64,000 nt of DNA, from assembly GCA_013373595.1 (NCBI GenBank), contig JABXHO010000040.1, forward strand, positions 62,001 to 126,000. Direction: 5' to 3'. Position 1 is the first letter of the stretch; the number at the start of each line of letters is the position of its first letter. Made by a program: the position numbers and the translations under genes. This DNA comes from Flavobacteriales bacterium. Its GTDB lineage: Bacteria; Bacteroidota; Bacteroidia; Flavobacteriales_D; Crocinitomicaceae. Below are positions 1 to 64,000 of this stretch, in pieces. A model generated the notes under the pieces. The model was not told where the DNA came from. It worked only from the letters and a program-made list of their open reading frames with translations, and made no database searches.

Positions 1-1623
1 CAAGAAACCAACGGTGAATGTCGTTCCGAAACGAAGCATGATGTTTGCGGGCTGCGCGCCATACTTGATACTCAGGAAAATATATTGCAATAGAATGATC
101 GCCAAAATGGAAAGACTTAGAAACTCCATGTTTTCGTGCACCTTCAATAATTTCTTATCGAAAAATGATGAATGGTTCGTGGCATTGTTGATCATATAGA
201 ACCAAATATGAAGTGTGAAAAGAAAGAAGATGGTGGTAACAATCGACATGCCAACCGTTGATGAACTAATCAGCCAAAAGTCGTAGAATCCATGAGAGAA
301 ACAAGCCAAAGCAAAACCGATAATTGGAGCGATAATTTTCGCTCTGCGCGTTTTGTATTTGTACTTCGCTAAGATGATGCTATACGCGACGAGTGAAGCG
401 TCAAACATGTGGGAAGTGGTAGACATCAAGAAGCGAATCACAATGTTTTGAGGCGATTCCAAGTAGATGAGGTTTTCGGTAAAAGCGAATCCCAATGCGG
501 CAACAGAGGCATAAAGGATATAGTCGTATGGTTCGTTTACGCGCTTGGAGAACTTAACAAATAATAACCATGGAATCAGTTTTACGAGTTCTTCGGAAAA
601 ACCAATAATTCCAATTGAGTAGAAGAAGTCATTCCAAAACGATCCATTCCGAACAATTCCCCAATCATAATGGGCGGTATCGTAATAAAACAGACAGAGA
701 TTGGTGAAAATCGCACCGCCTATGAAAACAAGTAGGATGTCGATCCATCTTTCTTTGTTGAAAAAGTCCATGTTTCGAAGGAAAATCATCCAAATGATAG
801 AAATAATCAATCCTGCGATCAAAGCGAAATAGTTAAAATCGAGGAAACTACGGGTGTAAATGGCACGAAAATAGGGCAGGTATTCTCCTAAATGAAAGTA
901 ATCTATCGATAATTGATTTTGATCCAGATGTTTTGCATTGTCCGAATCAAGGAGAAAGATCTTCCATTTTTCTTGATCATGAGATCGATATAGAGAATAG
1001 AGTTTTTCATAGGTTCTGTCGAACGATGGATTGATTTTTGTCTCGCGTAAAAAGGCGCGTTCGGCTCCAGTAAGGTCCTTATCGGTCAATTTTTGGCTGC
1101 CAATCACAAAGTTATGATAGGCTTGGGTGGTGTCGGGAAAGGCCTTGTGTTCGTCCGTTAACTCAACCTTGTACAAGGAATTGAATGTGGTGTCAGGAAC
1201 AATGGCATCCAAATAGGCAAGGGCAAGTGCTTGCATTTCAGGAAGCGGCGAAAAGATTTGGTCTTGCAGTCCTGCTTTGTCTTCATTGGTATAGGCAAGC
1301 TCGGCAGAACTTTCAACATAATCGAACAAGAATGGGACATTGGTCGGGTTCAACAGACTTCGTTTTTCGCGAAGATTCAATTCCAGGTAACGTTTTTCGT
1401 CATTCTCGGCCTGTTCAATATGTTCATCAAAATTATCGAACTCATCCATGTGCACAGTGGGTCGAAAAATATTGAGCGCAATAATGGTCAAAAACACAAT
1501 CCCACTGGTAACGATCAATTTAAGATGATGTTTCCAAAACGGGACGGAGGGAAGTCGCTTCTTTTGGGATCGCGAAAAGACAACAACCAAGAGAAATAGT
1601 GCAAGAAGTAAGGTGATGATCAT
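1..1623 (-). CDS. PrsW-family glutamic-type intramembrane protease, 3' end off the window
   Basis: The reverse complement stays open from an ATG at 1623 to the left edge (541 codons, no stop), so the gene is partial. The N-terminus has two hydrophobic segments, then a soluble region of about 200 residues, then a multi-spanning membrane domain from about residue 225. That domain carries the PrsW signatures: EELVK at 344-348, FTEN at 381-384 (Glu383), SHMFDA at 404-409 (His405, Asp408) and SHGFYD with His444 and Asp448. PrsW proteases cleave membrane-bound substrates such as anti-sigma factors. The start lies 12 bases after the TAA of the CAP/OmpA-like gene, in the same frame, so it is the last visible gene of a four-gene operon. 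The long N-terminal soluble insert is unusual against the short Bacillus PrsW. The substrate is unknown. Confidence 0.85.
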   Translation of the reverse strand, partial: MIITLLLALFLLVVVFSRSQKKRLPSVPFWKHHLKLIVTSGIVFLTIIALNIFRPTVHMDEFDNFDEHIEQAENDEKRYLELNLREKRSLLNPTNVPFLFDYVESSAELAYTNEDKAGLQDQIFSPLPEMQALALAYLDAIVPDTTFNSLYKVELTDEHKAFPDTTQAYHNFVIGSQKLTDKDLTGAERAFLRETKINPSFDRTYEKLYSLYRSHDQEKWKIFLLDSDNAKHLDQNQLSIDYFHLGEYLPYFRAIYTRSFLDFNYFALIAGLIISIIWMIFLRNMDFFNKERWIDILLVFIGGAIFTNLCLFYYDTAHYDWGIVRNGSFWNDFFYSIGIIGFSEELVKLIPWLLFVKFSKRVNEPYDYILYASVAALGFAFTENLIYLESPQNIVIRFLMSTTSHMFDASLVAYSIILAKYKYKTRRAKIIAPIIGFALACFSHGFYDFWLISSSTVGMSIVTTIFFLFTLHIWFYMINNATNHSSFFDKKLLKVHENMEFLSLSILAIILLQYIFLSIKYGAQPANIMLRFGTTFTVGFL

Positions 1624-1635
1624 GAACAGTTTTCT

Positions 1636-3960
1636 TTATGGGCAGTTTTCGCAGTACATTGATTTAATTCCTGTGTTACGAAGCACTTGAAAATCCACTT
1701 GATCCACCCATTCACACCAACGGACGTTATTTTGATCAATCATTGTTTGGTGGATATCTTCGAAAAGTGCGTGTTCGCTGTCCCAAAAATACAAGGTTTG
1801 CCCGAGTACAAAAAGGGCGTCCTCATTCAGCGTATTCGATTTGTAGCGCGTCAATAAGAAATCGACGGTCATTTGATAGGAACTCCAATTATTGAAAAAT
1901 AAGGCGAGTTTTAAGTCGTCTTCTTCGCTAATGGCATTCTCTTTAAAATAATCAGCAATAAAATTGAACGACTCCTGAATTCTCATTCTGTCATTGATTT
2001 GACCGAAGTAACTGATGTAAACAAGTTGTGCATTCAACAACAATTCGCTTTGAATGTTTTCTGGGGCAATTTCTTCCACTCGAATGGGGTGAACTACGTT
2101 CGAAAGTCGTTCAGAAGATACGTCCCAACGATCGAGAAACTCCATACCAAGCTTCGTGTATAAAATCATCAGGTTGTGCTTAGCATCATTGGAAAGTTCA
2201 TCTTTTCGGCTCATCCAGGCAAAAATGAATTCCGTGGTTTTGTGCAGGTCAAAATAATAATATTTGGATAAGAGAGCGGCGCTGTTCTGAACGAGTTCAG
2301 GTCGTGTTTTAATGGCGTCAAATAGTCCTCCTGAGAAGAGGAAGCGAGCATCAATTTCCTCGTCGAGATCATACAAGAGTTTAAGACATTTATTCGCAGG
2401 AGTGTACAGTTGCTTCGCAATCGCTGCAGCTAATTGACCTCCCAGTTGTTCAGAAGGTGTTAATTTTCTGGAGGATTTATCTTCAAAATAGATCGTGGCG
2501 ATCGCCGTTCGCTGTACATATAACAGAGAGTCCCAATTCATTGTGCTATCGCCCGAAGCGATGAGTCCACGGATGGAGTCGTTGGGCAGTACGGCAATGG
2601 AATCGGCTCCTGCATACAGTAATTGAAAACGCATCCGTTCCCAGTTCACTTTTGAATCAATTTGAATTTGATTGGAGCGAATGTTTAACCGAGAGGTGAG
2701 GTAGTTTTTGATGGCGTTAGCGCGTTTGTCATGTAGAATCTCATTGTTGAGCGAGTCTCCTTCCACGGAACTGTAACTTTGAATAGTGGCACCAACAACC
2801 TTTCCTCGTCGACGTTCCAGTTTTGGGGTGTTTTTGGGAGTTGTTTGGCTGGCATCAAACTCAAAAGTCAATTGCTCCATCGAGCTTACGCCAGGACCTT
2901 CCAGTACCGTGTTTTTTGGATCGATGAGAATGGGGGACACGTCCAATAACTCGTATTCCTGCGAGGGAACATAGCAATGAACCATGTAGAGACAAGCTTT
3001 TCCGTTGTCAATGAGAATGGATGATAACCCGATTTCATTGAGGTCGAGTTCGTTGAATTCCTTCGGAAGTTTACCAATAGTTGATACGATATGACGGGGG
3101 TTCTCGGCGCGATTATTCGCTAAGATTTCATCGCGATAAACAGGTTTCAACAAAATACCGTTGTACACGCCAGATCGATCGAGTTGATTGGGACCGTTGC
3201 ATGGAAATTGACTCTTTCGAACCAAGTCGATCGCAATTCCGTCCTTGGTTGAGTTGAAAATCTGCTTGAATAGCGAGATGTTGTGGTGATAGAATACAAT
3301 TTCATCGCCTTCAATACGAATGGAATTGCCAATGTTTAGCACGAGATTGATGTACTTGTTGTATTGATCCATGCAATTCTCAGAAGCGCTTCGGAGCCCA
3401 AATCCATTTGATGATAGCTGACCTTCAATTTCAATTCCTTTCTGAGCGAACACGAGCGCAGCAAAAACATGTGATTTCTTCGTGTCTGAGTCAACACTTA
3501 TTCCACAAAACGTAAATTCTGTATTGAGCAAGTTCGCATTGTCGACGCTGCTATTCTTCCATTGAAGAAGGAGTGTAGAGGCAAGCTGAGCGACTTCCTT
3601 TTTGCTCATTCTAAAAGAGTTCACCTCTTCATAAAGAATGTTTTCGTCGACTGATTCGAACATTTTTCCCTTGAAATACTTGACACGTTTCTTTGGCGTT
3701 TTGAGCGTTCCTCGTTTTTGAGCATGTGTCAAGGTGTCGTATTTCACCATGTACTTACATTGAGATTCTGCTGCCTTTTCTAAAATCTCATCCGTAAGAA
3801 GTGGCGCCAATCCATTTTCTGCGCGGTATTCGTTTACACGCTCAAGTATTTCTTTTTTGAGGAGTTCAGAATCAGCTCCAGAAAGTTGAGAGAAACTGAT
3901 GTTCGATAGCAGAAAAAGAACGTTTAGAAGAACGAATCTTGGCAGGAAACGTGTGATCAT
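1636..3960 (-). CDS. Secreted CAP-domain (SCP/YkwD-like) protein with OmpA-like region
   Basis: This is a 774-residue exported protein. A signal peptide ends near residue 24 (SNISFSQ). Residues about 34-170 form a CAP/SCP domain like bacterial YkwD: NEYRAENGL, then AAESQCKYMV and a THAQ motif. A middle region around 390-480 resembles an OmpA C-terminal peptidoglycan-binding fold, with the helix KRANAIKNYL following a SYSS/EGD strand. The last 250 residues are predicted helical and repeat-like, without a family I recognise. Its start is one base from the stop of the GNAT gene, and its stop is 12 bases before the PrsW gene. A periplasmic or outer-membrane-associated role is inferred; no enzymatic activity can be read from the sequence. 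Confidence 0.7.
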   Translation of the reverse strand: MITRFLPRFVLLNVLFLLSNISFSQLSGADSELLKKEILERVNEYRAENGLAPLLTDEILEKAAESQCKYMVKYDTLTHAQKRGTLKTPKKRVKYFKGKMFESVDENILYEEVNSFRMSKKEVAQLASTLLLQWKNSSVDNANLLNTEFTFCGISVDSDTKKSHVFAALVFAQKGIEIEGQLSSNGFGLRSASENCMDQYNKYINLVLNIGNSIRIEGDEIVFYHHNISLFKQIFNSTKDGIAIDLVRKSQFPCNGPNQLDRSGVYNGILLKPVYRDEILANNRAENPRHIVSTIGKLPKEFNELDLNEIGLSSILIDNGKACLYMVHCYVPSQEYELLDVSPILIDPKNTVLEGPGVSSMEQLTFEFDASQTTPKNTPKLERRRGKVVGATIQSYSSVEGDSLNNEILHDKRANAIKNYLTSRLNIRSNQIQIDSKVNWERMRFQLLYAGADSIAVLPNDSIRGLIASGDSTMNWDSLLYVQRTAIATIYFEDKSSRKLTPSEQLGGQLAAAIAKQLYTPANKCLKLLYDLDEEIDARFLFSGGLFDAIKTRPELVQNSAALLSKYYYFDLHKTTEFIFAWMSRKDELSNDAKHNLMILYTKLGMEFLDRWDVSSERLSNVVHPIRVEEIAPENIQSELLLNAQLVYISYFGQINDRMRIQESFNFIADYFKENAISEEDDLKLALFFNNWSSYQMTVDFLLTRYKSNTLNEDALFVLGQTLYFWDSEHALFEDIHQTMIDQNNVRWCEWVDQVDFQVLRNTGIKSMYCENCP

Positions 3961-3961
3961 T

Positions 3962-4495
3962 TTAGTTTTTTATCAATGAGTAAATGACGGAATCTTCATA
4001 TGTTCCGTTTATCAGGTAATGTTCTTTCAGAAGTCCTTCTTGCGTAAATTGATTGGCTTGAAGGAGTTTAATTGAAGGAATATTTTTTGGTGAGGCGAGC
4101 GCTTCGATACGGTGCAGTTTCATGGTTGAAAATCCGTAATCCAAAATAGGAGGCAAGGCTTCAGACATATATCCTTTTCGCTTGAGGTCATCGGAACGAA
4201 GTGAATAACCCAGTTCAGCCCGATCGTGATCGAGGTACCAAGTGTGAAATCCACACCAACCAATTATCCGTTGAGAGCTATTTTCTATAAGTTGAAAATT
4301 CAAGAATGACCTGTTGTATGTATGCATTCCTTGTTTAAAACGTTTTAGTTCATTTTCGTACTCATCGTCCGAGTTTAGTCCCAGGAAATTCATAATTTCC
4401 CTTTTCGAAAGCTTGAAGATTTCGTCGTACACCTCTGGTGTTAGGGCACGAAGTGTTAATCGGTTAGTTTGTATAGTATGCAGATTATCAGCCAT
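3962..4495 (-). CDS. GNAT-family N-acetyltransferase (RimJ/RimL-like)
   Basis: This 177-residue protein has the layout of the Acetyltransf_3 group. It opens with TNRLTLRALTPEVYDEIF and contains a RIIGWCGFHTW strand. The acceptor and CoA core reads AELGYSLRSD followed by KRKGYMSEAL, and the C-terminal half has the LHRIEALASPKNIPSIKLL signature. It would transfer an acetyl group from acetyl-CoA to an amino group, either a protein N-terminus or a small molecule; the substrate cannot be told. Its ATG overlaps the TAA of the upstream gene by one base (TAATG), suggesting translational coupling. Confidence 0.85.
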   Translation of the reverse strand: MADNLHTIQTNRLTLRALTPEVYDEIFKLSKREIMNFLGLNSDDEYENELKRFKQGMHTYNRSFLNFQLIENSSQRIIGWCGFHTWYLDHDRAELGYSLRSDDLKRKGYMSEALPPILDYGFSTMKLHRIEALASPKNIPSIKLLQANQFTQEGLLKEHYLINGTYEDSVIYSLIKN

Positions 4496-4932
4496 TACAG
4501 TTCTTCATCGAGTAAGTCGGCATGTTTCGACTTCTTTGGTCGTTGTTTCGTTTTACTTTGCGCCGTTTTTATAATCAGTACGATTCCAATTATAACTAGA
4601 ATAAAGGACCAGATCGTGATTACTTCAAAAAGAAAAATAGTTAACCCAATACTTAGGATTCCAATTATTATGTAAATGATTCCAGCTACTGAACCATTGC
4701 TAACACCAAAGGCCGATAATCCCATCGTACTTTCTTGCTTTGCTTCTTGCAATCGCGCCTGTTTTGAAATTTCATTCCGTTTCTTCAGTATGGCATCTTC
4801 TTCGAAGTCGTCACAGGTATCGTTAAAAGTGGCGACTTCCTGAGTGATTCCGCAAATAATACCTTTTCGAGGAGAGAACGATTTTTTCGTGCAAATTTCG
4901 CAATACGAAAGCTGATGTTCACGTTGATTCAT
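4495..4932 (-). CDS. Small membrane protein with N-terminal Cys-cluster (zinc-ribbon-like)
   Basis: The protein has 145 residues. The first 45 hold four cysteines in a C-x2-C ... C ... C arrangement (YCEICTKKSF, IICGIT, DTCDDFEED), which suggests a small metal-binding knuckle. A charged linker rich in Lys and Glu follows. Two hydrophobic segments at about 80-125 and a basic tail (KTKQRPKKSKH) end the protein. I do not recognise a named family with certainty. It is the first gene of the minus-strand operon ending in PrsW, so it may act in the same membrane process. Confidence 0.6.
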   Translation of the reverse strand: MNQREHQLSYCEICTKKSFSPRKGIICGITQEVATFNDTCDDFEEDAILKKRNEISKQARLQEAKQESTMGLSAFGVSNGSVAGIIYIIIGILSIGLTIFLFEVITIWSFILVIIGIVLIIKTAQSKTKQRPKKSKHADLLDEEL

Positions 4933-5257
4933 TTGAGGTAAGTTTTAAGTACTGTATATCATTACGAATGGTAAAGATAAGGAGTTATTCTCTTTTTGGG
5001 ATTTCCATATTTTAAGGTTTTTTTAACGAAACTAAATTAGGGGTTAATTTGTTTATAATCAGTATTTTGCGCACTTGATTAAGTGTCTGTATTCGAAGCA
5101 CTCAGAAACAGGTGTAGGAAGGTTGGCACGAAAAATGCATATTTGTAGAACTTTTAGAGATTGAATGTGAATGAGTAGTTCATTATTTTGTATCTTAGAT
5201 AATTGAAACCTAATCCGAGATGTCCACTAGATTATCTCATCACGTATAACAAGGCTT
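4933..5257. promoter_or_regulatory. Divergent intergenic region with candidate Bacteroidota-type promoter
   Basis: This 325-base stretch separates two divergent genes and is AT-rich, with no open frame of note. Facing the PAS gene there is TTG at 5161-5163, then about 20 bases, then TATTTTG at 5184-5190. This approximates the Bacteroidota promoter form TTG-N17-23-TAnnTTTG, about 70 bases before the ATG at 5258. No hairpin of significance was seen. The promoter call is tentative. Confidence 0.3.
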
Positions 5258-6592
5258 ATGGGTAAACCTATTGAATACCAACGTATTGAGCAGATTGATT
5301 CGAATTTTATTTTGAGTGAAGATCCTGTGGCTCAAAAATTGCTTCAGGAAATTTATGCGAATCTAAAGCAGAAATCGGCGCACGAATTATCTATCGCGGA
5401 ACACTGTTGGTTGCGAAGTATTGAAGACTTGTATACGGATAAGAAAAAAACGATTTCAAATAAAGTAGATTGGTACGTCAAAGTAGGTCATGAATTAATC
5501 AAAGAAGAACAAGAATTAAATCACGAGGAAAAGGCATTGTTGGACTCTTTCAGACGCGTATTGGACGTATCTGCCAAGAATAATGTGTTGTCTACGTTTT
5601 TCTCCGAACTCGAAAATTCAGTTGAAGCTCTATTCAGATTAGATTACTCCCGAAAATCAGAAATCCCCGAACTACTAGAAAGTGAAGAGAATGATTTATT
5701 GAATTATATAGTTATGACCGTAGACATGATCCGAGAACGACTCGGTCATTCGGTTGTTTCGGGAAAGGTTGTACGCAACGTGATGGGAAGAATTTCGGAT
5801 GTAGGCGTTTTAGTAACAGATGAGAAAGGAGAGATACGTTTCGCCAACGACAAAATAGCAGAACTCTTAGATAGGCCCTATGATGAGCTTATTGGAGACT
5901 CCATAAAAAATTATTTAACTGCTGAGAATACTTTACTCGGGCTTCATGCAAGCGATAGAGTTGAAGGTATCGAAATTCAGCAAATTATCGTTCCCTCAGT
6001 GGAGGGTGAAATTGACGAATGGGTGTATACCTTTTCGGAAAAATCAGACTGCGATCTGAAAGTGGAGCGAATGGCTGAAATTCGTGAAGTGATTGACGAA
6101 TTGTCCGTATGCGACACATCCGATCGACAACGATTGGCCGTGTTATTGGACGTTCTCAAAACAAAGTTTTCAAAAATTGAAGAACTAACCATCCCAGCTT
6201 CGGCGCTGGTGAAGTCTGGTTCCAATTTACGCGAACTAATTGATGAGTGTTTGACACAGTTCAATCAAGACGATCAGGAAATCGACATTTTGTTGGACGC
6301 GAAAGACAATATCGTCTATTACGGCGATGACAAACAGCTCAAAACAATTATTGTTCAAATGCTAGACTGCGCACGCGAGAATTTGCTTGCTTCTCCACGT
6401 TTATCGAAAATGGAGATTGTAGTAAGTAGTTTTCAGCATTACTTGCTTATTGCCTGCTTAGACAATGGTGCTATCGTTTCGAATGATAACCTGGTGCAAG
6501 AAATGCGTTCGGCTGTGGAAGCAATACAGGGAACACTCGAGTTGAATTCCGGTAGATTAGGCAACAATCTAAGTATTATATTGCCTGTTTGA
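5258..6592 (+). CDS. PAS-domain signalling protein with degenerate histidine-kinase ATPase domain
   Basis: This soluble protein has 444 residues and no membrane segment. The first 170 residues are helical. A PAS domain spans about 175-245 (DVGVLVTDEKGEIRFANDKIAELL). The C-terminal part from about 325 looks like a worn-down HATPase_c fold: GDDKQLKTIIVQMLDCAREN sits where the N box normally is, and LDNG sits at the G1 box. It lacks the usual Asn-rich N box, the glycine-rich G2 box and any obvious H-box His. It therefore probably senses or scaffolds rather than autophosphorylates. It is transcribed convergently with the PLP-enzyme gene, near an HPt and a tandem receiver protein. Confidence 0.65.
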   Translation: MGKPIEYQRIEQIDSNFILSEDPVAQKLLQEIYANLKQKSAHELSIAEHCWLRSIEDLYTDKKKTISNKVDWYVKVGHELIKEEQELNHEEKALLDSFRRVLDVSAKNNVLSTFFSELENSVEALFRLDYSRKSEIPELLESEENDLLNYIVMTVDMIRERLGHSVVSGKVVRNVMGRISDVGVLVTDEKGEIRFANDKIAELLDRPYDELIGDSIKNYLTAENTLLGLHASDRVEGIEIQQIIVPSVEGEIDEWVYTFSEKSDCDLKVERMAEIREVIDELSVCDTSDRQRLAVLLDVLKTKFSKIEELTIPASALVKSGSNLRELIDECLTQFNQDDQEIDILLDAKDNIVYYGDDKQLKTIIVQMLDCARENLLASPRLSKMEIVVSSFQHYLLIACLDNGAIVSNDNLVQEMRSAVEAIQGTLELNSGRLGNNLSIILPV

Positions 6593-6624
6593 TCGCTTCG
6601 AGCATTCCGTGTGATTCCTATGAT

Positions 6625-9099
6625 TTACCGAACGTTTATCAACATGCGTTCACGTTTGTGAATTGACCTTGATTCGCTGTACAAGTTAAGCACTGATAAA
6701 TTGTAATGGTCTTTCATTTGAATCATCGAAATCTGCGGAATTCCTATAGCTCCAAACTTCTGTTTTACTTCAGAAGCAGTGAACCCAAGATAAATCCTGT
6801 CGCAATTAAGTTCTTCAGCACGTAATCGAGTGCGATACAAAATTTGCTTGTAGATATCATGGGTTTTCAAATAGTTGTAGTCGAAACCTAGCAAAATACC
6901 GTTGTAGTACTTTTCATTGATGTGACTAAACGTGATCCCCACAACTTTGTCTGATCCGTCATCTGTTTTAAGTGTATACTCGATTACTTCGAAACTCGGA
7001 TCATTCAGCATTTCCGTGAATAACTTGATGGGTTGTGCAAAGCTATTTACTTCGAAACTCGCATTTTTCACCTGAGAATAAAGTTCATACCATCGATCAA
7101 GCTCACTTTTATCGTATTCTGTTACGATGCGCGTTTTGAAAGCATCGTGATGCTTGAATATACCCGTTTTGAGGTATTTACGCCTCTTAGCGGGAATCGA
7201 TTCCATGTACTTGGCAAACGGGTTCGACTGAATACCATAAACGATATTTGTATCGGGAAGATTCACTTTCAAGAAACCTTGATCCATGAAGAAATCAGTT
7301 AATTCATCGTCATCGGAGTGGAAGTCCCTGAGCCAAACAGCATTTGCATCTGCTTGCTCTTGAATTTCCCAAATTTGATCAAGTAGAGTGGTAAGAGCAG
7401 TGGTCCAATCTGTCCGATTTCGATCAATGTATAGGTGATTTCCTTCCGTAAGGAGTGATCCCATTACCAAGGTTTTTGAGCATAAGTAGTAATTGTCTTC
7501 CTTTCGTAGTTCTTCAATTTGATTCGAAACACCTGAGGCAGAGAGCATATCGTCTTTAACCATTGCAAGTGTGAAGAATGTAGCGGCGACAGCTTTTCCA
7601 GTAGTATCCTTTAAAATCAAGTAGTGGAAATCCCAGTTGTTTTCTACAGCATCATTAGAAGAGAAGGTGCGCTCCAACAGTCGAATTCCGGCCCAATTCA
7701 TCGTGATTTGGTTCGACATGAGAGAATTCCAAAGTGACTCATCAATTTCGTCAATAGACTGTTTATGAATGACTTCAAATCCATTTTTAGAGCGTTGAAT
7801 CACAGGTTGTACTTCCTGTTTCTTTAGTTGGAAGTGAGGAACGTGTTTGAAAGCACGATAGATATCGCTGAGTGTTCGATTTTCGTCTTCTAGTGCCCGC
7901 GGGAAATGATACGCGAGAATGTTGCAAAGCTTCTCAATATCTTCCATTGTATGGTGCAGTGTAATGGTGAATCGCAGACCTGTACAGGTTTCAGGAACAG
8001 CTGGGAATACACCTAAATTTACGAAACATCCATCGTTGATCACACGCTGTACCATGTTGTATCCGACCCTAACTAATCCTAGTCCAACATAAACAATTGG
8101 AGAGTCAACATTGGACACAACAGGTAAATCATGTACTTCTTTTAGCAGGTAATGACAGTAGCGCAAACGATCTTTGAGTTTTCGCTGTCGTTCGTATATT
8201 TCTTCGGATAAATGAATACGCGCCGAGGCTATTCCTGCTCCGATTACTGGAATTTGATGTCCTCCTGAGAAGATAAAACTACCTCCACAATTTTTTACTT
8301 TATGATAAAGGTCTTTGTCTTTGAAAAAGAAGGCACCACCACCAGCACCGTACGCTTTGTTGAGAGAGGTTGCCAGAATCATTTTGGGATGGAAGTCCAC
8401 TTGACTCAAAATAACTCCCGTTCCATTCTTTCCAGCAATACTCATTCCATGAGCATCATCCGCGTAAAGATGAAAATTGTGGTGGCGATCCAGCATTTCG
8501 ACCAATTCCTTCATCGGTGCAAAATCACCGTACATGCTGTACACGCCATCAATCATGTACCATATTCGGTTGTACTGATGCTTCAAACTCATGATTTTCT
8601 TTTCAAGTTCGTCTAGTTTGTTGTGACGAACGATTTGAACATCAATGCCTTGAGCTTTCATTTTTGTAACTGCGTCCTGCACACTTGCGTGAACTTGTTG
8701 GTCGAGAATAATTAGATCTCCAGGGTCCACAACCACAGGAATAACGGCATGGTGTCCTAAAGAAACAGATGTTGATGTCACGACGTGCGCATCAAACATT
8801 TCCTCTAATAGTGACTCCCATTCAGTGTACAGGGTGTTCGAGAGATAGCTTCGAGAAGATGAAAATTGAACGCCATATCGTTGTATGGCATCAATAGCAC
8901 CTTGCTTCAACCGATCATCCATTTCGAGCCCTAAGTAAGAGCAGGAGCCGAAATTGATGAGCTCTTGACCGCGTACATGAACCGTCCTGCCGTTATAGGT
9001 GTAATCCTCCGTGCGAAGTTGGAGAACGTTACGAGATACACCCTTGCTAATGATCTCGTTCACCGTATTTAGCTTCTGATTCGATTTGTGTTTTGTCAT
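6625..9099 (-). CDS. AONS/CqsA-type PLP-dependent acyl-CoA condensing enzyme fused to FemAB/BioF2-like GNAT
   Basis: The protein has 824 residues. Residues about 25-405 are a class II alpha-oxoamine synthase fold: FGSCSYLGL at 50-58, His137 in QQVHAS, Asp214 and His217 in YADDAHG, and the PLP lysine Lys248 in SLNKAYG. These enzymes condense an acyl-CoA with an amino acid (8-amino-7-oxononanoate, serine palmitoyl, cysteate acyl and CqsA/LqsA autoinducer synthases). Residues about 430-800 form a second part with two GNAT-like halves as in BioF2/FemAB proteins; PAKRRKYLKTG is a typical stretch. Single AONS enzymes have about 400 residues, so this is a true fusion. No biotin genes are nearby. Product options are an alpha-hydroxyketone-type signal or an N-acylated amino lipid; neither is proven. 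Confidence 0.8.
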   Translation of the reverse strand: MTKHKSNQKLNTVNEIISKGVSRNVLQLRTEDYTYNGRTVHVRGQELINFGSCSYLGLEMDDRLKQGAIDAIQRYGVQFSSSRSYLSNTLYTEWESLLEEMFDAHVVTSTSVSLGHHAVIPVVVDPGDLIILDQQVHASVQDAVTKMKAQGIDVQIVRHNKLDELEKKIMSLKHQYNRIWYMIDGVYSMYGDFAPMKELVEMLDRHHNFHLYADDAHGMSIAGKNGTGVILSQVDFHPKMILATSLNKAYGAGGGAFFFKDKDLYHKVKNCGGSFIFSGGHQIPVIGAGIASARIHLSEEIYERQRKLKDRLRYCHYLLKEVHDLPVVSNVDSPIVYVGLGLVRVGYNMVQRVINDGCFVNLGVFPAVPETCTGLRFTITLHHTMEDIEKLCNILAYHFPRALEDENRTLSDIYRAFKHVPHFQLKKQEVQPVIQRSKNGFEVIHKQSIDEIDESLWNSLMSNQITMNWAGIRLLERTFSSNDAVENNWDFHYLILKDTTGKAVAATFFTLAMVKDDMLSASGVSNQIEELRKEDNYYLCSKTLVMGSLLTEGNHLYIDRNRTDWTTALTTLLDQIWEIQEQADANAVWLRDFHSDDDELTDFFMDQGFLKVNLPDTNIVYGIQSNPFAKYMESIPAKRRKYLKTGIFKHHDAFKTRIVTEYDKSELDRWYELYSQVKNASFEVNSFAQPIKLFTEMLNDPSFEVIEYTLKTDDGSDKVVGITFSHINEKYYNGILLGFDYNYLKTHDIYKQILYRTRLRAEELNCDRIYLGFTASEVKQKFGAIGIPQISMIQMKDHYNLSVLNLYSESRSIHKRERMLINVR

Positions 9100-9227
9100 A
9101 ATTTTCGTTTATGATTTGGTTACTATAGAATAGCGATTTAACATTATTGATTGCTATTTCAAAATATATTTTTTTTAAACAATCTGTTACAAAAGTGTAT
9201 ATTGTAGGAAAAAAACTAGAAAAGATA

Positions 9228-9635
9228 ATGTCGAACATTCGTAATTACCGTGAATGTCCCTATGCTGAAACTTGGTTGGAAGACGGTATAACTGTACAAA
9301 AATACAAGAAGGGTTTAAGAGTGAATTTCGAAGTTGCTAAAATATTAGTGAACGAGCGTTTAGCTGTTACTGAAGGCGTTACTCGTCCAGGTTTAGCAGA
9401 CATCAGTGGGCTGTATTGGACAACCGACTCTAAAGCCATGAAGTTTCTCAGTTCGCCAGAAGCAACAAAACTCGTGAGTGCAGGAGGTTTCTATATCTCA
9501 AATTTTGCACAACGTATGGCGATGCGTTTCTTTCAGAGTGTTTCCAAAGAGCCACCTATTCCCACAAAAATATTCGATAACCGTGAGGCAGCCATGGAGT
9601 GGTTGAAACAATTTACACTTGAAAAGTTGAATTAG
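9228..9635 (+). CDS. STAS/SpoIIAA-like small protein (DUF7793-like)
   Basis: From the ATG at 9228 the product has 135 residues; a longer frame back to 9147 would need a TTG and adds lysine/isoleucine-rich sequence that looks non-coding. The layout (TWLEDGITVQKYKKG, then KILVNERLAVTEG, PGLADISGL, and a final NREAAMEWLKQF helix) matches the Bacteroidota family of SpoIIAA/STAS-fold proteins I know as DUF7793. The family name is from memory. Such proteins are cytosolic and usually sit beside two-component genes. This one is divergent from the PLP enzyme and convergent with a tandem-receiver regulator. Confidence 0.6.
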   Translation: MSNIRNYRECPYAETWLEDGITVQKYKKGLRVNFEVAKILVNERLAVTEGVTRPGLADISGLYWTTDSKAMKFLSSPEATKLVSAGGFYISNFAQRMAMRFFQSVSKEPPIPTKIFDNREAAMEWLKQFTLEKLN

Positions 9636-9919
9636 TTCAATGTTGATTATTTAACAAGAAAAAACTCTGGAGTTAAAAAAAAACTTCCAGAGTTAGTGAA
9701 CTTGAACTGTTTAGGCTGCAACTATAACAGGCATGACGCTTGCAGAGTTTCATGCACAGAGAGAGCCAATGTTCTTTTTCTAAGCAAACTTGAACCAAAA
9801 AAAAAGTTGCTTCGAGGGTTGTGGTTTGGTGTATATCTTTTCCGTTGCATCCTACGAGATAAAAGTAGGTGATCTGAATAGTTCCTGCATAGGTAAAAAT
9901 ACCTGATTTACGATTTTAC
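9636..9919. other. Non-coding stretch between convergent genes, with hairpins
   Basis: No convincing open frame is seen here. Besides the hairpin at 9663-9694, there is a short inverted repeat AGGTA-AAAA-TACCT near 9892-9905. The remainder is AT-rich spacer between the STAS-like gene and the receiver gene. Confidence 0.5.
9655..9694 (-). terminator. Candidate intrinsic terminator, possibly bidirectional
   Basis: AACTCTGG-AGTT at 9663-9674 pairs with AACTTCCAGAGTT at 9682-9694, with one bulged base and an A-rich loop. Read on the minus strand the stem is followed by TTTTTTCTTGTT. It could stop read-through from the receiver operon or, less canonically, end the plus-strand STAS-like gene. Confidence 0.5.
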
Positions 9920-9920
9920 A

Positions 9921-9947
9921 AAGAAAAAAGACGACATTTTGATGTCG
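9921..9947 (-). terminator. Intrinsic terminator of the HPt/receiver operon
   Basis: CGACAT at 9932-9937 and ATGTCG at 9942-9947 form a six-pair stem with a four-base loop. On the minus strand it is followed by TCTTTTTTCTTT. It lies about 23 bases after the stop of the tandem-receiver gene. Confidence 0.7.
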
Positions 9948-9970
9948 GGATTAACCGAAATTTCTACGCC

Positions 9971-10780
9971 TTAGAGATTCATTTTTGAAATACATTCTAG
10001 GATACTATCTTGCCAATGTTCATCTTTCAGGATGAATTCTGATACCCCTTCAAGATTTAATGTGAGAGCCGTATCTACATCAATATTAGAGCTTATCATC
10101 ACAACTTTACTTTCTTCGAGATGTCCTTTGAGTTGATCGAGAGTGCGCGTTCCTAATTCCCCATTCAATTGATAATCCATAAAAATGATGTCCGGTACAC
10201 CATGTTGCTTGGCATATTGCGCAAATTCTGTTGCAGAGGATAAGCGTGTGACGGAATGCTTCTTCTGGGAGGGAAGGTTGTTTAGAATCATCATTAACTG
10301 AAACGAAAATAATTCATCATCTTCCAAAATGACAATTTGTTTGGTGCGAGATGATTGTTCAGGAGAGAAAAACTGAATGAATTTCCAAAAAGGATTACCC
10401 GTAGCTTTCGATTTGATACGCGCATCAAGAATGGGTTGAAGACCGTTTTCATCCTGGTTCCGTTTGTTGACAACATAGTCTACACCTTTCTGAATCGCTT
10501 CGGTAATTTCGTTTAGTTGAAACACACTCGACATGAGCACCAATGTGCTTTGAGGTGATTTTTCTTTGTAGAATTCAATAACCTCCAATCCGTTTAATCC
10601 GGGAAGTTGGTTGTCCAAAAAGATGATGTCGGGTTTTTCTCGTGACAGGTAATAAGAACCGTTTTCTGAATTCTCTGAGATAAAGACTCTTGCGACTTTT
10701 TCTTTCAGCCATCGTTCCATTTGACGTGCAAAAATCATTTCATCATCGATAATCAATACCTTTAAATCACTTCGCTTCAT
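9971..10780 (-). CDS. Tandem-receiver (REC-REC) response regulator
   Basis: The 269-residue protein has two CheY-like receiver domains and no output domain. REC1 (about 6-120) has the acidic pair Asp12/Asp13, phospho-acceptor Asp56 in FLDNQLPG, Ser84/85 and Lys106. REC2 (about 147-265) has Asp154/Asp155, phospho-acceptor Asp202 in MDYQLNG, Ser230 and Lys252. All residues required for phosphoryl transfer are therefore present in both. It starts three bases after the HPt gene stop, so the two are co-transcribed and the HPt is its likely phosphodonor or sink. The lack of DNA-binding output points to a phosphate relay or protein-interaction role. Confidence 0.85.
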   Translation of the reverse strand: MKRSDLKVLIIDDEMIFARQMERWLKEKVARVFISENSENGSYYLSREKPDIIFLDNQLPGLNGLEVIEFYKEKSPQSTLVLMSSVFQLNEITEAIQKGVDYVVNKRNQDENGLQPILDARIKSKATGNPFWKFIQFFSPEQSSRTKQIVILEDDELFSFQLMMILNNLPSQKKHSVTRLSSATEFAQYAKQHGVPDIIFMDYQLNGELGTRTLDQLKGHLEESKVVMISSNIDVDTALTLNLEGVSEFILKDEHWQDSILECISKMNL

Positions 10781-10783
10781 CGT

Positions 10784-11125
10784 CTAAATTTCATTTATCA
10801 TTTGATGTAAATACTGAATAAACCGATGGGCTAGTTCGATGGATTCATCGAGAGCACTTTTCTGAACTGTTTTTTGAAGTGCGTCGGAAATTTCAACACC
10901 TCGAGTGAATTTTAGTGTAACCAATGTTGTGGTCAGAAAATGCGCTTTTTTCCCAATGCTTTCAATATCTTCTCTTGAAATTGATTCGGATAAATCACGG
11001 ATGTCGTGTGGGATACGCTTTCGAAGAATTCGTTCAAACTCGTCCACGAGTTCATTTCCTTCCTTGAACCTAAGCTCCATAAGAATAGCCTTGAAGTCGT
11101 CTTTCACACCAGTAGTTTGTTTCAC
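10784..11125 (-). CDS. HPt-domain phosphotransfer protein
   Basis: The 113-residue all-helical protein contains KKAHFLTTTLVTLKF, which matches the HPt consensus around the phosphorylatable histidine (AHxLKGxxxxLG); His62 is the candidate. The downstream Gly of the classical motif is replaced, as often happens in divergent HPt proteins. The start is GTG at 11125, because an in-frame TAA lies just upstream with no ATG between. It leads the operon with the tandem-receiver gene and probably shuttles phosphate between receivers and a sensor kinase. Confidence 0.7.
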   Translation of the reverse strand: MKQTTGVKDDFKAILMELRFKEGNELVDEFERILRKRIPHDIRDLSESISREDIESIGKKAHFLTTTLVTLKFTRGVEISDALQKTVQKSALDESIELAHRFIQYLHQMINEI

Positions 11126-11387
11126 AAATATTGTTTATTGCTCAGTGCATTCGTGGGGTAAGGTCGAAGTTTAAACAGTGAACATAGATGAATTGATGGA
11201 CCTGTTTTTTTACAAGGGCGAAAAGTTATAAAAAAATAATGCACATCAGTGTCACGAAAGTGATCGTTCGATTAATCGACATAATCTTCCGATATATTGA
11301 ATGTTTGTGCTCTTTTTGAACCGTATTGTTTATCGCGGAAGTGCTTAAAAGCGTTATCTTTACCTAAGTGATTAATATCAAGAAAAC

Positions 11388-12224
11388 ATGCGATTAATTG
11401 TTGATAGTGGCTCAACCAAAAGCGACTGGGTGTTGTTGAATGGAAATGAAGAACACCATTTCGAAACCATGGGCTTGAGTCCCTATTTTCATACGGAAGA
11501 ATCGGTGAAAGCAGCGATAATCAAGAATTCCGATTTGTATGCAACGCGGAATGAGGTGAGCGAAATTTTTTTCTATGGAACCGGTTGCTCCTCTGATGGA
11601 ATGAGAGCAATTATTCGAAATGGAGTTAAAAGCGTTTTTGAAAAGGCAGAAGTAGAGGTAGATCACGATTTGATGGCGTGCGCTGTGTCTACTTACGAAG
11701 GTGAACCTGCAATTTCGTGTATTTTAGGAACAGGTTCAAATTCGTGCTTTTTTGACGGGAATGACGTGATCAAAGTTGTTCCTTCGCTTGGTTATGTGTT
11801 GGGAGACGAGGGGAGTGGAGCCTATTTCGGAAAACAATTCGTTCAGGCCTTGCTTTACGGACAAGTTCCAAAGGAAATCAGTGATTCGATTGCAGTAGAT
11901 GTTAGTAAGGAAGAAGTGCTTCGCCGAGTGTACAAAGAACCGAATGCAAATACCTACTTGGCTTCATTCATGAAGGTCGTGTTCCAGTTCGCTGATCACC
12001 CATTTATTCAACAGATGATCAGCAGTGGATTTGAAGAGTTTGTGCGCATCCATGTGTGCTGCTACGAAAATTACCAGAACTACAAGGTGCATTTCATTGG
12101 ATCAATTGCGAAGCTATTTCGAGATCAACTCGATCAGGCGTGTCGAAAGTATAATGCGCAACTCGGAAATGTGATCCAAAAACCGATTGATGGTTTGGTG
12201 AGGTATCATTTGGAAAGAGTTTAG
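11388..12224 (+). CDS. BadF/BadG/BcrA-type ATPase, N-acetylglucosamine kinase-like
   Basis: The 278-residue protein has the ASKHA fold of small sugar kinases. The phosphate-1 loop is DSGSTKSDW at 6-14, the phosphate-2 motif is LGTGSNS, GDEGSGAYFG matches the glycine-rich segment of GlcNAc kinases, and HFIGSIA is near the adenosine motif. It likely phosphorylates an amino sugar such as GlcNAc recovered from peptidoglycan or chitin; the exact sugar is inferred. It is transcribed alone, divergent from the HPt operon and convergent with the hydrolase gene, 16 bases from its stop. Confidence 0.8.
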   Translation: MRLIVDSGSTKSDWVLLNGNEEHHFETMGLSPYFHTEESVKAAIIKNSDLYATRNEVSEIFFYGTGCSSDGMRAIIRNGVKSVFEKAEVEVDHDLMACAVSTYEGEPAISCILGTGSNSCFFDGNDVIKVVPSLGYVLGDEGSGAYFGKQFVQALLYGQVPKEISDSIAVDVSKEEVLRRVYKEPNANTYLASFMKVVFQFADHPFIQQMISSGFEEFVRIHVCCYENYQNYKVHFIGSIAKLFRDQLDQACRKYNAQLGNVIQKPIDGLVRYHLERV

Positions 12225-12240
12225 GACGTTGTTTGTGGAG

Positions 12241-13188
12241 CTATAGATATTTCTCTAGCCAACTGGCGCACAGTTTCATCACTTCTTTTCTATGTTCACT
12301 TAATCCGTGTGATCCAGCTTCAAATCCCTTGAATTGTACCGTCATTCCAAGTGACTTCATTCGATTACTCAAGGCTTCCGCTTGATCGTACTTCACATGC
12401 GTATCATCCTTTCCATGAAGAATCAAAAAGGCCGTTTTTGAGGACAGCTCCTCTGTCCATTCAATAGCAGAACGTGCTGCGCATTCAGCTTTTCTATTCG
12501 TTTCAAAGTTGGGAATTCGCTCGATACAAACATCGGTGATTTGTGGATGATATTTCATGGTCATTTCTAAGTCGGAAATGCCTCCAATGGTTATGACCGC
12601 ATCGATTTTATCACCGAGTGTTTTGCTCACCAAATAGTTCATCATGCCTCCGCGACTGATACCGAACAGTCCAATTTTGGAGGTATCGGCTTTTTCTAGA
12701 TCGGACAAACTTTCGATGAGATTGAGTACATCGTTGACGTCTTTGCCGCCAAACTCATCTTTCCCTTCGCTGTAAGTCGTTCCCCGATAATTCGACGCGA
12801 CCACAACGTACCCATGAGAGGCGAGTAAGGCCATTTGTTCTACAGCGGTAGCCATAATCAGTTGTCCCAAATCACCATTTCCACCACGATTGTACACGAT
12901 GCAAGGATAGGTCCCAGGCTGTTTGGGTTGAACAACATATCCCGTTATGAACAATCCATCACTGAGATGAGCCATCGAATAAATCTCGACATCTTCTAAA
13001 TACGTAAACAATTCGGGGTGATGCTCCACCTTGTGCGCAATGGGCGTCTTCCGATAGTCTGCCTCTATCAATTTGATGGTTTCACCTTCTGCAAAACTTC
13101 CGTAATCTTGCTTGATTTCTTCCAAGTTTCGAGGTGATGAACAACTCAAAACGAGACATCCAAGGAGTAGACTGAACACATACTTCAT
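12241..13188 (-). CDS. Lipoprotein alpha/beta-hydrolase (prolyl-oligopeptidase-like)
   Basis: The 315-residue protein begins with a lipoprotein signal (lipobox LSCSS at about 14-18). The hydrolase core includes YNRGGNG (oxyanion region), a nucleophile elbow FGISRGGM, an Asp region LHGKDDTHV and a final His in AGSHGLSEHR. These suit the S9/dienelactone-hydrolase group, so it probably cleaves peptides or esters at the cell envelope. It lies last in a minus-strand run behind the AI-2E-type transporter, 84 bases downstream of that gene. Confidence 0.75.
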   Translation of the reverse strand: MKYVFSLLLGCLVLSCSSPRNLEEIKQDYGSFAEGETIKLIEADYRKTPIAHKVEHHPELFTYLEDVEIYSMAHLSDGLFITGYVVQPKQPGTYPCIVYNRGGNGDLGQLIMATAVEQMALLASHGYVVVASNYRGTTYSEGKDEFGGKDVNDVLNLIESLSDLEKADTSKIGLFGISRGGMMNYLVSKTLGDKIDAVITIGGISDLEMTMKYHPQITDVCIERIPNFETNRKAECAARSAIEWTEELSSKTAFLILHGKDDTHVKYDQAEALSNRMKSLGMTVQFKGFEAGSHGLSEHRKEVMKLCASWLEKYL

Positions 13189-13272
13189 ATCGCTTTTTTT
13201 TGACGAAAGATGAAGTACAATTCAGGTCCAATCGTCCGAAAACGCGTTCTCGGACTTCTTTTTTGAGAAAAA

Positions 13273-14307
13273 CTATTTCTTTTCTGGGCCAGACATCAAG
13301 GAGGAGATGACTTGGGTGTTCGGGAATCGATCGAAAACAATTTTCAAGAAAACGGTAATCGGGATCGACATAATTAAACCAGGAACTCCCCAAATGAAGC
13401 CCCACAACATCAACATGACCAAAACGGTAATGATGTTCACAGAGAACGTTCGACCCATCATCACGGGCTCAATAATTCCACCGAACAAGACTTGTACTGC
13501 CGTAATTGCGAGAATGAAAAAGAGAAGTGTTCCTGTTGAATCGATCTCCACCAAGGCGAAAATGGTGAGCATGACCACCGAAATCACAGAACCGATCATC
13601 TGAATAAAGTTGATGAGGAAGGCAAATAAACCCCAGAAAATCGGGAAACTGACGTCGAAGGAGTAACAGGCTATGGTGAAGCCGACGCCCGTTAGGAAAC
13701 TCACTACAAATTTCACTTTCACAAATTTCAGAATGTCATTTTCAATTTTTGCAAAGGTCTTGATGGATGCGTAGCGCTGTTTGAATAGCGTTTTACTCAT
13801 AATTGTTTCCAAGTTAATGGACTCGGTGAGCAGCAAAATCACGAAGAAAAGCGTCATTAAAGCGGTAGAAATACCGGATTGAATTCCCTTGAATGTGGAA
13901 CCGAAACTGTCGAGCGATTTCCCTTGAAAGTAATAATTCATCATGCCTTCATCTTCAAGGCGTTCGATTCCAAAAAATGCTTCAACGGTTGAAACAACAT
14001 TCGTTAGTTTCATTTCAGCTTTTTCCATAAACTCGGGATCGGCAGAGAGAATTTCCTGACTTGAGAGCTTCACAACCTCACCACCTAATTTCAAAATAAC
14101 TCCCATAATGAGAATGATCGCAACAATAGAAAGACTCTTTGGGATTCGTTTGTTTTTGAACCAACGCATAAGTGGCAAAAACAACAAAGAAATGAACATC
14201 GCCATCACCAAGGGAATGAAAATAAAATCAAGTGTTTTCAATAACCAAAAAATCAGTGGAATAACGATGATTAGTAGTAGCCTATTCGTGGTTTTTAAAG
14301 TATCCAT
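13273..14307 (-). CDS. AI-2E family transporter (TqsA/PerM-like membrane protein)
   Basis: The 344-residue protein has about eight membrane segments in the family layout: two N-terminal helix pairs, a soluble stretch (about 75-140), then the conserved core with PVMMGRTFSVN and GFIWGVPGLIMSIPIT. Members export autoinducer-2 or act as Na+/H+ antiporters; most are uncharacterised, so the substrate is unknown. Neighbours give no transport clue. Confidence 0.85.
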   Translation of the reverse strand: MDTLKTTNRLLLIIVIPLIFWLLKTLDFIFIPLVMAMFISLLFLPLMRWFKNKRIPKSLSIVAIILIMGVILKLGGEVVKLSSQEILSADPEFMEKAEMKLTNVVSTVEAFFGIERLEDEGMMNYYFQGKSLDSFGSTFKGIQSGISTALMTLFFVILLLTESINLETIMSKTLFKQRYASIKTFAKIENDILKFVKVKFVVSFLTGVGFTIACYSFDVSFPIFWGLFAFLINFIQMIGSVISVVMLTIFALVEIDSTGTLLFFILAITAVQVLFGGIIEPVMMGRTFSVNIITVLVMLMLWGFIWGVPGLIMSIPITVFLKIVFDRFPNTQVISSLMSGPEKK

Positions 14308-14420
14308 GCGTGTAGCGTAAAAAATGATGCTCTGTGTGAGGGTTTATTGGTCGGCAAAGGTAGCGTTTTCAGGGCGAATCTTTGCCGAAGGAAATGAGAT
14401 AATGTAAAAAGTGAGGATTT

Positions 14421-15473
14421 CTAGTTGTTTTCTGCCGTGTTTTCTGCCTTTTTGAATGCTATTGGTGTCATTCCGACATGTTTACGAAATACAGCATTGA
14501 AGGTTGATTTTGAGTTGAAGCCAGCTTCTAACGCGAGTGCCAGTATCGTCCATTGATCTTTGGATGGATCGCGTAAATCCTTTTTTACTTGAGCCACGCG
14601 AAAGGAATTGATGTAGGAATGGAAATTCGTTTCTCCCTCACGATTGATCACTTGAGAGAGTTCGCGCATGGGGATGGAAAGGTGCTCGGCCAATTTCTTC
14701 AAATTCAATTCGGGGTCTCGGTAAAGCGATTCGCGTTCGATTTTATCCGATAGATCCGCCAGGCTGATTCGAGCTTGAGTTGCTTTCTCCTCTTTTTCGT
14801 GTTCAATTAAATCAATCACAGGACGCTGCGTGTACATTCCGTTGTAGAGAAAAAATAGGATGAGCAAAACAAAAACGTGAAGGAAACCGAGTTCAATCAC
14901 TTTATAGCTGCTTATCAAAAAGATGATCCAAGAAATGCCCCAAATGAAGCCGCAACTGAAGATGGCGAACAAAATGGATTTCATCCAGTTCAACTTTAAT
15001 CCTGCTAGGTTCGAATATTGATTTTCTATCCGCGTAGCATTTTGGTTTAAGGATCGAATCAACAAAAATCCGTAGAGAATTGCTTGCGCAAGAAAAATGA
15101 ACTTGAAAAGATTCGCTGAAAAATGGAAGGCATCACTTTCCGAAAGTGGCGTGAAGCGAAGCAATTGAAAAGCAAAGTGCGCAAAAAAGGGGAGAAGGTG
15201 TAGGAATTTACGCGTTTCGATGTTGAGTACACGATTCACGTAGAAATAGAGAAGCGGAAGAAAGAGCAGGAGGTAGGAATAAAGAAAAGGATTGAATTGA
15301 TCGATCAGTTCCCAATTTGCGATGGCAATTAAATACACGCGGAAATAGGTGAGTGAAATCACCAAAAATAAAAGTGCGCCAAAAAAGTAGGAGTTTACTT
15401 TGTGGACTTTCGTCATCAATCCAAGTGCGAAAAGAAGCGAAACAATGGTGATGGTCCCGATAATTAATTCCAT
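14421..15473 (-). CDS. AraC-family regulator with multi-span N-terminal membrane domain
   Basis: The 350-residue protein has seven hydrophobic segments in residues 1-215 and an AraC-type double helix-turn-helix at about 240-345 (LNLKKLAEHLSIPMRELSQV, then ALALEAGFNSKSTFNAVFRK and GMTPIAFKK). This membrane-tethered AraC design is common in Bacteroidota. It would couple an envelope signal to transcription directly. It starts 58 bases past the WG-repeat gene stop and may regulate that locus. Confidence 0.85.
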   Translation of the reverse strand: MELIIGTITIVSLLFALGLMTKVHKVNSYFFGALLFLVISLTYFRVYLIAIANWELIDQFNPFLYSYLLLFLPLLYFYVNRVLNIETRKFLHLLPFFAHFAFQLLRFTPLSESDAFHFSANLFKFIFLAQAILYGFLLIRSLNQNATRIENQYSNLAGLKLNWMKSILFAIFSCGFIWGISWIIFLISSYKVIELGFLHVFVLLILFFLYNGMYTQRPVIDLIEHEKEEKATQARISLADLSDKIERESLYRDPELNLKKLAEHLSIPMRELSQVINREGETNFHSYINSFRVAQVKKDLRDPSKDQWTILALALEAGFNSKSTFNAVFRKHVGMTPIAFKKAENTAENN

Positions 15474-15531
15474 GTAGTGGTTTGAGCGATTGGTTTAAAG
15501 TTAAGATTTAAACGGAGAACCGTCTCGTTTG

Positions 15532-17853
15532 CTATTTCTCGAATCGCTCGTGGTAATCAAAAAATACGGGAATGATGATTTCTGTTCTAACCGAATTATT
15601 TTGGAGGTTTTTTCCAGGAGTCAATGGAGGGAAGTTTTTCAAAATACGTTCTGCTTCTTTCTTAAAGTAGGGAGCAAGGCTCGTATCTTCAATACGGATA
15701 GATGACATGGTTCCATCTGCTTCAACCATGCATTTTGCATACACAATCGCACTTTGTTTCAGCTTTTTTGCTTTGGATGGAAATTGCATTTCTTCTTGAA
15801 TGTACGGTTGCATTTTGTTGTATCCACCTGGAAATTCAGGATGTTGCCTCACTTCCTCATTGAGATAATAACCGCGTTGTTCAACTTTCTGTTCTCGCTT
15901 TTCGTTTGAGTTGATCCAAGTGAAATACAAGGCTTCATCGAAAGGAATGATTTCTCCTTTGGGTAAACTTGCTGAATACTTCACATTTACAATTTCATGA
16001 TTTTTGGTATCCTTTTGATACAAAGGATAAAATGGTGATAGTTCGATGTCGTGCAATTCTCGAAGCTCTTTTCCGCTTGAATCAATTAGACTCCATTTTT
16101 CGTCGTGTTGTGCCAAGACAATGGGAAGCTCAGATAGAATGATTGTGTCATATTGCACGGGAAGAAAGGTCACACTATCTTTTTGAAGTCCAACTTTATC
16201 CCCTTGTTGAATAAGACGCCATTGTGAAAGTTTTCGTAATTGTCTTCTACGGTTGTAGCCCATGTCAATAGGCGGCGTTAGTAAAATAGACTCTTCTTCC
16301 ATTTTCTTTGCAGGGCGAATGGATTCTTCTGAAATACGTTCATTTTGTTTGTTGATGCGGTAGCGCATGCCATTTTTAGTCACAAGGGCGTTGTTATCCG
16401 CAAAAAAGCTAAATGCTTCGTCGTACATAAACGGAATAACAGTTTCATTTTTCTCGTTGATATATCCCCATTTTCCGTTTTTTTTGGCAGGGAGCGGACC
16501 ATAACTCATCGAGTGACCGATATCGGAATAGTTCGGAGGAATGATTTGCTTTCCTTCTAGATTTACGGCAGCCCATTTACCGCCTTTTTGGAAGAAAAGA
16601 AGCCCTTCGATTTTTCGCATGTTTTCGGCATCAGAAAACAAGGATTTACCGTTCAAGTTAAATCCAAATTGTTTCCCGTCTTTACGTCCGAATATCCAAT
16701 TTCGATTATCGTAAAGTTCGTCATATGCTGCTGGAACAATTTGATTTCCCGACCAGCTCACAGCACCCAATTTTCCATTATTACTGAAAAAAGCCATTCT
16801 CGATCCATACGGCGTTTCGATGTTGTCGTATCTTGCTTCCAAGATGATTCTACCGTTGGTGTCACTCAGCCCGTATTTCTCTCCTTTCCTAAATTTGATG
16901 TACTCTGGATAGATGCGTATTTCGTTATACTCAAGAGGGAGAAGTTGTTTTCCCTCGAAGTTGCACAAACCTCGTTTTTGATCCATTGAAAACACAAATA
17001 AAGGGTGATATTCATCTTGACGGATACCACTGTAAATGGGTTCTAGAATGATTTCTCCAGAATACAAAGCAATTCCATTCTTGTGACCATCTTTTAGGTA
17101 GACATATTTGTCTTTGTTGATGTACAGTTCGGTGTATTTGGGTTCGAGAAGCACTTTTCCATTGACATCTACCATTCCCCACTTATCGTCCTTTTTTACA
17201 CGTAAATAGTGATGAAGAGGATGTTGAGAATAATCATTGCCTTTGAATTCCGTGTATTCTTCGAGCGGAAGTGCTGTTCCAAAACGATTGTAAACTTTGC
17301 TTGCACCGTTTTTCTTCGCTTCGAGAAATGAATTTCGTTGAATGATATAATCGTTGTTGGCAGGAACGATCAATTTACCTTCGGTATCGATGGCACCGAA
17401 ATAACCTTCATGCCCAAAAACAATGTAGTCTCCTTGAGGAATGATATGTATGTAATCATCATACGATGCGTAAATCACTTTTTCATGTGTACACGATAAG
17501 AGTTCCTTTCCTTCAAAGTTGTAAGCGCCTTGTTTTCCGTCCTTTTCAACGTGGATAAAATTGGAGTAGAGGTGCAGGTCGTCGTATTGCACAGGAAGTA
17601 TGAACTTTCCTGAATGTGTGTAAAGTCCCCACTTGCCATCTTTCTCAACAATAAAAAAGTTCTTCGGATTTGTTGAATGTGTGGAGTGAAGTACGATTTG
17701 GTCATATATCGGCTCGATCAACCACGATCCATCAGACAATAGAATACCGTAGGAAGTTGTGTCATTCTTGACGATTTTCGCGCGTGACCAATAATTCTGT
17801 CCAAATGAGGAAAGACTAAACAAGAACAATAAAACGGTGAGGAGAAATTTCAT
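15532..17853 (-). CDS. WG-repeat protein with C-terminal TonB-type domain
   Basis: The 773-residue exported protein has a signal peptide cut near LSSFGQ (about 19). Residues 25-500 consist of many WG beta repeats, each with a core like KDGKWGLYTHSGK followed by LPVQYDDL. A linker follows, and residues about 665-765 match TonB_C: PEFPGGYNKMQPYIQEEM, then an AKCMVEADGTM strand pair and PPLTPGKN. TonB_C domains contact outer-membrane transporters; no N-terminal TonB membrane anchor is present here. The ATG overlaps the preceding stop in an ATGA. The combination suggests a periplasmic binding or bridging protein. Confidence 0.8.
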   Translation of the reverse strand: MKFLLTVLLFLFSLSSFGQNYWSRAKIVKNDTTSYGILLSDGSWLIEPIYDQIVLHSTHSTNPKNFFIVEKDGKWGLYTHSGKFILPVQYDDLHLYSNFIHVEKDGKQGAYNFEGKELLSCTHEKVIYASYDDYIHIIPQGDYIVFGHEGYFGAIDTEGKLIVPANNDYIIQRNSFLEAKKNGASKVYNRFGTALPLEEYTEFKGNDYSQHPLHHYLRVKKDDKWGMVDVNGKVLLEPKYTELYINKDKYVYLKDGHKNGIALYSGEIILEPIYSGIRQDEYHPLFVFSMDQKRGLCNFEGKQLLPLEYNEIRIYPEYIKFRKGEKYGLSDTNGRIILEARYDNIETPYGSRMAFFSNNGKLGAVSWSGNQIVPAAYDELYDNRNWIFGRKDGKQFGFNLNGKSLFSDAENMRKIEGLLFFQKGGKWAAVNLEGKQIIPPNYSDIGHSMSYGPLPAKKNGKWGYINEKNETVIPFMYDEAFSFFADNNALVTKNGMRYRINKQNERISEESIRPAKKMEEESILLTPPIDMGYNRRRQLRKLSQWRLIQQGDKVGLQKDSVTFLPVQYDTIILSELPIVLAQHDEKWSLIDSSGKELRELHDIELSPFYPLYQKDTKNHEIVNVKYSASLPKGEIIPFDEALYFTWINSNEKREQKVEQRGYYLNEEVRQHPEFPGGYNKMQPYIQEEMQFPSKAKKLKQSAIVYAKCMVEADGTMSSIRIEDTSLAPYFKKEAERILKNFPPLTPGKNLQNNSVRTEIIIPVFFDYHERFEK

Positions 17854-18227
17854 AGAAAAACGGATTGAATGCGTTCTTGCAACATGTTGTTGATGCGTTT
17901 ATTCAGTGTGCCTGACATTTCCGAATAGAGTAGGTACTCGTCCTTGGTCAATAACCCGAGGACCATTCCGCGCAATTCGAGTTTTAAACTCACATCTTTG
18001 GAAAATGCCTTTGAAATCAGCTCCTTCTTCTCAAAACCTGAAAGTCCATTTAAACTACGTTTAGTACGATCCAAATAATGATGAAAGTAGGCGAGAATCA
18101 CGTCGTGTTGAAGTTTCAGAATAGGTCGCAACACCTCATTTTGAAAACGTTCTTCTTTACTCGCATCTTCCTGTGAGCCAATACTTGGTATTTCTGGGCG
18201 AATGGATTGTTTCGTTGCTGCTGACAT
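17850..18227 (-). CDS. Conserved hypothetical helical protein
   Basis: The 125-residue soluble protein has no signal or membrane segment. It is mostly helical, with a central FQNEVLRPILKLQHDVILAY helix and a C-terminal NKRINNMLQERIQ helix. Similar flavobacterial proteins of about 130-150 residues exist and are sometimes labelled glyoxalase, but I see no glyoxalase metal ligands. It overlaps the WG gene by four bases (ATGA), which indicates translational coupling. Confidence 0.6.
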   Translation of the reverse strand: MSAATKQSIRPEIPSIGSQEDASKEERFQNEVLRPILKLQHDVILAYFHHYLDRTKRSLNGLSGFEKKELISKAFSKDVSLKLELRGMVLGLLTKDEYLLYSEMSGTLNKRINNMLQERIQSVFL

Positions 18228-18247
18228 TAATTTGTTCTTTTGTTGAT

Positions 18248-18997
18248 TTATGGTTCTGCTTCCCGATTGTTTCCTAAAACCAAAAAGAAGACTCCAAGCC
18301 CAAAAAGTACTGTTCCAACGATTAAACCAATCAAGGCGCCTCCCATCACGTACTTAACGAACAAGAAAGATACGTATAAGACCAAAACGAGAAGCACAAT
18401 AAATGCTAAGAGCCAAAACCATTGAGAGATGGCAACCAAATCAAAGAAGAAGTTGAGCCATGCGGCACCGTTTCCACTTCCATTGGCTGCGAATGCTCCA
18501 GCCGAAACCGTCAAGGCTCCGAGCAAGAGGAAGATTCCGAGAAACAGGAACACTTTTCCCATTGTTTTGAGAGTCGAAGGACTTATTCGCCAGAAAAGAG
18601 GAGTGGATGCAGAAGTATTCTTTTTCGTCGTTTTTTGCTTGGTGGAAGAAGGGGTAAAGTGAGCAATTGGAGGCGCAATCGATGGCAATCTAGGAAGTAG
18701 CCGTTTCTTCTCTGTTTCCGATACTTGATTTTTTGGTGGTGAATTGATGGCATTGAAATCATCTGCAATTTTAGGCTGATCTTGATCGATGAGTGCCACT
18801 TCCTTCGTTGTCAATTGAGTTGTTTCTTTAGAAACTTCTGCTTTTGCCTCGGTAGTTGCAGGTAATGTTTTTTCGGGAGCTTCTGTTCGGTGAAGAGAAC
18901 GCCATTGAACATGAAATCCTGGTCGGTGAACGCGCTTCGTAATTGTGCAGGACATGAAGAACAGAATGAACGGTAGTATGAGAAATAGTCGTTTCAA
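18248..18997 (-). CDS. Lipoprotein with C-terminal membrane segments, TTG start
   Basis: The 249-residue protein begins with a clear lipobox (FFMSC, Cys about 17) followed by TITKRVHRPGFHVQW, a short motif I associate with Bacteroidota lipoproteins. A Thr/Lys/Pro-rich linker runs to about 145, and the C-terminus has three hydrophobic segments. No ATG precedes the signal peptide in frame, so the start appears to be TTG at 18997. It precedes the helical protein and WG-repeat genes by 20 bases and is likely the first gene of that operon. Function unknown. Confidence 0.6.
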   Translation of the reverse strand: MKRLFLILPFILFFMSCTITKRVHRPGFHVQWRSLHRTEAPEKTLPATTEAKAEVSKETTQLTTKEVALIDQDQPKIADDFNAINSPPKNQVSETEKKRLLPRLPSIAPPIAHFTPSSTKQKTTKKNTSASTPLFWRISPSTLKTMGKVFLFLGIFLLLGALTVSAGAFAANGSGNGAAWLNFFFDLVAISQWFWLLAFIVLLVLVLYVSFLFVKYVMGGALIGLIVGTVLFGLGVFFLVLGNNREAEP

Positions 18998-19116
18998 ATT
19001 ATTATAGGTATGGTTTAGCGTGCATCAATTTTCGTGCCTTGTCGAAGTTGGATTGAGAAAAAACGATAAAAGTAGTGAATTCCCAAATCTTCATTACCTT
19101 AACGACTTCATGAGAA

Positions 19117-19809
19117 ATGGAGCAAGTTGAATCAGATACAGCGAAAGAAATGAGCGAAAATCAGCAGTATGTATGTGACGCGATCGTGAATCAAATCAAA
19201 ATGGGATTCAAGTCACCAGATGACATTTACGAATACCTAACTGAGATGGTTGAGGATGAGGGAATGGAAGATGAGATTGACATGGATTGGGTCATGGAAA
19301 CCATCGACAGCGAGTATTCTGCACGTGTAAAAGCATCGGAGGCGGAGTGGAGATATCCAACTGATCCCTATCGATTGGCAGATGCGTTCGAGGAATTACG
19401 CTCTTTGGGGATTATTGCGTTGCACAATGCGGGATACACCATTTCGGATGGTGAATCGGATGTTATTGAAATCGAACATGCCTTGCGAGAAGATGGAATT
19501 GTGTCGGAGGGATATTGCTTTTACCATGAACAGGATTTGGAGAGGGCGATTGATCCCGATGAACCCATGCTTCATTTGGCATTTCAAAAAATAGACAATT
19601 CTGATCCAGAAGTGACAGCAAAAGTGGGAAAAATAATCGTGGAAGTGCTTCAGAAACATCACTTGAATGTCGATTGGAACGGAGATGTGAATAAGCGCAT
19701 CATTATATCTCCCATTTTATGGAATAAAGTGTACGAAGAAGAGGATATGCGTGATTTTTCATTTGGCAGAGCCTATTACGCAATCATAGAAAATTACAAC
19801 AAGCATTAG
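19117..19809 (+). CDS. DUF6891-like acidic cytosolic protein
   Basis: The 230-residue acidic protein has an N-terminal helical part (MGFKSPDDIYEYLTEMVEDE) and a C-terminal alpha/beta part: LRSLGIIALHNAGYTISDG, GYCFYHEQDLERA and LHLAFQKID. This matches what I recall of DUF6891; the assignment is from memory. No catalytic motif is evident. A second ATG (residue 12, MSEN) is possible. The thioesterase gene follows 15 bases after the stop, so they are probably co-transcribed. Confidence 0.5.
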   Translation: MEQVESDTAKEMSENQQYVCDAIVNQIKMGFKSPDDIYEYLTEMVEDEGMEDEIDMDWVMETIDSEYSARVKASEAEWRYPTDPYRLADAFEELRSLGIIALHNAGYTISDGESDVIEIEHALREDGIVSEGYCFYHEQDLERAIDPDEPMLHLAFQKIDNSDPEVTAKVGKIIVEVLQKHHLNVDWNGDVNKRIIISPILWNKVYEEEDMRDFSFGRAYYAIIENYNKH

Positions 19810-19824
19810 CATAGAAGAAAAAGG

Positions 19825-20373
19825 ATGGTAGATTACAAAACAGTAGAAGAATCACAAGTAAATATGAGTTTACTCATGACTCCTGTTCATTCCAATTTTA
19901 GTGGAAAAATTCACGGAGGATACATTTTGGGATTGATGGATCAAATTGCATTTATGTGTGCGTCGAAGCACTCGGGGAGCTATTGCGTAACGGCAAGTGT
20001 GAATCGGGTAGATTTTCTCAATCCCGTTGAGGTAGGACAGATGTTGCACTTGAAAGCTTCGGTGAATTACACTGGAAATACGTCGATGGTGGTTGGTTTG
20101 CACGTGGAATCTGAGGAAATCAGAACGGGAGAAACCAAGCATTGCAATTCGTCTTATTTCACCATGGTGGCCAAAGATGAAGAAGGTAAGAGCGTCAGAG
20201 TTCCTGGTCTAATTCTTGATTCGAAAGAGAAAATTCGACGTTTTGTTCGAGCGGTTGAGCGTCAAGAAAATACCGATACACGCAATACGAATTTCGATCC
20301 TTCTGTATTTGAGGTCGATCGGTACGTGCAGTTTTTAATTGGACACAACTTGGATTTACAGTATTCCGAATAA
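19825..20373 (+). CDS. Acyl-CoA thioesterase, hotdog fold (YciA/ACOT-like)
   Basis: The 182-residue protein shows the hotdog thioesterase signature: GKIHGGYILGLMDQIAF, in which the Asp in the helix is the catalytic acid, then ASVNRVDFLNPVEVGQ and a second strand set with VVGLHVESEE. It would hydrolyse acyl-CoA esters to free acid and CoA in the cytosol. The C-terminal 50 residues extend beyond the domain. The gene ends three bases from the convergent pseudogene. Confidence 0.85.
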   Translation: MVDYKTVEESQVNMSLLMTPVHSNFSGKIHGGYILGLMDQIAFMCASKHSGSYCVTASVNRVDFLNPVEVGQMLHLKASVNYTGNTSMVVGLHVESEEIRTGETKHCNSSYFTMVAKDEEGKSVRVPGLILDSKEKIRRFVRAVERQENTDTRNTNFDPSVFEVDRYVQFLIGHNLDLQYSE

Positions 20374-20376
20374 AGG

Positions 20377-21052
20377 TTACCTTGTTTGTAGCCAAATGAC
20401 GATTATAACAAAAAGAAGCAATAAACCGATTAATACAGTTGAACTAACGCTTTGTTGAGTTTCCCCGAATGATTTCGAAAGCTTCTTCTTTTGAGTATGA
20501 TCCGCTGTCTTTTTAATAAAAGGAGGTAATTCTAGTCGAACATCTCTATGAGGAGGAATGTCTTCTCCGAAAAAGACATAGATTTCACTGCCGCTGACAT
20601 ATTCCAAGGGCTGAGGAAGTGATTCATCTAAATTCAGTTCTTTTGCCAATAAAACAGTAATTTTCTGACCATCATCAAATGTTAAAATACAGCGTGATGG
20701 AATTTTCCATTCTTCGTTTACGTAAACTATTTTGATATCAGAGAGGGGTCTGGAACTGAATTGAAGCTATCGATCGGTACAATTTATTGAAACGAAATCG
20801 CTGTGATATTTTTCAAGTTCAGCTGTTCCTGTCCCAATTTGATGAAAATCTTCATCTTTCCATGCAAGGTGCCATCGAAAACCGTTTGAGAGCTTAATTT
20901 CTACCCCCAAATCACAGCAATCAAAACCATCGAATATTACGGGAGATTGAGGATCATTCAATTCGAAATAACTGACATACTCAATGGTGTGTCCAATTGA
21001 CCCGCGTCGAATGGTATGTTCGATATCTAAACTAATTTATTTTCGTTTTCAC
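20377..21052 (-). pseudogene. Decayed gene: in-frame stop and lost start, C-terminal membrane anchor
   Basis: The minus strand carries coding-like sequence in one frame across 20377-21031, interrupted by a TAG at 20767-20769 with no usable start after it. Before the TAG the frame reads IEHTIRRGSIGHTIEYVSYF, then FDCCDLGVEIKLSNG. After it comes KIVYVNEEWKIPSRCIL, then LEYVSGSEIYVFFGED, and a hydrophobic C-terminal anchor. The only candidate start, a GTG at 21052, is out of frame by one base. I read this as one gene of about 220 residues with a nonsense change and a frameshift. The alternative is two tiny genes with TTG starts, or sequencing errors. Family unknown. Confidence 0.55.
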
Positions 21053-21082
21053 GATGAGTATTTTCTGGATAGAACACTCGAA

Positions 21083-21871
21083 TTAAGCTTCCAAAGCAGC
21101 ACTTTTCGACACGATGTCCTTCGCTATTGCATCCCATAGCTCGATGCGTTTTTCCAAAGCCTTCTTAGAAATGGCGAGTACGTCATCCCATTTCTGCGCA
21201 TCTTCTCCGCACAATTCTGAAATCATTTCGAGTGCCAGCGGACCGTGTTCGTCACCATCCAATTCGATGTGTCGCTTCAAATAATAGGTCAACTTTGGAA
21301 ACTGGTTCACACTTCCATCATTCGATTTCTCAATGATTTCAATGAACATATCAGGAATTAAATCTTCTCGACCAAAGGTGAAAGCGGCGGCAATTTTGTG
21401 TGTTTCCTGCGTATTGATCACTTCAAAAGTGAAATTCAGGAAGGCTTTTTCTGCTGCGCCCAAGTCTGATTCTGAAATGGTAGTCAATATCGTTTCTAGC
21501 GCGTCGAATGAATCCACCAAACGCTCCACTTTTTGGGTGTCTGCGCCCACTTCGTGCATGGCTTCCAAGTACATTTCGTAATGACTTTGGGGAACTTCCT
21601 GTTCGTTCACATCGCTTTCTTCTCCCAGTACAATCTCATTGATAAATCGAGCGGTTCGTGCATTTTTTGCTGGCTTCCATGGAAGAGATACACAGGTGAG
21701 CTTTTGCTGAAGTGCTTTCACAAGTGACATGAAATCCCATACTGCGTACACGTGTTTTTCCATGAACAATTTCACATCTTCCATTTCGGAAAGAAGCGCG
21801 TATAGTTCGTGATGGGTAAGTTGTTTTCTTAAGTCAAGAAGTTGATCTTCGATGTGTTCAATTCGGTTCAT
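21083..21871 (-). CDS. DUF3050 family protein (haem-oxygenase-like fold)
   Basis: From ATG 21871 the product has 262 residues; the open frame continues to a TTG at 21961, but the extra residues do not resemble the family. The helical sequence has the DUF3050 pattern: HALY-type start HHELYALLSEM, MEKHVYAVWDFMSLVKALQQ, ARFINEIVLGEESD and HIELDGDEHGPLAL. The histidines in the first and last of these would line a haem-oxygenase-like pocket, possibly binding metal. Substrate unknown. Transcribed alone. Confidence 0.75.
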   Translation of the reverse strand: MNRIEHIEDQLLDLRKQLTHHELYALLSEMEDVKLFMEKHVYAVWDFMSLVKALQQKLTCVSLPWKPAKNARTARFINEIVLGEESDVNEQEVPQSHYEMYLEAMHEVGADTQKVERLVDSFDALETILTTISESDLGAAEKAFLNFTFEVINTQETHKIAAAFTFGREDLIPDMFIEIIEKSNDGSVNQFPKLTYYLKRHIELDGDEHGPLALEMISELCGEDAQKWDDVLAISKKALEKRIELWDAIAKDIVSKSAALEA

Positions 21872-22024
21872 CTGTATCCAATTCGTTTTCGCTGTACTAC
21901 ATTCGGAAGCCCCGATGTGCTCGTGCTTTTCTGATTCACTACAAAAATACGGAGTACCCAATGGAAAAACACATTTTTCGTCGAAAACCGTTCAAATCGT
22001 GAATAACTTTGGATAAATCGCTTC

Positions 22025-23368
22025 CTAAAAGTTAAAGTTCACCACGAGGTTAAACTGATGAAAATTCACTTTGTTGAAGGTTTGTGCGTAACTTATGGTT
22101 TTGTCAAGAGCTTGTCGATACACATAGAGCAGCCTGAATTCCAATCCTTCGAGTTTCTTTTTGAACGCGTATTTCAAATCTACGTTGTATTGATTGTATG
22201 CAGGAATGTTGTATTTGTTATGAGCGTAATCTTGAATGGATTTCATATGATTCCAATGAAGTCCTAGGCTCCAGTTTTTGCGTTCGTAAATGTAACTGAG
22301 TGTCGTGGCAGTAGCATGTCCAAATCCTTCGATCTGGCTTCTCGATATAAAGGTATAGAACGGATCGACGCCAATTTCTCGGGGAAAAATGAACTTTCCT
22401 CCTTCAAAAACATGACTTGCGCTAAATTGAAGTGTGTGTGCTTTCATCGTATATCCAAGGCGACCACTTAACGCATGTGTTCGCATGGAAGGATCAAAAT
22501 AGGTGCGTTCGAGAAGTTCATGTCCGCCATGTCGATCAGCGAATTGGTTCAGGTACATCATTCCTGCGTAAAAAGTGGAATCGTCGTAAAAGGGATTGAC
22601 AAAAAATGTATTGGATACATTCTCAAGGTAATAATTCCATAGATTGAACTCGAAGTGTTTGGGAAGATGGATTTCAGCTCCTGCGATAGCGAGTCCTTTC
22701 GTGGAAATGTGGTTGTGATATTCGGCATGAGTTCCGTCGGGAAGGACTCCATTACTAAACAGTCCGATCGTTTCGCTCATCGAATACCAATGAGTGATGG
22801 ATCGGGGAGAAGCCTTCCAAAACCAACCTCCAAATGCGTCAAATCGTTTTGTACTGTATTCAGCTTTTGTTCCCATGAACACTTTGGGCTTCATTCGGCC
22901 ATCGTGCATATTCACAATGGGGGTTTCCACTTCCATTTTTCCAAATGTCGCATTCCAATGGTGATAGGTATAATCAATATAAAGTTCTTCCAGTCGATCC
23001 AGGTCGGTGTAGTTTCCAGGGTATTCAAGGTCGAAAAGTTGTTGTTCGTAGGAAGAATATTTCCCCACAAGCGAGTCCTTGGCGAGCAGATCATTGGAGA
23101 AACCTCTATAAATGAAAAGTCCGTTGATACCCATTTTGAACCCCTTCCACGGTTTTGTTTCGTAGTGAATTGATGCTCCGATGGCATTTGCGTAGTAATC
23201 TCTGAGCTGCCCTTGATTGATGGTTGACATCGTGAAATCACGAATTTGCCCGTAGAAATGACCTTGCTTGAAAAATGTGACGAGTTTTTTCGTAGCCGTA
23301 GAATCCTCCACGCTTGCCAACGTTGGGAAAGCCAAAGTGATGAGTAGCAGAAGCAGAATTCTTCTCAT
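22025..23368 (-). CDS. OprD-like outer-membrane porin
   Basis: The 447-residue protein has a signal peptide cut near LASVED (about 19-20) and alternating aromatic/hydrophobic strands ending in NLVVNFNF, a terminal Phe typical of beta-barrels. GHFYGQIRDFTM at the start and YAFKKKLEGLEFRLLYVYRQ near the end fit the OprD family of substrate-specific porins. It lies 3' of cydB, and a GTAAC-N4-GTTAC palindrome sits 155 bases upstream of its start. It may import a sulfur compound or anion; this is inference from context. Confidence 0.65.
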   Translation of the reverse strand: MRRILLLLLITLAFPTLASVEDSTATKKLVTFFKQGHFYGQIRDFTMSTINQGQLRDYYANAIGASIHYETKPWKGFKMGINGLFIYRGFSNDLLAKDSLVGKYSSYEQQLFDLEYPGNYTDLDRLEELYIDYTYHHWNATFGKMEVETPIVNMHDGRMKPKVFMGTKAEYSTKRFDAFGGWFWKASPRSITHWYSMSETIGLFSNGVLPDGTHAEYHNHISTKGLAIAGAEIHLPKHFEFNLWNYYLENVSNTFFVNPFYDDSTFYAGMMYLNQFADRHGGHELLERTYFDPSMRTHALSGRLGYTMKAHTLQFSASHVFEGGKFIFPREIGVDPFYTFISRSQIEGFGHATATTLSYIYERKNWSLGLHWNHMKSIQDYAHNKYNIPAYNQYNVDLKYAFKKKLEGLEFRLLYVYRQALDKTISYAQTFNKVNFHQFNLVVNFNF

Positions 23369-23522
23369 TTCACCACTAAGTTTATGAGGTAAATCTCACT
23401 TAAAACCGAAAGAAACCAAACTGAAGAACGATGATGAGTTCTTCGAAATGAGTGTTTTATAACGGCCTGTTTCATGAATTAACTACTTTCTGCTAAAGTA
23501 GAATTCACGAATTTTCTGCACA

Positions 23523-23536
23523 GTAACGATTGTTAC
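23523..23536. promoter_or_regulatory. Palindromic operator GTAAC-N4-GTTAC upstream of porin gene
   Basis: The sequence AGTAACGATTGTTACT has six-base complementary arms around four bases and directly follows the cydB stop. It matches the sites at 29485 and 30365, and its symmetry and size fit a Crp/Fnr dimer site. The likely binder is the regulator at 31204-31836. Confidence 0.55.
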
Positions 23537-24553
23537 TTATTCTTCATCAGGATTTGAGAGCAATCCGAATGTTTTGAACAAATGAAACAATCCTGGAAGT
23601 ACAAATACCGACGCAAAGAGAAGTGCTCCAGCCATTGTATTGATGACGCTATCTGGCACGCTATGGTCCATCAGCCCTAGTTCTCCGTTTTGAAACAAAA
23701 TGAATTGTGGGAACATCGGAATGGCCCACGCACTAAATATCAGGAGAACTTGAGCACCAAGAAGTACTTTGGAGAGATTGGCTTTGTGAATGAGCTTTCT
23801 ACTCAAGAAAATGAGTGCAGTAGACAACACAATGAAGGTTGGCATCAACCACGATTTAAACAGTAGAGCACTAAAAGCATGATTTTCCCAAAGCGCTACG
23901 CCAAATACGATCATTCCTGAGAGCATGACAGCAATGGTCGCTCTATTCAGTTTTTCCTTGAAATAATGATGCTCATCTCCCTGTGTGGATGTCGTGAGGA
24001 AGAAAGCGGAAATGTAAGCGAAGAGCGATACTGTGAAAATCCCGATGCTGATAGAAAATGGATTGAACCACGTAAAGACATATAGTTCTATAAAGGTGTA
24101 CGTAAGTGTTTGTTCTGGCAATACCATACGTCCAGCGAGTAAAGAACCGAATACAACTCCAATCATGAAAGGAGTGAAAACACTAGCCGATTGAAAAATC
24201 CGATCGTAGAGCCGTTGCGACTTGTCCTTGTATGCGTCGTAGTGACGAAAAACGAAAGCCGTTCCACGCGCAATGATACCAACGAGTAGGAGGGAGATAG
24301 GAATGTGAAGCTGTGTAACGATCACATTGTAGTAAACCGGAAAACAGATCCACATGATCACGATCACCAAGATGAGCCAAATGTGATTGGCTTCCCAAAC
24401 AGGACCAATAATTCGATAGGCGGTCTTTTTACTGATGGTTTGGTTCTTTTTCCGCGAAAATAGTTCGAGAATTCCAACACCAAAGTCGGCCCCGCCCAAC
24501 AAAGCGTAGGCAAATGCAGCAAAAAACAAGAAGAATAAAACGATTACTTCCAT
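23537..24553 (-). CDS. cydB: Cytochrome bd quinol oxidase subunit II
   Basis: The 338-residue membrane protein has eight or more hydrophobic segments. It carries the CydB start ALLGGADFGVGILELF, then VWEANHIWLILVIVIMW and PISLLLVGIIARG. With subunit I it forms the terminal oxidase that reduces O2 to water with quinol electrons. It starts two bases after the cydA stop, so they are coupled. No CydX-like peptide gene was noticed after it. Confidence 0.95.
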   Translation of the reverse strand: MEVIVLFFLFFAAFAYALLGGADFGVGILELFSRKKNQTISKKTAYRIIGPVWEANHIWLILVIVIMWICFPVYYNVIVTQLHIPISLLLVGIIARGTAFVFRHYDAYKDKSQRLYDRIFQSASVFTPFMIGVVFGSLLAGRMVLPEQTLTYTFIELYVFTWFNPFSISIGIFTVSLFAYISAFFLTTSTQGDEHHYFKEKLNRATIAVMLSGMIVFGVALWENHAFSALLFKSWLMPTFIVLSTALIFLSRKLIHKANLSKVLLGAQVLLIFSAWAIPMFPQFILFQNGELGLMDHSVPDSVINTMAGALLFASVFVLPGLFHLFKTFGLLSNPDEE

Positions 24554-24555
24554 GA

Positions 24556-25851
24556 TTACTCAGCGTTTAGTTTTTTAATTTGACGATTCATCAACCAGAA
24601 TACCGTTACGGCTAAACTTGCGTAAATAAGCGTGTAGAGGTAAAAACTGAATTGCATTCCCTGAACAGGAGTTACGGCATCTTTCGTTTTCATGACTCCG
24701 TGAATGATCCACGGCTGTCGACCGAGTTCGGTTACAAACCAACCCGCCTCCAGTGCAATGAAACCAAGCGGTGTGGCAGCAATAAACAGCAAGGCAAATA
24801 GTTTTTTGTCGCGCCAGGATTTTTTCTTGAATGAGATGAGGTAGAGGAACCCAATGAACATCAGAAAGGTTCCGATTCCCACCATGATTTGGAACGAATA
24901 ATGCGTAATGGCAACAGGAGGAATTTCATCTTCGGGAAACTCATTCAATCCTTTTACCGTTGCTTTGAAATCATTAAAAGCGAGGAAGGAGAGAGCACCA
25001 GGAATACGAATGGCGTAGTCGACTTGTTTTTTCTCTTCATTAACAATTCCTCCAATAATGAGGTCTGCACCATCTTCAGTTTCATAGTGCGCTTCCATCG
25101 CAGCCAATTTTGCAGGTTGTCGAACGGCAACGTCTTTTGCGGCAATATCACCACTGATAGGAATCAGTATAGCGGCGATTACTCCAAAAATCAATGCAAT
25201 TTCGTAAGCTTTTTTGTGCAAGGTTTTCTTATTCTTTCGGTACTGAAACAAGTGTAGTCCTCCAACAGCGAATCCAACGGCGGTGAACGCGGCAAGCGTC
25301 ATGTGCAGGGCTTGAGAAAACCATGCTTCATTGAAGAGTGCTGCAATCGGGTCGATGTTCAAGAATTCACCATTCACAAAATCAAATCCCGAGGGAGCAT
25401 TCATCCATCCGTTTGCAGCAACTACTAAAATTCCCGATGTAACTCCCGAAATTCCCACAATGGCACCCGTCCACCAGTGAAACCACTTGTTTTTGATTTT
25501 TTTCCAACCGTAGAGGTAAAACCCGAGGGCAATCGCCTCAACGAAAAAGGCCGTTCCTTCCAAGGAAAAGGGCATCCCGATAATAGGTCCCGCGTGCTTC
25601 ATGAATTCAGGCCAAAGCAATCCAAGTTCAAATGAGAGCATGGTACCAGATACGGCGCCTACCACAAAAAAGATAGCCACACCGTTTTGCCACACCTTTG
25701 TAAGTTTGAGGTAGATTTCATCGTTCGTTTTGAGGTATTTGTAATGCGACACCATCATGAAGTAGGGCATCACCATTCCGATGGCGGCAAATACAATGTG
25801 AAAAACCATTGAGGTAGCCATTTGCAATCGGGCAGCAAGTAATTCTTCCAT
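24556..25851 (-). CDS. cydA: Cytochrome bd quinol oxidase subunit I
   Basis: The 431-residue membrane protein retains the haem ligands: His18 in MVFHIVF, His183 in ALHMTLAAF and Met323 in FQIMVGIG. GRQPW is at 377-381. The quinol loop (about 240-300) is short, so it belongs to the short-Q-loop class. bd oxidases are high-affinity and comparatively sulfide-resistant, which suits the sulfur genes upstream. A hairpin with a T-run ends 20 bases before the start codon, so its expression is probably subject to read-through control. Confidence 0.95.
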   Translation of the reverse strand: MEELLAARLQMATSMVFHIVFAAIGMVMPYFMMVSHYKYLKTNDEIYLKLTKVWQNGVAIFFVVGAVSGTMLSFELGLLWPEFMKHAGPIIGMPFSLEGTAFFVEAIALGFYLYGWKKIKNKWFHWWTGAIVGISGVTSGILVVAANGWMNAPSGFDFVNGEFLNIDPIAALFNEAWFSQALHMTLAAFTAVGFAVGGLHLFQYRKNKKTLHKKAYEIALIFGVIAAILIPISGDIAAKDVAVRQPAKLAAMEAHYETEDGADLIIGGIVNEEKKQVDYAIRIPGALSFLAFNDFKATVKGLNEFPEDEIPPVAITHYSFQIMVGIGTFLMFIGFLYLISFKKKSWRDKKLFALLFIAATPLGFIALEAGWFVTELGRQPWIIHGVMKTKDAVTPVQGMQFSFYLYTLIYASLAVTVFWLMNRQIKKLNAE

Positions 25852-25871
25852 TTTTAATTTTTTTGTTTTAC

Positions 25872-25898
25872 AAAAAAGGGAAGCCTATTCGACTTCCC
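25872..25898 (-). terminator. Hairpin with T-run between HMA gene and cydA
   Basis: GGGAAG at 25878-25883 pairs with CTTCCC at 25893-25898 around nine bases. On the minus strand the stem is followed by six T residues. It lies after the HMA gene and only 20 bases before the cydA start, leaving no room for a separate promoter downstream of it. It may act as a partial terminator or as an RNA-processing or stability element. Confidence 0.65.
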
Positions 25899-25940
25899 CT
25901 TCGTAACTTAAACACTTATGTTGTCGTTGTAATGATCATA

Positions 25941-26207
25941 TCAGGCATTTATTCTTCCGGTTGCACAACTAACGAAGGATTTGGCCTTGCTTCCCAATCC
26001 ATTATGCTCGTTTGACGGTGGATAACCGATTGCCGTTAACTTTTCCTTGACAGTCGTGACGGTTCCATTATTCGCTAATTGAACATTCACTGTAGCTGTT
26101 TTCAGATCAACTTCAACATGCTTTACCTCTGGAAGCTCCTGCAGCTTTTTTGTAATTGAAGCTGCACATCCTCCACACTTTAAATTCTGAACTTCTATTG
26201 CTTCCAT
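25941..26207 (-). CDS. Heavy-metal-associated (HMA) domain protein
   Basis: The 88-residue cytosolic protein has the ferredoxin-like HMA domain with the metal motif LKCGGCAASI (Cys11, Cys14). A conventional copper chaperone would read MxCxxC; here CGGC matches. A tail of about 20 residues adds one more cysteine (SFVSCATG). It is 11 bases after the rhodanese gene in the sulfur operon. It may handle copper or carry persulfide on its cysteine pair; the latter is speculation. Confidence 0.8.
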   Translation of the reverse strand: MEAIEVQNLKCGGCAASITKKLQELPEVKHVEVDLKTATVNVQLANNGTVTTVKEKLTAIGYPPSNEHNGLGSKAKSFVSCATGRINA

Positions 26208-26218
26208 GATTTAATTTT

Positions 26219-26533
26219 TTACGTGTATGGAACAACTTCACCGTCCCATTCCAACATGCCTCCGAGTAAGTTGTAGGTATCAGCGAATCCTGCCTGGTCC
26301 ATAATTGAGCAGGCTTGAGCGCTTCTTCCACCACTGCGGCAGTAAACGTAATATGTTTTGGATTTATCTAACTTTTGGAGTCCATCCATAAAAGCAGCAC
26401 TGTCTAAAAAGTTCAAGGTTTCTGCATCCTTTTGAACTCCGTCTTGCCATTCTTCGGGTGTTCTCACGTCAAGAACAACTGAATTCGGCGATCCAACTAA
26501 TTCTTTCCATTGAGATTTATCTACGTTTTTCAT
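26219..26533 (-). CDS. Single-domain rhodanese sulfurtransferase
   Basis: The 104-residue protein is one rhodanese domain with the active loop CRSGGRS (Cys65), preceded by VVLDVRTPEEW and followed by NLLGGMLEWDG. It transfers sulfane sulfur through a cysteine persulfide, for example from thiosulfate or glutathione persulfide to a thiol acceptor. It lies 13 bases after the first CstB-like gene and 11 before the HMA gene, tying it to persulfide metabolism. Confidence 0.9.
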   Translation of the reverse strand: MKNVDKSQWKELVGSPNSVVLDVRTPEEWQDGVQKDAETLNFLDSAAFMDGLQKLDKSKTYYVYCRSGGRSAQACSIMDQAGFADTYNLLGGMLEWDGEVVPYT

Positions 26534-26546
26534 GCTTGATTAATTT

Positions 26547-27956
26547 TTACAGTGTTGATGGACAAACATACGCACTTACGGGTGCATTTGTCGATTTGAT
26601 TGCTCCAAATCCTCCCAAAACATCTACGATGTTGTGAATTCCTCTTGATTTCAAGATGGACGCAGCGATAATTGAACGGTAACCACCTGCACAATGAACA
26701 TAATTCGTTTCATGATTTGCGAATGCCGCCAAATGTTGGTTGATTTCGTCCAAAGGTGCGTTCTCTGCGTCGATAACGTGTTCAGAAAGGTATTCAGATT
26801 CCTTACGAACATCCATCACGTCGATGTCTGATTTCGCTTTCAATTCAGCAAATTCCTCCGCTGAGATTGTTTTGATTGAGTCTGTTTCTTTCCCCGCTGA
26901 TTTCCACGCTTCAAATCCTCCTTCGAGGTATCCGATCACGTTGTCAAATCCAACGCGCGACAAGCGAGTGATTGTTTCTTCCAATCTTCCATCAGGCGTT
27001 ACCAACAAAATGGGTTGTTTCACGTCTTTAATCAACGCTCCAACCCAAGGGGCAAATCCACCATCGATTCCGATAAAGATTGAGCGCGGAATATGACTTT
27101 TGGCGAATTCACTTTGGTGTCTTACATCCAAAATTACTGCTCCCGTTTCGTTTGCTGCTACTTCGAATTCTTCTGGATTCAAGGCATTGTCTCCTTTTTT
27201 CAAGACATCCTCAAAGCTTTCGTATCCTTCCTTGTTCAATTGAACATTAAGCGGGAAGTAGGCTGGAGGAGGAAGGAGTCCGTCAGTTACTTCCTTAACG
27301 AACTCTTCCTTGGTCATATCTGCTCTCAACGCGTAGTTGTTTTTCTTTTGATCTCCAATAGAACCTACGGTTTCCTTGCTCATGTTTTTTCCACATGCAG
27401 ATCCGGCACCGTGTCCTGGATACACAATTGTATCGTCGGGCAAGGTCATGATTTTCTCTCTCAAACTGTCGAACAGTGTTCCTGCCAACTCTTCCTGCGT
27501 CATGCTTGCTGCTTTTTGCGCCAAATCAGGTCTTCCAACATCTCCTAGGAAAAGGGTGTCACCACTAAAGATGGCATGTTCTTTCCCGTTTTCATCCAAA
27601 AGCAAGTAGGTGGTACTTTCCATGGTGTGTCCAGGTGTATGGAGCACACGGATTTTCACCTTTCCTAATTCAAATTCCTGGTTGTCTTCGGCCACGATGC
27701 AATCAAAGCTTGGATGAGCGTTTGGTCCGTAAATGATCGGTGCTCCAGTTTTTTCGGCGAGCGTCACGTGTCCTGAAACGAAATCCGCGTGGAAGTGCGT
27801 TTCGAAGATGTATTTGATTTTTGCTCCGTGACTTGTCGCCATGTCGATATAGGATTGCACTTCACGCAATGGATCAATAATGGCTACTTCTCCGTCACTT
27901 TCGATGTAATATGCTCCTTGAGCGAGACATCCAGTATAAATTTGTTCTATTTTCAT
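26547..27956 (-). CDS. CstB-like persulfide dioxygenase: MBL fold plus two rhodanese domains
   Basis: The 469-residue protein has an ETHE1-type metallo-beta-lactamase domain (1-235) with THFHADFVSGH (His54, His56, Asp58, His63), His110, Asp133 and His182, which fit the mono-iron persulfide dioxygenase site. A first rhodanese domain (260-355) lacks the catalytic cysteine (VTPDGR at that point). The second (365-465) has HCAGGYRS with Cys422. This order matches CstB of Staphylococcus, which oxidises low-molecular-weight persulfides to sulfite and thiosulfate. It is the downstream member of a tandem pair, 48 bases after its paralogue. Confidence 0.88.
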   Translation of the reverse strand: MKIEQIYTGCLAQGAYYIESDGEVAIIDPLREVQSYIDMATSHGAKIKYIFETHFHADFVSGHVTLAEKTGAPIIYGPNAHPSFDCIVAEDNQEFELGKVKIRVLHTPGHTMESTTYLLLDENGKEHAIFSGDTLFLGDVGRPDLAQKAASMTQEELAGTLFDSLREKIMTLPDDTIVYPGHGAGSACGKNMSKETVGSIGDQKKNNYALRADMTKEEFVKEVTDGLLPPPAYFPLNVQLNKEGYESFEDVLKKGDNALNPEEFEVAANETGAVILDVRHQSEFAKSHIPRSIFIGIDGGFAPWVGALIKDVKQPILLVTPDGRLEETITRLSRVGFDNVIGYLEGGFEAWKSAGKETDSIKTISAEEFAELKAKSDIDVMDVRKESEYLSEHVIDAENAPLDEINQHLAAFANHETNYVHCAGGYRSIIAASILKSRGIHNIVDVLGGFGAIKSTNAPVSAYVCPSTL

Positions 27957-28004
27957 TCTAAAGTTTTGTTACTACGTTATTCAATTTTTCAATCGAACAG
28001 TGGT

Positions 28005-29411
28005 TTAGAGTAAGGTTGTAGGACAAACATATTCAGTTTTTTCCACTTCAGTGTCTTTTAGCGCGGAAAATCCTCCTCGTACGTCTGCGAAGTTGTCCCA
28101 TCCTCTTTGTTTCAAGATAGAAGATGCGATCATACTTCTGTATCCTCCTGCACAGTTAATGTAGAAGAATGTGTCTTTTGGGAACGATGCAAGGTGATCG
28201 TTTATTTGGTTTAATGGGATGTTGATCGCGTTCACTACGTGTTCAGAATCGTATTCGCTTTTCTTGCGGATATCGATGAGTGTAGCATCGTTTACTGCGG
28301 CGAATTCGTTGGCATCCACACGTTGGATTGTATCTACATCTTTTCCACTGTTTGCCCAAGTTTCATATCCTCCCTCAAGGTAACCAATTACGCCATCATA
28401 TCCAACACGCGATAGGCGTGTTACGGTTTCATCAAGACTTGCTGGATCAACAACGAGTAGGATGGTTTGCTTCACATCTGGAATCATTTCTCCGACCCAT
28501 TGAGCGAAGTTTCCATCCAAACCAATGTTGATTGAGTTCGGAATGAATCCTTTGGCGAAGGTTTCAGCATCGCGGACATCTAATACAAGTGCATCCGTTT
28601 CGTTCGCTGCTGCTTCAAACGCTTCTGGTGTCATGGAAACAAAGGCACGTTCCTTCACATCGTCGAGGCTGTCATACCCTTTGATGTTCATCAATACGTT
28701 TTGTGGGAAGTAAACAGGGGGAGTTGTAAGTCCTGTCAACAGTTCAGAGATAAACTCTTCTTTCGTCATATCTGGACGAAGTGCATAGTTTGTCTTCTTC
28801 TGGTTCCCCAAGGTGTCTGTTGTTTCCTTGCTCATTTTCTTTCCACAAGCAGATCCCGCACCGTGGTTTGGATATACGATCAAATCATCGCTCAACGGCA
28901 TGATCTTGTTACGAAGAGAATCGAACAAGTGTCCGGCTAACTTCTCTTCCGTCAATTCAGAAACAACGTGCTGTGCCAAGTCTGGACGACCTACGTCTCC
29001 AATAAACAAGGTATCTCCAGTGATGATTCCGTGTTCTTTTCCATTTTCATCGATGAGCATGTATGTGGTACTTTCCATAGTGTGACCGGGAGTATGAATC
29101 ACTTTTACTTGGTAGTTACCGACATTAAAGATTTGACCATCTTCAGCCGTTGTTGCTTCGTATGCTGGTTTTGCACCAGGTCCGAAAACGATTTCTGCGT
29201 TCGCTTTCTTTTGAAGGTCCAAATGACCAGAAACGAAATCTGCGTGGAAGTGAGTTTCGAAAACATACTTGATTTTTGCATTGTCTTTCTCTGCTCTTTC
29301 TAGGTAGGGGCCAACCTCTCGTAATGGATCAAAAATAGCTGCTTCTCCATTGTTTTCAATGTAATACGCTGCGTGAGCTAAACATCCGGTATAAATTTGT
29401 TCTACTTTCAT
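28005..29411 (-). CDS. CstB-like persulfide dioxygenase, upstream paralogue
   Basis: The 468-residue protein is closely similar to its downstream neighbour: identical THFHADFVSGH (His54, His56, Asp58, His63), His110, Asp133 and His183 in PNHGAGSACG. The central rhodanese domain again lacks cysteine (VVDPASLDE), and the last has NCAGGYRS with Cys420. Function is taken as persulfide oxidation plus sulfur transfer. A perfect Crp-like palindrome lies 74 bases upstream of its ATG, so it is probably the first gene of the transcript running to the HMA gene and beyond. Confidence 0.88.
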   Translation of the reverse strand: MKVEQIYTGCLAHAAYYIENNGEAAIFDPLREVGPYLERAEKDNAKIKYVFETHFHADFVSGHLDLQKKANAEIVFGPGAKPAYEATTAEDGQIFNVGNYQVKVIHTPGHTMESTTYMLIDENGKEHGIITGDTLFIGDVGRPDLAQHVVSELTEEKLAGHLFDSLRNKIMPLSDDLIVYPNHGAGSACGKKMSKETTDTLGNQKKTNYALRPDMTKEEFISELLTGLTTPPVYFPQNVLMNIKGYDSLDDVKERAFVSMTPEAFEAAANETDALVLDVRDAETFAKGFIPNSINIGLDGNFAQWVGEMIPDVKQTILLVVDPASLDETVTRLSRVGYDGVIGYLEGGYETWANSGKDVDTIQRVDANEFAAVNDATLIDIRKKSEYDSEHVVNAINIPLNQINDHLASFPKDTFFYINCAGGYRSMIASSILKQRGWDNFADVRGGFSALKDTEVEKTEYVCPTTLL

Positions 29412-29484
29412 CTTGATATATTTTAATGTGAATTATTGCTTTTTTAACTTGAGATAAAATTACTGTCTTGTCGGTGGCTATACA

Positions 29485-29498
29485 GTAACATTTGTTAC
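29485..29498. promoter_or_regulatory. Palindromic operator AGTAACA-TT-TGTTACT upstream of the CstB-like operon
   Basis: Seven-base perfect arms surround two bases, in the gap between the TauE gene stop and the CstB-like start. It is the best-conserved of the sites found and is 74 bases before the start codon, suitable for activation by a Crp/Fnr dimer. Confidence 0.65.
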
Positions 29499-29525
29499 TA
29501 TTTCGAAATGATCTTCGTCAGTTTT

Positions 29526-30317
29526 TTAGAGGATTTCCTTCAGTACAATGTACACGCCCATGAGCAGTACAAACCATCCAAAACCTTTCTTGAGTTTTTT
29601 CCCGTCGATGAATTTGTTCAGGTAGATTCCGATGAAGATTCCCAAAATGGAAAGTCCAGTGAACGATAGAAGGAATACCCAGTCGATGTCAAAATTTTGA
29701 ATGTCGCCAGTAAACCCAATCAACGACTTAATGGCGATGATGAGTAGGGAAGTGGCCACCGCTTTCTTCATTGGAAGTTTAGCGAGTAGTACCAAGGCTG
29801 GGATAATCAAGAATCCACCACCTGCACCTACAATTCCTGTGAGCAACCCAACGACTAATCCTTCTACAACAATCATCGGATAATTGTATTCTATTTCTTG
29901 TTCTTCTTCTGAGGTATCTTTTCGTCCTTTAATCATGAAGTAAGCGGCAATTACCATGATCAACGCGAAGAAGATCATGATTCCGATACTTTTTGTCACC
30001 TCAAAATCACCTACTGAGAAGAGATGTTCTGGTATGGCTGGAACCAGAAATTTTCGGGTTAAGAAAACTGCGGTAAAAGCGGGAATGGAGAAAATGATCC
30101 CTGTTTTGAAATCGACCATTCTTTTTTGAGCATTTCGAATCGCTCCAACCAATGCCGCACTACCTACCACAAACAATGAATATGCGGTGGCAAGCACAGG
30201 ATCTATTCCAAGAATGTATACAAAAATAGGAACGGTCAAGATTGATCCGCCTCCTCCAATTAGTCCGAGCACTACTCCGATAATTACTGCTCCAATGAAT
30301 CCTAAAATTTCGATCAT
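29526..30317 (-). CDS. TauE/SafE family sulfite/anion exporter
   Basis: From ATG 30317 the product has 263 residues; an upstream TTG at 30371 would read through the operator and is rejected. About eight membrane segments are present with the paired family signatures GLIGGGGSILTVPIF in the first half and GIVGAGGGFLIIPALVLL in the second. Family members export sulfite, sulfoacetate or related anions. In staphylococcal cst loci a TauE protein accompanies CstB and would remove the sulfite CstB produces; the same pairing applies here. Confidence 0.88.
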   Translation of the reverse strand: MIEILGFIGAVIIGVVLGLIGGGGSILTVPIFVYILGIDPVLATAYSLFVVGSAALVGAIRNAQKRMVDFKTGIIFSIPAFTAVFLTRKFLVPAIPEHLFSVGDFEVTKSIGIMIFFALIMVIAAYFMIKGRKDTSEEEQEIEYNYPMIVVEGLVVGLLTGIVGAGGGFLIIPALVLLAKLPMKKAVATSLLIIAIKSLIGFTGDIQNFDIDWVFLLSFTGLSILGIFIGIYLNKFIDGKKLKKGFGWFVLLMGVYIVLKEIL

Positions 30318-30364
30318 GTTAAATTCGTTTGGTACAAAGTAACACAGGATTCGATCGTTTGGCA

Positions 30365-30378
30365 GCAACAAATGTTAC
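30365..30378. promoter_or_regulatory. Palindromic operator GCAACA-AA-TGTTAC upstream of the TauE gene
   Basis: This differs by one arm base from the site at 29485 (read on the opposite strand, GTAACATTTGTTGC). It lies 48 bases upstream of the TauE start codon, where a Crp-like activator or repressor site is expected. Confidence 0.6.
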
Positions 30379-30521
30379 CTAAGAAATTAGGTTGGTAGGA
30401 AGAGAATTTGGATTGTAATTTCCGTTAGACCAGTATAAATGGCGCACGTTTTGAAACGCGCCTCCTTTAGACGACGGATGTGCCAATTATTTTTGCAGCA
30501 ATACTAAAAAAAACAAGTAAA

Positions 30522-31121
30522 ATGCAAAAACCACTATTAATTCTCGCAACCCTATTTATGTTCTTCTCTTGTCAGAAAGAGGTCATTGAGCAAAATCAAG
30601 TAGAAGAGGAAATTGAATTCGTTGAAAAAACGGGCTTCCTTCATGTTGATGACGAAACAAACTGTAACGGGTATACCCACATGACGCCTTCAGGTGACGG
30701 TGTTACAGGATCATTTGAGCTAGCGACTACGTTGTACCTGTATCAGCCAAGTGATTTTGGATGTAATTATGTTCGTTTCACAGGGAATTACAACAAGAGT
30801 ACACAGACGCTTTCAAATGTAAAAGCCCATTACTACAAGAGTTATATTTACGCTGGAGAGGTGCGTTACAAGTATCAAATCAGTTCTGCCGATATGTGGT
30901 GGTATAAACGCAATGGTACGAATGAATACCGATTGGCGTTCAATATGGATAAGATTAGCGAAAGAGGAGGAGAATCGGATGGTGTAAACTCAGGATGGTA
31001 CCCAAATACAGATCCTGATGCAGGAGATTCAACGTATATTCCAAGTTACTCTTCAGGAGCAGATTACGGTGTTTTCTCTGTGGTCAGTGAAGGCAAGTAC
31101 ATTGATTTTGTGGTAGAATAG
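30522..31121 (+). CDS. Small lipoprotein of unknown function
   Basis: From ATG 30522 the product has 199 residues with a lipobox (MFFSC, Cys about 17). A GTG at 30480 is in frame but would bury the signal peptide. The mature part is rich in Tyr and beta-forming residues (SFELATTLYLYQPS, YYKSYIYAGEVRYKYQIS), suggesting a compact beta-sandwich. I recognise no family. It is alone on the plus strand and ends in a strong terminator. Confidence 0.6.
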   Translation: MQKPLLILATLFMFFSCQKEVIEQNQVEEEIEFVEKTGFLHVDDETNCNGYTHMTPSGDGVTGSFELATTLYLYQPSDFGCNYVRFTGNYNKSTQTLSNVKAHYYKSYIYAGEVRYKYQISSADMWWYKRNGTNEYRLAFNMDKISERGGESDGVNSGWYPNTDPDAGDSTYIPSYSSGADYGVFSVVSEGKYIDFVVE

Positions 31122-31144
31122 AAGTTAACCAAATCTATCAAGAA

Positions 31145-31175
31145 GGGGCTGTCTCAATCGGACAGCCCCTTTTTT
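31145..31175 (+). terminator. Strong intrinsic terminator
   Basis: GGGGCTGTC at 31145-31153 pairs with GACAGCCCC at 31161-31169 around a seven-base loop and is followed by six T residues. It closes the lipoprotein gene and separates it from the convergent Crp-type gene. Confidence 0.9.
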
Positions 31176-31203
31176 GTATCGTTCATTCCTTTTACCGATG
31201 GAA

Positions 31204-31836
31204 TCAGAATTCGATGACCATGATTTTGTTTCTTCCGAGCTCGATTAGACCTTCATTCTCCAAACTTTTCAGAAGTCGGGAGATGACCACGCGTGAGGTA
31301 TGTAAGTCATAGGCAATGTCCTGATGAGAAATATCGAGAACGGTTGATTTCCGGATGATTACTTGATCTTTGAGGTATTTGAACACGCGATCGCCCATGT
31401 TGGTGAATGCCAGACTATCGATAGCTTCCAATAGCTCATTGAAGCGACTGTCATAGCTTTGAAAGACGAAAGCCATCCACGTAGGATATTTTTTCATCCA
31501 TTCTTTCATTTTTCCAATAGGAACAGAAATGTATTTGACATCTGTTTCGGCGAGTGCTTTCACCACGGATCTTCGGTTTCCCATGCAACAACTCATCGTC
31601 ATTGTACAGGAATCGCCTCGTTCGAGATAATACAAAGCGAGTTCATCTCCATCGTTGTCTTTTCGAGAAATTTTAATCGCTCCTTCCAAAATAAGCGGCA
31701 TGCTTCGTAGGTTTTGTCCATGTTCAATAATGGTTTCTCCTCGCGAAGCTTCGTGCATCGATCCTACTTCTACAATTTCATCGATTAGCTCTTTTTCAAA
31801 GAGGTATCCATAACTTTCTTCAAGTTCCTTTCTCAT
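31204..31836 (-). CDS. Crp/Fnr-family transcriptional regulator
   Basis: The 210-residue protein has a cyclic-nucleotide-binding-like beta-roll (about 15-120), a dimer helix and a winged helix-turn-helix (ISHQDIAYDLHTSRVVISRL at about 169-188). The sensing domain lacks the cAMP phosphate-binding signature but has three cysteines, Cys77, Cys83 and Cys84 (MTMSCCMGN), which could sense thiol or sulfur state. It sits beside the sulfur genes and is the best candidate to bind the GTAAC-N4-GTTAC palindromes. A weaker copy lies 80 bases upstream of its own start, suggesting autoregulation. Confidence 0.85.
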   Translation of the reverse strand: MRKELEESYGYLFEKELIDEIVEVGSMHEASRGETIIEHGQNLRSMPLILEGAIKISRKDNDGDELALYYLERGDSCTMTMSCCMGNRRSVVKALAETDVKYISVPIGKMKEWMKKYPTWMAFVFQSYDSRFNELLEAIDSLAFTNMGDRVFKYLKDQVIIRKSTVLDISHQDIAYDLHTSRVVISRLLKSLENEGLIELGRNKIMVIEF

Positions 31837-31915
31837 CGTGTTTGACTCATTTTGATCATAATTTCTATCTGACTGATGTCGCGGATGAAACTATTCATTA
31901 TGGACGATACTCGAA

Positions 31916-31929
31916 GTGACCAAAGTTAC
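31916..31929. promoter_or_regulatory. Weak operator-like site GTGAC-N4-GTTAC upstream of the Crp-type gene
   Basis: This 14-base element matches the palindrome at the sulfur promoters except for one base in the left arm. It lies 80 bases upstream of the Crp-type start codon, between that gene and proC. Chance occurrence is possible. Confidence 0.35.
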
Positions 31930-31963
31930 AAATACACCTTCGCTCTATTTCAAGAAGTGTACG

Positions 31964-32773
31964 TCATTTCGTTTCTTGTCCAAGTTCAACCGCTCTTTCA
32001 AATGCAGCATATGCCGCTTCTTTAATTTTCGCACTTACGTTATTATCCTTCATGCTATCAATGGCAGCTTCCGTTGTACCTCCTTTGGATGCCACGCGAT
32101 CGATCCATCCTTCGGGTGAAAGACTTGAATCTTTAAATAATTGGACAGCTCCTTCAAAGGTGTTGCTAATCAGTACTTTCGAATCGTTGACAGAGAAGCC
32201 CATTTTTCGGGCAGCTTCAAACATCGATTGCATGAAATAGAAAACATAGGCAGGACCACTTCCCGAAATCGCTGTTGATTTGTTGATGAAGGTTTCATTT
32301 TCAACATGTATCGCCACCCCTGTGCTGTCGAGCAAGCTTCTAATGGTGATTTGTTCAATTTTAGATACATCTTTCGTCTCGGTGAATGCCGTAACTCCTT
32401 TGCCTACTTTTGCAGGAAGGTTTGGCATGGCGCGAACAACTTTTGGCAGTCCTGTGGCATTTTCGATGAAATCTAAGGTAACACCTGCCATCAGCGAGAC
32501 AACAATTTGATCTTTGTGTAAATGTGGTTTCATCTCTGCAAAGAGGTCTTCAGCGTGATGAGGTTTTACTGCAATGAAAATGATGTGCGTCATCAGCAGA
32601 GCAGGTTCGAGCTCTTCGAAGATACGGAAACGATCATCGTCGCTCAGTTTTTCCCTCAATTCTGGACTCTTGTCGTAGATTAATAAATTTCCTTTTTTAA
32701 TTATTGATGATGCAACCAATCCTTCTGCGAATGTAAATCCCATGTTTCCTGCACCAATCATTAATACTTTCAT
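31964..32773 (-). CDS. proC: Pyrroline-5-carboxylate reductase
   Basis: The 269-residue protein has an N-terminal Rossmann motif GAGNMG (7-12), the VKPHH segment, RAMPNLPAKVGKGVTAF, and the C-terminal ISGSGPAYVFYFMQSM dimer/substrate region with ASKGGTTEAAI. It reduces pyrroline-5-carboxylate to proline with NAD(P)H, the last step of proline synthesis. It is apparently transcribed alone, upstream of the Crp-type gene on the same strand. Confidence 0.95.
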   Translation of the reverse strand: MKVLMIGAGNMGFTFAEGLVASSIIKKGNLLIYDKSPELREKLSDDDRFRIFEELEPALLMTHIIFIAVKPHHAEDLFAEMKPHLHKDQIVVSLMAGVTLDFIENATGLPKVVRAMPNLPAKVGKGVTAFTETKDVSKIEQITIRSLLDSTGVAIHVENETFINKSTAISGSGPAYVFYFMQSMFEAARKMGFSVNDSKVLISNTFEGAVQLFKDSSLSPEGWIDRVASKGGTTEAAIDSMKDNNVSAKIKEAAYAAFERAVELGQETK

Positions 32774-32954
32774 ACGTTCGTTTTGTTGTTTTTTCGTTTC
32801 TATCTAATATAATCTTTCAGATGAATTATTCGTCCTTTTTGGCAGATACCTTTCATCTTTATTGAAATGGACTGCTTATCAATTATTTATCAGTTGATGT
32901 TTTCAGCGAAACTTTCAGTGAAATCAATTCAAATTGAGTCCGTATCTTCGCGGT

Positions 32955-33527
32955 ATGATTATCGCCCAGAAAAGAAACAAGAAGGATTCGGTTCGCATTA
33001 TTGCCGAAACCTTCGATGCCAATCCCAGTGTGAATATTGTGATTGGAGAAGGCGGTAATCGTCGGAAGAAAATCAGTCGCTTGGCAGATTATGCCTTTGT
33101 GAAAGCCTTGAATCGTCAGGGGGCGTATCTTTCAGACAATAAAAAAGGCACGGCACTGTGTTTTAAATCAAGTGCTTCGGCTTTCAGTTTAAAAGAAATC
33201 TATCTTGAGCTGCGCTTTGCGTTTTCCATTCCGATAAAGAAAGTGTTTCAGACCTTGAAACGTGAATCGTATATCAAAAAGTATCGTATTGAAGGAGAGC
33301 ATTTGTATTTCTGGTTTTTAGGGGTGGAAAAGGGAGGAGGAAAAGCAGGTTTCGAGTTGAAGGACTATCTGTTTGAGCTTTCTCGAAAGGAACAATTACC
33401 TATTATTTTGGAAACATCCGTAGAACGCAACCGAAAAGTGTACGAGCGTTATGGTTTTCGCGTGTATCACGAATGGGCGGATTCTGGTGACGGGAAGACT
33501 TTATGGTTTATGGTTCGGGAGTGTTAA
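32955..33527 (+). CDS. GNAT-family acetyltransferase
   Basis: From ATG 32955 (rather than the TTG at 32934) the product has 190 residues. It lines up with the group having RIIAETFDANPSVNIVIGEG near the start and the C-terminal CoA-site pattern FWFLGVEKGGGKAGFEL followed by PIILETSVERNRKVYERYGF. It would acetylate an unknown amine. The end overlaps the convergent membrane-protein gene by four bases. Confidence 0.75.
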   Translation: MIIAQKRNKKDSVRIIAETFDANPSVNIVIGEGGNRRKKISRLADYAFVKALNRQGAYLSDNKKGTALCFKSSASAFSLKEIYLELRFAFSIPIKKVFQTLKRESYIKKYRIEGEHLYFWFLGVEKGGGKAGFELKDYLFELSRKEQLPIILETSVERNRKVYERYGFRVYHEWADSGDGKTLWFMVREC

Positions 33528-33895
33528 TTCTCCCTATCCATGGATGTTTTATTGAGTAGTCGTGCAATATTAATCGAAGCGATTAGACTTGGCCATAAGA
33601 TGAGTAGGAGAGTCAATAAGTTTTCCATTGAATTCATTCTTCCTAACAAATTCATTTTTATTAGAAATAGGAGACACGAAGCAATTCCACAGATGAGCAA
33701 AACGATAATCATCCATTTATTCACCCGATGTTCCAAAAAGAGAAGAAACATTCCCATGAATCCTAATATTCCTAGAACGCTGATGATTTTGAATGGAAGA
33801 CCTCCTATGGAGAATAACACGATACACAGAATAGCCAGAAATCCTGCAGTAAGAAATCCACTTAATACTCCCAGAAATTGAAGTGTATCTTTCAT
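33524..33895 (-). CDS. Small four-span membrane protein
   Basis: The 123-residue hydrophobic protein has four predicted membrane segments (about 5-30, 35-53, 60-82, 95-112) with short loops and a charged tail KTSMDREN. No family is recognised. It overlaps the convergent GNAT gene end by four bases. Confidence 0.5.
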   Translation of the reverse strand: MKDTLQFLGVLSGFLTAGFLAILCIVLFSIGGLPFKIISVLGILGFMGMFLLFLEHRVNKWMIIVLLICGIASCLLFLIKMNLLGRMNSMENLLTLLLILWPSLIASINIARLLNKTSMDREN

Positions 33896-33963
33896 TTTAT
33901 TTCAATAGATGTCCATTCTGTTGCCGCTCGTTTCGGCTCCGCTTAACGAACGGTGGATAATCT

Positions 33964-33984
33964 TTCAATTATTCAATAATTGAA
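33964..33984. repeat. Perfect AT-rich palindrome
   Basis: Arms TTCAATTATT and AATAATTGAA flank a single C. It lies between the stop of the ChaN-like gene and the start of the membrane-protein gene, both on the minus strand, so it may be a 3' hairpin or a protein-binding site. There is no T-run. Confidence 0.4.
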
Positions 33985-34015
33985 TCTTCAATCCTCTAAA
34001 TCCTTCAATCGCCCT

Positions 34016-34873
34016 CTAATACGTACTCGTCATATCTTCATCCACACAAATGATGAAATCGGCTTTTCCTTTATGCTCTTTGTCCAGTTTTTTGATGTCA
34101 GACTGCGAAACCGTTGAAATAGTGCACGCATTTACCGAATTGCTGTATTGATTCAAATACCACAAAATTCCTTGGTAATAATTCGAGTGAAAGGCGCCGT
34201 TGAAATGGATGAAAGTGGATGAATCGGAAATATACTGAGCGATGGAGTGTCCCATTGTGGCATCTTTGATGGCTTGTGCTTTTACCAAATCAGGAGAGCC
34301 GTGATCGCCCATCATTACCAAAATATCTTGATAGGTTGACAATGAGCTGTCGTAGGGAACGGGAAGAGGAGCAACCCATGATTTTTCTTCATCCGATAGC
34401 ACGTCCAAGGCACCAAATCCACCATTTTTGTAAACGCTATTCGCAAAACGCCTCGGAATATTCGTAGCGATGAACTGGATTTCGTGCTCTTTCGCATAAT
34501 CGACGAGTGGAGCGTAGTCTGTCCAGTAATTGACCCAAAGTCGTGCGAGAGAATCCAACGCTTTTCCGTCAATCTTTCCACTCAAGTAATCATTCAATTC
34601 ATCTTGATTGTCCTTTTCAAACATTTCAGCTCCCAAAACGAGGTCGTTGTTTTTATCCAAAGCTTTTGTTAATTCGAGTTGCAACCAATGCGCAATGGGA
34701 TTGTCGTGTAATTCTCCAAACAGAATGACATTGCTCTGGTCGGCTTTTTTGAGCAATTTTTTGAAGCTCACTTTCTTTCCCTTGGAATTGTAAATGACGT
34801 ATGCGGGTTTACTTTGTCCGAATAAGGTTGTGCTCAGAATGAAACTGACAAAAAGAAATAAAACGTGTTTCAT
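34016..34873 (-). CDS. ChaN-family haem-binding-like lipoprotein/secreted protein (DUF399, Tiki-like)
   Basis: From ATG 34873 the product has 285 residues with a signal peptide ending near TLFGQ. The TTG at 34912 only extends it upstream. It has the ChaN/Tiki marks: LFGELHDNPIAHW near 50, LGAEMFEKDNQ near 85, and a late FNGAFHSNYYQG. ChaN binds haem in Campylobacter, and the Tiki fold can be a metalloprotease through the Glu/His residues of the GELHD motif. The role here, haem handling or proteolysis, is open. Confidence 0.75.
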   Translation of the reverse strand: MKHVLFLFVSFILSTTLFGQSKPAYVIYNSKGKKVSFKKLLKKADQSNVILFGELHDNPIAHWLQLELTKALDKNNDLVLGAEMFEKDNQDELNDYLSGKIDGKALDSLARLWVNYWTDYAPLVDYAKEHEIQFIATNIPRRFANSVYKNGGFGALDVLSDEEKSWVAPLPVPYDSSLSTYQDILVMMGDHGSPDLVKAQAIKDATMGHSIAQYISDSSTFIHFNGAFHSNYYQGILWYLNQYSNSVNACTISTVSQSDIKKLDKEHKGKADFIICVDEDMTSTY

Positions 34874-35001
34874 GGTGTATGGATTGATGTACACAAAGCT
34901 AATGGAACTCAACGAAATTGCAATTGGGTGATTGAGTGCAAAAAATGAAAGACAACAACTCAGTGCTGCCCAAGTTATTGCCTTTCAAAATGGATGATCG
35001 A

Positions 35002-36015
35002 CTAAGGTAGATCAATTGCTGTTTCCCAATATGCTCCACTGATATCGGTCATTTTTAGGGTGTAACTTCCTTTTTCTAGCTGATTCAGGAGATTGTTTTC
35101 AATCTGAAGTTTGGCTTTTGCGCCCAAGGGAACAACAAGGCTGTGGTCGCCAGGTTTTATTTTTGCTACATAGTAGTTCGAAATACTCGACTGTGGCAGA
35201 CGCGCGAGGTCTTCTTGGTCCAGCTTGAGTATCGAATTACCGTGTTGATCAAAGAGTTCAATAGCGATTACCCATGAACCATACACGTCGACACCTTCCG
35301 TTCGGAAGACATCAAAGGAGAGCTCGTTGCCTTCAATTTTTCCTTCTGTAATTTCCAGTTTTGGCTTTATAGATTTATTGTGAAGTGTTCCCCACACGCC
35401 GCCGTGAAATAATTGATTGGTCGCTAAGGTTACTCCAAGGATGAGTATCGAACCGAACAGTACAACTTTTGGGAAGATGCGTTCTTTGATCGGTAAAGTC
35501 CCAGAACCGAACCAAGCAAACCATTTTTTAGAGGTCAACTTAAAATTGCGTTTCATCAGCAGGAAATCCACGGAGTATTTTCCACTTCCAGTGAGAAAGA
35601 GCACAAAACCTGTGGCAATGCCAAGCACGCCAATTTGCCATTCGTCGAGGCAGGTGGTTCCAATCCACCCCGATCCCAATAAAATTCCCATCGCCAAACC
35701 AAATACGCCAATGCTCATTAGGCGAGTGAAGAGTCCGAACATGATCAACAAGCCAACAATTCCTTCGATGATGGTAAAGATGACCATGCTGAGCCAAAGG
35801 GTGTCTGGATTCTCAACTAAATACTGAATGAAGGGTTTTATGCCGAGTGCATTGGGTAGAAAGTGATTGAATTTTTCCCCGATATATCCCGCTGCATCAG
35901 GGTCGAGTTTATCTACTAGAATGGTTCTTCTCCAAAAGGCTGAGAAATACGTCCAGCCAACAACTAATCGCAACGCGAGCGCTAAAAGCCCTGCGTCAAT
36001 TTTACTATTTTTCAT
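35002..36015 (-). CDS. DoxDA-like thiosulfate:quinone oxidoreductase subunit fusion
   Basis: From ATG 36015 the product has 337 residues. The N-terminal part (about 10-160) is a four-span DoxD/DoxX-type membrane domain (LALRLVVGWTYFSAFWRR; IEGIVGLLIMFGLFTRL). After another membrane helix near 205, the C-terminal soluble part resembles DoxA, the other TQO subunit (VYGSWVIAIELFDQHGNSI). In Acidianus, DoxD and DoxA oxidise thiosulfate to tetrathionate and reduce quinone; fused forms occur in Bacteroidota. Activity here is unproven, but nearby persulfide dioxygenases would make thiosulfate. Confidence 0.7.
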   Translation of the reverse strand: MKNSKIDAGLLALALRLVVGWTYFSAFWRRTILVDKLDPDAAGYIGEKFNHFLPNALGIKPFIQYLVENPDTLWLSMVIFTIIEGIVGLLIMFGLFTRLMSIGVFGLAMGILLGSGWIGTTCLDEWQIGVLGIATGFVLFLTGSGKYSVDFLLMKRNFKLTSKKWFAWFGSGTLPIKERIFPKVVLFGSILILGVTLATNQLFHGGVWGTLHNKSIKPKLEITEGKIEGNELSFDVFRTEGVDVYGSWVIAIELFDQHGNSILKLDQEDLARLPQSSISNYYVAKIKPGDHSLVVPLGAKAKLQIENNLLNQLEKGSYTLKMTDISGAYWETAIDLP

Positions 36016-36081
36016 GTGTGTTATTTGTAATTGATAAAGTGCAGTCGGTTTACTGCTTTGTCTTGCGTAAAGAGCTGTCAA

Positions 36082-36477
36082 TTACGAATAAAGGAGAAGA
36101 TTTTGATAGAGAATGTAATAGGGAGTATCGGGAGATCGAGGTGAAGATGCAGGTGTAAGATCAGCACCTTGTTTTTCGGTAACAAGCGCAACATTAACTT
36201 GAGCTGTTACCACACGATGAACGTCTAGAAGCTGAATCGACGATTGAGTAGAGCTATGCTCGGTAGTGCTTGTTTCGAAGCTTTCACAACTCGCCTGAGA
36301 AAGCGTTGTTTGACTTTTATTCGAAACCTCGGTTTGCGGAAGATCTAACTCTGCTTGAATGAAGTTTCGAACTTTACACGGCGATAACAACAACAGGAGA
36401 ATCAATCCTGAGACATACAGAAAAGGACTGATTTTAGTAATTGTTGCTTGTTTTTTCACGATGACAAAAGTAGGCAT
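36082..36477 (-). CDS. Small single-span protein upstream of the DoxDA-like gene
   Basis: From ATG 36477 the product has 131 residues; an ATG at 36489 and a TTG at 36501 are also in frame. A membrane segment near 15-35 is followed by SPCKVRNFIQAEL, a Ser/Thr-rich stretch, and a tail ending TPYYILYQNLLLYS. I do not know its function. It precedes the DoxDA-like gene by 66 bases and may be co-expressed. Confidence 0.5.
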   Translation of the reverse strand: MPTFVIVKKQATITKISPFLYVSGLILLLLLSPCKVRNFIQAELDLPQTEVSNKSQTTLSQASCESFETSTTEHSSTQSSIQLLDVHRVVTAQVNVALVTEKQGADLTPASSPRSPDTPYYILYQNLLLYS

Positions 36478-36539
36478 TAACCTACGCATCGCATTTCGCA
36501 ATTCTTCGAATAAATGTTAAGTAGATGGTAAAAGATGGA

Positions 36540-37007
36540 TCAATCCCAAATATTCGGACGTTCAACTCCCATTCCTCGTAGGTATGACATAAAATGTCCT
36601 GCATGAACCGATTCGTGGTAGCCAATTCTCAATAAGTATTGTCCGAGGTTTTTCTTCTCTTCATTTCCGGGATGGATGATTTCGGTTTCACTTAGTTCCT
36701 TTTCTGAAAATTGGCGAACACTCTGTAGGAAGGTATCTCTGTATGGTTTTGCAAACTCTAGCTCGTCCTCGACATTCACGAAGGGCTTATTTTTCCATGG
36801 AGTGGAGTAATTCGACATATCTCCGCGATTAATAATAATGTTCCAACCGTAATCTGCTTCCAATACATGTCTGACCATTTCGATGGCAGTCATTGCAGTA
36901 TCATCAGGTCGCCAGTTGAGGTATTCTTCAGGTAGAGCTTTCCAGATTCGAATGCTTTTTCGTCGGATTTCAGTGAAGTTTAAGAGGATTAGTTCAGTTT
37001 GTGTCAT
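36540..37007 (-). CDS. DinB-family putative metal-dependent protein
   Basis: The 155-residue four-helix-bundle protein has the DinB/YfiT histidine triad: MVRHVLEADYG and then YHESVHAGHFMSYLR. Family members bind Zn or Ni and include thiol-dependent S-transferases of the bacillithiol or mycothiol type. The substrate is unknown. It starts 21 bases after the DUF523 gene stop, suggesting an operon. Confidence 0.8.
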   Translation of the reverse strand: MTQTELILLNFTEIRRKSIRIWKALPEEYLNWRPDDTAMTAIEMVRHVLEADYGWNIIINRGDMSNYSTPWKNKPFVNVEDELEFAKPYRDTFLQSVRQFSEKELSETEIIHPGNEEKKNLGQYLLRIGYHESVHAGHFMSYLRGMGVERPNIWD

Positions 37008-37028
37008 GCTGTACAGTTGTGTGTAGTT

Positions 37029-37652
37029 TTAATTTTTATTGAAGTAACTGCGGTACCATTCGTGTTGATCGTGGTCAATTGCATCCTTCTGAATAAGGTG
37101 GTTTGGATCAATTTTCGAGTAAAGTATTTCAAGCGAAGCATAATCTCTCTGGCTAATGATTTTGATTCCATTTCGGTCCAGTTGTGCCGCACATACTCCC
37201 ATTCCGATTTGATAGACGGGATTTTTCGAGAAGCGACTTCCATTGTAAATGACTTGACTTCCACAGGCTCCACTTGCATCCATCATCACAGCCAATTCGA
37301 CATTGTTCTTTTGGGCAATTTCAAGCATTTTTAGCGATGCCGCAATCATTTTTTCGGTGATGTCCTTTCCAGACTGCATTATCACGCGCGCTTTTCCATC
37401 CAGTACGTCGTGTCCGTCTCCACCTTCGCAATCTGGTGTTTCTCGCGGAGTTCCCAAGACGTAGTCTTCTGGGCAAAAAGATGTGAGTTTCACATTGTCG
37501 TAATCGAGTAGCTTCAAGGCACTCGGGTATCGTCCATTACTTGTTCCATCCACACCACAAAGTTCTCCCAACAAACAAGCACTGAGCAAAATCCGTAACG
37601 GGTTTTCTTTACTAGGAACTCTTAGGTTTTTGAGATATTCTTTGTCAGTCAT
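37029..37652 (-). CDS. DUF523 family protein (YbbK-like)
   Basis: The 207-residue cytosolic protein shows the DUF523 marks: LLSACLLGELCGVDGTSNG near 22-40, a SFCPEDYVLGTPRETPDCEG segment and MDASGACGSQVIYNG. The several conserved cysteines suggest metal or Fe-S binding. Biochemical function of the family is unsettled. It appears to be the first gene of a pair with the DinB-like gene. Confidence 0.85.
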   Translation of the reverse strand: MTDKEYLKNLRVPSKENPLRILLSACLLGELCGVDGTSNGRYPSALKLLDYDNVKLTSFCPEDYVLGTPRETPDCEGGDGHDVLDGKARVIMQSGKDITEKMIAASLKMLEIAQKNNVELAVMMDASGACGSQVIYNGSRFSKNPVYQIGMGVCAAQLDRNGIKIISQRDYASLEILYSKIDPNHLIQKDAIDHDQHEWYRSYFNKN

Positions 37653-37702
37653 GCATTAAAGTGGATGGTTTAGGTAAAGATAGGATTTTCTGACGTTGAG
37701 TT

Positions 37703-38794
37703 TTAACCTTCCTTGTTTTCTAATCGGCTTCCAATCTTTTCGAGTCCTTTGATTGTTGCGTAGCGGATTTTCTCTTTGTGAAGAATCCAACCGCCAATCG
37801 CTCCAATTGCACTACCAATAATAATTTCTTGCAAGCGAAGAGCAATCAATAAGTTCGGGTTGCTAATTAGTGGATTGGCTGCCTCGGAAAGGAAAATAGC
37901 TAAAGGAGTAATGAAAATTACGGCGAGGGCATAATTTCGTACGACGAGCAATTCCACGACGAGTTGTAGCAGAATGATGAAAATGCAAATCACTATTTTG
38001 GATTCAATCATGCTCAATAAGAACCAACAAAGAGCTAGCCCGAGCAAGGTTCCCAGGACTCTATGGAAGGTTCGTTGCCAGATTTGATAGCGTGAAGCAC
38101 CTTGCATTACGGCAGCACAGGACACAGGAATCCAGTAAGGATTGTCCATTTTCAAGAGGTATCCACACAAAAGTGATAATGCCATAAAACCTCCCATGAT
38201 GATTGCTTCCCAGAAATTCGCGTATGTGTTTTTCGTCAGAATACGTTTGGGTTCGGGGCGTTCTTCTTGTTTTAGTTTAGTGGTGGAATAGATGAGGTAG
38301 ATCAACATAATAAAGCTGGTGAGCATCAAGCCTAAACTGATCAATCCAACTTTGGTAGGAATTGCACTCAAGTTAAACGGTTGACAAATCGATATGGAAG
38401 CGATGAAAATGAAAAAGAAGCTTCTCGGAGGTGCCGTTTTATAGTAGAGCACAATCCAGTGCACCGCCATCGAGAATAGTCCAAAAGCAATGACAGCGGA
38501 AACATGGCTAAAACTGAAAAACTGTCCGATTGAATAGGACAAGGTGAAACCAAACGCACTAATCATTAGTACCGAGATCTTGTTTGTGAGACTCCCTGTG
38601 TCGGGTACGTAAAGGATAACCAAACCGCTTAAACATGCTGTTAATCCAGCGGCTAGATTGTCAAAGTAAAGTCCCAAGAGAAGAGGGAATCCAAGTGAAA
38701 ATGCAATAAGCGGTGCGATGCGCCAATCACGACCTGATTCTTTTAATGTAACTAACTCTTTGAGCTCTAGATTTATCTTCTTCCCAATCTTCAT
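37703..38794 (-). CDS. FUSC-family inner-membrane protein (putative aromatic acid exporter)
   Basis: The 363-residue protein has two blocks of about five membrane helices. The second carries the FUSC_2 signature WIPVSCAAVMQGASRYQIWQ followed by RTFHRVLGTLLGLAL. Relatives such as AaeB export aromatic acids or other organic anions. There is no partner periplasmic fusion gene nearby, and the N-terminal domain is compact. Its upstream region once seems to have been shared with the DUF255 gene (see the repeats at 38828 and 39652). Confidence 0.8.
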   Translation of the reverse strand: MKIGKKINLELKELVTLKESGRDWRIAPLIAFSLGFPLLLGLYFDNLAAGLTACLSGLVILYVPDTGSLTNKISVLMISAFGFTLSYSIGQFFSFSHVSAVIAFGLFSMAVHWIVLYYKTAPPRSFFFIFIASISICQPFNLSAIPTKVGLISLGLMLTSFIMLIYLIYSTTKLKQEERPEPKRILTKNTYANFWEAIIMGGFMALSLLCGYLLKMDNPYWIPVSCAAVMQGASRYQIWQRTFHRVLGTLLGLALCWFLLSMIESKIVICIFIILLQLVVELLVVRNYALAVIFITPLAIFLSEAANPLISNPNLLIALRLQEIIIGSAIGAIGGWILHKEKIRYATIKGLEKIGSRLENKEG

Positions 38795-38827
38795 AACAAG
38801 TTCTCGTATCCCTCTAAATCTGCTGCA

Positions 38828-38909
38828 AAGATACCACGAATTCCATTAAAAGCCTCTGCTCAAAACATCCAAATAGCTTTCTGTTGCGTAGATAATAAGT
38901 ATGAAAATA
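38828..38909. repeat. Direct repeat copy A: duplicated promoter and start of the DUF255 gene
   Basis: About 82 bases here match 39652-39732 with few differences, including one unbroken identical run of more than 35 bases around CAAAACATCCAAATAGC. Copy A includes an ATG at 38901 followed by a few codons resembling the DUF255 start (MKIHIP against MKRYIQ) before the frame degenerates. It is a non-functional 5' fragment. Confidence 0.8.
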
Positions 38910-38945
38910 CACATCCCTTCAATTAGTGAAATACGGTCGTATTCA

Positions 38946-39644
38946 CTAGAGTTCAATCATTTTTTGTCCTTTTATTTTTGGGACTTTAAGTTCTTTGTCA
39001 TCTACCTTTCTCCAAATAATGGAGTCTGCGATTTGTTTTGTGTTCCAGAAAGGTCCGTAGGTATGGATCTCAATACTCAAGGATTGCGTTTTTTTAATAA
39101 GTTCGTTGAAATTTCCTTCGAGATACTCCTTGAACCAATCGGGGTTTACCGCTAGTTTTTGTGAATTTATGAAGGTTGATTTCACTTCGAAGTTTTCACT
39201 TTTGTTTCTTGGGTTTGGAGTAAGAAAAGTAGTTTTCAAGATTAAGCATTTTTCATTTTCAACGAGTGTATCATTCAAAGATGAAAATGTTAATTGGGTA
39301 TCTGGCTTGCGAATATCAAACCATGTAATGGTGCTATCTTTTTCGTCGAAAGAAAATGATTTATTCTGACTGAGATCCAAATAACGGGTACTAATTAAAT
39401 CACCATTACTCGAGTAAATCTCCTTTCGATGGTTTCCGTTTTTGTAAATGAGTACCATCTTTGCACCAAGGGTACTTTTAAGTGATTCTTCTGATAAATA
39501 TGAAGGCACTAAATCGTAGGAAATGGAGTAGTAGATTTCTCCTTCGAAGTAAGTTGGTTCAACTTTGTCTGAGATTTCAGTTCGATTAGAGGAATGACAG
39601 CCGACGAGTAGAACGAAACTAATAAGTAAAGCAAAAACTTTCAT
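38946..39644 (-). CDS. Lipoprotein of unknown function (GLPGLI/DUF4412-like)
   Basis: The 232-residue protein starts with a lipobox (LLVGC, Cys16). The mature protein begins YFEGEIYYSISYDLVPSYL and includes AKMVLIYKNGNHRKEI and TITWFDIRK. This pattern recalls Bacteroidota proteins that extract small molecules or lipids in the envelope, but the family call is weak. The gene is bracketed by two direct repeats and lies head-to-head with the DUF255 gene, so it looks like an insert between that gene and the FUSC gene. Confidence 0.6.
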   Translation of the reverse strand: MKVFALLISFVLLVGCHSSNRTEISDKVEPTYFEGEIYYSISYDLVPSYLSEESLKSTLGAKMVLIYKNGNHRKEIYSSNGDLISTRYLDLSQNKSFSFDEKDSTITWFDIRKPDTQLTFSSLNDTLVENEKCLILKTTFLTPNPRNKSENFEVKSTFINSQKLAVNPDWFKEYLEGNFNELIKKTQSLSIEIHTYGPFWNTKQIADSIIWRKVDDKELKVPKIKGQKMIEL

Positions 39645-39651
39645 ATCGGCG

Positions 39652-39732
39652 AAGATACCACGAATTCCAATAAAAGTATCTGTTCAAAACATCCAAATAG
39701 CTTTCTGTTGCGTAGATATAAGTATGAAAAGA
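39652..39732. repeat. Direct repeat copy B: functional promoter and start of the DUF255 gene
   Basis: This is the intact copy, running from just upstream of the lipoprotein start into the first codons of the DUF255 gene at 39724. The distance between copies is about 824 bases and the lipoprotein gene is all that lies between. Confidence 0.8.
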
Positions 39733-41439
39733 TACATCCAATTAATCGCACTTGTGCTAATCGTAGCAGCATGTAACTCGAATGGAACTTCGCTTGGAGA
39801 AATTCAATGGAATCATCGTTTGTCGAAGTCAATTTTCGAACAGGCAAAATCAGAAGACAAATTGATCTTGTTGACGCTAGAAGCAAACTGGTGTCATTGG
39901 TGTCATGTGATGGAAGATTCAACGTATTCGAATGGAGAAGTGCAAGAGTTAGTCAACGAAAACTTTATTTCGGTGAAAGTAGATCAAGATGCGAATCCCG
40001 AATTGGCAGCGCGCTATCGAAAATACGGTTGGCCCGCAACCATTGTCTTGAACGCAGAAGGAGAGGATTTGATGAAGAAAGCAGGGTACATGTCGCCTTC
40101 AAAATATGCAGAAGAACTTCAAAAAGTGTTAAGAGGAACACCATCGGTGAAGCGATCAATGGCAAAGAACCAGTTACGTCCCGAGGAAATAATGAAAGAG
40201 CGACTGAAGAATAATTTCACGAAGTATTTGGATGATCAGAACGGTGGATTTAAATCGAGTATGCGTTACTTGGAGGAAGAGAGTATGGAGTATGTGTTGC
40301 ATTTCGACAACAGTAATATTCACAGAAATTGGTTTCAAAAAAGTATCGAAGCTGCCTATGCTTTGTGCGATCAAGAGTGGGGAGGTGTGTATCAATATTC
40401 CGCGCGAAGAGATTGGAATCATCCTCATTATGAGAAGTTGCTCCATATTCAAGCGAGATACATGCGTCTGTTTTTGAATGATTATGCATTTAATGGAAAC
40501 GAAGAATCACTTCGAAAAGCAGAAGAAATACGCGCGTATTGCGAGCGTTTCTTGAAGCAAAGCAACGGACTTTATGGAAATGCGCAAGATGCTGATTTGA
40601 AGAAGGGAGAAAAGGCTTCGGCTTACTTCGAACTTTCGGACGAGGAACGAATCAAACGCGGAATTCCTGCGATCGACACAAATACATACACGAACTCGAA
40701 TGCTGATTTTGCGCGATCCCTTTTGAAATTCTATTCGATTACGAACAATCAAGAGGATTTGAAGAGATACCAGACAATTTTGGGACATCTGTTACAGCGA
40801 AAAACGGCAAAAGGACTGTATTCTCATGCGTACAATCCCAAAGAAATAGATGCTTTGCGCGATAATTTGGCGATGGCTCAACTGTTTACGGAACACATGA
40901 AGCGTTTTCCAAAGGATCGTAAAATAGCAGCTGAAATGGAAGGACTTGCCACGATGCTAGTGAAATATTTTCGTCTCCCAAATGGAACATTTCAAGGATT
41001 TTCAGGTGAGCTGGGACTGGTGCCGAAGGCAAATGTGGAGGAGAATGTTCCTTTAGCCCGATTTTTTAATTGGTACGCGGCATTCAGCGGCAAGGAAAAG
41101 TACAAGAAACATGCAACCTCAGTAGCAAACTACTTACGAAAAGTAGATGCCGAAAAACCATTTTTTCACGAGCCAGAAATCAGCATGTTGTTCGCGGAAT
41201 TATCCGAAGAAGCAGGAAGTCACGTGAGCGTGAAGGAAGAAAAGAGTCATCCTTTATTGGTACAGGCATACATCTTTGCACCTTATTTCAGCAATTTTCA
41301 ACTACTGGAGGATAGTAACGACGCGACGAAACTAGAGCAATTCTCAGGAATTGAGACGTCGAGTTTATTCATTTGTACTTCTTCCTATTGTTCATCACCT
41401 TTGAGAGATGAGGAAGCCGTCAAAAACTTCTACAAGTAG
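39724..41439 (+). CDS. DUF255/YyaL-type thioredoxin-fold lipoprotein with helical-barrel domain
   Basis: The 571-residue protein has a lipobox (VAAC, Cys17). Residues about 25-140 form the DUF255 thioredoxin-like domain with the WCHWCHVM motif (Cys57, Cys60) and a cis-Pro region YGWPATIVL. The rest resembles the six-hairpin glycosidase-like part of YyaL/spermatogenesis-associated protein 20 (QEWGGVYQYSARRDWNHPHYE). Full-length family members have about 680 residues, so this is a shorter envelope form. A redox role is inferred. Confidence 0.85.
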   Translation: MKRYIQLIALVLIVAACNSNGTSLGEIQWNHRLSKSIFEQAKSEDKLILLTLEANWCHWCHVMEDSTYSNGEVQELVNENFISVKVDQDANPELAARYRKYGWPATIVLNAEGEDLMKKAGYMSPSKYAEELQKVLRGTPSVKRSMAKNQLRPEEIMKERLKNNFTKYLDDQNGGFKSSMRYLEEESMEYVLHFDNSNIHRNWFQKSIEAAYALCDQEWGGVYQYSARRDWNHPHYEKLLHIQARYMRLFLNDYAFNGNEESLRKAEEIRAYCERFLKQSNGLYGNAQDADLKKGEKASAYFELSDEERIKRGIPAIDTNTYTNSNADFARSLLKFYSITNNQEDLKRYQTILGHLLQRKTAKGLYSHAYNPKEIDALRDNLAMAQLFTEHMKRFPKDRKIAAEMEGLATMLVKYFRLPNGTFQGFSGELGLVPKANVEENVPLARFFNWYAAFSGKEKYKKHATSVANYLRKVDAEKPFFHEPEISMLFAELSEEAGSHVSVKEEKSHPLLVQAYIFAPYFSNFQLLEDSNDATKLEQFSGIETSSLFICTSSYCSSPLRDEEAVKNFYK

Positions 41440-41456
41440 CGTGACATCAAACTGAT

Positions 41457-43130
41457 TTATTTCAAACGTTCTTTCAAATGATCCGCTACGCGAAATGAAT
41501 TCGCATAAATGGTAAAGGTATAGGTAACGCTTCCGCCTGTCGGCATGAAACTTCCGTCGGTTACGTACAAATTGTTCACTTCGTGAGATTTGCAGTTTTT
41601 ATCGAGAACGGACGTTTTTGGATCGTTGCCAAAACGACATCCACCGGCTTGAAGATTCGAAGAAACCGCGCCACTGATGCTAGAATTGACATTTTTCATC
41701 CCCAATTGTTTGAATAAGGCTTCGGCTTTCTCAGCAAGGTATTTTCCTACTTTGAGATCGTGCTCATGATGTCCGAGCCATACTTTCGCCACTGGATCGC
41801 CCCATTTATCGGTAATCTCGGGATCTAATTCAACACAGCAGTTGTCGTTTGGTAACCAGTCAACAAAGATTTCAAACTTTAGTTTTCGTTGTTTCGTGAA
41901 ATAGTCGTGGATGCGCGATTTCAATTCGGAACCATAGATGAGGTTTCCATGGCTCTTTTTCAACTTAACCGCTTTGGTTACTCCGTTGGCGTGCTCTGTG
42001 ACGAAGTCGATCGTACCTCCTTTCATGCGAGGACCAAATGCTGGATCATCAATTTCATACCACTGTTGACTTGCACGATTGATAAAAACGCCAGGCTGTT
42101 TGAGTCGTTGCGCTTCTTCCTCAGTGAGATCATCAAAATAGATTTGTCCTGCGCCAACACCACCTCCGGAAAACACGATGTTTTTACCCACTTGTCCCGA
42201 ATTGTTTCCCAATCCGTTCGGGAATTCAGGATTTTTACTCATCAACAAAAGGCGAGATGTTTCGACAGCTTGAGCGGCCACAACAAATGTTCCTGCCTCG
42301 ATGGATTGTTTAGCTCCTGAATGATCGTAGTAATTGGCTTTCACAACGGTTCCATTTCCGTCGGTTTCGAGGTGGTACACTTTCGCATTGGGAATAATCG
42401 TGCAGTTTCCAGTTTCTAGCGCTTGATTGATTAATGCGGCCCGTGCACTTCCTTTTGCGCCCGAACTGCACCCGTAGCTTCCACAGAAGTTGGAGTAGTA
42501 ACAAGCATTTCTGCCTTCTTTGGGTTGAGAAATGATCCCTCTTGGACTTGGGAAAATTTCAAAGTTGAGTTTTTCTGCTCCTTCATCGAGCCAACGGGAA
42601 AATATATTCTCACTGAGTGGAGGATAGGGAAAGTCAGCCGTTGATCGTGGCTCCAAATGTTTGTGGTTCTTCACAACTCCGGAAACTCCAACAACTTCTT
42701 CCACTTTTGCGTAGTACGGCTCCATATCATCGTATGAAATGGGCCAATCCGCTTGATTTGCTCCCTCAATGGGACCGTATTCCGAAAGAAGTCTAAAATC
42801 TACGGGTTTCAACCGATGAAAATAGGCACTCATAAAATTGGACGATCCACCAACAGCGTTGCCGTTCCAAAAATCTTTTCCGCTACTGTATGTCGATTGA
42901 CTGTAGTATTTTCCGTTATCTTTCTTTTGCACGAGGACGTGTTGCTCATCCTTTAAATCGGGTGTGTAGACACTCTTTCGAGTCGCAACCATTTCATCCT
43001 TCGCAAAATCTTCAGTTTTAAACCATGGACCTTTCTCTAGGACAATTACTTTGTGTCCAGCTTTGCTGAGTTCGTAAATTATGGGACCAGCTCCAGCGCC
43101 AGAGCCTACGACGCAAATGTCATACTTCAT
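41457..43130 (-). CDS. GMC-family FAD-dependent oxidoreductase (sugar/alcohol dehydrogenase-like)
   Basis: The 557-residue protein has the N-terminal FAD motif VVGSGAGAG (7-15), an ELSKAGHKVIVLEKG strand, NAVGGSSNFMSAYFHRL and a C-terminal GGCRFGNDPKTSVLD then LYVTDGSFMPTGG. It would be the catalytic subunit of a dehydrogenase paired with the gluconate-2-dehydrogenase-subunit-3-like gene, which it overlaps by 11 bases. The His normally three residues before the GG/GT of the GTCRMG motif appears to be Leu here. It likely oxidises a sugar or polyol, using respiratory acceptors. Confidence 0.85.
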   Translation of the reverse strand: MKYDICVVGSGAGAGPIIYELSKAGHKVIVLEKGPWFKTEDFAKDEMVATRKSVYTPDLKDEQHVLVQKKDNGKYYSQSTYSSGKDFWNGNAVGGSSNFMSAYFHRLKPVDFRLLSEYGPIEGANQADWPISYDDMEPYYAKVEEVVGVSGVVKNHKHLEPRSTADFPYPPLSENIFSRWLDEGAEKLNFEIFPSPRGIISQPKEGRNACYYSNFCGSYGCSSGAKGSARAALINQALETGNCTIIPNAKVYHLETDGNGTVVKANYYDHSGAKQSIEAGTFVVAAQAVETSRLLLMSKNPEFPNGLGNNSGQVGKNIVFSGGGVGAGQIYFDDLTEEEAQRLKQPGVFINRASQQWYEIDDPAFGPRMKGGTIDFVTEHANGVTKAVKLKKSHGNLIYGSELKSRIHDYFTKQRKLKFEIFVDWLPNDNCCVELDPEITDKWGDPVAKVWLGHHEHDLKVGKYLAEKAEALFKQLGMKNVNSSISGAVSSNLQAGGCRFGNDPKTSVLDKNCKSHEVNNLYVTDGSFMPTGGSVTYTFTIYANSFRVADHLKERLK

Positions 43131-43710
43131 GCTTTTTGTTTAAAATGGTTGGGTACAGTTGTTGTGTTGTTGGGCGTGGATAACCTGGAAAATGATTGAG
43201 CCACTTCCAGCCAATAGTGTCAGGGTTTACATTGTATTGAGGATCGACGAACAAGCTTTCAAAAATAAGCGTTAGCAGGCGAGAGAGCCAACCTTTGCTC
43301 CAGTCAGTTTCACTCAATTCAGCGATGTAATCTTCTTGTTGAGCTCGACTTAGATCATGGAAGTTGTCTCCATATATCCGAAGTGATTCCTTGTTAAGTT
43401 TTTCGAGCTTGTTTAGAAGGAACGAACGCGTATCGGGATCGAAATTGGGATCGTTCACGGTCCAAAGAAAGTAGTGATCCGATTTCAATTGTTTCGCCCC
43501 AGGACCATTTCCGTCATCTGGAAAGAGAATATCCATTACGGAATAAATCGTTAGAAATGAGTTGAGTGATAAAGGTTCGATGTTATCAGGAACCGGAATG
43601 TCTTGTACTTTTTGCGAACACGATTGAATCCACGGCAGTTGCAATGAAACTCCAGACAGGATGAGTGTCTTAACGAAGTTTCGTCGCGAGTTTGTCCATT
43701 CGTTATCCAT
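43120..43710 (-). CDS. Gluconate 2-dehydrogenase subunit 3-like protein with Tat signal
   Basis: The 196-residue protein has a twin-arginine signal (NSRRNFVKTLILSG) followed by a hydrophobic stretch ending in SCS. The mature part shows the subunit 3 pattern: FLTIYSVMDILFPDDGNGPGA, and a C-terminal GWKWLNHFPGYPRP. It helps export and assemble the GMC subunit, which lacks its own signal, to the periplasm. The 11-base overlap with that gene supports a complex. Confidence 0.85.
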   Translation of the reverse strand: MDNEWTNSRRNFVKTLILSGVSLQLPWIQSCSQKVQDIPVPDNIEPLSLNSFLTIYSVMDILFPDDGNGPGAKQLKSDHYFLWTVNDPNFDPDTRSFLLNKLEKLNKESLRIYGDNFHDLSRAQQEDYIAELSETDWSKGWLSRLLTLIFESLFVDPQYNVNPDTIGWKWLNHFPGYPRPTTQQLYPTILNKKHEV

Positions 43711-43733
43711 GTATGTAAGTGATTGAGATGTTT

Positions 43734-43763
43734 AAAAAAGCCGCAGCTCAGTTGAGTGCGGCT
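43734..43763 (-). terminator. Intrinsic terminator after the Cys-repeat lipoprotein gene
   Basis: AGCCGCA and TGCGGCT arms with an inner CTCA/TGAG pairing form a strong stem, followed on the minus strand by six T residues. It separates the Cys-repeat lipoprotein transcript from the dehydrogenase genes. Confidence 0.9.
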
Positions 43764-43807
43764 CTTAAATGAGTTAAGAAATACGATGTATTCTAGTTTC
43801 CACGGGA

Positions 43808-44119
43808 TTATTCACCAGCTTCACATTTTGAATCACCTTCGCACTTAGAGTCACCTTCACACTTAGAATCGCCCTCAGTTTTAGAGTCACCTTCGCATTT
43901 AGAATCTCCCTCGCACTTAGAATCGCCTTCACATTTGTGATCTCCTTCGCATTTGTGATCACCTTCACACTTGGCTTCACCATCTTTACCAGCTTCGCAT
44001 TTTGTTTCTTCTGTAGTTACTTCGTCTTCAGATTCAGCCTCTGTACAACTAGTAAACATTAATGAAGTAGACAAAGCCAACATTGCTACCATTCCGATTT
44101 TCAAAAATCCCTTTTTCAT
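43808..44119 (-). CDS. Lipoprotein with tandem KCEGD(S/H) cysteine repeats
   Basis: The 103-residue protein has a lipobox (FTSC, Cys25), an acidic spacer, and then eight or nine hexapeptide repeats of the form KCEGDS or KCEGDH, framed by KCEAG elements. One unit has Thr in place of Cys (KTEGDS). The DNA repeats in 18-base units, so it probably expands by slippage. Regular Cys spacing with acidic residues suggests metal binding or thiol buffering at the envelope. It resembles Cys-repeat metallophore precursors (HvfA type), but no DUF692 or DUF2063 maturation gene is in the window. Confidence 0.75.
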   Translation of the reverse strand: MKKGFLKIGMVAMLALSTSLMFTSCTEAESEDEVTTEETKCEAGKDGEAKCEGDHKCEGDHKCEGDSKCEGDSKCEGDSKTEGDSKCEGDSKCEGDSKCEAGE

Positions 44120-44569
44120 AATTTTTTAGTTTTTGGTTTAAATTAGTGCCTTCAAATTAGGTAAGATAAACGGAAAATCCTAGCTGATATCCTTCTACAT
44201 TTCCTAACTATCCAGCTTCCTGTTAAAAATTCGTGATACATACGTTGCATGTTCGTATTTGGATTTCAGAAAAGTGATTTTTTTTCAAAAAAGTGGAAAT
44301 AATGGTGTTTTAAGCCAAGTCGAAGCACGGTTTTTTTGAAGTTTATTTTTTTATTTTACTGATAATCAATTGTTAGTTGGTCGAATAAGTAACTCAATGT
44401 AGAATTCGATAATTATTTTTCATTCATTGATTTTTTCCAAAAAAGAAGCCTACAAAACGTAATGTTCTGTAGGCTCTTCGCAAGGTAGTGAATTGTAACT
44501 TATGTATTCAGGGCGACATCTTAGCAGTTTAGATGCAATTCTATAGTAACCCCCTGTCAACTAGTTTAT
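44120..44569. other. 450-base non-coding region
   Basis: This region is very AT-rich and holds no convincing open frame. It contains the promoter side of the Cys-repeat lipoprotein gene and a hairpin near 44447-44475 that serves the gene on its right. Confidence 0.5.
44439..44475 (-). terminator. Intrinsic terminator downstream of the secreted protein gene
   Basis: AGCCTACA (from 44447) pairs with TGTAGGCT (to 44475), with further pairing AAC/GTT around a GTAAT loop. On the minus strand it is followed by TCTTTTTT. It lies about 95 bases after the stop at 44570. Confidence 0.65.
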
Positions 44570-45199
44570 TCATTCACCATAAATGTATTCACCTTCCACA
44601 TAAAACGCAGGGTGGAACTCAATGAGATAGTCTAGGTGTTCTAGTTTTTCGGATTTCGTGAAAACATGGAATTGGAAGTCCGTGTTAACGATGAAGAAAG
44701 TTGTTGTGCCTTCTTTTTGTGCGACAATGTGAGCCTCGGGAAGCTCTACCTTGTAAATATCGCATACCCAAAACGGCATTCCATCCACATGATTTAAGGT
44801 GTCTAAATTTTCTACTTTATAAATTTCGGCAACTTGCGGCCACAAATTTTCAGGAAGAATATCTGGGCTCACACATTTCACAAATGATTCTTTTTTCGTT
44901 TCTGGTTCTTCAGTGTACTTAACTACACGATTGAAATAGCGCGTTTCTTTCCCTAGGAATTTGTCGTCATTTGAATAGATGTACGTGATCGACGAGTCAG
45001 AAAAATTCTTGACACCATAGTAGATTATATCTTCACACGTATACCATTTAATCTTTTTGATACCGGGAAAGTCTTTTTTAAAGGCTTTTTTGGGGCCTCT
45101 TGCACGTTTTTGATCAGAACGATCATAGTTGCAATTGTAGCATTGAGAAAAGGATAGTGTGGTAAAAAGAAGCAGTGTGAATGATACGATTAGTTTCAT
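44570..45199 (-). CDS. Secreted protein of unknown function
   Basis: The 209-residue protein has a signal peptide ending near TLSFSQ. The mature part starts CYNCNYDRSD and contains a basic KKAFKKDFPGIKKIKWYTC stretch and a YFNRVVKYTEEPETKKES segment. Cysteines could pair in the periplasm. I recognise no family. It follows a small membrane-protein gene with a 37-base gap. Confidence 0.5.
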   Translation of the reverse strand: MKLIVSFTLLLFTTLSFSQCYNCNYDRSDQKRARGPKKAFKKDFPGIKKIKWYTCEDIIYYGVKNFSDSSITYIYSNDDKFLGKETRYFNRVVKYTEEPETKKESFVKCVSPDILPENLWPQVAEIYKVENLDTLNHVDGMPFWVCDIYKVELPEAHIVAQKEGTTTFFIVNTDFQFHVFTKSEKLEHLDYLIEFHPAFYVEGEYIYGE

Positions 45200-45236
45200 G
45201 GGAATGGTATTTAATGATAATTATTGAATGGTGATT

Positions 45237-45659
45237 TTATTCTCTTCTTGCGGGAAATGCATCAACCAGTATGTAAGCGATACTTGATAGGAACCACAAC
45301 CAATAGCCAACATTCAAGGTGATACTGTCCATACTTAGGTATTCCTTTGCGATGAAAATCCATGATCCTGAAGAAAGTAGTACGATGAAGAAGAAAAGAT
45401 ACTTTAACCATAAGGAAATTTTCTTTCGAGACACGAAAAGAACTAGCATTAAGATGTTCGGTAGAATGTGAAAGATGTCGACAAGAATGGCAGGAAATTT
45501 TCCTGAACCGATATCCACAAATAGTTTCACGAAGCTCCACACGGCACAATGAAATCCGAGTAGCATATCTTCTGGAGAGTAAACAACAGGAAGGAAAAAA
45601 CTAAGAACGAACAATATGGTTAGTACGGTAAGGGTTCTATTCTTATGGTATAATGTCAT
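45237..45659 (-). CDS. Four-span membrane protein of unknown function
   Basis: The 140-residue protein has four hydrophobic segments (about 10-27, 50-75, 85-108, 118-135) with short charged turns such as SRKKISLW. It ends AFPARRE. No family is recognised. It lies between two secreted-protein genes on the same strand. Confidence 0.5.
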   Translation of the reverse strand: MTLYHKNRTLTVLTILFVLSFFLPVVYSPEDMLLGFHCAVWSFVKLFVDIGSGKFPAILVDIFHILPNILMLVLFVSRKKISLWLKYLFFFIVLLSSGSWIFIAKEYLSMDSITLNVGYWLWFLSSIAYILVDAFPARRE

Positions 45660-45708
45660 GTCTAGTTTTTAATGAAAATTGGTGCAATGTTTTAGAGGAA
45701 GTCGATTT

Positions 45709-47109
45709 CTATCGACCTTTTAATACAATTTTTGCAGGTTTCTTTCGGTCGTATGGAGTGGGAGTGGAGAGAGCGTTTCTTGTAGCAGGAGTCTGTGTGA
45801 ATTCAAATTGGATGATTTCAGCTTCGGAGCTGTAGGGCTCAACGGAAAGTAAGATAATGTCGCCATTTGGGTGTTGCGTCAATCGACTTTGATAGTTAAA
45901 TGTATAATCGGTCTTTTGTGGTGCGACGAGATAGTCACCATTCGTATTAAGTAAAGCGATGGTGGCTTTGTAGTCATAATCATATTCGCCCGTTTTATGC
46001 ATAAATGCCATGAAAATATTCCCTTCTTGTTCTATAATTAAGGGCACACTTTCGTTTTTATAAGGAGTTTTGATCCAACGACGTGATACTTCATTTCCAT
46101 TCAAATCGAGTTTTAGAAACAAGAAGTCCTTTTTTTGATTTAAAACGGGCAAACTGTGCTGAGGAACAGTTGTGATAACTGTGTAGAAGTAATCGCCAAT
46201 TCGAACGATTCCTCCAACTTCTCCCGCATCAGTGCTGGACTTTGATACAGCATACATATCCTCATATGGGAGCACATCTTGATTTGGATGAAGAACACGA
46301 TCACTCGCTTTTTTTCCATTACTAAAGCGCGTGAAGCAAATACCAAATGGTGAAGCATCGCCAACAGTGACAGTAACACCTTCTCCAATGCCATCGCTAA
46401 TGGTATGCGGTAAACTACTGTGACTATGATTCCATGGGGAGCGACCGTTTTCTCGAACGATTCCGTTCATGTCGAAGGTCAAATAGTAATCTGTTTCATG
46501 TATGTCGAATTCCAGCGATCCTTTCGAAGTAAAGTTGCCACATGTTTCTACGAGTGTATGAAAGTACGTGCCGTCAAAGGCCAATTCCCCTATACTCGAG
46601 TACGTACACAAGAAGTATGAACCACCTGTTGTCCCTTCGTTACCAAATAATTGTCGCTTGAAGAGCAATCTTCCCGTGACATCGAACTTCAAAAATACGA
46701 GCACATTTCCTTCCTCTTCATAATCCAGCGCTCCGTCACCTGTGTATCCAGCGCTTTCCTTTCCTAACACGTAGTAAGCACCATTAATGACTAGAAAATC
46801 CATGAAATAAATACCTGGAAGTTCTATTTTGGTACCTGCAGGTTCCCAATTTTTGGTGAGTGCTTGGATGTACGAACCTTCTTTTTCAATTCCATAAATG
46901 ATGACTGGATTTTGGTAGGAGTCAAAATCTACGTCCATTCGGTTGTCGTACGTTGTTCTGTTTTCACTAAGTGTTAGAACGGTCTTCGTTTCATTCCACG
47001 AGTTCGATGAAGTGTTCACTTCAAACCCATTTGCAGTTTGCGCAGCAACCGTACCGCCCACTATGCAAGCGATTGAAAGAAGAAGGAAAGTTGAAAAAGA
47101 AAATTTCAT
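45709..47109 (-). CDS. Secreted beta-propeller-like protein
   Basis: The 466-residue protein has a signal peptide cut near TVAAQ (about 24). The mature part repeats motifs of the kind VFLKFDVTGRLLFKRQ, YLTFDMNGIVREN and FLKLDLNGNEVSRRWIK, typical of Bacteroidota propeller proteins that carry a D-x-N-G turn per blade. No sorting-domain signature is obvious at the C-terminus, which ends in basic residues. Role unknown. Confidence 0.6.
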   Translation of the reverse strand: MKFSFSTFLLLSIACIVGGTVAAQTANGFEVNTSSNSWNETKTVLTLSENRTTYDNRMDVDFDSYQNPVIIYGIEKEGSYIQALTKNWEPAGTKIELPGIYFMDFLVINGAYYVLGKESAGYTGDGALDYEEEGNVLVFLKFDVTGRLLFKRQLFGNEGTTGGSYFLCTYSSIGELAFDGTYFHTLVETCGNFTSKGSLEFDIHETDYYLTFDMNGIVRENGRSPWNHSHSSLPHTISDGIGEGVTVTVGDASPFGICFTRFSNGKKASDRVLHPNQDVLPYEDMYAVSKSSTDAGEVGGIVRIGDYFYTVITTVPQHSLPVLNQKKDFLFLKLDLNGNEVSRRWIKTPYKNESVPLIIEQEGNIFMAFMHKTGEYDYDYKATIALLNTNGDYLVAPQKTDYTFNYQSRLTQHPNGDIILLSVEPYSSEAEIIQFEFTQTPATRNALSTPTPYDRKKPAKIVLKGR

Positions 47110-47132
47110 AGAAATGGAAATTACGTTGAGTG

Positions 47133-47169
47133 AAAAAGAGAAAGGGAAGAGCAGATCATTCCCTTTCTC
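47133..47169 (-). terminator. Intrinsic terminator after the small secreted paralogue
   Basis: GAGAAAGGGAA at 47138-47148 pairs with TTCCCTTTCTC at 47159-47169 around a ten-base loop, followed on the minus strand by TTTTTC. It ends transcription of the gene stopping at 47183 before the propeller gene. Confidence 0.7.
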
Positions 47170-47182
47170 TGGCTAGCTGTGA

Positions 47183-47551
47183 TTAGGATTCTTTTAGCCA
47201 GTAGGTAACTTTGTTTCCTTCTGGTAGCGTCATGATTACCTTTCCGTTGTACCAATCAACATTCAATTCGTACACTCTTCCAGATTTACTCGATTTTACT
47301 CTAAAGTAAGACTCGTAGTAATCGCTATTTTGGATATCTGTTCTCGTCCAACCTGTATCACCAACTTTTGCGAGGTTAATTTCAGATACTTCCTGGTCCG
47401 AACCAACGGTCTTTATTTGGATCAAAAAGCCAGAATTGTCTCCGGCAACGAATTTCCAGGTGGTTGTTTGAGCACTTGCGTTACTGAAGAGCGTAATTCC
47501 CATGAATAGCATGAGTAGGGCTGTGAATTTAATTCCTGTGGATTTTTTCAT
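47183..47551 (-). CDS. Small secreted protein, paralogue of its neighbour (downstream copy)
   Basis: The 122-residue protein has a signal peptide ending near SNASAQ. The 95-residue mature part includes GDTGWTRTDIQNSDYYESYF and ends MTLPEGNKVTYWLKES. The upstream neighbour ends QQQTVIYWLEKS and has the same length and spacing of motifs, so they are diverged tandem duplicates. No family is recognised. Confidence 0.6.
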   Translation of the reverse strand: MKKSTGIKFTALLMLFMGITLFSNASAQTTTWKFVAGDNSGFLIQIKTVGSDQEVSEINLAKVGDTGWTRTDIQNSDYYESYFRVKSSKSGRVYELNVDWYNGKVIMTLPEGNKVTYWLKES

Positions 47552-47584
47552 TTTTACTTGTGTTAGATTTGACTTTTATGGGTT

Positions 47585-47947
47585 CTAGCTTTTCTCAAGC
47601 CAGTAGATTACTGTTTGCTGTTGCTCATCGATGGTTTTCATTTTTTTTGTGTTCCATTCGATGAATAATTCGAAGACTTCATTCGTCTCTACAATTTTTA
47701 CTTTCAGGTATTCTTGAATCGTGTCGATTGAAAGGATTTCCGTTTTCATCCATGGTGTCCCTTTCTTTTCTTGAAAGTAGATGCTAGAGATTCCGTATTC
47801 TCCTTCGATTACTTTGATTCGTTCCTCCGTATTTTTTCCTGATGCATAGATGTTCACCTTCTCTTTAGTGTCTTGCATGAGCATATTTGAAGAGAGTAGA
47901 AAAGCGCCAAAAAGCAAAAAGATGTATGTGAAAATTGAACGTTTCAT
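47585..47947 (-). CDS. Small secreted protein, paralogue (upstream copy)
   Basis: From ATG 47947 the product has 120 residues; a TTG at 47986 only lengthens it into non-coding sequence. A signal peptide is followed by GTPWMKTEILSIDTIQEYLK and the terminal VIYWLEKS, matching the next gene (GDTGWTRTDI and TYWLKES). It is 33 bases from its paralogue, so the pair is likely co-transcribed, with candidate operators upstream at 48042-48081. Confidence 0.6.
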   Translation of the reverse strand: MKRSIFTYIFLLFGAFLLSSNMLMQDTKEKVNIYASGKNTEERIKVIEGEYGISSIYFQEKKGTPWMKTEILSIDTIQEYLKVKIVETNEVFELFIEWNTKKMKTIDEQQQTVIYWLEKS

Positions 47948-48041
47948 ATCTGTAAAAACAACCCGTTTGATGTGTTGCTGATACAAAGATGGTGAGGCAT
48001 GAATCGGATTGCCTGTAGCTATTTTACGAATGCATGGAGAT

Positions 48042-48081
48042 ATCTTGCAATGAGGTATAATTTGCTGTACAAATCTTGCAA
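48042..48081. promoter_or_regulatory. Two direct repeats ATCTTGCAA spaced 31 bases
   Basis: ATCTTGCAA occurs at 48042-48050 and again at 48073-48081, three helical turns apart, in the gap between the hybrid regulator stop and the small secreted genes. Direct repeats on one face of the helix suit an AraC-type DNA-binding domain. An inverted pair GCTATTTT/AAAATAGC (48018 and 48081) overlaps the region. Confidence 0.45.
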
Positions 48082-48120
48082 AATAGCATGTTTGATATGT
48101 GCTAATTGGCTGTTGTCTAG

Positions 48121-51100
48121 CTACTTCTTGAAGTGTCCTGGAGGATTCCCAAATTCTTTATGAAATGTTCGAGAAAAGTAGTTTGGATCGGAAAAACCGA
48201 CTTCATAAGCAACTTCTGAGATGTTCAAATCACTTGTTTGAATCAATTTGAGTCCTTTGTTGAGTCGATAGGAACGAATAAATTGAGATGGTGTTTTGTC
48301 GGTTAGTGCTTTTAATTTTCGGTAGACCTGCATTTGACTTAAACCTGCTTTTTCGGATAGTTCGGAAACTCCAAAATCGGTATCGGTTAAGTGTGCTTCA
48401 ATGATGGCGTTTAGTTTATCGAGGAAGGCTTCTTCCACGGGACTAAATTTGGCTTCAGTCAATTCCGTTTCATCGTTGATTTCCGATCCCAATGCAGCGT
48501 AGTAGGCTTGTAATTTCTGTCGGATGGAAATTAGTTTTTCTAGACTCAGATTCAACTCATCTCTGTAAAAGGGTTTGGTGATGTACAAATCAGCGCCTGC
48601 TTTCAATCCACTCATTTTTTCCTCTTGAGCAGTTTTGGCCGTCAGTAAAATGATCGGAATGTGACTTGTTCGCTCGTCTTGTTTCAAGGTTTCGCAGACT
48701 TCGTATCCATCCATTTCAGGCATGGCAACGTCACTAATAATGGCATCGGGTATAATGTCGAAAGCCATGGAAATGCCGATTTTTCCATTCTCAGCGAGAT
48801 GTGTACGGTAAGTTGAATTGAAAACGCTGTCCAAATAATTGGCAATTTCAGGGTTGTCTTCAATGATTAATAAATTCAATGCATCGGGATCGTCGTTTTT
48901 CACCGAAGGCCTTTTTTCGTCTTGCACACTTCTATCGGTTCCCCATCCGAATGGCTGATTGAACTCTCCTGTTCCTTTCTTTTCGGAATCGTTACGAACG
49001 GGAATTCTCAAGGTGAAAGAAGTTCCTTGATCAACTGTACTTTCCGCGGATATAGTTCCTCCCATTAATTCAACCAAACTCTTCGTGAAAGCTAAACCAA
49101 TTCCTGAGCCCGTGTTTTGGGACTCATGAATGTTATTTGCTTGATAAAACTGATCGAATATTTTATCCAATTCATTGGGCGCAATTCCTACTCCCGAATC
49201 CTTGATTTTTAATTGGAACAGTCGCTGATTGTTTTCCGAAACTTCGGATAAATGACAAATAATGCTTCCTCCTTTTGGGGTGAATTTTATGGCATTCGAC
49301 AAAAGGTTGTACACAATGGACTGAATTTTTTGTTCATCATAATCCATTACCAAACGCTCTACTTCACTATAAAAAGTGAGCTTGATTTCCTTGTCGGACG
49401 CCAAACCGTGAAAGGATTCCGTTAAAAATTGGATGTAGGAGACGATATCGTATTGAATGAGTTCAAGTTTGAGACTTCCTGATTCCAATTTTGATGCATC
49501 CAACAATTGATTGATCTGCAACAAGAGCTTTTCGCTATTCCTACGAATGATCGTTTTTTCCTTTTGGTGACCTTCAATTTGTTCATTCATTCCGATGATG
49601 AGGGTGAGGGGAGTTCGGAATTCGTGCGTAATATTCGCATACAATTGCCCTTTTACGGCATCCATTTCTTTGATATGCTCCGCATCTGCTTTTTCTTTTC
49701 GTCGGATATTCAGCATTCGGTTGATACTCCAGATGAGAGCAATTCCCATTATCGCCCAGATTGTGTAGGCCCACCACGTTTGCCACCAGAAAGGAAGTAT
49801 GGTGAAGGAATAGGAGTGTGGCTCGCTCCAAACACCGTTAACCTCTGATACTTTCGCATGTATCGTGTACGTTCCTGCAGGAATTCCGCGGTAATTAGTG
49901 GTATTGTCGGATGAGGGAATGCTCCAGCTTTTGTCAATGCCTTCCATGAAGTAACTGAACTTCAAATCGGCTGAAGGTTTCGCACCACGAGCGGAATAGA
50001 TAAACTTAAGGTCGTTGATTGTTTGTGGAAGTGAAAGTCCGCTCGGACAGTTAACAAATGGATGAACCGCTTTAAAATCGGCGTTTGTTAGGTCGATTGG
50101 GTCAATTCCTTTCGTGTACCACGGATTATTGTTTTCAATGGAGTCTTGAAGTGATTTAAAATCAACACGATTGTTGACTAAGTTGAGATCTTCGAGTGAA
50201 ATTTTTAGTGCTTTGTGCGTTAGAATGTTCTTCGGGTGTGGGAGCATTACTGCCATTTGATCCGTTCCCCACCACAATTGATTATTTCGATCTAACATTC
50301 CAGAGTTTGCGTAGAACTCAGCACCTTTCAAGCCATTCAAATCGCAATAGGTGTGAATACTGTATTTCCCGTTCTTTGCTGAGTCGGGGATCAATACGTT
50401 GAGGCATTTATCAGCTCCCAACCAAATGTTGCTTTTCGCATCTTCGGTAATTGTCCAAATAGCATTGCTAGATAAGCCATCATCGAGCGTAATGTGTGTA
50501 AACGTTCGACCATCAAAACGGTTGACACCCTTGTCGCTTGTTCCAATCCAGATGCTACCGTCGCTATGCATCATGAGTGATACTGCGTGATTACTGCTCA
50601 ATCCATGCGCTGTAGTGTACGAAGTGAGATGGCTGCCGTCATATTTCCGAATGCCACCATTTTCTAATGCAATCCAGAGATTCCCCGATTTGTCTTTTTT
50701 CAGCGCACGAATATTGGCGGGTTCTTTTTCGTTCAGCGGATAATGAGTGAAGTGTGTTCCATCATACTTGACTAACCCGCGCGTTCTTGTTCCTAACCAA
50801 ATATTATGATCTTTATCCTCTTCCAGTGCGAAGGTATGGAAATCAGCACCGTTAAAGCAGTTTATGCGTGTAATGGTTGGAGAAGGACTGTTGACATTTT
50901 CAATTTTGTACACTCCGAAATACACCGTTCCTACCCAAATATTTCCTTCGGAATCTTGCAACAGTGAACGAATCGAGATTTCCTTTCGATTGGGAATTAA
51001 GTCGATATACGTGTGCTTGTTTCCATCGTATTTATAGAGTCCAAAACCGTGTGATCCAAACCAAATATTGCCGGATTTATCCTCGAGAATAGCCGATACA

Positions 51101-52440
51101 TTTCCTCCTTTTTTCAGTTCATCAAATTTGAAATGTTTGAATCCATTTGGATTGTAACACTGCACTCCCTTTCCCGTTGCGCTAAGCCAAATGTTCTCGG
51201 ATTTATCCACAAAAAGAGGATGCGCCGACGAAAAAACAGGCGTGTTGTCAGCTGAAATGGTTAAAAAACGATCGTTGACCGAGCAAATCGCCATTTTCTT
51301 TTGCTCAGTTGCTAGAAGAAAATTATGGTTGAGTCGGAGCGTATTTCGTACATTATGATTCAATACAAAAGTGGCTGGGTAAATGTGCAGAGAATCGTCT
51401 TTTAGAACAGAAATCCCACTTCCTGTGGTAATAATCAACCCATTTTCACCATCCATTACCGGATGACATAAGTTATTTTCGGAATGCTCCTCAATAGCAT
51501 AATACTGCATTTCATCTCCTACAATGTGACAGAGTCCGCCGAGGGCACTCAACCAAAATTCACCTTTGTCATTTTCTTTGATGATCACATTTAGGTTGCG
51601 TAGGTTCTGAAATTGATAGGGGAAGCACGTAAATTTTTCGCCATCAAAACGAATAATTTGAGTCTCTGATTTCAACCAAATATTTCCCTTTTTATCCGTA
51701 TGAACGATTCCCAAATACTGTTCTCCAAGATCCAGTCCAGCTCCTTCTTTGTATTCGTAAAAATGATGTCCATCAAACTTTACAAGTCCACCGAAAGCAC
51801 CAAATGTCATCCACAAGTTGCCGTCTAAGTCTTCTGTAATCGCGCCAATTCCACGATGTCTATCGGCTTCTGCGAACGAATAATAATGAAAGGAATGTGT
51901 ATCGTAACGCGTCAATCCACGGCGACTTCCAAACCAAAAATATCCTTTGCTATCTTGAAATATGGAAGAAATAAACGCTGATTTTAATCCTTGGGAAAGT
52001 CCTAGCGTCCTATAACTCAGTTTTTCATTTATTTCATTTTGGAAGGGGAGTGCAGGTATGATTTCGGGTTGCTTGTAACTGACTTCTGCTTTCCCCAATT
52101 GAGTTGTGGTAATTGGAGGGAAATTGTTGTGTCCGTAACTGATTTTTTTGGGTTTCCCAACTGCGATAATTTTGGTTTTCGGATATTGGGTAGACTTCAA
52201 TTGAGGTTCGTCGAGGATATCATTTGTTTCGACTTCCCGAGTGAATAATTGAATATTTTCGGCTGGAATCACTTTTCCTTCGATCGCTTCTCGCTTACCT
52301 GAAGTTGTCGCTTCACGATTATCTCCAGACAATTCTATATTTTGAACGGTATCCGATGGAACAGAATCGATTGATGTTGAATCACATGCTGTAAATAAGA
52401 AAGTGAAAATTCCAATAGTGATCAACGCCGTTTTGAGCAT
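48121..52440 (-). CDS. Hybrid two-component system regulator (propeller, Y_Y_Y, HisKA, HATPase, REC, AraC)
   Basis: From ATG 52440 the product has 1439 residues, starting with a lipobox-like signal (LFTAC); a TTG at 52473 is rejected. Twin seven-bladed propellers built from two-component-propeller units (IFQDSKGYFWFGSRRGL) fill about 100-760, followed by a Y_Y_Y domain and a membrane helix (FWWQTWWAYTIWAIMG). Then come HisKA with His939 (ITHEFRTPLT), HATPase_c (DSGVGIAP, GSGIGLAFTK), a receiver with Asp1237 (ISDVAMPEMDG) and an AraC DNA-binding domain at the C-terminus. All catalytic residues look intact. Such proteins sense glycans or envelope signals and control adjacent genes. It has an additional ~70-residue N-terminal linker. 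Confidence 0.95.
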   Translation of the reverse strand: MLKTALITIGIFTFLFTACDSTSIDSVPSDTVQNIELSGDNREATTSGKREAIEGKVIPAENIQLFTREVETNDILDEPQLKSTQYPKTKIIAVGKPKKISYGHNNFPPITTTQLGKAEVSYKQPEIIPALPFQNEINEKLSYRTLGLSQGLKSAFISSIFQDSKGYFWFGSRRGLTRYDTHSFHYYSFAEADRHRGIGAITEDLDGNLWMTFGAFGGLVKFDGHHFYEYKEGAGLDLGEQYLGIVHTDKKGNIWLKSETQIIRFDGEKFTCFPYQFQNLRNLNVIIKENDKGEFWLSALGGLCHIVGDEMQYYAIEEHSENNLCHPVMDGENGLIITTGSGISVLKDDSLHIYPATFVLNHNVRNTLRLNHNFLLATEQKKMAICSVNDRFLTISADNTPVFSSAHPLFVDKSENIWLSATGKGVQCYNPNGFKHFKFDELKKGGNVSAILEDKSGNIWFGSHGFGLYKYDGNKHTYIDLIPNRKEISIRSLLQDSEGNIWVGTVYFGVYKIENVNSPSPTITRINCFNGADFHTFALEEDKDHNIWLGTRTRGLVKYDGTHFTHYPLNEKEPANIRALKKDKSGNLWIALENGGIRKYDGSHLTSYTTAHGLSSNHAVSLMMHSDGSIWIGTSDKGVNRFDGRTFTHITLDDGLSSNAIWTITEDAKSNIWLGADKCLNVLIPDSAKNGKYSIHTYCDLNGLKGAEFYANSGMLDRNNQLWWGTDQMAVMLPHPKNILTHKALKISLEDLNLVNNRVDFKSLQDSIENNNPWYTKGIDPIDLTNADFKAVHPFVNCPSGLSLPQTINDLKFIYSARGAKPSADLKFSYFMEGIDKSWSIPSSDNTTNYRGIPAGTYTIHAKVSEVNGVWSEPHSYSFTILPFWWQTWWAYTIWAIMGIALIWSINRMLNIRRKEKADAEHIKEMDAVKGQLYANITHEFRTPLTLIIGMNEQIEGHQKEKTIIRRNSEKLLLQINQLLDASKLESGSLKLELIQYDIVSYIQFLTESFHGLASDKEIKLTFYSEVERLVMDYDEQKIQSIVYNLLSNAIKFTPKGGSIICHLSEVSENNQRLFQLKIKDSGVGIAPNELDKIFDQFYQANNIHESQNTGSGIGLAFTKSLVELMGGTISAESTVDQGTSFTLRIPVRNDSEKKGTGEFNQPFGWGTDRSVQDEKRPSVKNDDPDALNLLIIEDNPEIANYLDSVFNSTYRTHLAENGKIGISMAFDIIPDAIISDVAMPEMDGYEVCETLKQDERTSHIPIILLTAKTAQEEKMSGLKAGADLYITKPFYRDELNLSLEKLISIRQKLQAYYAALGSEINDETELTEAKFSPVEEAFLDKLNAIIEAHLTDTDFGVSELSEKAGLSQMQVYRKLKALTDKTPSQFIRSYRLNKGLKLIQTSDLNISEVAYEVGFSDPNYFSRTFHKEFGNPPGHFKK

Positions 52441-52648
52441 GGGAAGAAGGTTGAATACATTAAGTTCCCCCAAAAATAAAAGCTTTTATCGATAAAGCAG
52501 ACTGGTTGCCGATTATCGAAACAGAAATAGTGAAATATTGTCCCATTACTGACGGAGGTGTTGCGTTCCAAAGTGGAAGAGGCTACTTTTTCAAAGCGAA
52601 GACTTCCTTCTTTTCAACTTAAACGTCCGAAAATACTATGAAGAGTTG

Positions 52649-53017
52649 TCAACTAGTGACTTTTCTGCTTGTAAACATGTACATCCAGATCAAACGAGCG
52701 ACTCTGAAATTCACAAACCATAACAGCACCATTAACCCAATAATGAAAAATAATAGTCTGGGATCGAATGGATCGTCGAAATAGATGAGGCGCGCCAAAA
52801 CGTATACGGCCATGCCTTCGGCAACATTTAGTCCATAACTCACATACATGGCTCCGAAAAAGAAACCAACTTCCTTTTCAAATTTATGGTTACAAACGGG
52901 ACACGTCTTGTTCATTTTGGGGAATCGAAGCGTGAATATGTTCCCTTTATCTTGAAAAGGTTCTCCTTTGTAACAACTGGGACATTTTCCTTTGAAAAGA
53001 CTGATTAATCGATCCAT
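52649..53017 (-). CDS. DUF983 family zinc-ribbon membrane protein
   Basis: The 122-residue protein has the DUF983 layout: GKCPSCYKGEPF and KTCPVCNHKFEKEVGFFFGAMY, a four-cysteine metal knuckle, then two membrane helices. Its function is unknown; it is widespread in Bacteroidota and Alphaproteobacteria. Monocistronic, divergent from the AraC gene. Confidence 0.85.
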   Translation of the reverse strand: MDRLISLFKGKCPSCYKGEPFQDKGNIFTLRFPKMNKTCPVCNHKFEKEVGFFFGAMYVSYGLNVAEGMAVYVLARLIYFDDPFDPRLLFFIIGLMVLLWFVNFRVARLIWMYMFTSRKVTS

Positions 53018-53126
53018 GACTTTACGTTTTTTGTAGTTACAAAGTTTCAGAATTCGAGCCAGATTTTACAAGAACAAACGATCCATAAATTAGGACTATT
53101 CGGACATTTTTATACTTTTGAGAGAA

Positions 53127-54002
53127 ATGGTTTTACTTCCCATACTTAACATTAATGCGTTTCAGTTTCCTGAAAACATTGCCAATTTCTACGCGAATGA
53201 TTTTGTCAGTCATTTGGAGGAACACCACAAAGCCATCACGAAGCCACACAAGCACGATTTTTACCTTGTAGTGCTTTTTACAAAAGGCAGTGGAACACAC
53301 GAAATTGATTTCAATAGTTATCCCATTCACGTGGGAAGCTTGTTTATGTTACGTCCGGGACAGACGCATAACTGGACACTTTCGGAAGATATCGAAGGAT
53401 ATATTTTTTTTCACAACAAAGAATACTACAACCTCGTATTCGCCTCAAAACAAATCGATCAGCTTCCTTTTTACTATTCGAACCAAAACAGTCCATTTCT
53501 GATGCTCACTAACGAAGATCTTCCTTCAATTGAAGCGCTTTTTTCGGATATTTTGTTTGAATATCAAAATCAAGAAAAGTTGAAAAATCTCAGACTACAC
53601 AGTCTCGTAGATTTGTTATATGTTGATATTTCTCGAATTTACCTTTCGACAAGTGATTCAGAGACAGTTGTAACGGGCAGTTATTCTCAGAAGTTGCACA
53701 AATTGGAAAGCTTGATTGAGCAGAACTACATCAACGAAAAGCACCCGAGTAAATATGCAGAATGGATGTTCATGAGTTCGAAACACCTCAATCGAATTGT
53801 TAAAACACTTTTGGGAAAAACGACGTCCATTCTTATCGCGGAAAGGGTTGTTCTTGAAGCCAAACGTATGCTGATTCACTCAGAAAAAAGTATCGATCAA
53901 ATCGCTGAATCTTTGGGGTATGATGATCCATCTTATTTTTCGCGGTTTTTCAAGAAAAAGTGTGGGGAAACTCCAAAACAGTTTGCGAAGCGGTATTTGT
54001 AG
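53127..54002 (+). CDS. AraC-family transcriptional regulator
   Basis: From ATG 53127 the product has 291 residues; TTG 53118 is also in frame. The N-terminal cupin-like ligand domain has HKHDFYLVVLFTKGSGTHEI and LRPGQTHNW. The C-terminal AraC domain (about 195-290) contains YAEWMFMSSKHLNRIVKTLL and QIAESLGYDDPSYFSRFFKK. Downstream genes on the opposite strand (DinB-like, hydrolase, quinone-type reductase) may be its targets, by proximity only. Confidence 0.9.
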   Translation: MVLLPILNINAFQFPENIANFYANDFVSHLEEHHKAITKPHKHDFYLVVLFTKGSGTHEIDFNSYPIHVGSLFMLRPGQTHNWTLSEDIEGYIFFHNKEYYNLVFASKQIDQLPFYYSNQNSPFLMLTNEDLPSIEALFSDILFEYQNQEKLKNLRLHSLVDLLYVDISRIYLSTSDSETVVTGSYSQKLHKLESLIEQNYINEKHPSKYAEWMFMSSKHLNRIVKTLLGKTTSILIAERVVLEAKRMLIHSEKSIDQIAESLGYDDPSYFSRFFKKKCGETPKQFAKRYL

Positions 54003-54215
54003 GGGATATTAGTTGGTAAGATGATAGGAAGTTGAACAACTTGTTAAACCATATTAATTCTTTGATTTTGAGTGTTTTGATGCTAATTTTACGCTTGAAT
54101 TCACGAACGGATATGACGCTATCAGCGGCTAACCAAGACGTATACGATTATATTCGAGACGTGACTCACTTCGTAGCGGTGACACGTTATTCAATATCAG
54201 CAATTGATTGATGGT

Positions 54216-54671
54216 TTACACAAACCTTCGAATGCTCATCATGTATCCCAAGTGCAAGCCTTCGTGATAATTGTTGAACTCGAATGCGTCCGAGATTGAA
54301 CTTAGATGAAACCCTGTTCCTGTCATTCGTGCGTTGTAGGTTTTGAAATTTCCGTTGTAGAAATCCTTTTCCGTTTTTTCGATAAGGGCGATTAGCAAAT
54401 CTTTCAGTTCATTTGCTTGAGCTTCTGTAATTTTTCCTGTCGGTTTTGTGCCCGGCTTAAAAAGCCCGAATAATTCATCAGAGACATATCCATCCAGGTG
54501 TGAACCTTTGTAAATCAACGCTTGTTGCGCAACAATGATGTGTCCAATATTCCAGATAAGATTATTGCTAAACCCATCAGGTACTTTGTTCAGTTGTTCG
54601 AGCGTGTATTTTTCGAAATACTCCAAGTACAGATTTCGACTTGTTTTCCACGTTTTAAATATTGATTCCAT
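54216..54671 (-). CDS. DinB-family protein (DinB_2-like)
   Basis: The 151-residue protein carries the DinB histidines in NIGHIIVAQQAL and NNYHEGLHLGYMMSIRR. It probably binds a divalent metal and could be a small-molecule S-transferase or hydrolase. It follows the alpha/beta-hydrolase gene by about 68 bases, across one copy of a 57-base intergenic repeat. Confidence 0.8.
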   Translation of the reverse strand: MESIFKTWKTSRNLYLEYFEKYTLEQLNKVPDGFSNNLIWNIGHIIVAQQALIYKGSHLDGYVSDELFGLFKPGTKPTGKITEAQANELKDLLIALIEKTEKDFYNGNFKTYNARMTGTGFHLSSISDAFEFNNYHEGLHLGYMMSIRRFV

Positions 54672-54690
54672 TTCGCTTTTAGTTTGATGC

Positions 54691-54746
54691 CGCTTCTCGA
54701 ATATAGGGAATAAAAGAAATGAAGCATGAGGGGATGTGATTATTTC
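54691..54746. repeat. Intergenic repeat copy 1
   Basis: A run of 30 bases starting CGCTTCTCGAATATAGGG is identical to 57377-57406, and similarity continues to 54746 against 57438. It sits between two minus-strand genes, directly upstream of the DinB-like start. The core may be an imperfect hairpin pairing TATTCGAG-type sequence with CTCGAAATA (better kept in copy 2). Confidence 0.65.
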
Positions 54747-55594
54747 AGAATGTGCTCTTCGATCATTTTATTCTGTGCTTTGTTTTGAACATGCTTCGAG
54801 TTTTCAAATAACTTACTCTCCTTCAACGAAGGGAATATTTTTGAAGCGCGTTTGATCATTTTTTTACCCGGAAACAAAAGGTCTTTTCCCGCTGCGAACA
54901 GGGTAATGGGCGTTTGGATGTTTTTCGCTTTTATGGAATCGATAACAGGTACAGGCGCAAAATCCATTTCAAATCCTGGAATTACTTTCTGAAGAAATGC
55001 AAGTGCAAACTCATCCCGTTCGGTGAAAAGATTGGCCAAAAATTTCTCTACATGTAGCGTTTTTCTCGATTTCATAAATCGTTTCATTGGAATGAAGACC
55101 TTGAACAATGCTTTTATGGGATTTCCATTCACAATATAAGCTGGTGCAGACAGGTATACTTTCTTGATTTTACGTTCATCATATTCCAGTGTTTTTAAGA
55201 TCACCAATCCGCCAAAAGAAAATCCTGCCATCGTAACCGAATCCAGATTGAGTTGATCAATGATTTCATTCATCCATTTCCCGTAGGAATCATCTTTCAT
55301 ACACAAACGCGTCTCAGCACTTTTGTTGGGTTGAGCCAGTACGTCAACCGCGTACACCCTGAAGGATTTATGGAGATTGGGATATGTTTCCAGAGAAATG
55401 GGCGCACAGCCATTAGAGCCATGAACGAGAATGATTGGTGGGTTTTCGGGCGCTCCCGTCACGATTATGTTGGTTGTACCGAACTTCGTATTTACCTTCA
55501 TGTAATCGTAATCAATGTTGAGGCTTGCTAGCTTTTCCTCATAGAGTTGAAGAATTTCTTCCTTCACTTTTTCGGACTTAAATAATGATTTCAT
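54740..55594 (-). CDS. Alpha/beta-hydrolase fold protein
   Basis: The 284-residue cytosolic protein has the canonical hydrolase marks: PPIILVHGSNGCAP (oxyanion), TMAGFSFGGLVILK (nucleophile Ser in GFSFGG), and a late FAAGKDLLFPGKKM acid region with ENSKHVQNKAQ as candidate His. Substrate unknown. It is followed by the DinB gene and preceded by the reductase gene on the same strand. Confidence 0.85.
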   Translation of the reverse strand: MKSLFKSEKVKEEILQLYEEKLASLNIDYDYMKVNTKFGTTNIIVTGAPENPPIILVHGSNGCAPISLETYPNLHKSFRVYAVDVLAQPNKSAETRLCMKDDSYGKWMNEIIDQLNLDSVTMAGFSFGGLVILKTLEYDERKIKKVYLSAPAYIVNGNPIKALFKVFIPMKRFMKSRKTLHVEKFLANLFTERDEFALAFLQKVIPGFEMDFAPVPVIDSIKAKNIQTPITLFAAGKDLLFPGKKMIKRASKIFPSLKESKLFENSKHVQNKAQNKMIEEHILK

Positions 55595-55662
55595 TTTTCT
55601 TTCTTTTTAGATAGGTGTCTGATCTTCGTCGTTTTGTGATGCTATCTGACTCGTCTGATGAA

Positions 55663-56640
55663 CTAGGCAATTGCCTTTAAGACCACATTTCCTTTCTTGT
55701 GACCTTTATCGATGTATAGGTGAGCTTCTGCTATTTGCTCTAACGGATAACTTCGGTCGATCACTCCTTTCAGGTTTCCTGCTTCAATTATTTCGAGAAG
55801 TATCCCAAGTAAACGCTTGGTTTCTTTTGTTGATAGCGTTCCTGTTGCAGAGAACTTTGCCTTTTTCTTTCCGAAAATTGAAGTCATCATCATGGCTCCC
55901 AACAACCGCATTCCAAGAACAGGGGAGATGTACTTTCCGTTTTCGGTTAACGCGCCGCAACATTCTCTAAATGAGCGTACCCCAACGGTATCATAAATGA
56001 GGTCGTAGCTGTTTTTATTGGTGGTGAAATCGTACTTGGTGTAGTCAATTACTTCGTCACAACCCAATTCCCATTCGAGTTCCGAATTCTTGCTGCTACA
56101 AACTCCGGTTACGATTGCGCCAAAATGCTTTGCAATTTGAACTGCTGCCGTACCCAACGAACCAGATGCTCCATTGATCAAGACTTTTTGACCTGGTTTC
56201 ATTTTTCCGAGGTTGAGCAAGAAGTTGAGGGAAGTGATCCCACCATCACACATACCAGCGGCTTCGTCATAACTCATATTTTCTGGTAGATGTGTTACAA
56301 TTCCATCTTCTGGAACGGTCACATATTCGGCATAGGTTCCCATCGTCTCGATGTTCTCTCCAAAAACATTATCTCCTGTTTTGAATTGAGTCACTTCGGT
56401 TCCCACAGATTCAATTACTCCAGCAAAGCCTGTTCCCCAGATTGGGTTTTTGGGTTTTCTCAATCCCAACATTAAGCGCCCGATGTATGGTTTCCCTGTG
56501 CGCATCATGGTGTCTGCTTTGGTTACTGAAGAGGCGTGAATTTTGATTAAGATCTCGTTTGGCTTGGGTAATGGCTTTGCTACGTTATCTACTTTAAAAA
56601 CTTCTGGTGATCCGTAGGCGGTTGTGATAATTGCTTTCAT
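55663..56640 (-). CDS. MDR-superfamily NAD(P)H-dependent reductase (quinone oxidoreductase-like)
   Basis: From ATG 56640 the product has 325 residues; the open frame extends to 56811 but those 57 residues are unlike the family. It has the zinc-independent MDR layout: GSPEVFKVDNVAKPLPKPNE, a GTGFAGVIESVG segment, and the cofactor fold VLINGASGSLGTAAVQIAK. It reduces quinones or enones with NADPH. Its neighbours, a hydrolase and a DinB protein, may belong to the same detoxification set. Confidence 0.88.
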   Translation of the reverse strand: MKAIITTAYGSPEVFKVDNVAKPLPKPNEILIKIHASSVTKADTMMRTGKPYIGRLMLGLRKPKNPIWGTGFAGVIESVGTEVTQFKTGDNVFGENIETMGTYAEYVTVPEDGIVTHLPENMSYDEAAGMCDGGITSLNFLLNLGKMKPGQKVLINGASGSLGTAAVQIAKHFGAIVTGVCSSKNSELEWELGCDEVIDYTKYDFTTNKNSYDLIYDTVGVRSFRECCGALTENGKYISPVLGMRLLGAMMMTSIFGKKKAKFSATGTLSTKETKRLLGILLEIIEAGNLKGVIDRSYPLEQIAEAHLYIDKGHKKGNVVLKAIA

Positions 56641-56922
56641 GTTTCTTAACTTTTGATGATTACTAGGACAAAAGTGCAGACAAGGAACTCCACGAAGGTT
56701 CGCAATCTCAAGTATGGGTTCTGAATTACATATCCGAACCAAAAAGCATGAAAGCTTGATTTGTATAAGTCGTTTTGAGTAGGGTTTTGCCCTTCTGATC
56801 ATCCATTCCATTGCTTTGGAGTCGTGAAGAATGATTTGGTTTATGACGAGAATTCCAGAAGGGAATTAGTATAAAAGAGAGGGAATGTTTGGATTTTAGC
56901 TTGGTTACGGTGTTAGTAACTT

Positions 56923-57369
56923 TCATCTTCCAGAGTCTTTGTACTTGTATACATCCATTAGATTAATATCGAGTTGTACTGTCTCATATTCATCTTGGCG
57001 ACTACGAACATAGGTATGCACATAATTATTGGGGAGGGGAGAGAGCCATTTCCAATCTCCCTTAATTATTTCACCTGTACTTTTTTCAATCAAATATTTA
57101 CGCCCATTACATTCTATCAAAACGAAGTATTCCTCGTCCTCAAACAAATTTGAATTACACCCACTACCACTATCAAGGTACATGACAACTTCGTTGGTCG
57201 ATTGGTCGTTTAGAGTAACGACTAGTTTTTTGCCATGGTCAACCAAAAAAGGATGTTTGTTTGTCTTGAGAACTTTTATGTCGCTTGCCGTTATGTTCTC
57301 CGTTCCGGTGTTGCAGCTACCGATCACTAGAGCGAAAAAGATTATTGCTATGGCTACTCTGACTTTCAT
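56923..57369 (-). CDS. Small lipoprotein of unknown function
   Basis: The 148-residue protein has a lipobox (VIGSC, Cys19). The mature part contains FLVDHGKKLVVTLND, a VMYLDSGSGCNSN stretch and STGEIIKGDWKWLSPLPNN. No family is recognised. It lies at the left end of a run of same-strand orphan genes separated by palindromic spacers. Confidence 0.5.
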   Translation of the reverse strand: MKVRVAIAIIFFALVIGSCNTGTENITASDIKVLKTNKHPFLVDHGKKLVVTLNDQSTNEVVMYLDSGSGCNSNLFEDEEYFVLIECNGRKYLIEKSTGEIIKGDWKWLSPLPNNYVHTYVRSRQDEYETVQLDINLMDVYKYKDSGR

Positions 57370-57376
57370 TGACTAA

Positions 57377-57438
57377 CGCTTCTCGAATATAGGGAATAAA
57401 AGAAATAAAGGATGAGGGAATGTTACAGTTATTATTTC
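57377..57438. repeat. Intergenic repeat copy 2, attC-like end
   Basis: The 30 bases at 57377-57406 are identical to 54691-54720. The minus-strand reading has CTCGAAATA early and TATTCGAG late, forming an imperfect stem, and ends AAGCGTTAG next to the lipoprotein start. It resembles the R' end of an attC site, though weaker than those at 58048 to 59967. Confidence 0.5.
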
Positions 57439-57509
57439 GAGCCGAATAACCTATCATATTAGGTTCCTTTACGACATGAAATACAGCTACAAATTTGAGG
57501 TAGCAGTAT

Positions 57510-58031
57510 CTAGTTTGTCATCAGTATTATTCTGTATTCTCCATTTACCTTACGCATGATAAATTTAAAAGCGTCATCAAGAATAAAGTCCATTCGATTA
57601 CGGGGTTTATGATATGCTCCATCGAAAAATATGTCTCCTTCCTCGATTTCGTAAAATTTTAATCCTCCCAATGTGCTTATTTCCTCTCCAGACCGATAAA
57701 ACTCTTTATCAGCAAGAGTCTTCGTGTCAATGAACTGTTGTTCAAAATTTTTCTTGTAATAGGCAAAGTTTAACGAGTCATTTTTTATGCTTATTTGACA
57801 TAGCATTTTAATTTGACGTTCCATGTCAGTTTTGGCAACAATCGTGTCTTGAGCTCTCAAATAAAGAACTACGCTATCGTCAATTGAATTGTAGTACGTA
57901 TCACAATCATGCTCAATTATTGCTTTGATTACGTTCAGTGCAAATTCTCTTTCTTCACTACTAACTTCAGCCGTCTCTTGAGCAAAGGACATAACAGGAA
58001 AGAGGAATAATATGGATACTATTTTTTTCAT
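57510..58031 (-). CDS. Small secreted protein of unknown function
   Basis: From ATG 58031 the product has 173 residues with a signal peptide ending MSFAQ. The open frame continues to 58130 but only into the palindromic spacer. The mature part (SSEEREFALNVIKAIIEHDC; FAYYKKNFEQQFIDTKTLAD) resembles small Bacteroidota NTF2-like or DUF secreted proteins, without certainty. It is part of the orphan-gene array. Confidence 0.5.
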   Translation of the reverse strand: MKKIVSILFLFPVMSFAQETAEVSSEEREFALNVIKAIIEHDCDTYYNSIDDSVVLYLRAQDTIVAKTDMERQIKMLCQISIKNDSLNFAYYKKNFEQQFIDTKTLADKEFYRSGEEISTLGGLKFYEIEEGDIFFDGAYHKPRNRMDFILDDAFKFIMRKVNGEYRIILMTN

Positions 58032-58047
58032 TTTGGGTTTTATTACT

Positions 58048-58128
58048 GCTAACGGTTTGGTGCTAGGTTTAGTGTCGTTTCTTGAATATAACACTTTTGC
58101 GACATGAAGTGTAGGTTGTGTTATGCGC
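58048..58128 (-). repeat. attC-like imperfect palindrome
   Basis: On the minus strand, directly downstream of the gene at 58151, an end GCGCATAAC is followed by an arm with CTACACTTCATGTCG. A loop follows, then the facing arm CGACACTAAACCTAG and an end GTTAGC. The arms pair imperfectly over about 18 bases. Size (81 bases), ends and position after a stop codon match integron attC sites in layout, though the sequence is not the classical RYYYAAC/GTTRRRY exactly. Confidence 0.5.
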
Positions 58129-58150
58129 ATTCATTTATATCACGGAATAC

Positions 58151-59194
58151 CTAGTAGTAGGTGTAAACGAAAGTGAATATCTCTGATAGGTGACCATCAA
58201 AATAGCGTTCTTCGCTGAGGATATGATTGTTCTCGTTTCGAATGTAGACATCCCTGATTTCTTTTACGTGATTTGAGTGAAAATAATAAAGTGAACTTAC
58301 TGATTGTGGATTCTTGTTGACTGCAACCACTTCGTGAATTAGGTCATTTTTATAGTGATAATTAACCTCTGTTATAACCTCCTGATCGCGCACAGCACAT
58401 GCATGTTTCAAAAATCCTTTAACATCATAAGAATATTCGTCCTTTAGAATACCGTTGGACTTAGAGTAGAGTTTACCGTCTTCATTGTATTTGAAGTGGC
58501 TAGAATCATACCTGTCATCTATAGAATTTTTGCGATACACGCGGACAATGCTATCCAGTATTTCACCAGTATAGTAATATTTTGAAACAGGCTGCACTTT
58601 ACTATTTCCTGAGAAATGCTGATGAGTTACAAGATTTCCGCTGGAGTCATATTCGAATATTGCTTTTTGGCTATATCCTATAAATAGGTCTGAACGCGTT
58701 TGTGCATTATACACAAGCTTTTCAATCAAATTGTTATTCGAATCATAGGTGAATTGCTTGCATAGCAGAGCAGTGGTGTCTCCGTTTCTTACTGTTATAT
58801 CAAGAGTTTGTGTTAAATTCTTGTTTTCATCATATTCGTATTCTATAAATGAGTTATAATCAGGTGATGTGTATTCCGTAGAAATTTTTAATGAGCCATC
58901 CCATTTGGTGAAAGTCCGAGAGTATCGTTTGTTTCTTTTAAAACCAATTTTAACAGTTTCATTACCTTCAGAGTTATACAAATGAATGGCTAATGTGTCC
59001 GTTCTTTCACCATTTGTCAAATCAGTTTTTAAGTGTATCATTTTCTTTATTCCAGTCGTATTTTCATTGTTAAACCCCTGCAAATCATTGTATGGTTTAG
59101 ATTCTACTTTGACATCAAAATTGAAACTCTGTCCGTTCGAAACGAAAACGGTTGAAGCAACAACAAGAAAACAGATATATTTCAATATACACAT
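58151..59194 (-). CDS. Secreted YD-repeat-like protein
   Basis: From ATG 59194 the product has 347 residues with a signal peptide ending near SNGQS; a TTG at 59215 is rejected. The mature part is a series of short strands of the RHS/YD type: FIEYEYDENKNLTQTL, FTYDSNNNLIEKLVYN, FEYDSSGNLVTHQH and KYNEDGKLYSKSNG. Such repeats build a shell-like beta sheet in exported proteins. No toxin domain is visible at the C-terminus. It lies in the orphan-gene array. Confidence 0.65.
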   Translation of the reverse strand: MCILKYICFLVVASTVFVSNGQSFNFDVKVESKPYNDLQGFNNENTTGIKKMIHLKTDLTNGERTDTLAIHLYNSEGNETVKIGFKRNKRYSRTFTKWDGSLKISTEYTSPDYNSFIEYEYDENKNLTQTLDITVRNGDTTALLCKQFTYDSNNNLIEKLVYNAQTRSDLFIGYSQKAIFEYDSSGNLVTHQHFSGNSKVQPVSKYYYTGEILDSIVRVYRKNSIDDRYDSSHFKYNEDGKLYSKSNGILKDEYSYDVKGFLKHACAVRDQEVITEVNYHYKNDLIHEVVAVNKNPQSVSSLYYFHSNHVKEIRDVYIRNENNHILSEERYFDGHLSEIFTFVYTYY

Positions 59195-59282
59195 AGAGTT
59201 AAAGATAAGAATCAATGATAGAGTGTTGCTCTCATTTTAGTCCGTTGTATTGATTTACTATTCTACGAATGCTGGGCACATT

Positions 59283-59418
59283 GCGCATAACGGCTGGCAG
59301 CTAGAAAGACGTACGGATCTTAAACCACCAGTTTTATTTTAAAGTTAAGAATGATTTTTTAACCGAGGTTGAAATTACGAAGCGTAAGTTCCGTATGCTT
59401 TTTAGCTGCTGTTATGAG
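59283..59418 (-). repeat. attC-like long imperfect palindrome
   Basis: The strongest palindrome in the window: on the minus strand CATAAC is followed by AGCAGCTAAAAAGCATACGG, then about 62 bases of loop, then CCGTACGTCTTTCTAGCTGC, then GTTATGC. The arms pair across about 27 positions with few mismatches and a bulge. It begins eight bases after the stop of the gene at 59426, as an attC site would. Confidence 0.6.
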
Positions 59419-59425
59419 TATTCAT

Positions 59426-59857
59426 TTAAAGCCATGATTCAACGATGCGATGCATATGTCTGATAAAACTTCTTCCTTCCAAAAAGAATGCTAAGGTCCA
59501 GACTAATGCCATAAAAGCAAATAGGAAAGAACCTATGAAAAACATATTTTCACCCTTCAGCCCTTTGTACGCTAAAACGGAAATTACGATAACAGCAAAA
59601 GAAATTACAAACCAGAACAAATTACTAGGAACTATTTCTAGTTTCAAGTCTCCTTTTTTGCTATCGTACTGTCCTTTTACTTTTACATAACCGATTACCA
59701 GTCCATTTATTAGAGCCAAGTTCGTATAGAATCCAACTAGACTGCCATTCTTTGCTGTCCCTTCAAAGGTTTTCGAAAGATGATTATCTGTTCTAAGAGA
59801 AGAAAGTATTAGGTTGACTTTTTCGGGATGATTATCTATTTGGAATGTTCTTTTCAC
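59426..59857 (-). CDS. Small membrane protein, orphan
   Basis: The 143-residue protein starts at GTG 59857 (no ATG available). The N-terminal 55 residues are soluble, and three hydrophobic segments follow (about 42-58, 80-96, 105-125). It ends RSFIRHMHRIVESWL. No family is recognised. It is flanked on both sides by attC-like palindromes. Confidence 0.5.
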   Translation of the reverse strand: MKRTFQIDNHPEKVNLILSSLRTDNHLSKTFEGTAKNGSLVGFYTNLALINGLVIGYVKVKGQYDSKKGDLKLEIVPSNLFWFVISFAVIVISVLAYKGLKGENMFFIGSFLFAFMALVWTLAFFLEGRSFIRHMHRIVESWL

Positions 59858-59884
59858 GCTTTTTTTTTGAGTAATCGTCTATTA

Positions 59885-59967
59885 CGCATAACGGTTCTGC
59901 GGTAGGAAAAGTGGCGCTTATTCTCGAGTATTATCGTGCGCCATTTTTTTTACCGCATGTTAGTAGC
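59885..59967 (-). repeat. attC-like imperfect palindrome
   Basis: On the minus strand it reads GCTACTAAC, then ATGCGGTA and GGCGC arms, then facing arms GCGCC and TACCGCA, then GTTATGCG. The arms TGCGGTA/TACCGCA and TGGCGC/GCGCCA pair perfectly, with an A-rich/T-rich internal bulge between them. It lies between the genes at 59426 and 60011. Confidence 0.6.
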
Positions 59968-60010
59968 ATTTGGTATCTATGCATTGGTGTCAACGTGAGG
60001 CAATGATAGT

Positions 60011-60241
60011 TTAGGAAGCACGTGTCATTGTCTGTGATTTTGAATTCTTTGCAGTGTATTCTTTACCTAGTTTAGCTGCATGACGATTGTTGTCACGATT
60101 AATTTTTACGTCGGTTTCGCATTGAAGTTTAGTCATCCGATAATCTTGGTATTTATCAAGAGCTTTTCTTACTTGAACAACGATGATTCCTGTAACACTT
60201 GAACCGGCAATAGACCCCAAAATAATATTAACTAACTCCAT
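60011..60241 (-). CDS. Very small membrane-anchored protein
   Basis: The 76-residue protein has one N-terminal membrane helix (about 5-25, NIILGSIAGSSVTGIIVVQV) followed by a basic, polar tail (KINRDNNRHAAKLGKEY). No family is recognised. Its order relative to the palindromes matches a cassette-type gene. Confidence 0.45.
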   Translation of the reverse strand: MELVNIILGSIAGSSVTGIIVVQVRKALDKYQDYRMTKLQCETDVKINRDNNRHAAKLGKEYTAKNSKSQTMTRAS

Positions 60242-60418
60242 AACTTAAACATTAAAACATGACTATAAACCATTCATACAAATCGCACGGTCGACTTGAA
60301 GGATTACAATCTTTATTTTAACATCTCGAAATGAGTCGTTCTACTATTTTAAACTTTTATTCCACCCACCGCAGAGTGGTAAAGGTGTACTTAGATTTTA
60401 ATTTGAGTTGATTGAAAT

Positions 60419-60595
60419 TTATCTATATAAAGTACGCCCCATAATGACATCCGCATCTTTACCTTTGATTGGAAACATTCGGTCTTCACCCTCAGCTAAA
60501 AACTGTTCAGTCTTGACTCTTGCTTGTCCAATTGGCATAATATAAATGCCTAGCATTATATCGATGTGGTGCAGTCTGTTGCACCAAGTTGACAT
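60419..60595 (-). CDS. 58-residue hypothetical protein
   Basis: An ATG at 60593-60595 opens a frame to a TAA at 60419-60421. The product contains MLGIYIMPIGQARVKTEQF, a GEDRMFPIKGKDADVIM stretch and ends GRTLYR. Base composition at codon positions looks coding rather than random. No ribosome-binding site is obvious. No family is recognised, and the call is tentative. Confidence 0.4.
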   Translation of the reverse strand: MSTWCNRLHHIDIMLGIYIMPIGQARVKTEQFLAEGEDRMFPIKGKDADVIMGRTLYR

Positions 60596-60998
60596 TATCG
60601 AATAAATGTACGAATATTTTTTTACTTAAAAAAGTATGGAGTGAGTAGATTACAAAGTTTTCATTTGCCGTTTATTCTCAATTTGCTCTATATAATGGTT
60701 GAAGGGTGTAATCTTGGTATTTAGGTTGTTGTGGGATTGGTTGCTACTAACTCCCTTATACCATGCACTAAGTTAATACATATATCGCCAAATCATAACT
60801 ATACGTGCATAGCCTGTTGCTGAAACGAAAACGATTGATCCCATTCAAAAAGAACATTCCTCAAAATCTCATGCATCATTAGAACGACTTTTTTCACTTG
60901 TATTACCATTCGATAACGGAATAGGAGTAGGGGCAGATTGAAATACTTTTACTAAATTGTATTATCACTGACAGCAGAACTTACCCTAACAAGTAAGC
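60596..60998. promoter_or_regulatory. 403-base intergenic region before the TPR kinase gene
   Basis: This AT-rich region between divergent genes has no convincing open frame. The last 100 bases should hold the promoter of the kinase operon; TTGAAATAC...TATTAT near 60937-60966 is a possible but unverified signal. Confidence 0.3.
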
Positions 60999-62927
60999 AT
61001 GAGACCACTAAATTTTTTCGCAAGTTTAATTTTTGTTGTGTTCGTGACGTTCCCTGCATTGCTTCAAAGCTATGAAGATAGTCTGCTTCGCACTCTTGAC
61101 GAGAATCCAACAAACAAAGAAAGCTTGTTTCTTTTGGGAGAATATTTGGTTCAACGAAACCCCGAACAAGCAGAGCTATATGCGAATCGTCTTAGGAAGT
61201 TGACAACCGGCACAGCTGATAGCAGCGAGTTATCGCGAATGAACAACATCTACGCAGCAAGTCATAGGTGGCAGGGAAACTACGCCACTTCACTCGCGTA
61301 TTATGAGAAGAACTATGCGTATTACTCAAGGAATAATGATCACGAAAACGTGGCAGAATCTGCTGCAAAACTCGGAACAATCAATCTTTACATTGGAAAC
61401 AATATCGTTGCGCAGACATATCTTCTGGAAAGTGATCAGATCTTTAAAAAGATGGGAACGCCACGGCAAAAGGCAAGTAGTAAATTACGTCTCGCCAATT
61501 TTCATTTAGGCATACATCAACTCGATGAAGGGAAAGAGCTGTACGAAGAGGCTTTGAAAGAATATAAGGCGATAAACGATAGTTCGGGGATTGCTACTGT
61601 TAGCATTAATTTAGGTTCTGTACTGACGGATTTGGGACAATTCGAAATGGCCGAAACGCATTTATTGAACTCATTGGCGTACTGCGAGGTATTTCCTACA
61701 AAACGTGAATTGGGATTTGCGCATGATTTCCTGGGCTTACTCCGTCAAGCTCAAGGTCGATTGGATGAAGCATATCAAGAACACTTGAAAGCACTCGATA
61801 TACGTTTGAAATTAAGCAGCACATACAATTTGTGCGAATCAAGGTTGAGTGTGGGGAAAATACTGATCAAACTCGGAGAGTATAGAGCAGCGATCGCACA
61901 GCTCAAACAAGTGTTTACCTATGAAGAACATCATTCTCTAAATCAAGAAAGCTTAGCACATGAACTCCTTTCCGAAGCGTATGAAAAAATGGGAGATTAT
62001 GCCTTGGCTCTACAAGAGCAAAAGTTGTTCAAAATGATAAGTGACAGTATTTTGAATACGTCTTCCTTGGAAGTGATCGCTCAAAAAGAAGCGCAATATA
62101 AAAAGAAAGAGCAGGATGCACGAATCAAAATTTTAAGTCAAGAAAAGGAACTAGCGGAGCAAAAAGCATTTCGATCGAAAGTAGTTACATACGGCACAAT
62201 CACCATTGCAATCGTCTTTTTATCGCTATTGTTTTTCGTATTCTATTTATACCTCAAGGTGAAAAGGCAAAAAAATGAGTTGTTCAAATCCCTGGAGGAA
62301 AAAAGGGTACTGCTGAAAGAAATACACCACCGCGTTAAAAATAACCTTCAAATCGTATCTTCTTTGTTGAGCATTCAAAAGCGACAAGTTGAAGACCCCG
62401 TGGCGATGGGTGCATTGGAAGAAAGTAAAAATCGAGTACGATCAATTGCCCTCATTCATCAAAACTTGTATCAGGATAAAGACCTGAAAGAGATTGATGT
62501 AAAGTTTTTTATTGAGAAACTCACTCAAGATTTAGTCGATGCATACAAGGGAAAGCACAGGAACGTATCGATTGAGTTCGATGTGGACGAGGTAAAATTG
62601 GATATCGATCGTATTATTCCTATTGGATTTATTGTTAATGAATTGATTACCAATGTGCTCAAGTATGCGTTCGACATGGATCAACTCGGTATTTTGAAGC
62701 TGAAAGTGAAAAAAGAGCCTGACTGGCTTCGATTAGAAGTTACCGATAATGGAGTAGGGCTGCCCGAATCTTTTTCATTAGATACCTGCAAAAGTTTAGG
62801 TTACAAGCTTGTACGATTATTCTCAAATAAATTGAAGGCCGAATTAACTGTGGAATCGACAAAAGCCATAAATGGAACGAAGGTTCAACTTTTAGTTCCC
62901 TATAAAACGAAGAAATGGAAGAAGTAA
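60999..62927 (+). CDS. TPR-repeat sensor histidine kinase (HisKA_2 type)
   Basis: The 642-residue protein has a signal/anchor at the start and about six TPR-like helical repeats (40-350). A coiled coil (365-395), a membrane helix (about 397-420) and a HisKA_2 domain with EIHHRVKNNLQIVSSLLSIQ follow; His444, before RVKNN, is the likely phosphorylation site. The C-terminal ATPase has NELITNVLKYAF and DNGVGLPE. It senses an envelope cue through the repeats and phosphorylates the regulator encoded next, whose start lies 13 bases inside this gene. Confidence 0.9.
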   Translation: MRPLNFFASLIFVVFVTFPALLQSYEDSLLRTLDENPTNKESLFLLGEYLVQRNPEQAELYANRLRKLTTGTADSSELSRMNNIYAASHRWQGNYATSLAYYEKNYAYYSRNNDHENVAESAAKLGTINLYIGNNIVAQTYLLESDQIFKKMGTPRQKASSKLRLANFHLGIHQLDEGKELYEEALKEYKAINDSSGIATVSINLGSVLTDLGQFEMAETHLLNSLAYCEVFPTKRELGFAHDFLGLLRQAQGRLDEAYQEHLKALDIRLKLSSTYNLCESRLSVGKILIKLGEYRAAIAQLKQVFTYEEHHSLNQESLAHELLSEAYEKMGDYALALQEQKLFKMISDSILNTSSLEVIAQKEAQYKKKEQDARIKILSQEKELAEQKAFRSKVVTYGTITIAIVFLSLLFFVFYLYLKVKRQKNELFKSLEEKRVLLKEIHHRVKNNLQIVSSLLSIQKRQVEDPVAMGALEESKNRVRSIALIHQNLYQDKDLKEIDVKFFIEKLTQDLVDAYKGKHRNVSIEFDVDEVKLDIDRIIPIGFIVNELITNVLKYAFDMDQLGILKLKVKKEPDWLRLEVTDNGVGLPESFSLDTCKSLGYKLVRLFSNKLKAELTVESTKAINGTKVQLLVPYKTKKWKK

Positions 62928-63538
62928 AAAGTATTCGCGTATTGATCGTAGAAGATGAACCCGTTATTGCAGAAGACATCGCTGAACATTTGATGGATGT
63001 AGGATATGAAATTGAAGCAATCGCCTATTCTAAGGAAGATGCATTGAATGCACTAGCGGTTTCTTCACCTGATATTGTCCTGTTGGATATTCATCTTGAA
63101 GGCAATATGGATGGGATTGAAATTGCTGAATATTTACACACGAAGTGCGACATACCTTTTATTTTTCTGACGTCCTACGCGAATCGATCAATCATTGATG
63201 AGGTAAAGCAATCGCAGCCCATGGGATATGTCGTTAAGCCATTTAACAAGGGTGATCTGTTCTCATCAATTGAGATTGCATTGTACAATTACGCACAACT
63301 GTTCAAACCAAGAAACTTTAACCTAGAATCGATCAACAAAAGGATAAATTCTCCACTTACCGCTAAAGAATTCGAAATTTTAGTGGATCTCTACGAAGGA
63401 AACACAAACAAGCAGATGGTGGATAAACACTTTGTAAGCATCAATACTATCAAAACGCATATCCAGCGAATCTATCAAAAGATGGAGACGAACTCCAGAT
63501 CAAGTACAATTGCCAAAATCAGGTCCTTGCTTGAGTGA
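62915..63538 (+). CDS. Response regulator, REC plus LuxR-type helix-turn-helix
   Basis: The 207-residue protein has a receiver domain (Asp14/Glu15 region in IVEDEP, phospho-acceptor Asp58 in LLDIHLEG, Lys108 in VVKPF) and a C-terminal LuxR/GerE helix-turn-helix (about 145-205, LTAKEFEILVDLYEGNTNKQ then SINTIKTHIQRIYQK). It overlaps the kinase gene, so the two form one two-component system with DNA-binding output. Confidence 0.92.
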   Translation: MEEVKSIRVLIVEDEPVIAEDIAEHLMDVGYEIEAIAYSKEDALNALAVSSPDIVLLDIHLEGNMDGIEIAEYLHTKCDIPFIFLTSYANRSIIDEVKQSQPMGYVVKPFNKGDLFSSIEIALYNYAQLFKPRNFNLESINKRINSPLTAKEFEILVDLYEGNTNKQMVDKHFVSINTIKTHIQRIYQKMETNSRSSTIAKIRSLLE

Positions 63539-63726
63539 TGTTTCTATCTATTCATGGGGGAGTTGAAAATCATACTTTTAGGTGATGTGAGTAGGAAGTC
63601 ATTGTCGTTAATTTGTTAACAAAGCCACTTCGATTTGTAGAGCGCTCAAAATGGGAGTGGAACAGCGACTGCCGAAAAGCTAATGAACAGAGTAGGCACT
63701 TTTAACTAACTAAACACAGTTCAAAC

Positions 63727-64000
63727 ATGAAAGTTCGGAAAACAATTCTGAGTATGGTTATTGGAATACTCATAACATGCTCATCAACAAGCATGGGACA
63801 AACCTTCAACAAAGAATACACAATCTCCAATTTTTACAGAGATAATGTCGTCGCCAAATCTACAATTGAAATATATAAAAATCCCTTACCCAAAAAGATC
63901 ATTACAGTTGGATCAATTAAAGGAACAAATACCATATTGGAAGATATTGTAATTACGCATACGGATGTTAGTGGAAACATCACTTGGACCAAACGTTATG
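63727..64000 (+). CDS. Secreted protein, 3' end off the window
   Basis: An ATG at 63727 opens a frame to the right edge (91 codons, no stop). A signal peptide is followed by a cut near SMGQTF. Then comes an NFYRDNVVAKSTIEIY stretch and a VSGNITWTKRY turn of the kind seen in Bacteroidota propeller proteins. It is 188 bases after the response regulator gene and may be its target; this is by proximity only. Confidence 0.7.
   Translation, partial: MKVRKTILSMVIGILITCSSTSMGQTFNKEYTISNFYRDNVVAKSTIEIYKNPLPKKIITVGSIKGTNTILEDIVITHTDVSGNITWTKRY

Follow-up and report, generated by a model that had tools for sequence, protein, structure and literature searches.

A CALIN-like cassette array in a Flavobacteriales genome and its probable place in an undescribed integron lineage of Bacteroidota

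Integrons and related systems

The closest described systems are the integrons, chromosomal or of class 1, with the integrase IntI, the attachment site attI, and the cassette sites attC. Integrons are reported to be nearly absent from Bacteroidetes, and the single complete one reported with IntegronFinder 2 is that of Salinibacter ruber (PMC9024848). The Bacteroidota arrays described here share with integrons the one-gene cassettes in one orientation, the imperfect palindromes that end in TAAC and GTTA and fold more stably on the bottom strand, a tyrosine recombinase gene at one end of the array, and the junction G^TTA. They differ in four features: the recombinase lacks the additional domain of IntI; the spacer is asymmetric by 3–4 nt; the R box is extended (N3 followed by CAAT) compared with the integron ends RYYYAAC/GTTRRRY; and the array and the recombinase gene share their reading direction.

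The window—the whole stretch of 64 kb that was analyzed, C75:62001–126000 of a draft genome of 4.69 Mb in 179 contigs, 99.9% complete—features an array that can also be compared with CALINs, which are defined by at least two neighboring attC sites with no integrase close by. Three intact, that is, untruncated, sites lie within 1.9 kb, and an integrase was found neither in the window nor in the genome. Unlike in a CALIN, the sites of the window depart from the canonical shape of attC, and the enzyme lacking here would not be an IntI. With a probability of roughly 0.86, the interval is read here as a CALIN-like remnant or satellite array of an undescribed integron lineage of Bacteroidota, for which recombination of a folded strand is inferred. 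Homology, structure, polarity, linkage to a recombinase, an attI-like junction, and the sharing of single cassettes are directly observed, mostly at other loci rather than in the window itself. A literature search, with preprints and most subscription journals outside its scope, found no description of this system.

Architecture of the array

The array is flanked by an alcohol-dehydrogenase-like gene on the minus strand (55663–56640) and by a TPR histidine kinase gene on the plus strand (60999–62927). Between both lie five small genes, all on the minus strand. They encode proteins of 76 aa (60011–60241), 143 aa with a GTG start (59426–59857), 354 aa as listed with a TTG start (58151–59215), 173 aa with a signal-peptide-like start (57510–58031), and 148 aa with a lipoprotein-like start (56923–57369), the latter being the probable last cassette gene. 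The true start of the 354-aa gene likely is a later ATG. This gene carries an RHS_repeat match, the sole match of the window cassette genes against Pfam and PADLOC; the other four belong to no known family.

The sites were identified with a covariance model, R1, built from 18 sites of the window and relatives—among them 58040–58131 and 59879–59970—and run unfiltered over the whole 64 kb. At E < 0.01, it returned three array sites on the minus strand and one degenerate match on the plus strand. The three sites score 48.8–79 bits. The palindromes and orphan genes stand where the first-pass annotation had placed them, all on the minus strand. In addition, a scan for ends and arms gave 2 matches in the window compared with 0 in four shuffles of the full 64 kb. 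The degenerate plus-strand match (54112–54199, 30 bits) has the orientation opposite to the array.

Each site lies on the minus strand downstream of its gene. The site at 59879–59970, downstream of the gene 60011–60241, is intact with TAAC..GTTA at 59889–59962, scores 73.5 bits, and features a spacer of 5/9, that is, 1/5; its fold as single-stranded DNA beats that of shuffles (z −3.6). The site at 59278–59422, downstream of the gene 59426–59857, is likewise intact, with TAAC..GTTA at 59288–59414 and a long terminal loop. It scores 48.8 bits though absent from the training set of R1, its bottom strand folded as single-stranded DNA beats shuffles (z −4.0), and copies elsewhere are 85–95% identical. 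The site at 58040–58131, downstream of the gene 58151–59215, has its TAAC..GTTA core from 58050 on the plus strand and scores 79.1 bits (E 6e-16); the sequence is clearly homologous, but the stem is decayed and folds no better than shuffles (z about 0). The clear arms previously proposed for three palindromes therefore hold for 59879–59970 and 59278–59422 and fail for 58040–58131. A fourth palindrome, described as weaker, proved real: the site at 57377–57438, downstream of the gene 57510–58031, is truncated, with the left arm and loop present—matching those of intact sites (L060, L152, L145, and others) at 84–87%—and the right arm gone.

Downstream of the last gene, a repeat of ~90 nt on the minus strand (56815–56901) is 86–89% identical to C156:10170–10260 and C35:28753–28843 of the same genome, and both copies stand near array sites. 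It may represent another degenerate kind of site or else mark the boundary of the array, which remains uncertain. Outside the array, an Rfam DUF805b RNA (RF02914) scores above the gathering threshold at 63662–63698, immediately upstream of an ORF at 63727.

Structure of the sites

On the coding strand, the sites roughly follow the consensus RATG-N3-MTAAC-A-stem-loop-stem-NAACC-GTTAT-N3-YAAT, R′ of the family being GTTA-N4-YAAT. With the right arm offset by 4 nt, pairing between the arms reaches 79.6%, and all other registers give just 13–35%; hence, most sites have a spacer of 1/5 or 5/9 nt. This register test is not circular since only end motifs served to select the pairs (21 found, 0 in a shuffle of all loci), and it was relied on instead of the covariation figures of R1, which are partly circular because most seeds had been chosen by pairing. 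Early arm scans that penalized spacer asymmetry missed most sites. By the same measurement, the spacers of class 1 sites are 5/6 for aadA1, 5/6 for aadB, and 4/5 for a GNAT cassette. The integron feature of a symmetric unpaired central spacer with RYYYAAC/GTTRRRY ends is not met.

The bottom strand forms the more stable hairpin in 130 of 144 sites, a bias not seen in control segments. The integron feature of a favored bottom-strand hairpin is met, in agreement with the strand preference already reported for attC (PMC8946536). Because of the differences from canonical attC, models such as those of HattCI and IntegronFinder could miss these sites. A search of Rfam gave no relevant family.

A genuine CALIN derived from canonical integrons—ordinary attCs whose classical IntI was later lost or acts from elsewhere—would account for the attC-like layout, the bottom-strand bias, and the cassette polarity, and CALINs are common (PMC8618304). 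Such an origin is very unlikely given that the spacer offset is +3/+4 in 112 of 133 sites of this family compared with 0/+1 in class 1 sites, that R1 leaves aadA1, aadB, and arr-2 all unmatched, that related arrays adjoin a recombinase without the additional domain, and that no genome of the genus encodes an IntI above the cut-off.

Distribution and polarity of the site family

When 56640–60999 was searched by blast against 40 genomes, most matches fell on the palindromes and hardly any on the intervening genes; the palindromes recur at many places in the same genome and in sister species. A gene order conserved in related species, which would have refuted the initial proposal of a cassette array, was looked for and not found. 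The search for more sites suggested by the first-pass annotation yielded 44 in the genome of the window at E ≤ 0.01 with R1, and sister species hold more. These 44 sites have a single orientation per contig, with the exception of the degenerate match on C75. Across 147 sites at 38 loci, neighboring sites are co-oriented in 103 of 104 pairs at a median spacing of 706 bp, and the lone discordant pair involves the degenerate match at window position 54112. Among the ORFs of at least 70 aa in intersite intervals below 1600 bp, 62 of 70 are co-oriented with the site and have their stop codon beside it. This arrangement of one-orientation sites and co-oriented ORFs is a cassette organization; as in integrons, each cassette combines a single gene with a terminal site, and the cassettes share one orientation.

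The palindromic nature of the sites, their scattering over many contigs, and their position directly after stop codons would also suit interspersed palindromic repeats (REP- or MITE-like) or transcription terminators without any role in recombination. Repeats of this kind hardly explain why whole arrays are uniformly oriented, why sites lie downstream of one recombinase family and on its own strand, why the R box is conserved with invariant ends and the stems covary, why the similarity between arrays stops at site boundaries, or why the blaVEB junction falls at G^TTA, and this explanation is regarded as very unlikely.

Across the genus, the presence of an integrase and the number of R1 sites are only loosely linked, which is partly because R1 is tuned to the site type of the genome of the window. 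Five integrase-positive sister genomes gave no R1 match.

The associated recombinase

Most sister genomes encode a XerA-like tyrosine recombinase. The array-linked members of this family are about 285–400 aa long with all catalytic residues invariant, and many feature an extra N-terminal domain that is predicted to be β-rich at a pLDDT of about 90. Their best NCBIfam match is NF040815 (XerA) at 217–229 bits, some lying above and others below its cut-off of 220 bits, and the closest solved structures are XerA (5hxy, the best) and Vibrio IntI. In contrast to XerA-type recombinases, they often carry the extra N-terminal domain and are accompanied by attI-like junctions and cassette arrays. The integron integrase model TIGR02249 matches them in two pieces and below its cut-off, with the stretch of the additional domain missing; in an alignment to IntI1, about 42 residues are absent. 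The integron feature of an integrase with the IntI-specific additional domain is not met. Under a strict definition of the integron, which requires IntI with this domain, the system is therefore not a member; it would work like an integron, the anatomy being established and the chemistry inferred.

Where sequence continues past the integrase gene, all 18 R1 matches at E < 2 are located downstream of the gene and share its strand. A scan of 42 loci—41 titled or sampled as Bacteroidota and 1 titled Firmicutes—that also admitted the canonical spacings located 34 sites downstream of the integrase and on its strand, 32 of them asymmetric; a further 4 lie on the opposite strand and 2 upstream. About half of these loci had no site at the scan threshold, and several integrase-positive loci showed none detectable within 10–18 kb. 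Named hosts with sites are Flavobacterium aciduliphilum, Flavobacterium enshiense, and Algibacter onchidii. Contigs of draft genomes often break off within 0.1–1.4 kb of the end of the recombinase gene, as would be expected of a repeat array at this position. On a Chryseobacterium plasmid (NZ_CP041688, L300:5980–8509), downstream of a member of the integrase family come genes on the same strand and, at 8384–8509, an attC-like site whose spacer is 1/5.

Homologues of the recombinase (E ≤ 1e-60) occur in 117 of 396 sampled Bacteroidota genomes (30%), not all of which need be array integrases, and arrays adjoin the family at many loci. In AU tests, neither the union of its clades I and II (p 0.08) nor their grouping with IntI (p 0.055) was rejected. 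Whether clades I and II and IntI share a common origin remains open, with the deep phylogeny unresolved.

A search of the genome of the window, which the first-pass annotation had also proposed, found no cognate recombinase; its description of an integron-cassette-like array without integrase is supported, the array being CALIN-like. It is inferred that the integrase was lost or lies within an assembly gap. Three candidates were rejected: the tyrosine recombinase on C13 is XerD and the one on C123 a 431-aa integrase, neither of the cognate family, and a tandem tyrosine recombinase pair on C160 (L003) is not the array integrase either. C160 is a short contig, where an RHS-core-like ORF neighbors the tandem genes.

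The presence of XerD and the lack of a dedicated integrase among the genes found in this genome would be compatible with Xer-dependent modules, similar to pdif modules, that are moved by the housekeeping XerCD. Sites recognized in this manner, that is, dif-like sites, are short, whereas the sites found here are hairpins of about 70–130 nt; moreover, they are uniformly oriented and elsewhere adjoin a different recombinase. Movement by XerCD is thus hardly credible.

The attI-like junction

Downstream of the integrase stop codon, a conserved junction ending in GTTA can be recognized at 31 loci. In clade I, it reads TATAARYRA followed by GTTA and lies mostly 50–140 bp past the integrase stop. In clade II, a near-perfect palindrome is followed by AMTT and G^TTA, 43–67 bp past the stop; the letters of the palindrome differ between species, but palindromy is retained. 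Past the GTTA, the sequences are unrelated except for the R-box extension. Since the junction patterns were derived from the same sequences, they establish conservation and not function. The integron feature of an attI adjoining the integrase gene is met at these other loci, by sequence only, and is absent from the window.

Proposed mechanism and significance

A cassette of the proposed lineage would consist of one small gene and its site. The bottom strand, which is the plus strand of the window, is predicted to fold into a hairpin, the ends of which would form the R box TAAC/GTTA, parted from the stem by an asymmetric spacer of 1/5 or, equivalently, 5/9 nt. A dedicated XerA-like recombinase, as encoded in relatives, would bind the R boxes of the folded bottom strand and exchange one strand at G^TTA, and the attI-like junction, roughly 40–180 bp after the recombinase gene, would receive cassettes in one orientation. 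Recombination of a folded single strand and the exact cleavage point are inferences, no recombination assay having been carried out.

Searches that demand the additional domain of IntI would overlook this system. If active, it would represent a large unexplored cassette reservoir and would show that cassettes can be recombined by a simpler enzyme at hairpins of another kind.

Cassette exchange and resistance genes

A complete cassette of 690 bp is common to two species at 86% identity, with similarity ending at the bounding sites, and a second case is similar. Such single cassettes are common to otherwise unrelated arrays. As suspected at the outset, the array of the window belongs to an apparently unrecognized cassette family. 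The flanks of the array are not conserved in the genus.

Resistance plasmids lend independent, if likewise indirect, support to cassette mobility. A fragment of this integrase family immediately precedes the gene blaVEB-3 (NZ_CP084417, L303:4133–5754). Compared with blaVEB-1 in a class 1 integron (CP110729, L304:2441–2585), the shared sequence begins at G^TTAGCGG. The attC of the blaVEB-1 cassette is known to be unusually long (133 bp), with a larger central spacer and a single extrahelical base, and to be recombined poorly by IntI1 (PMC3518468). Its 127-nt core is of the same length class as the sites described here, and its spacer of 5/8 is of the asymmetric type, although it resides in class 1 integrons. 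It is 80% identical to a Bacteroidota site over 55 nt, with 17 of 17 positions matching in the R″ flank, a resemblance not found for the attCs of aadA1, aadB, and arr-2. It is also the only class 1 attC matched by R1, if weakly (22 bits, E 0.055). As judged by these similarities alone, the atypical attC of blaVEB-1 belongs to the asymmetric site type of Bacteroidota.

The mobile resistance genes blaVEB and tet(X3) both seem to have moved by way of this gene-capture system. Activity of the system would account for the odd veb1 attC as well as for the regular presence of "xerD" beside tet(X3). That the integron machinery of Bacteroidota arose from XerA-like recombinases independently of IntI, perhaps twice (clades I and II), and served as the chromosomal source of the blaVEB and tet(X3) cassettes is possible but held only tentatively, at less than even odds. 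Were the independent origin true, capture of cassettes through a folded strand would not need the additional domain of IntI.

The context ISCR2–xerD–tet(X3) is already known (PMC8635130); interpreting this xerD as a cassette-integrase fragment is, as far as the literature searched shows, new. The gene tet(X3) lies after an integrase-family fragment called tpnF or xerD (FJ012881, L302:4028–6180; NZ_CP104735, L301). On its 3′ side, the left half-site TAACAAGCAGTTTTGCAATAGTGGGG is present, with the right half missing, and its start follows GTGGATATATACGCCATTTGGCGTATAGCCACTT and GTTA, consistent with a clade II attI.
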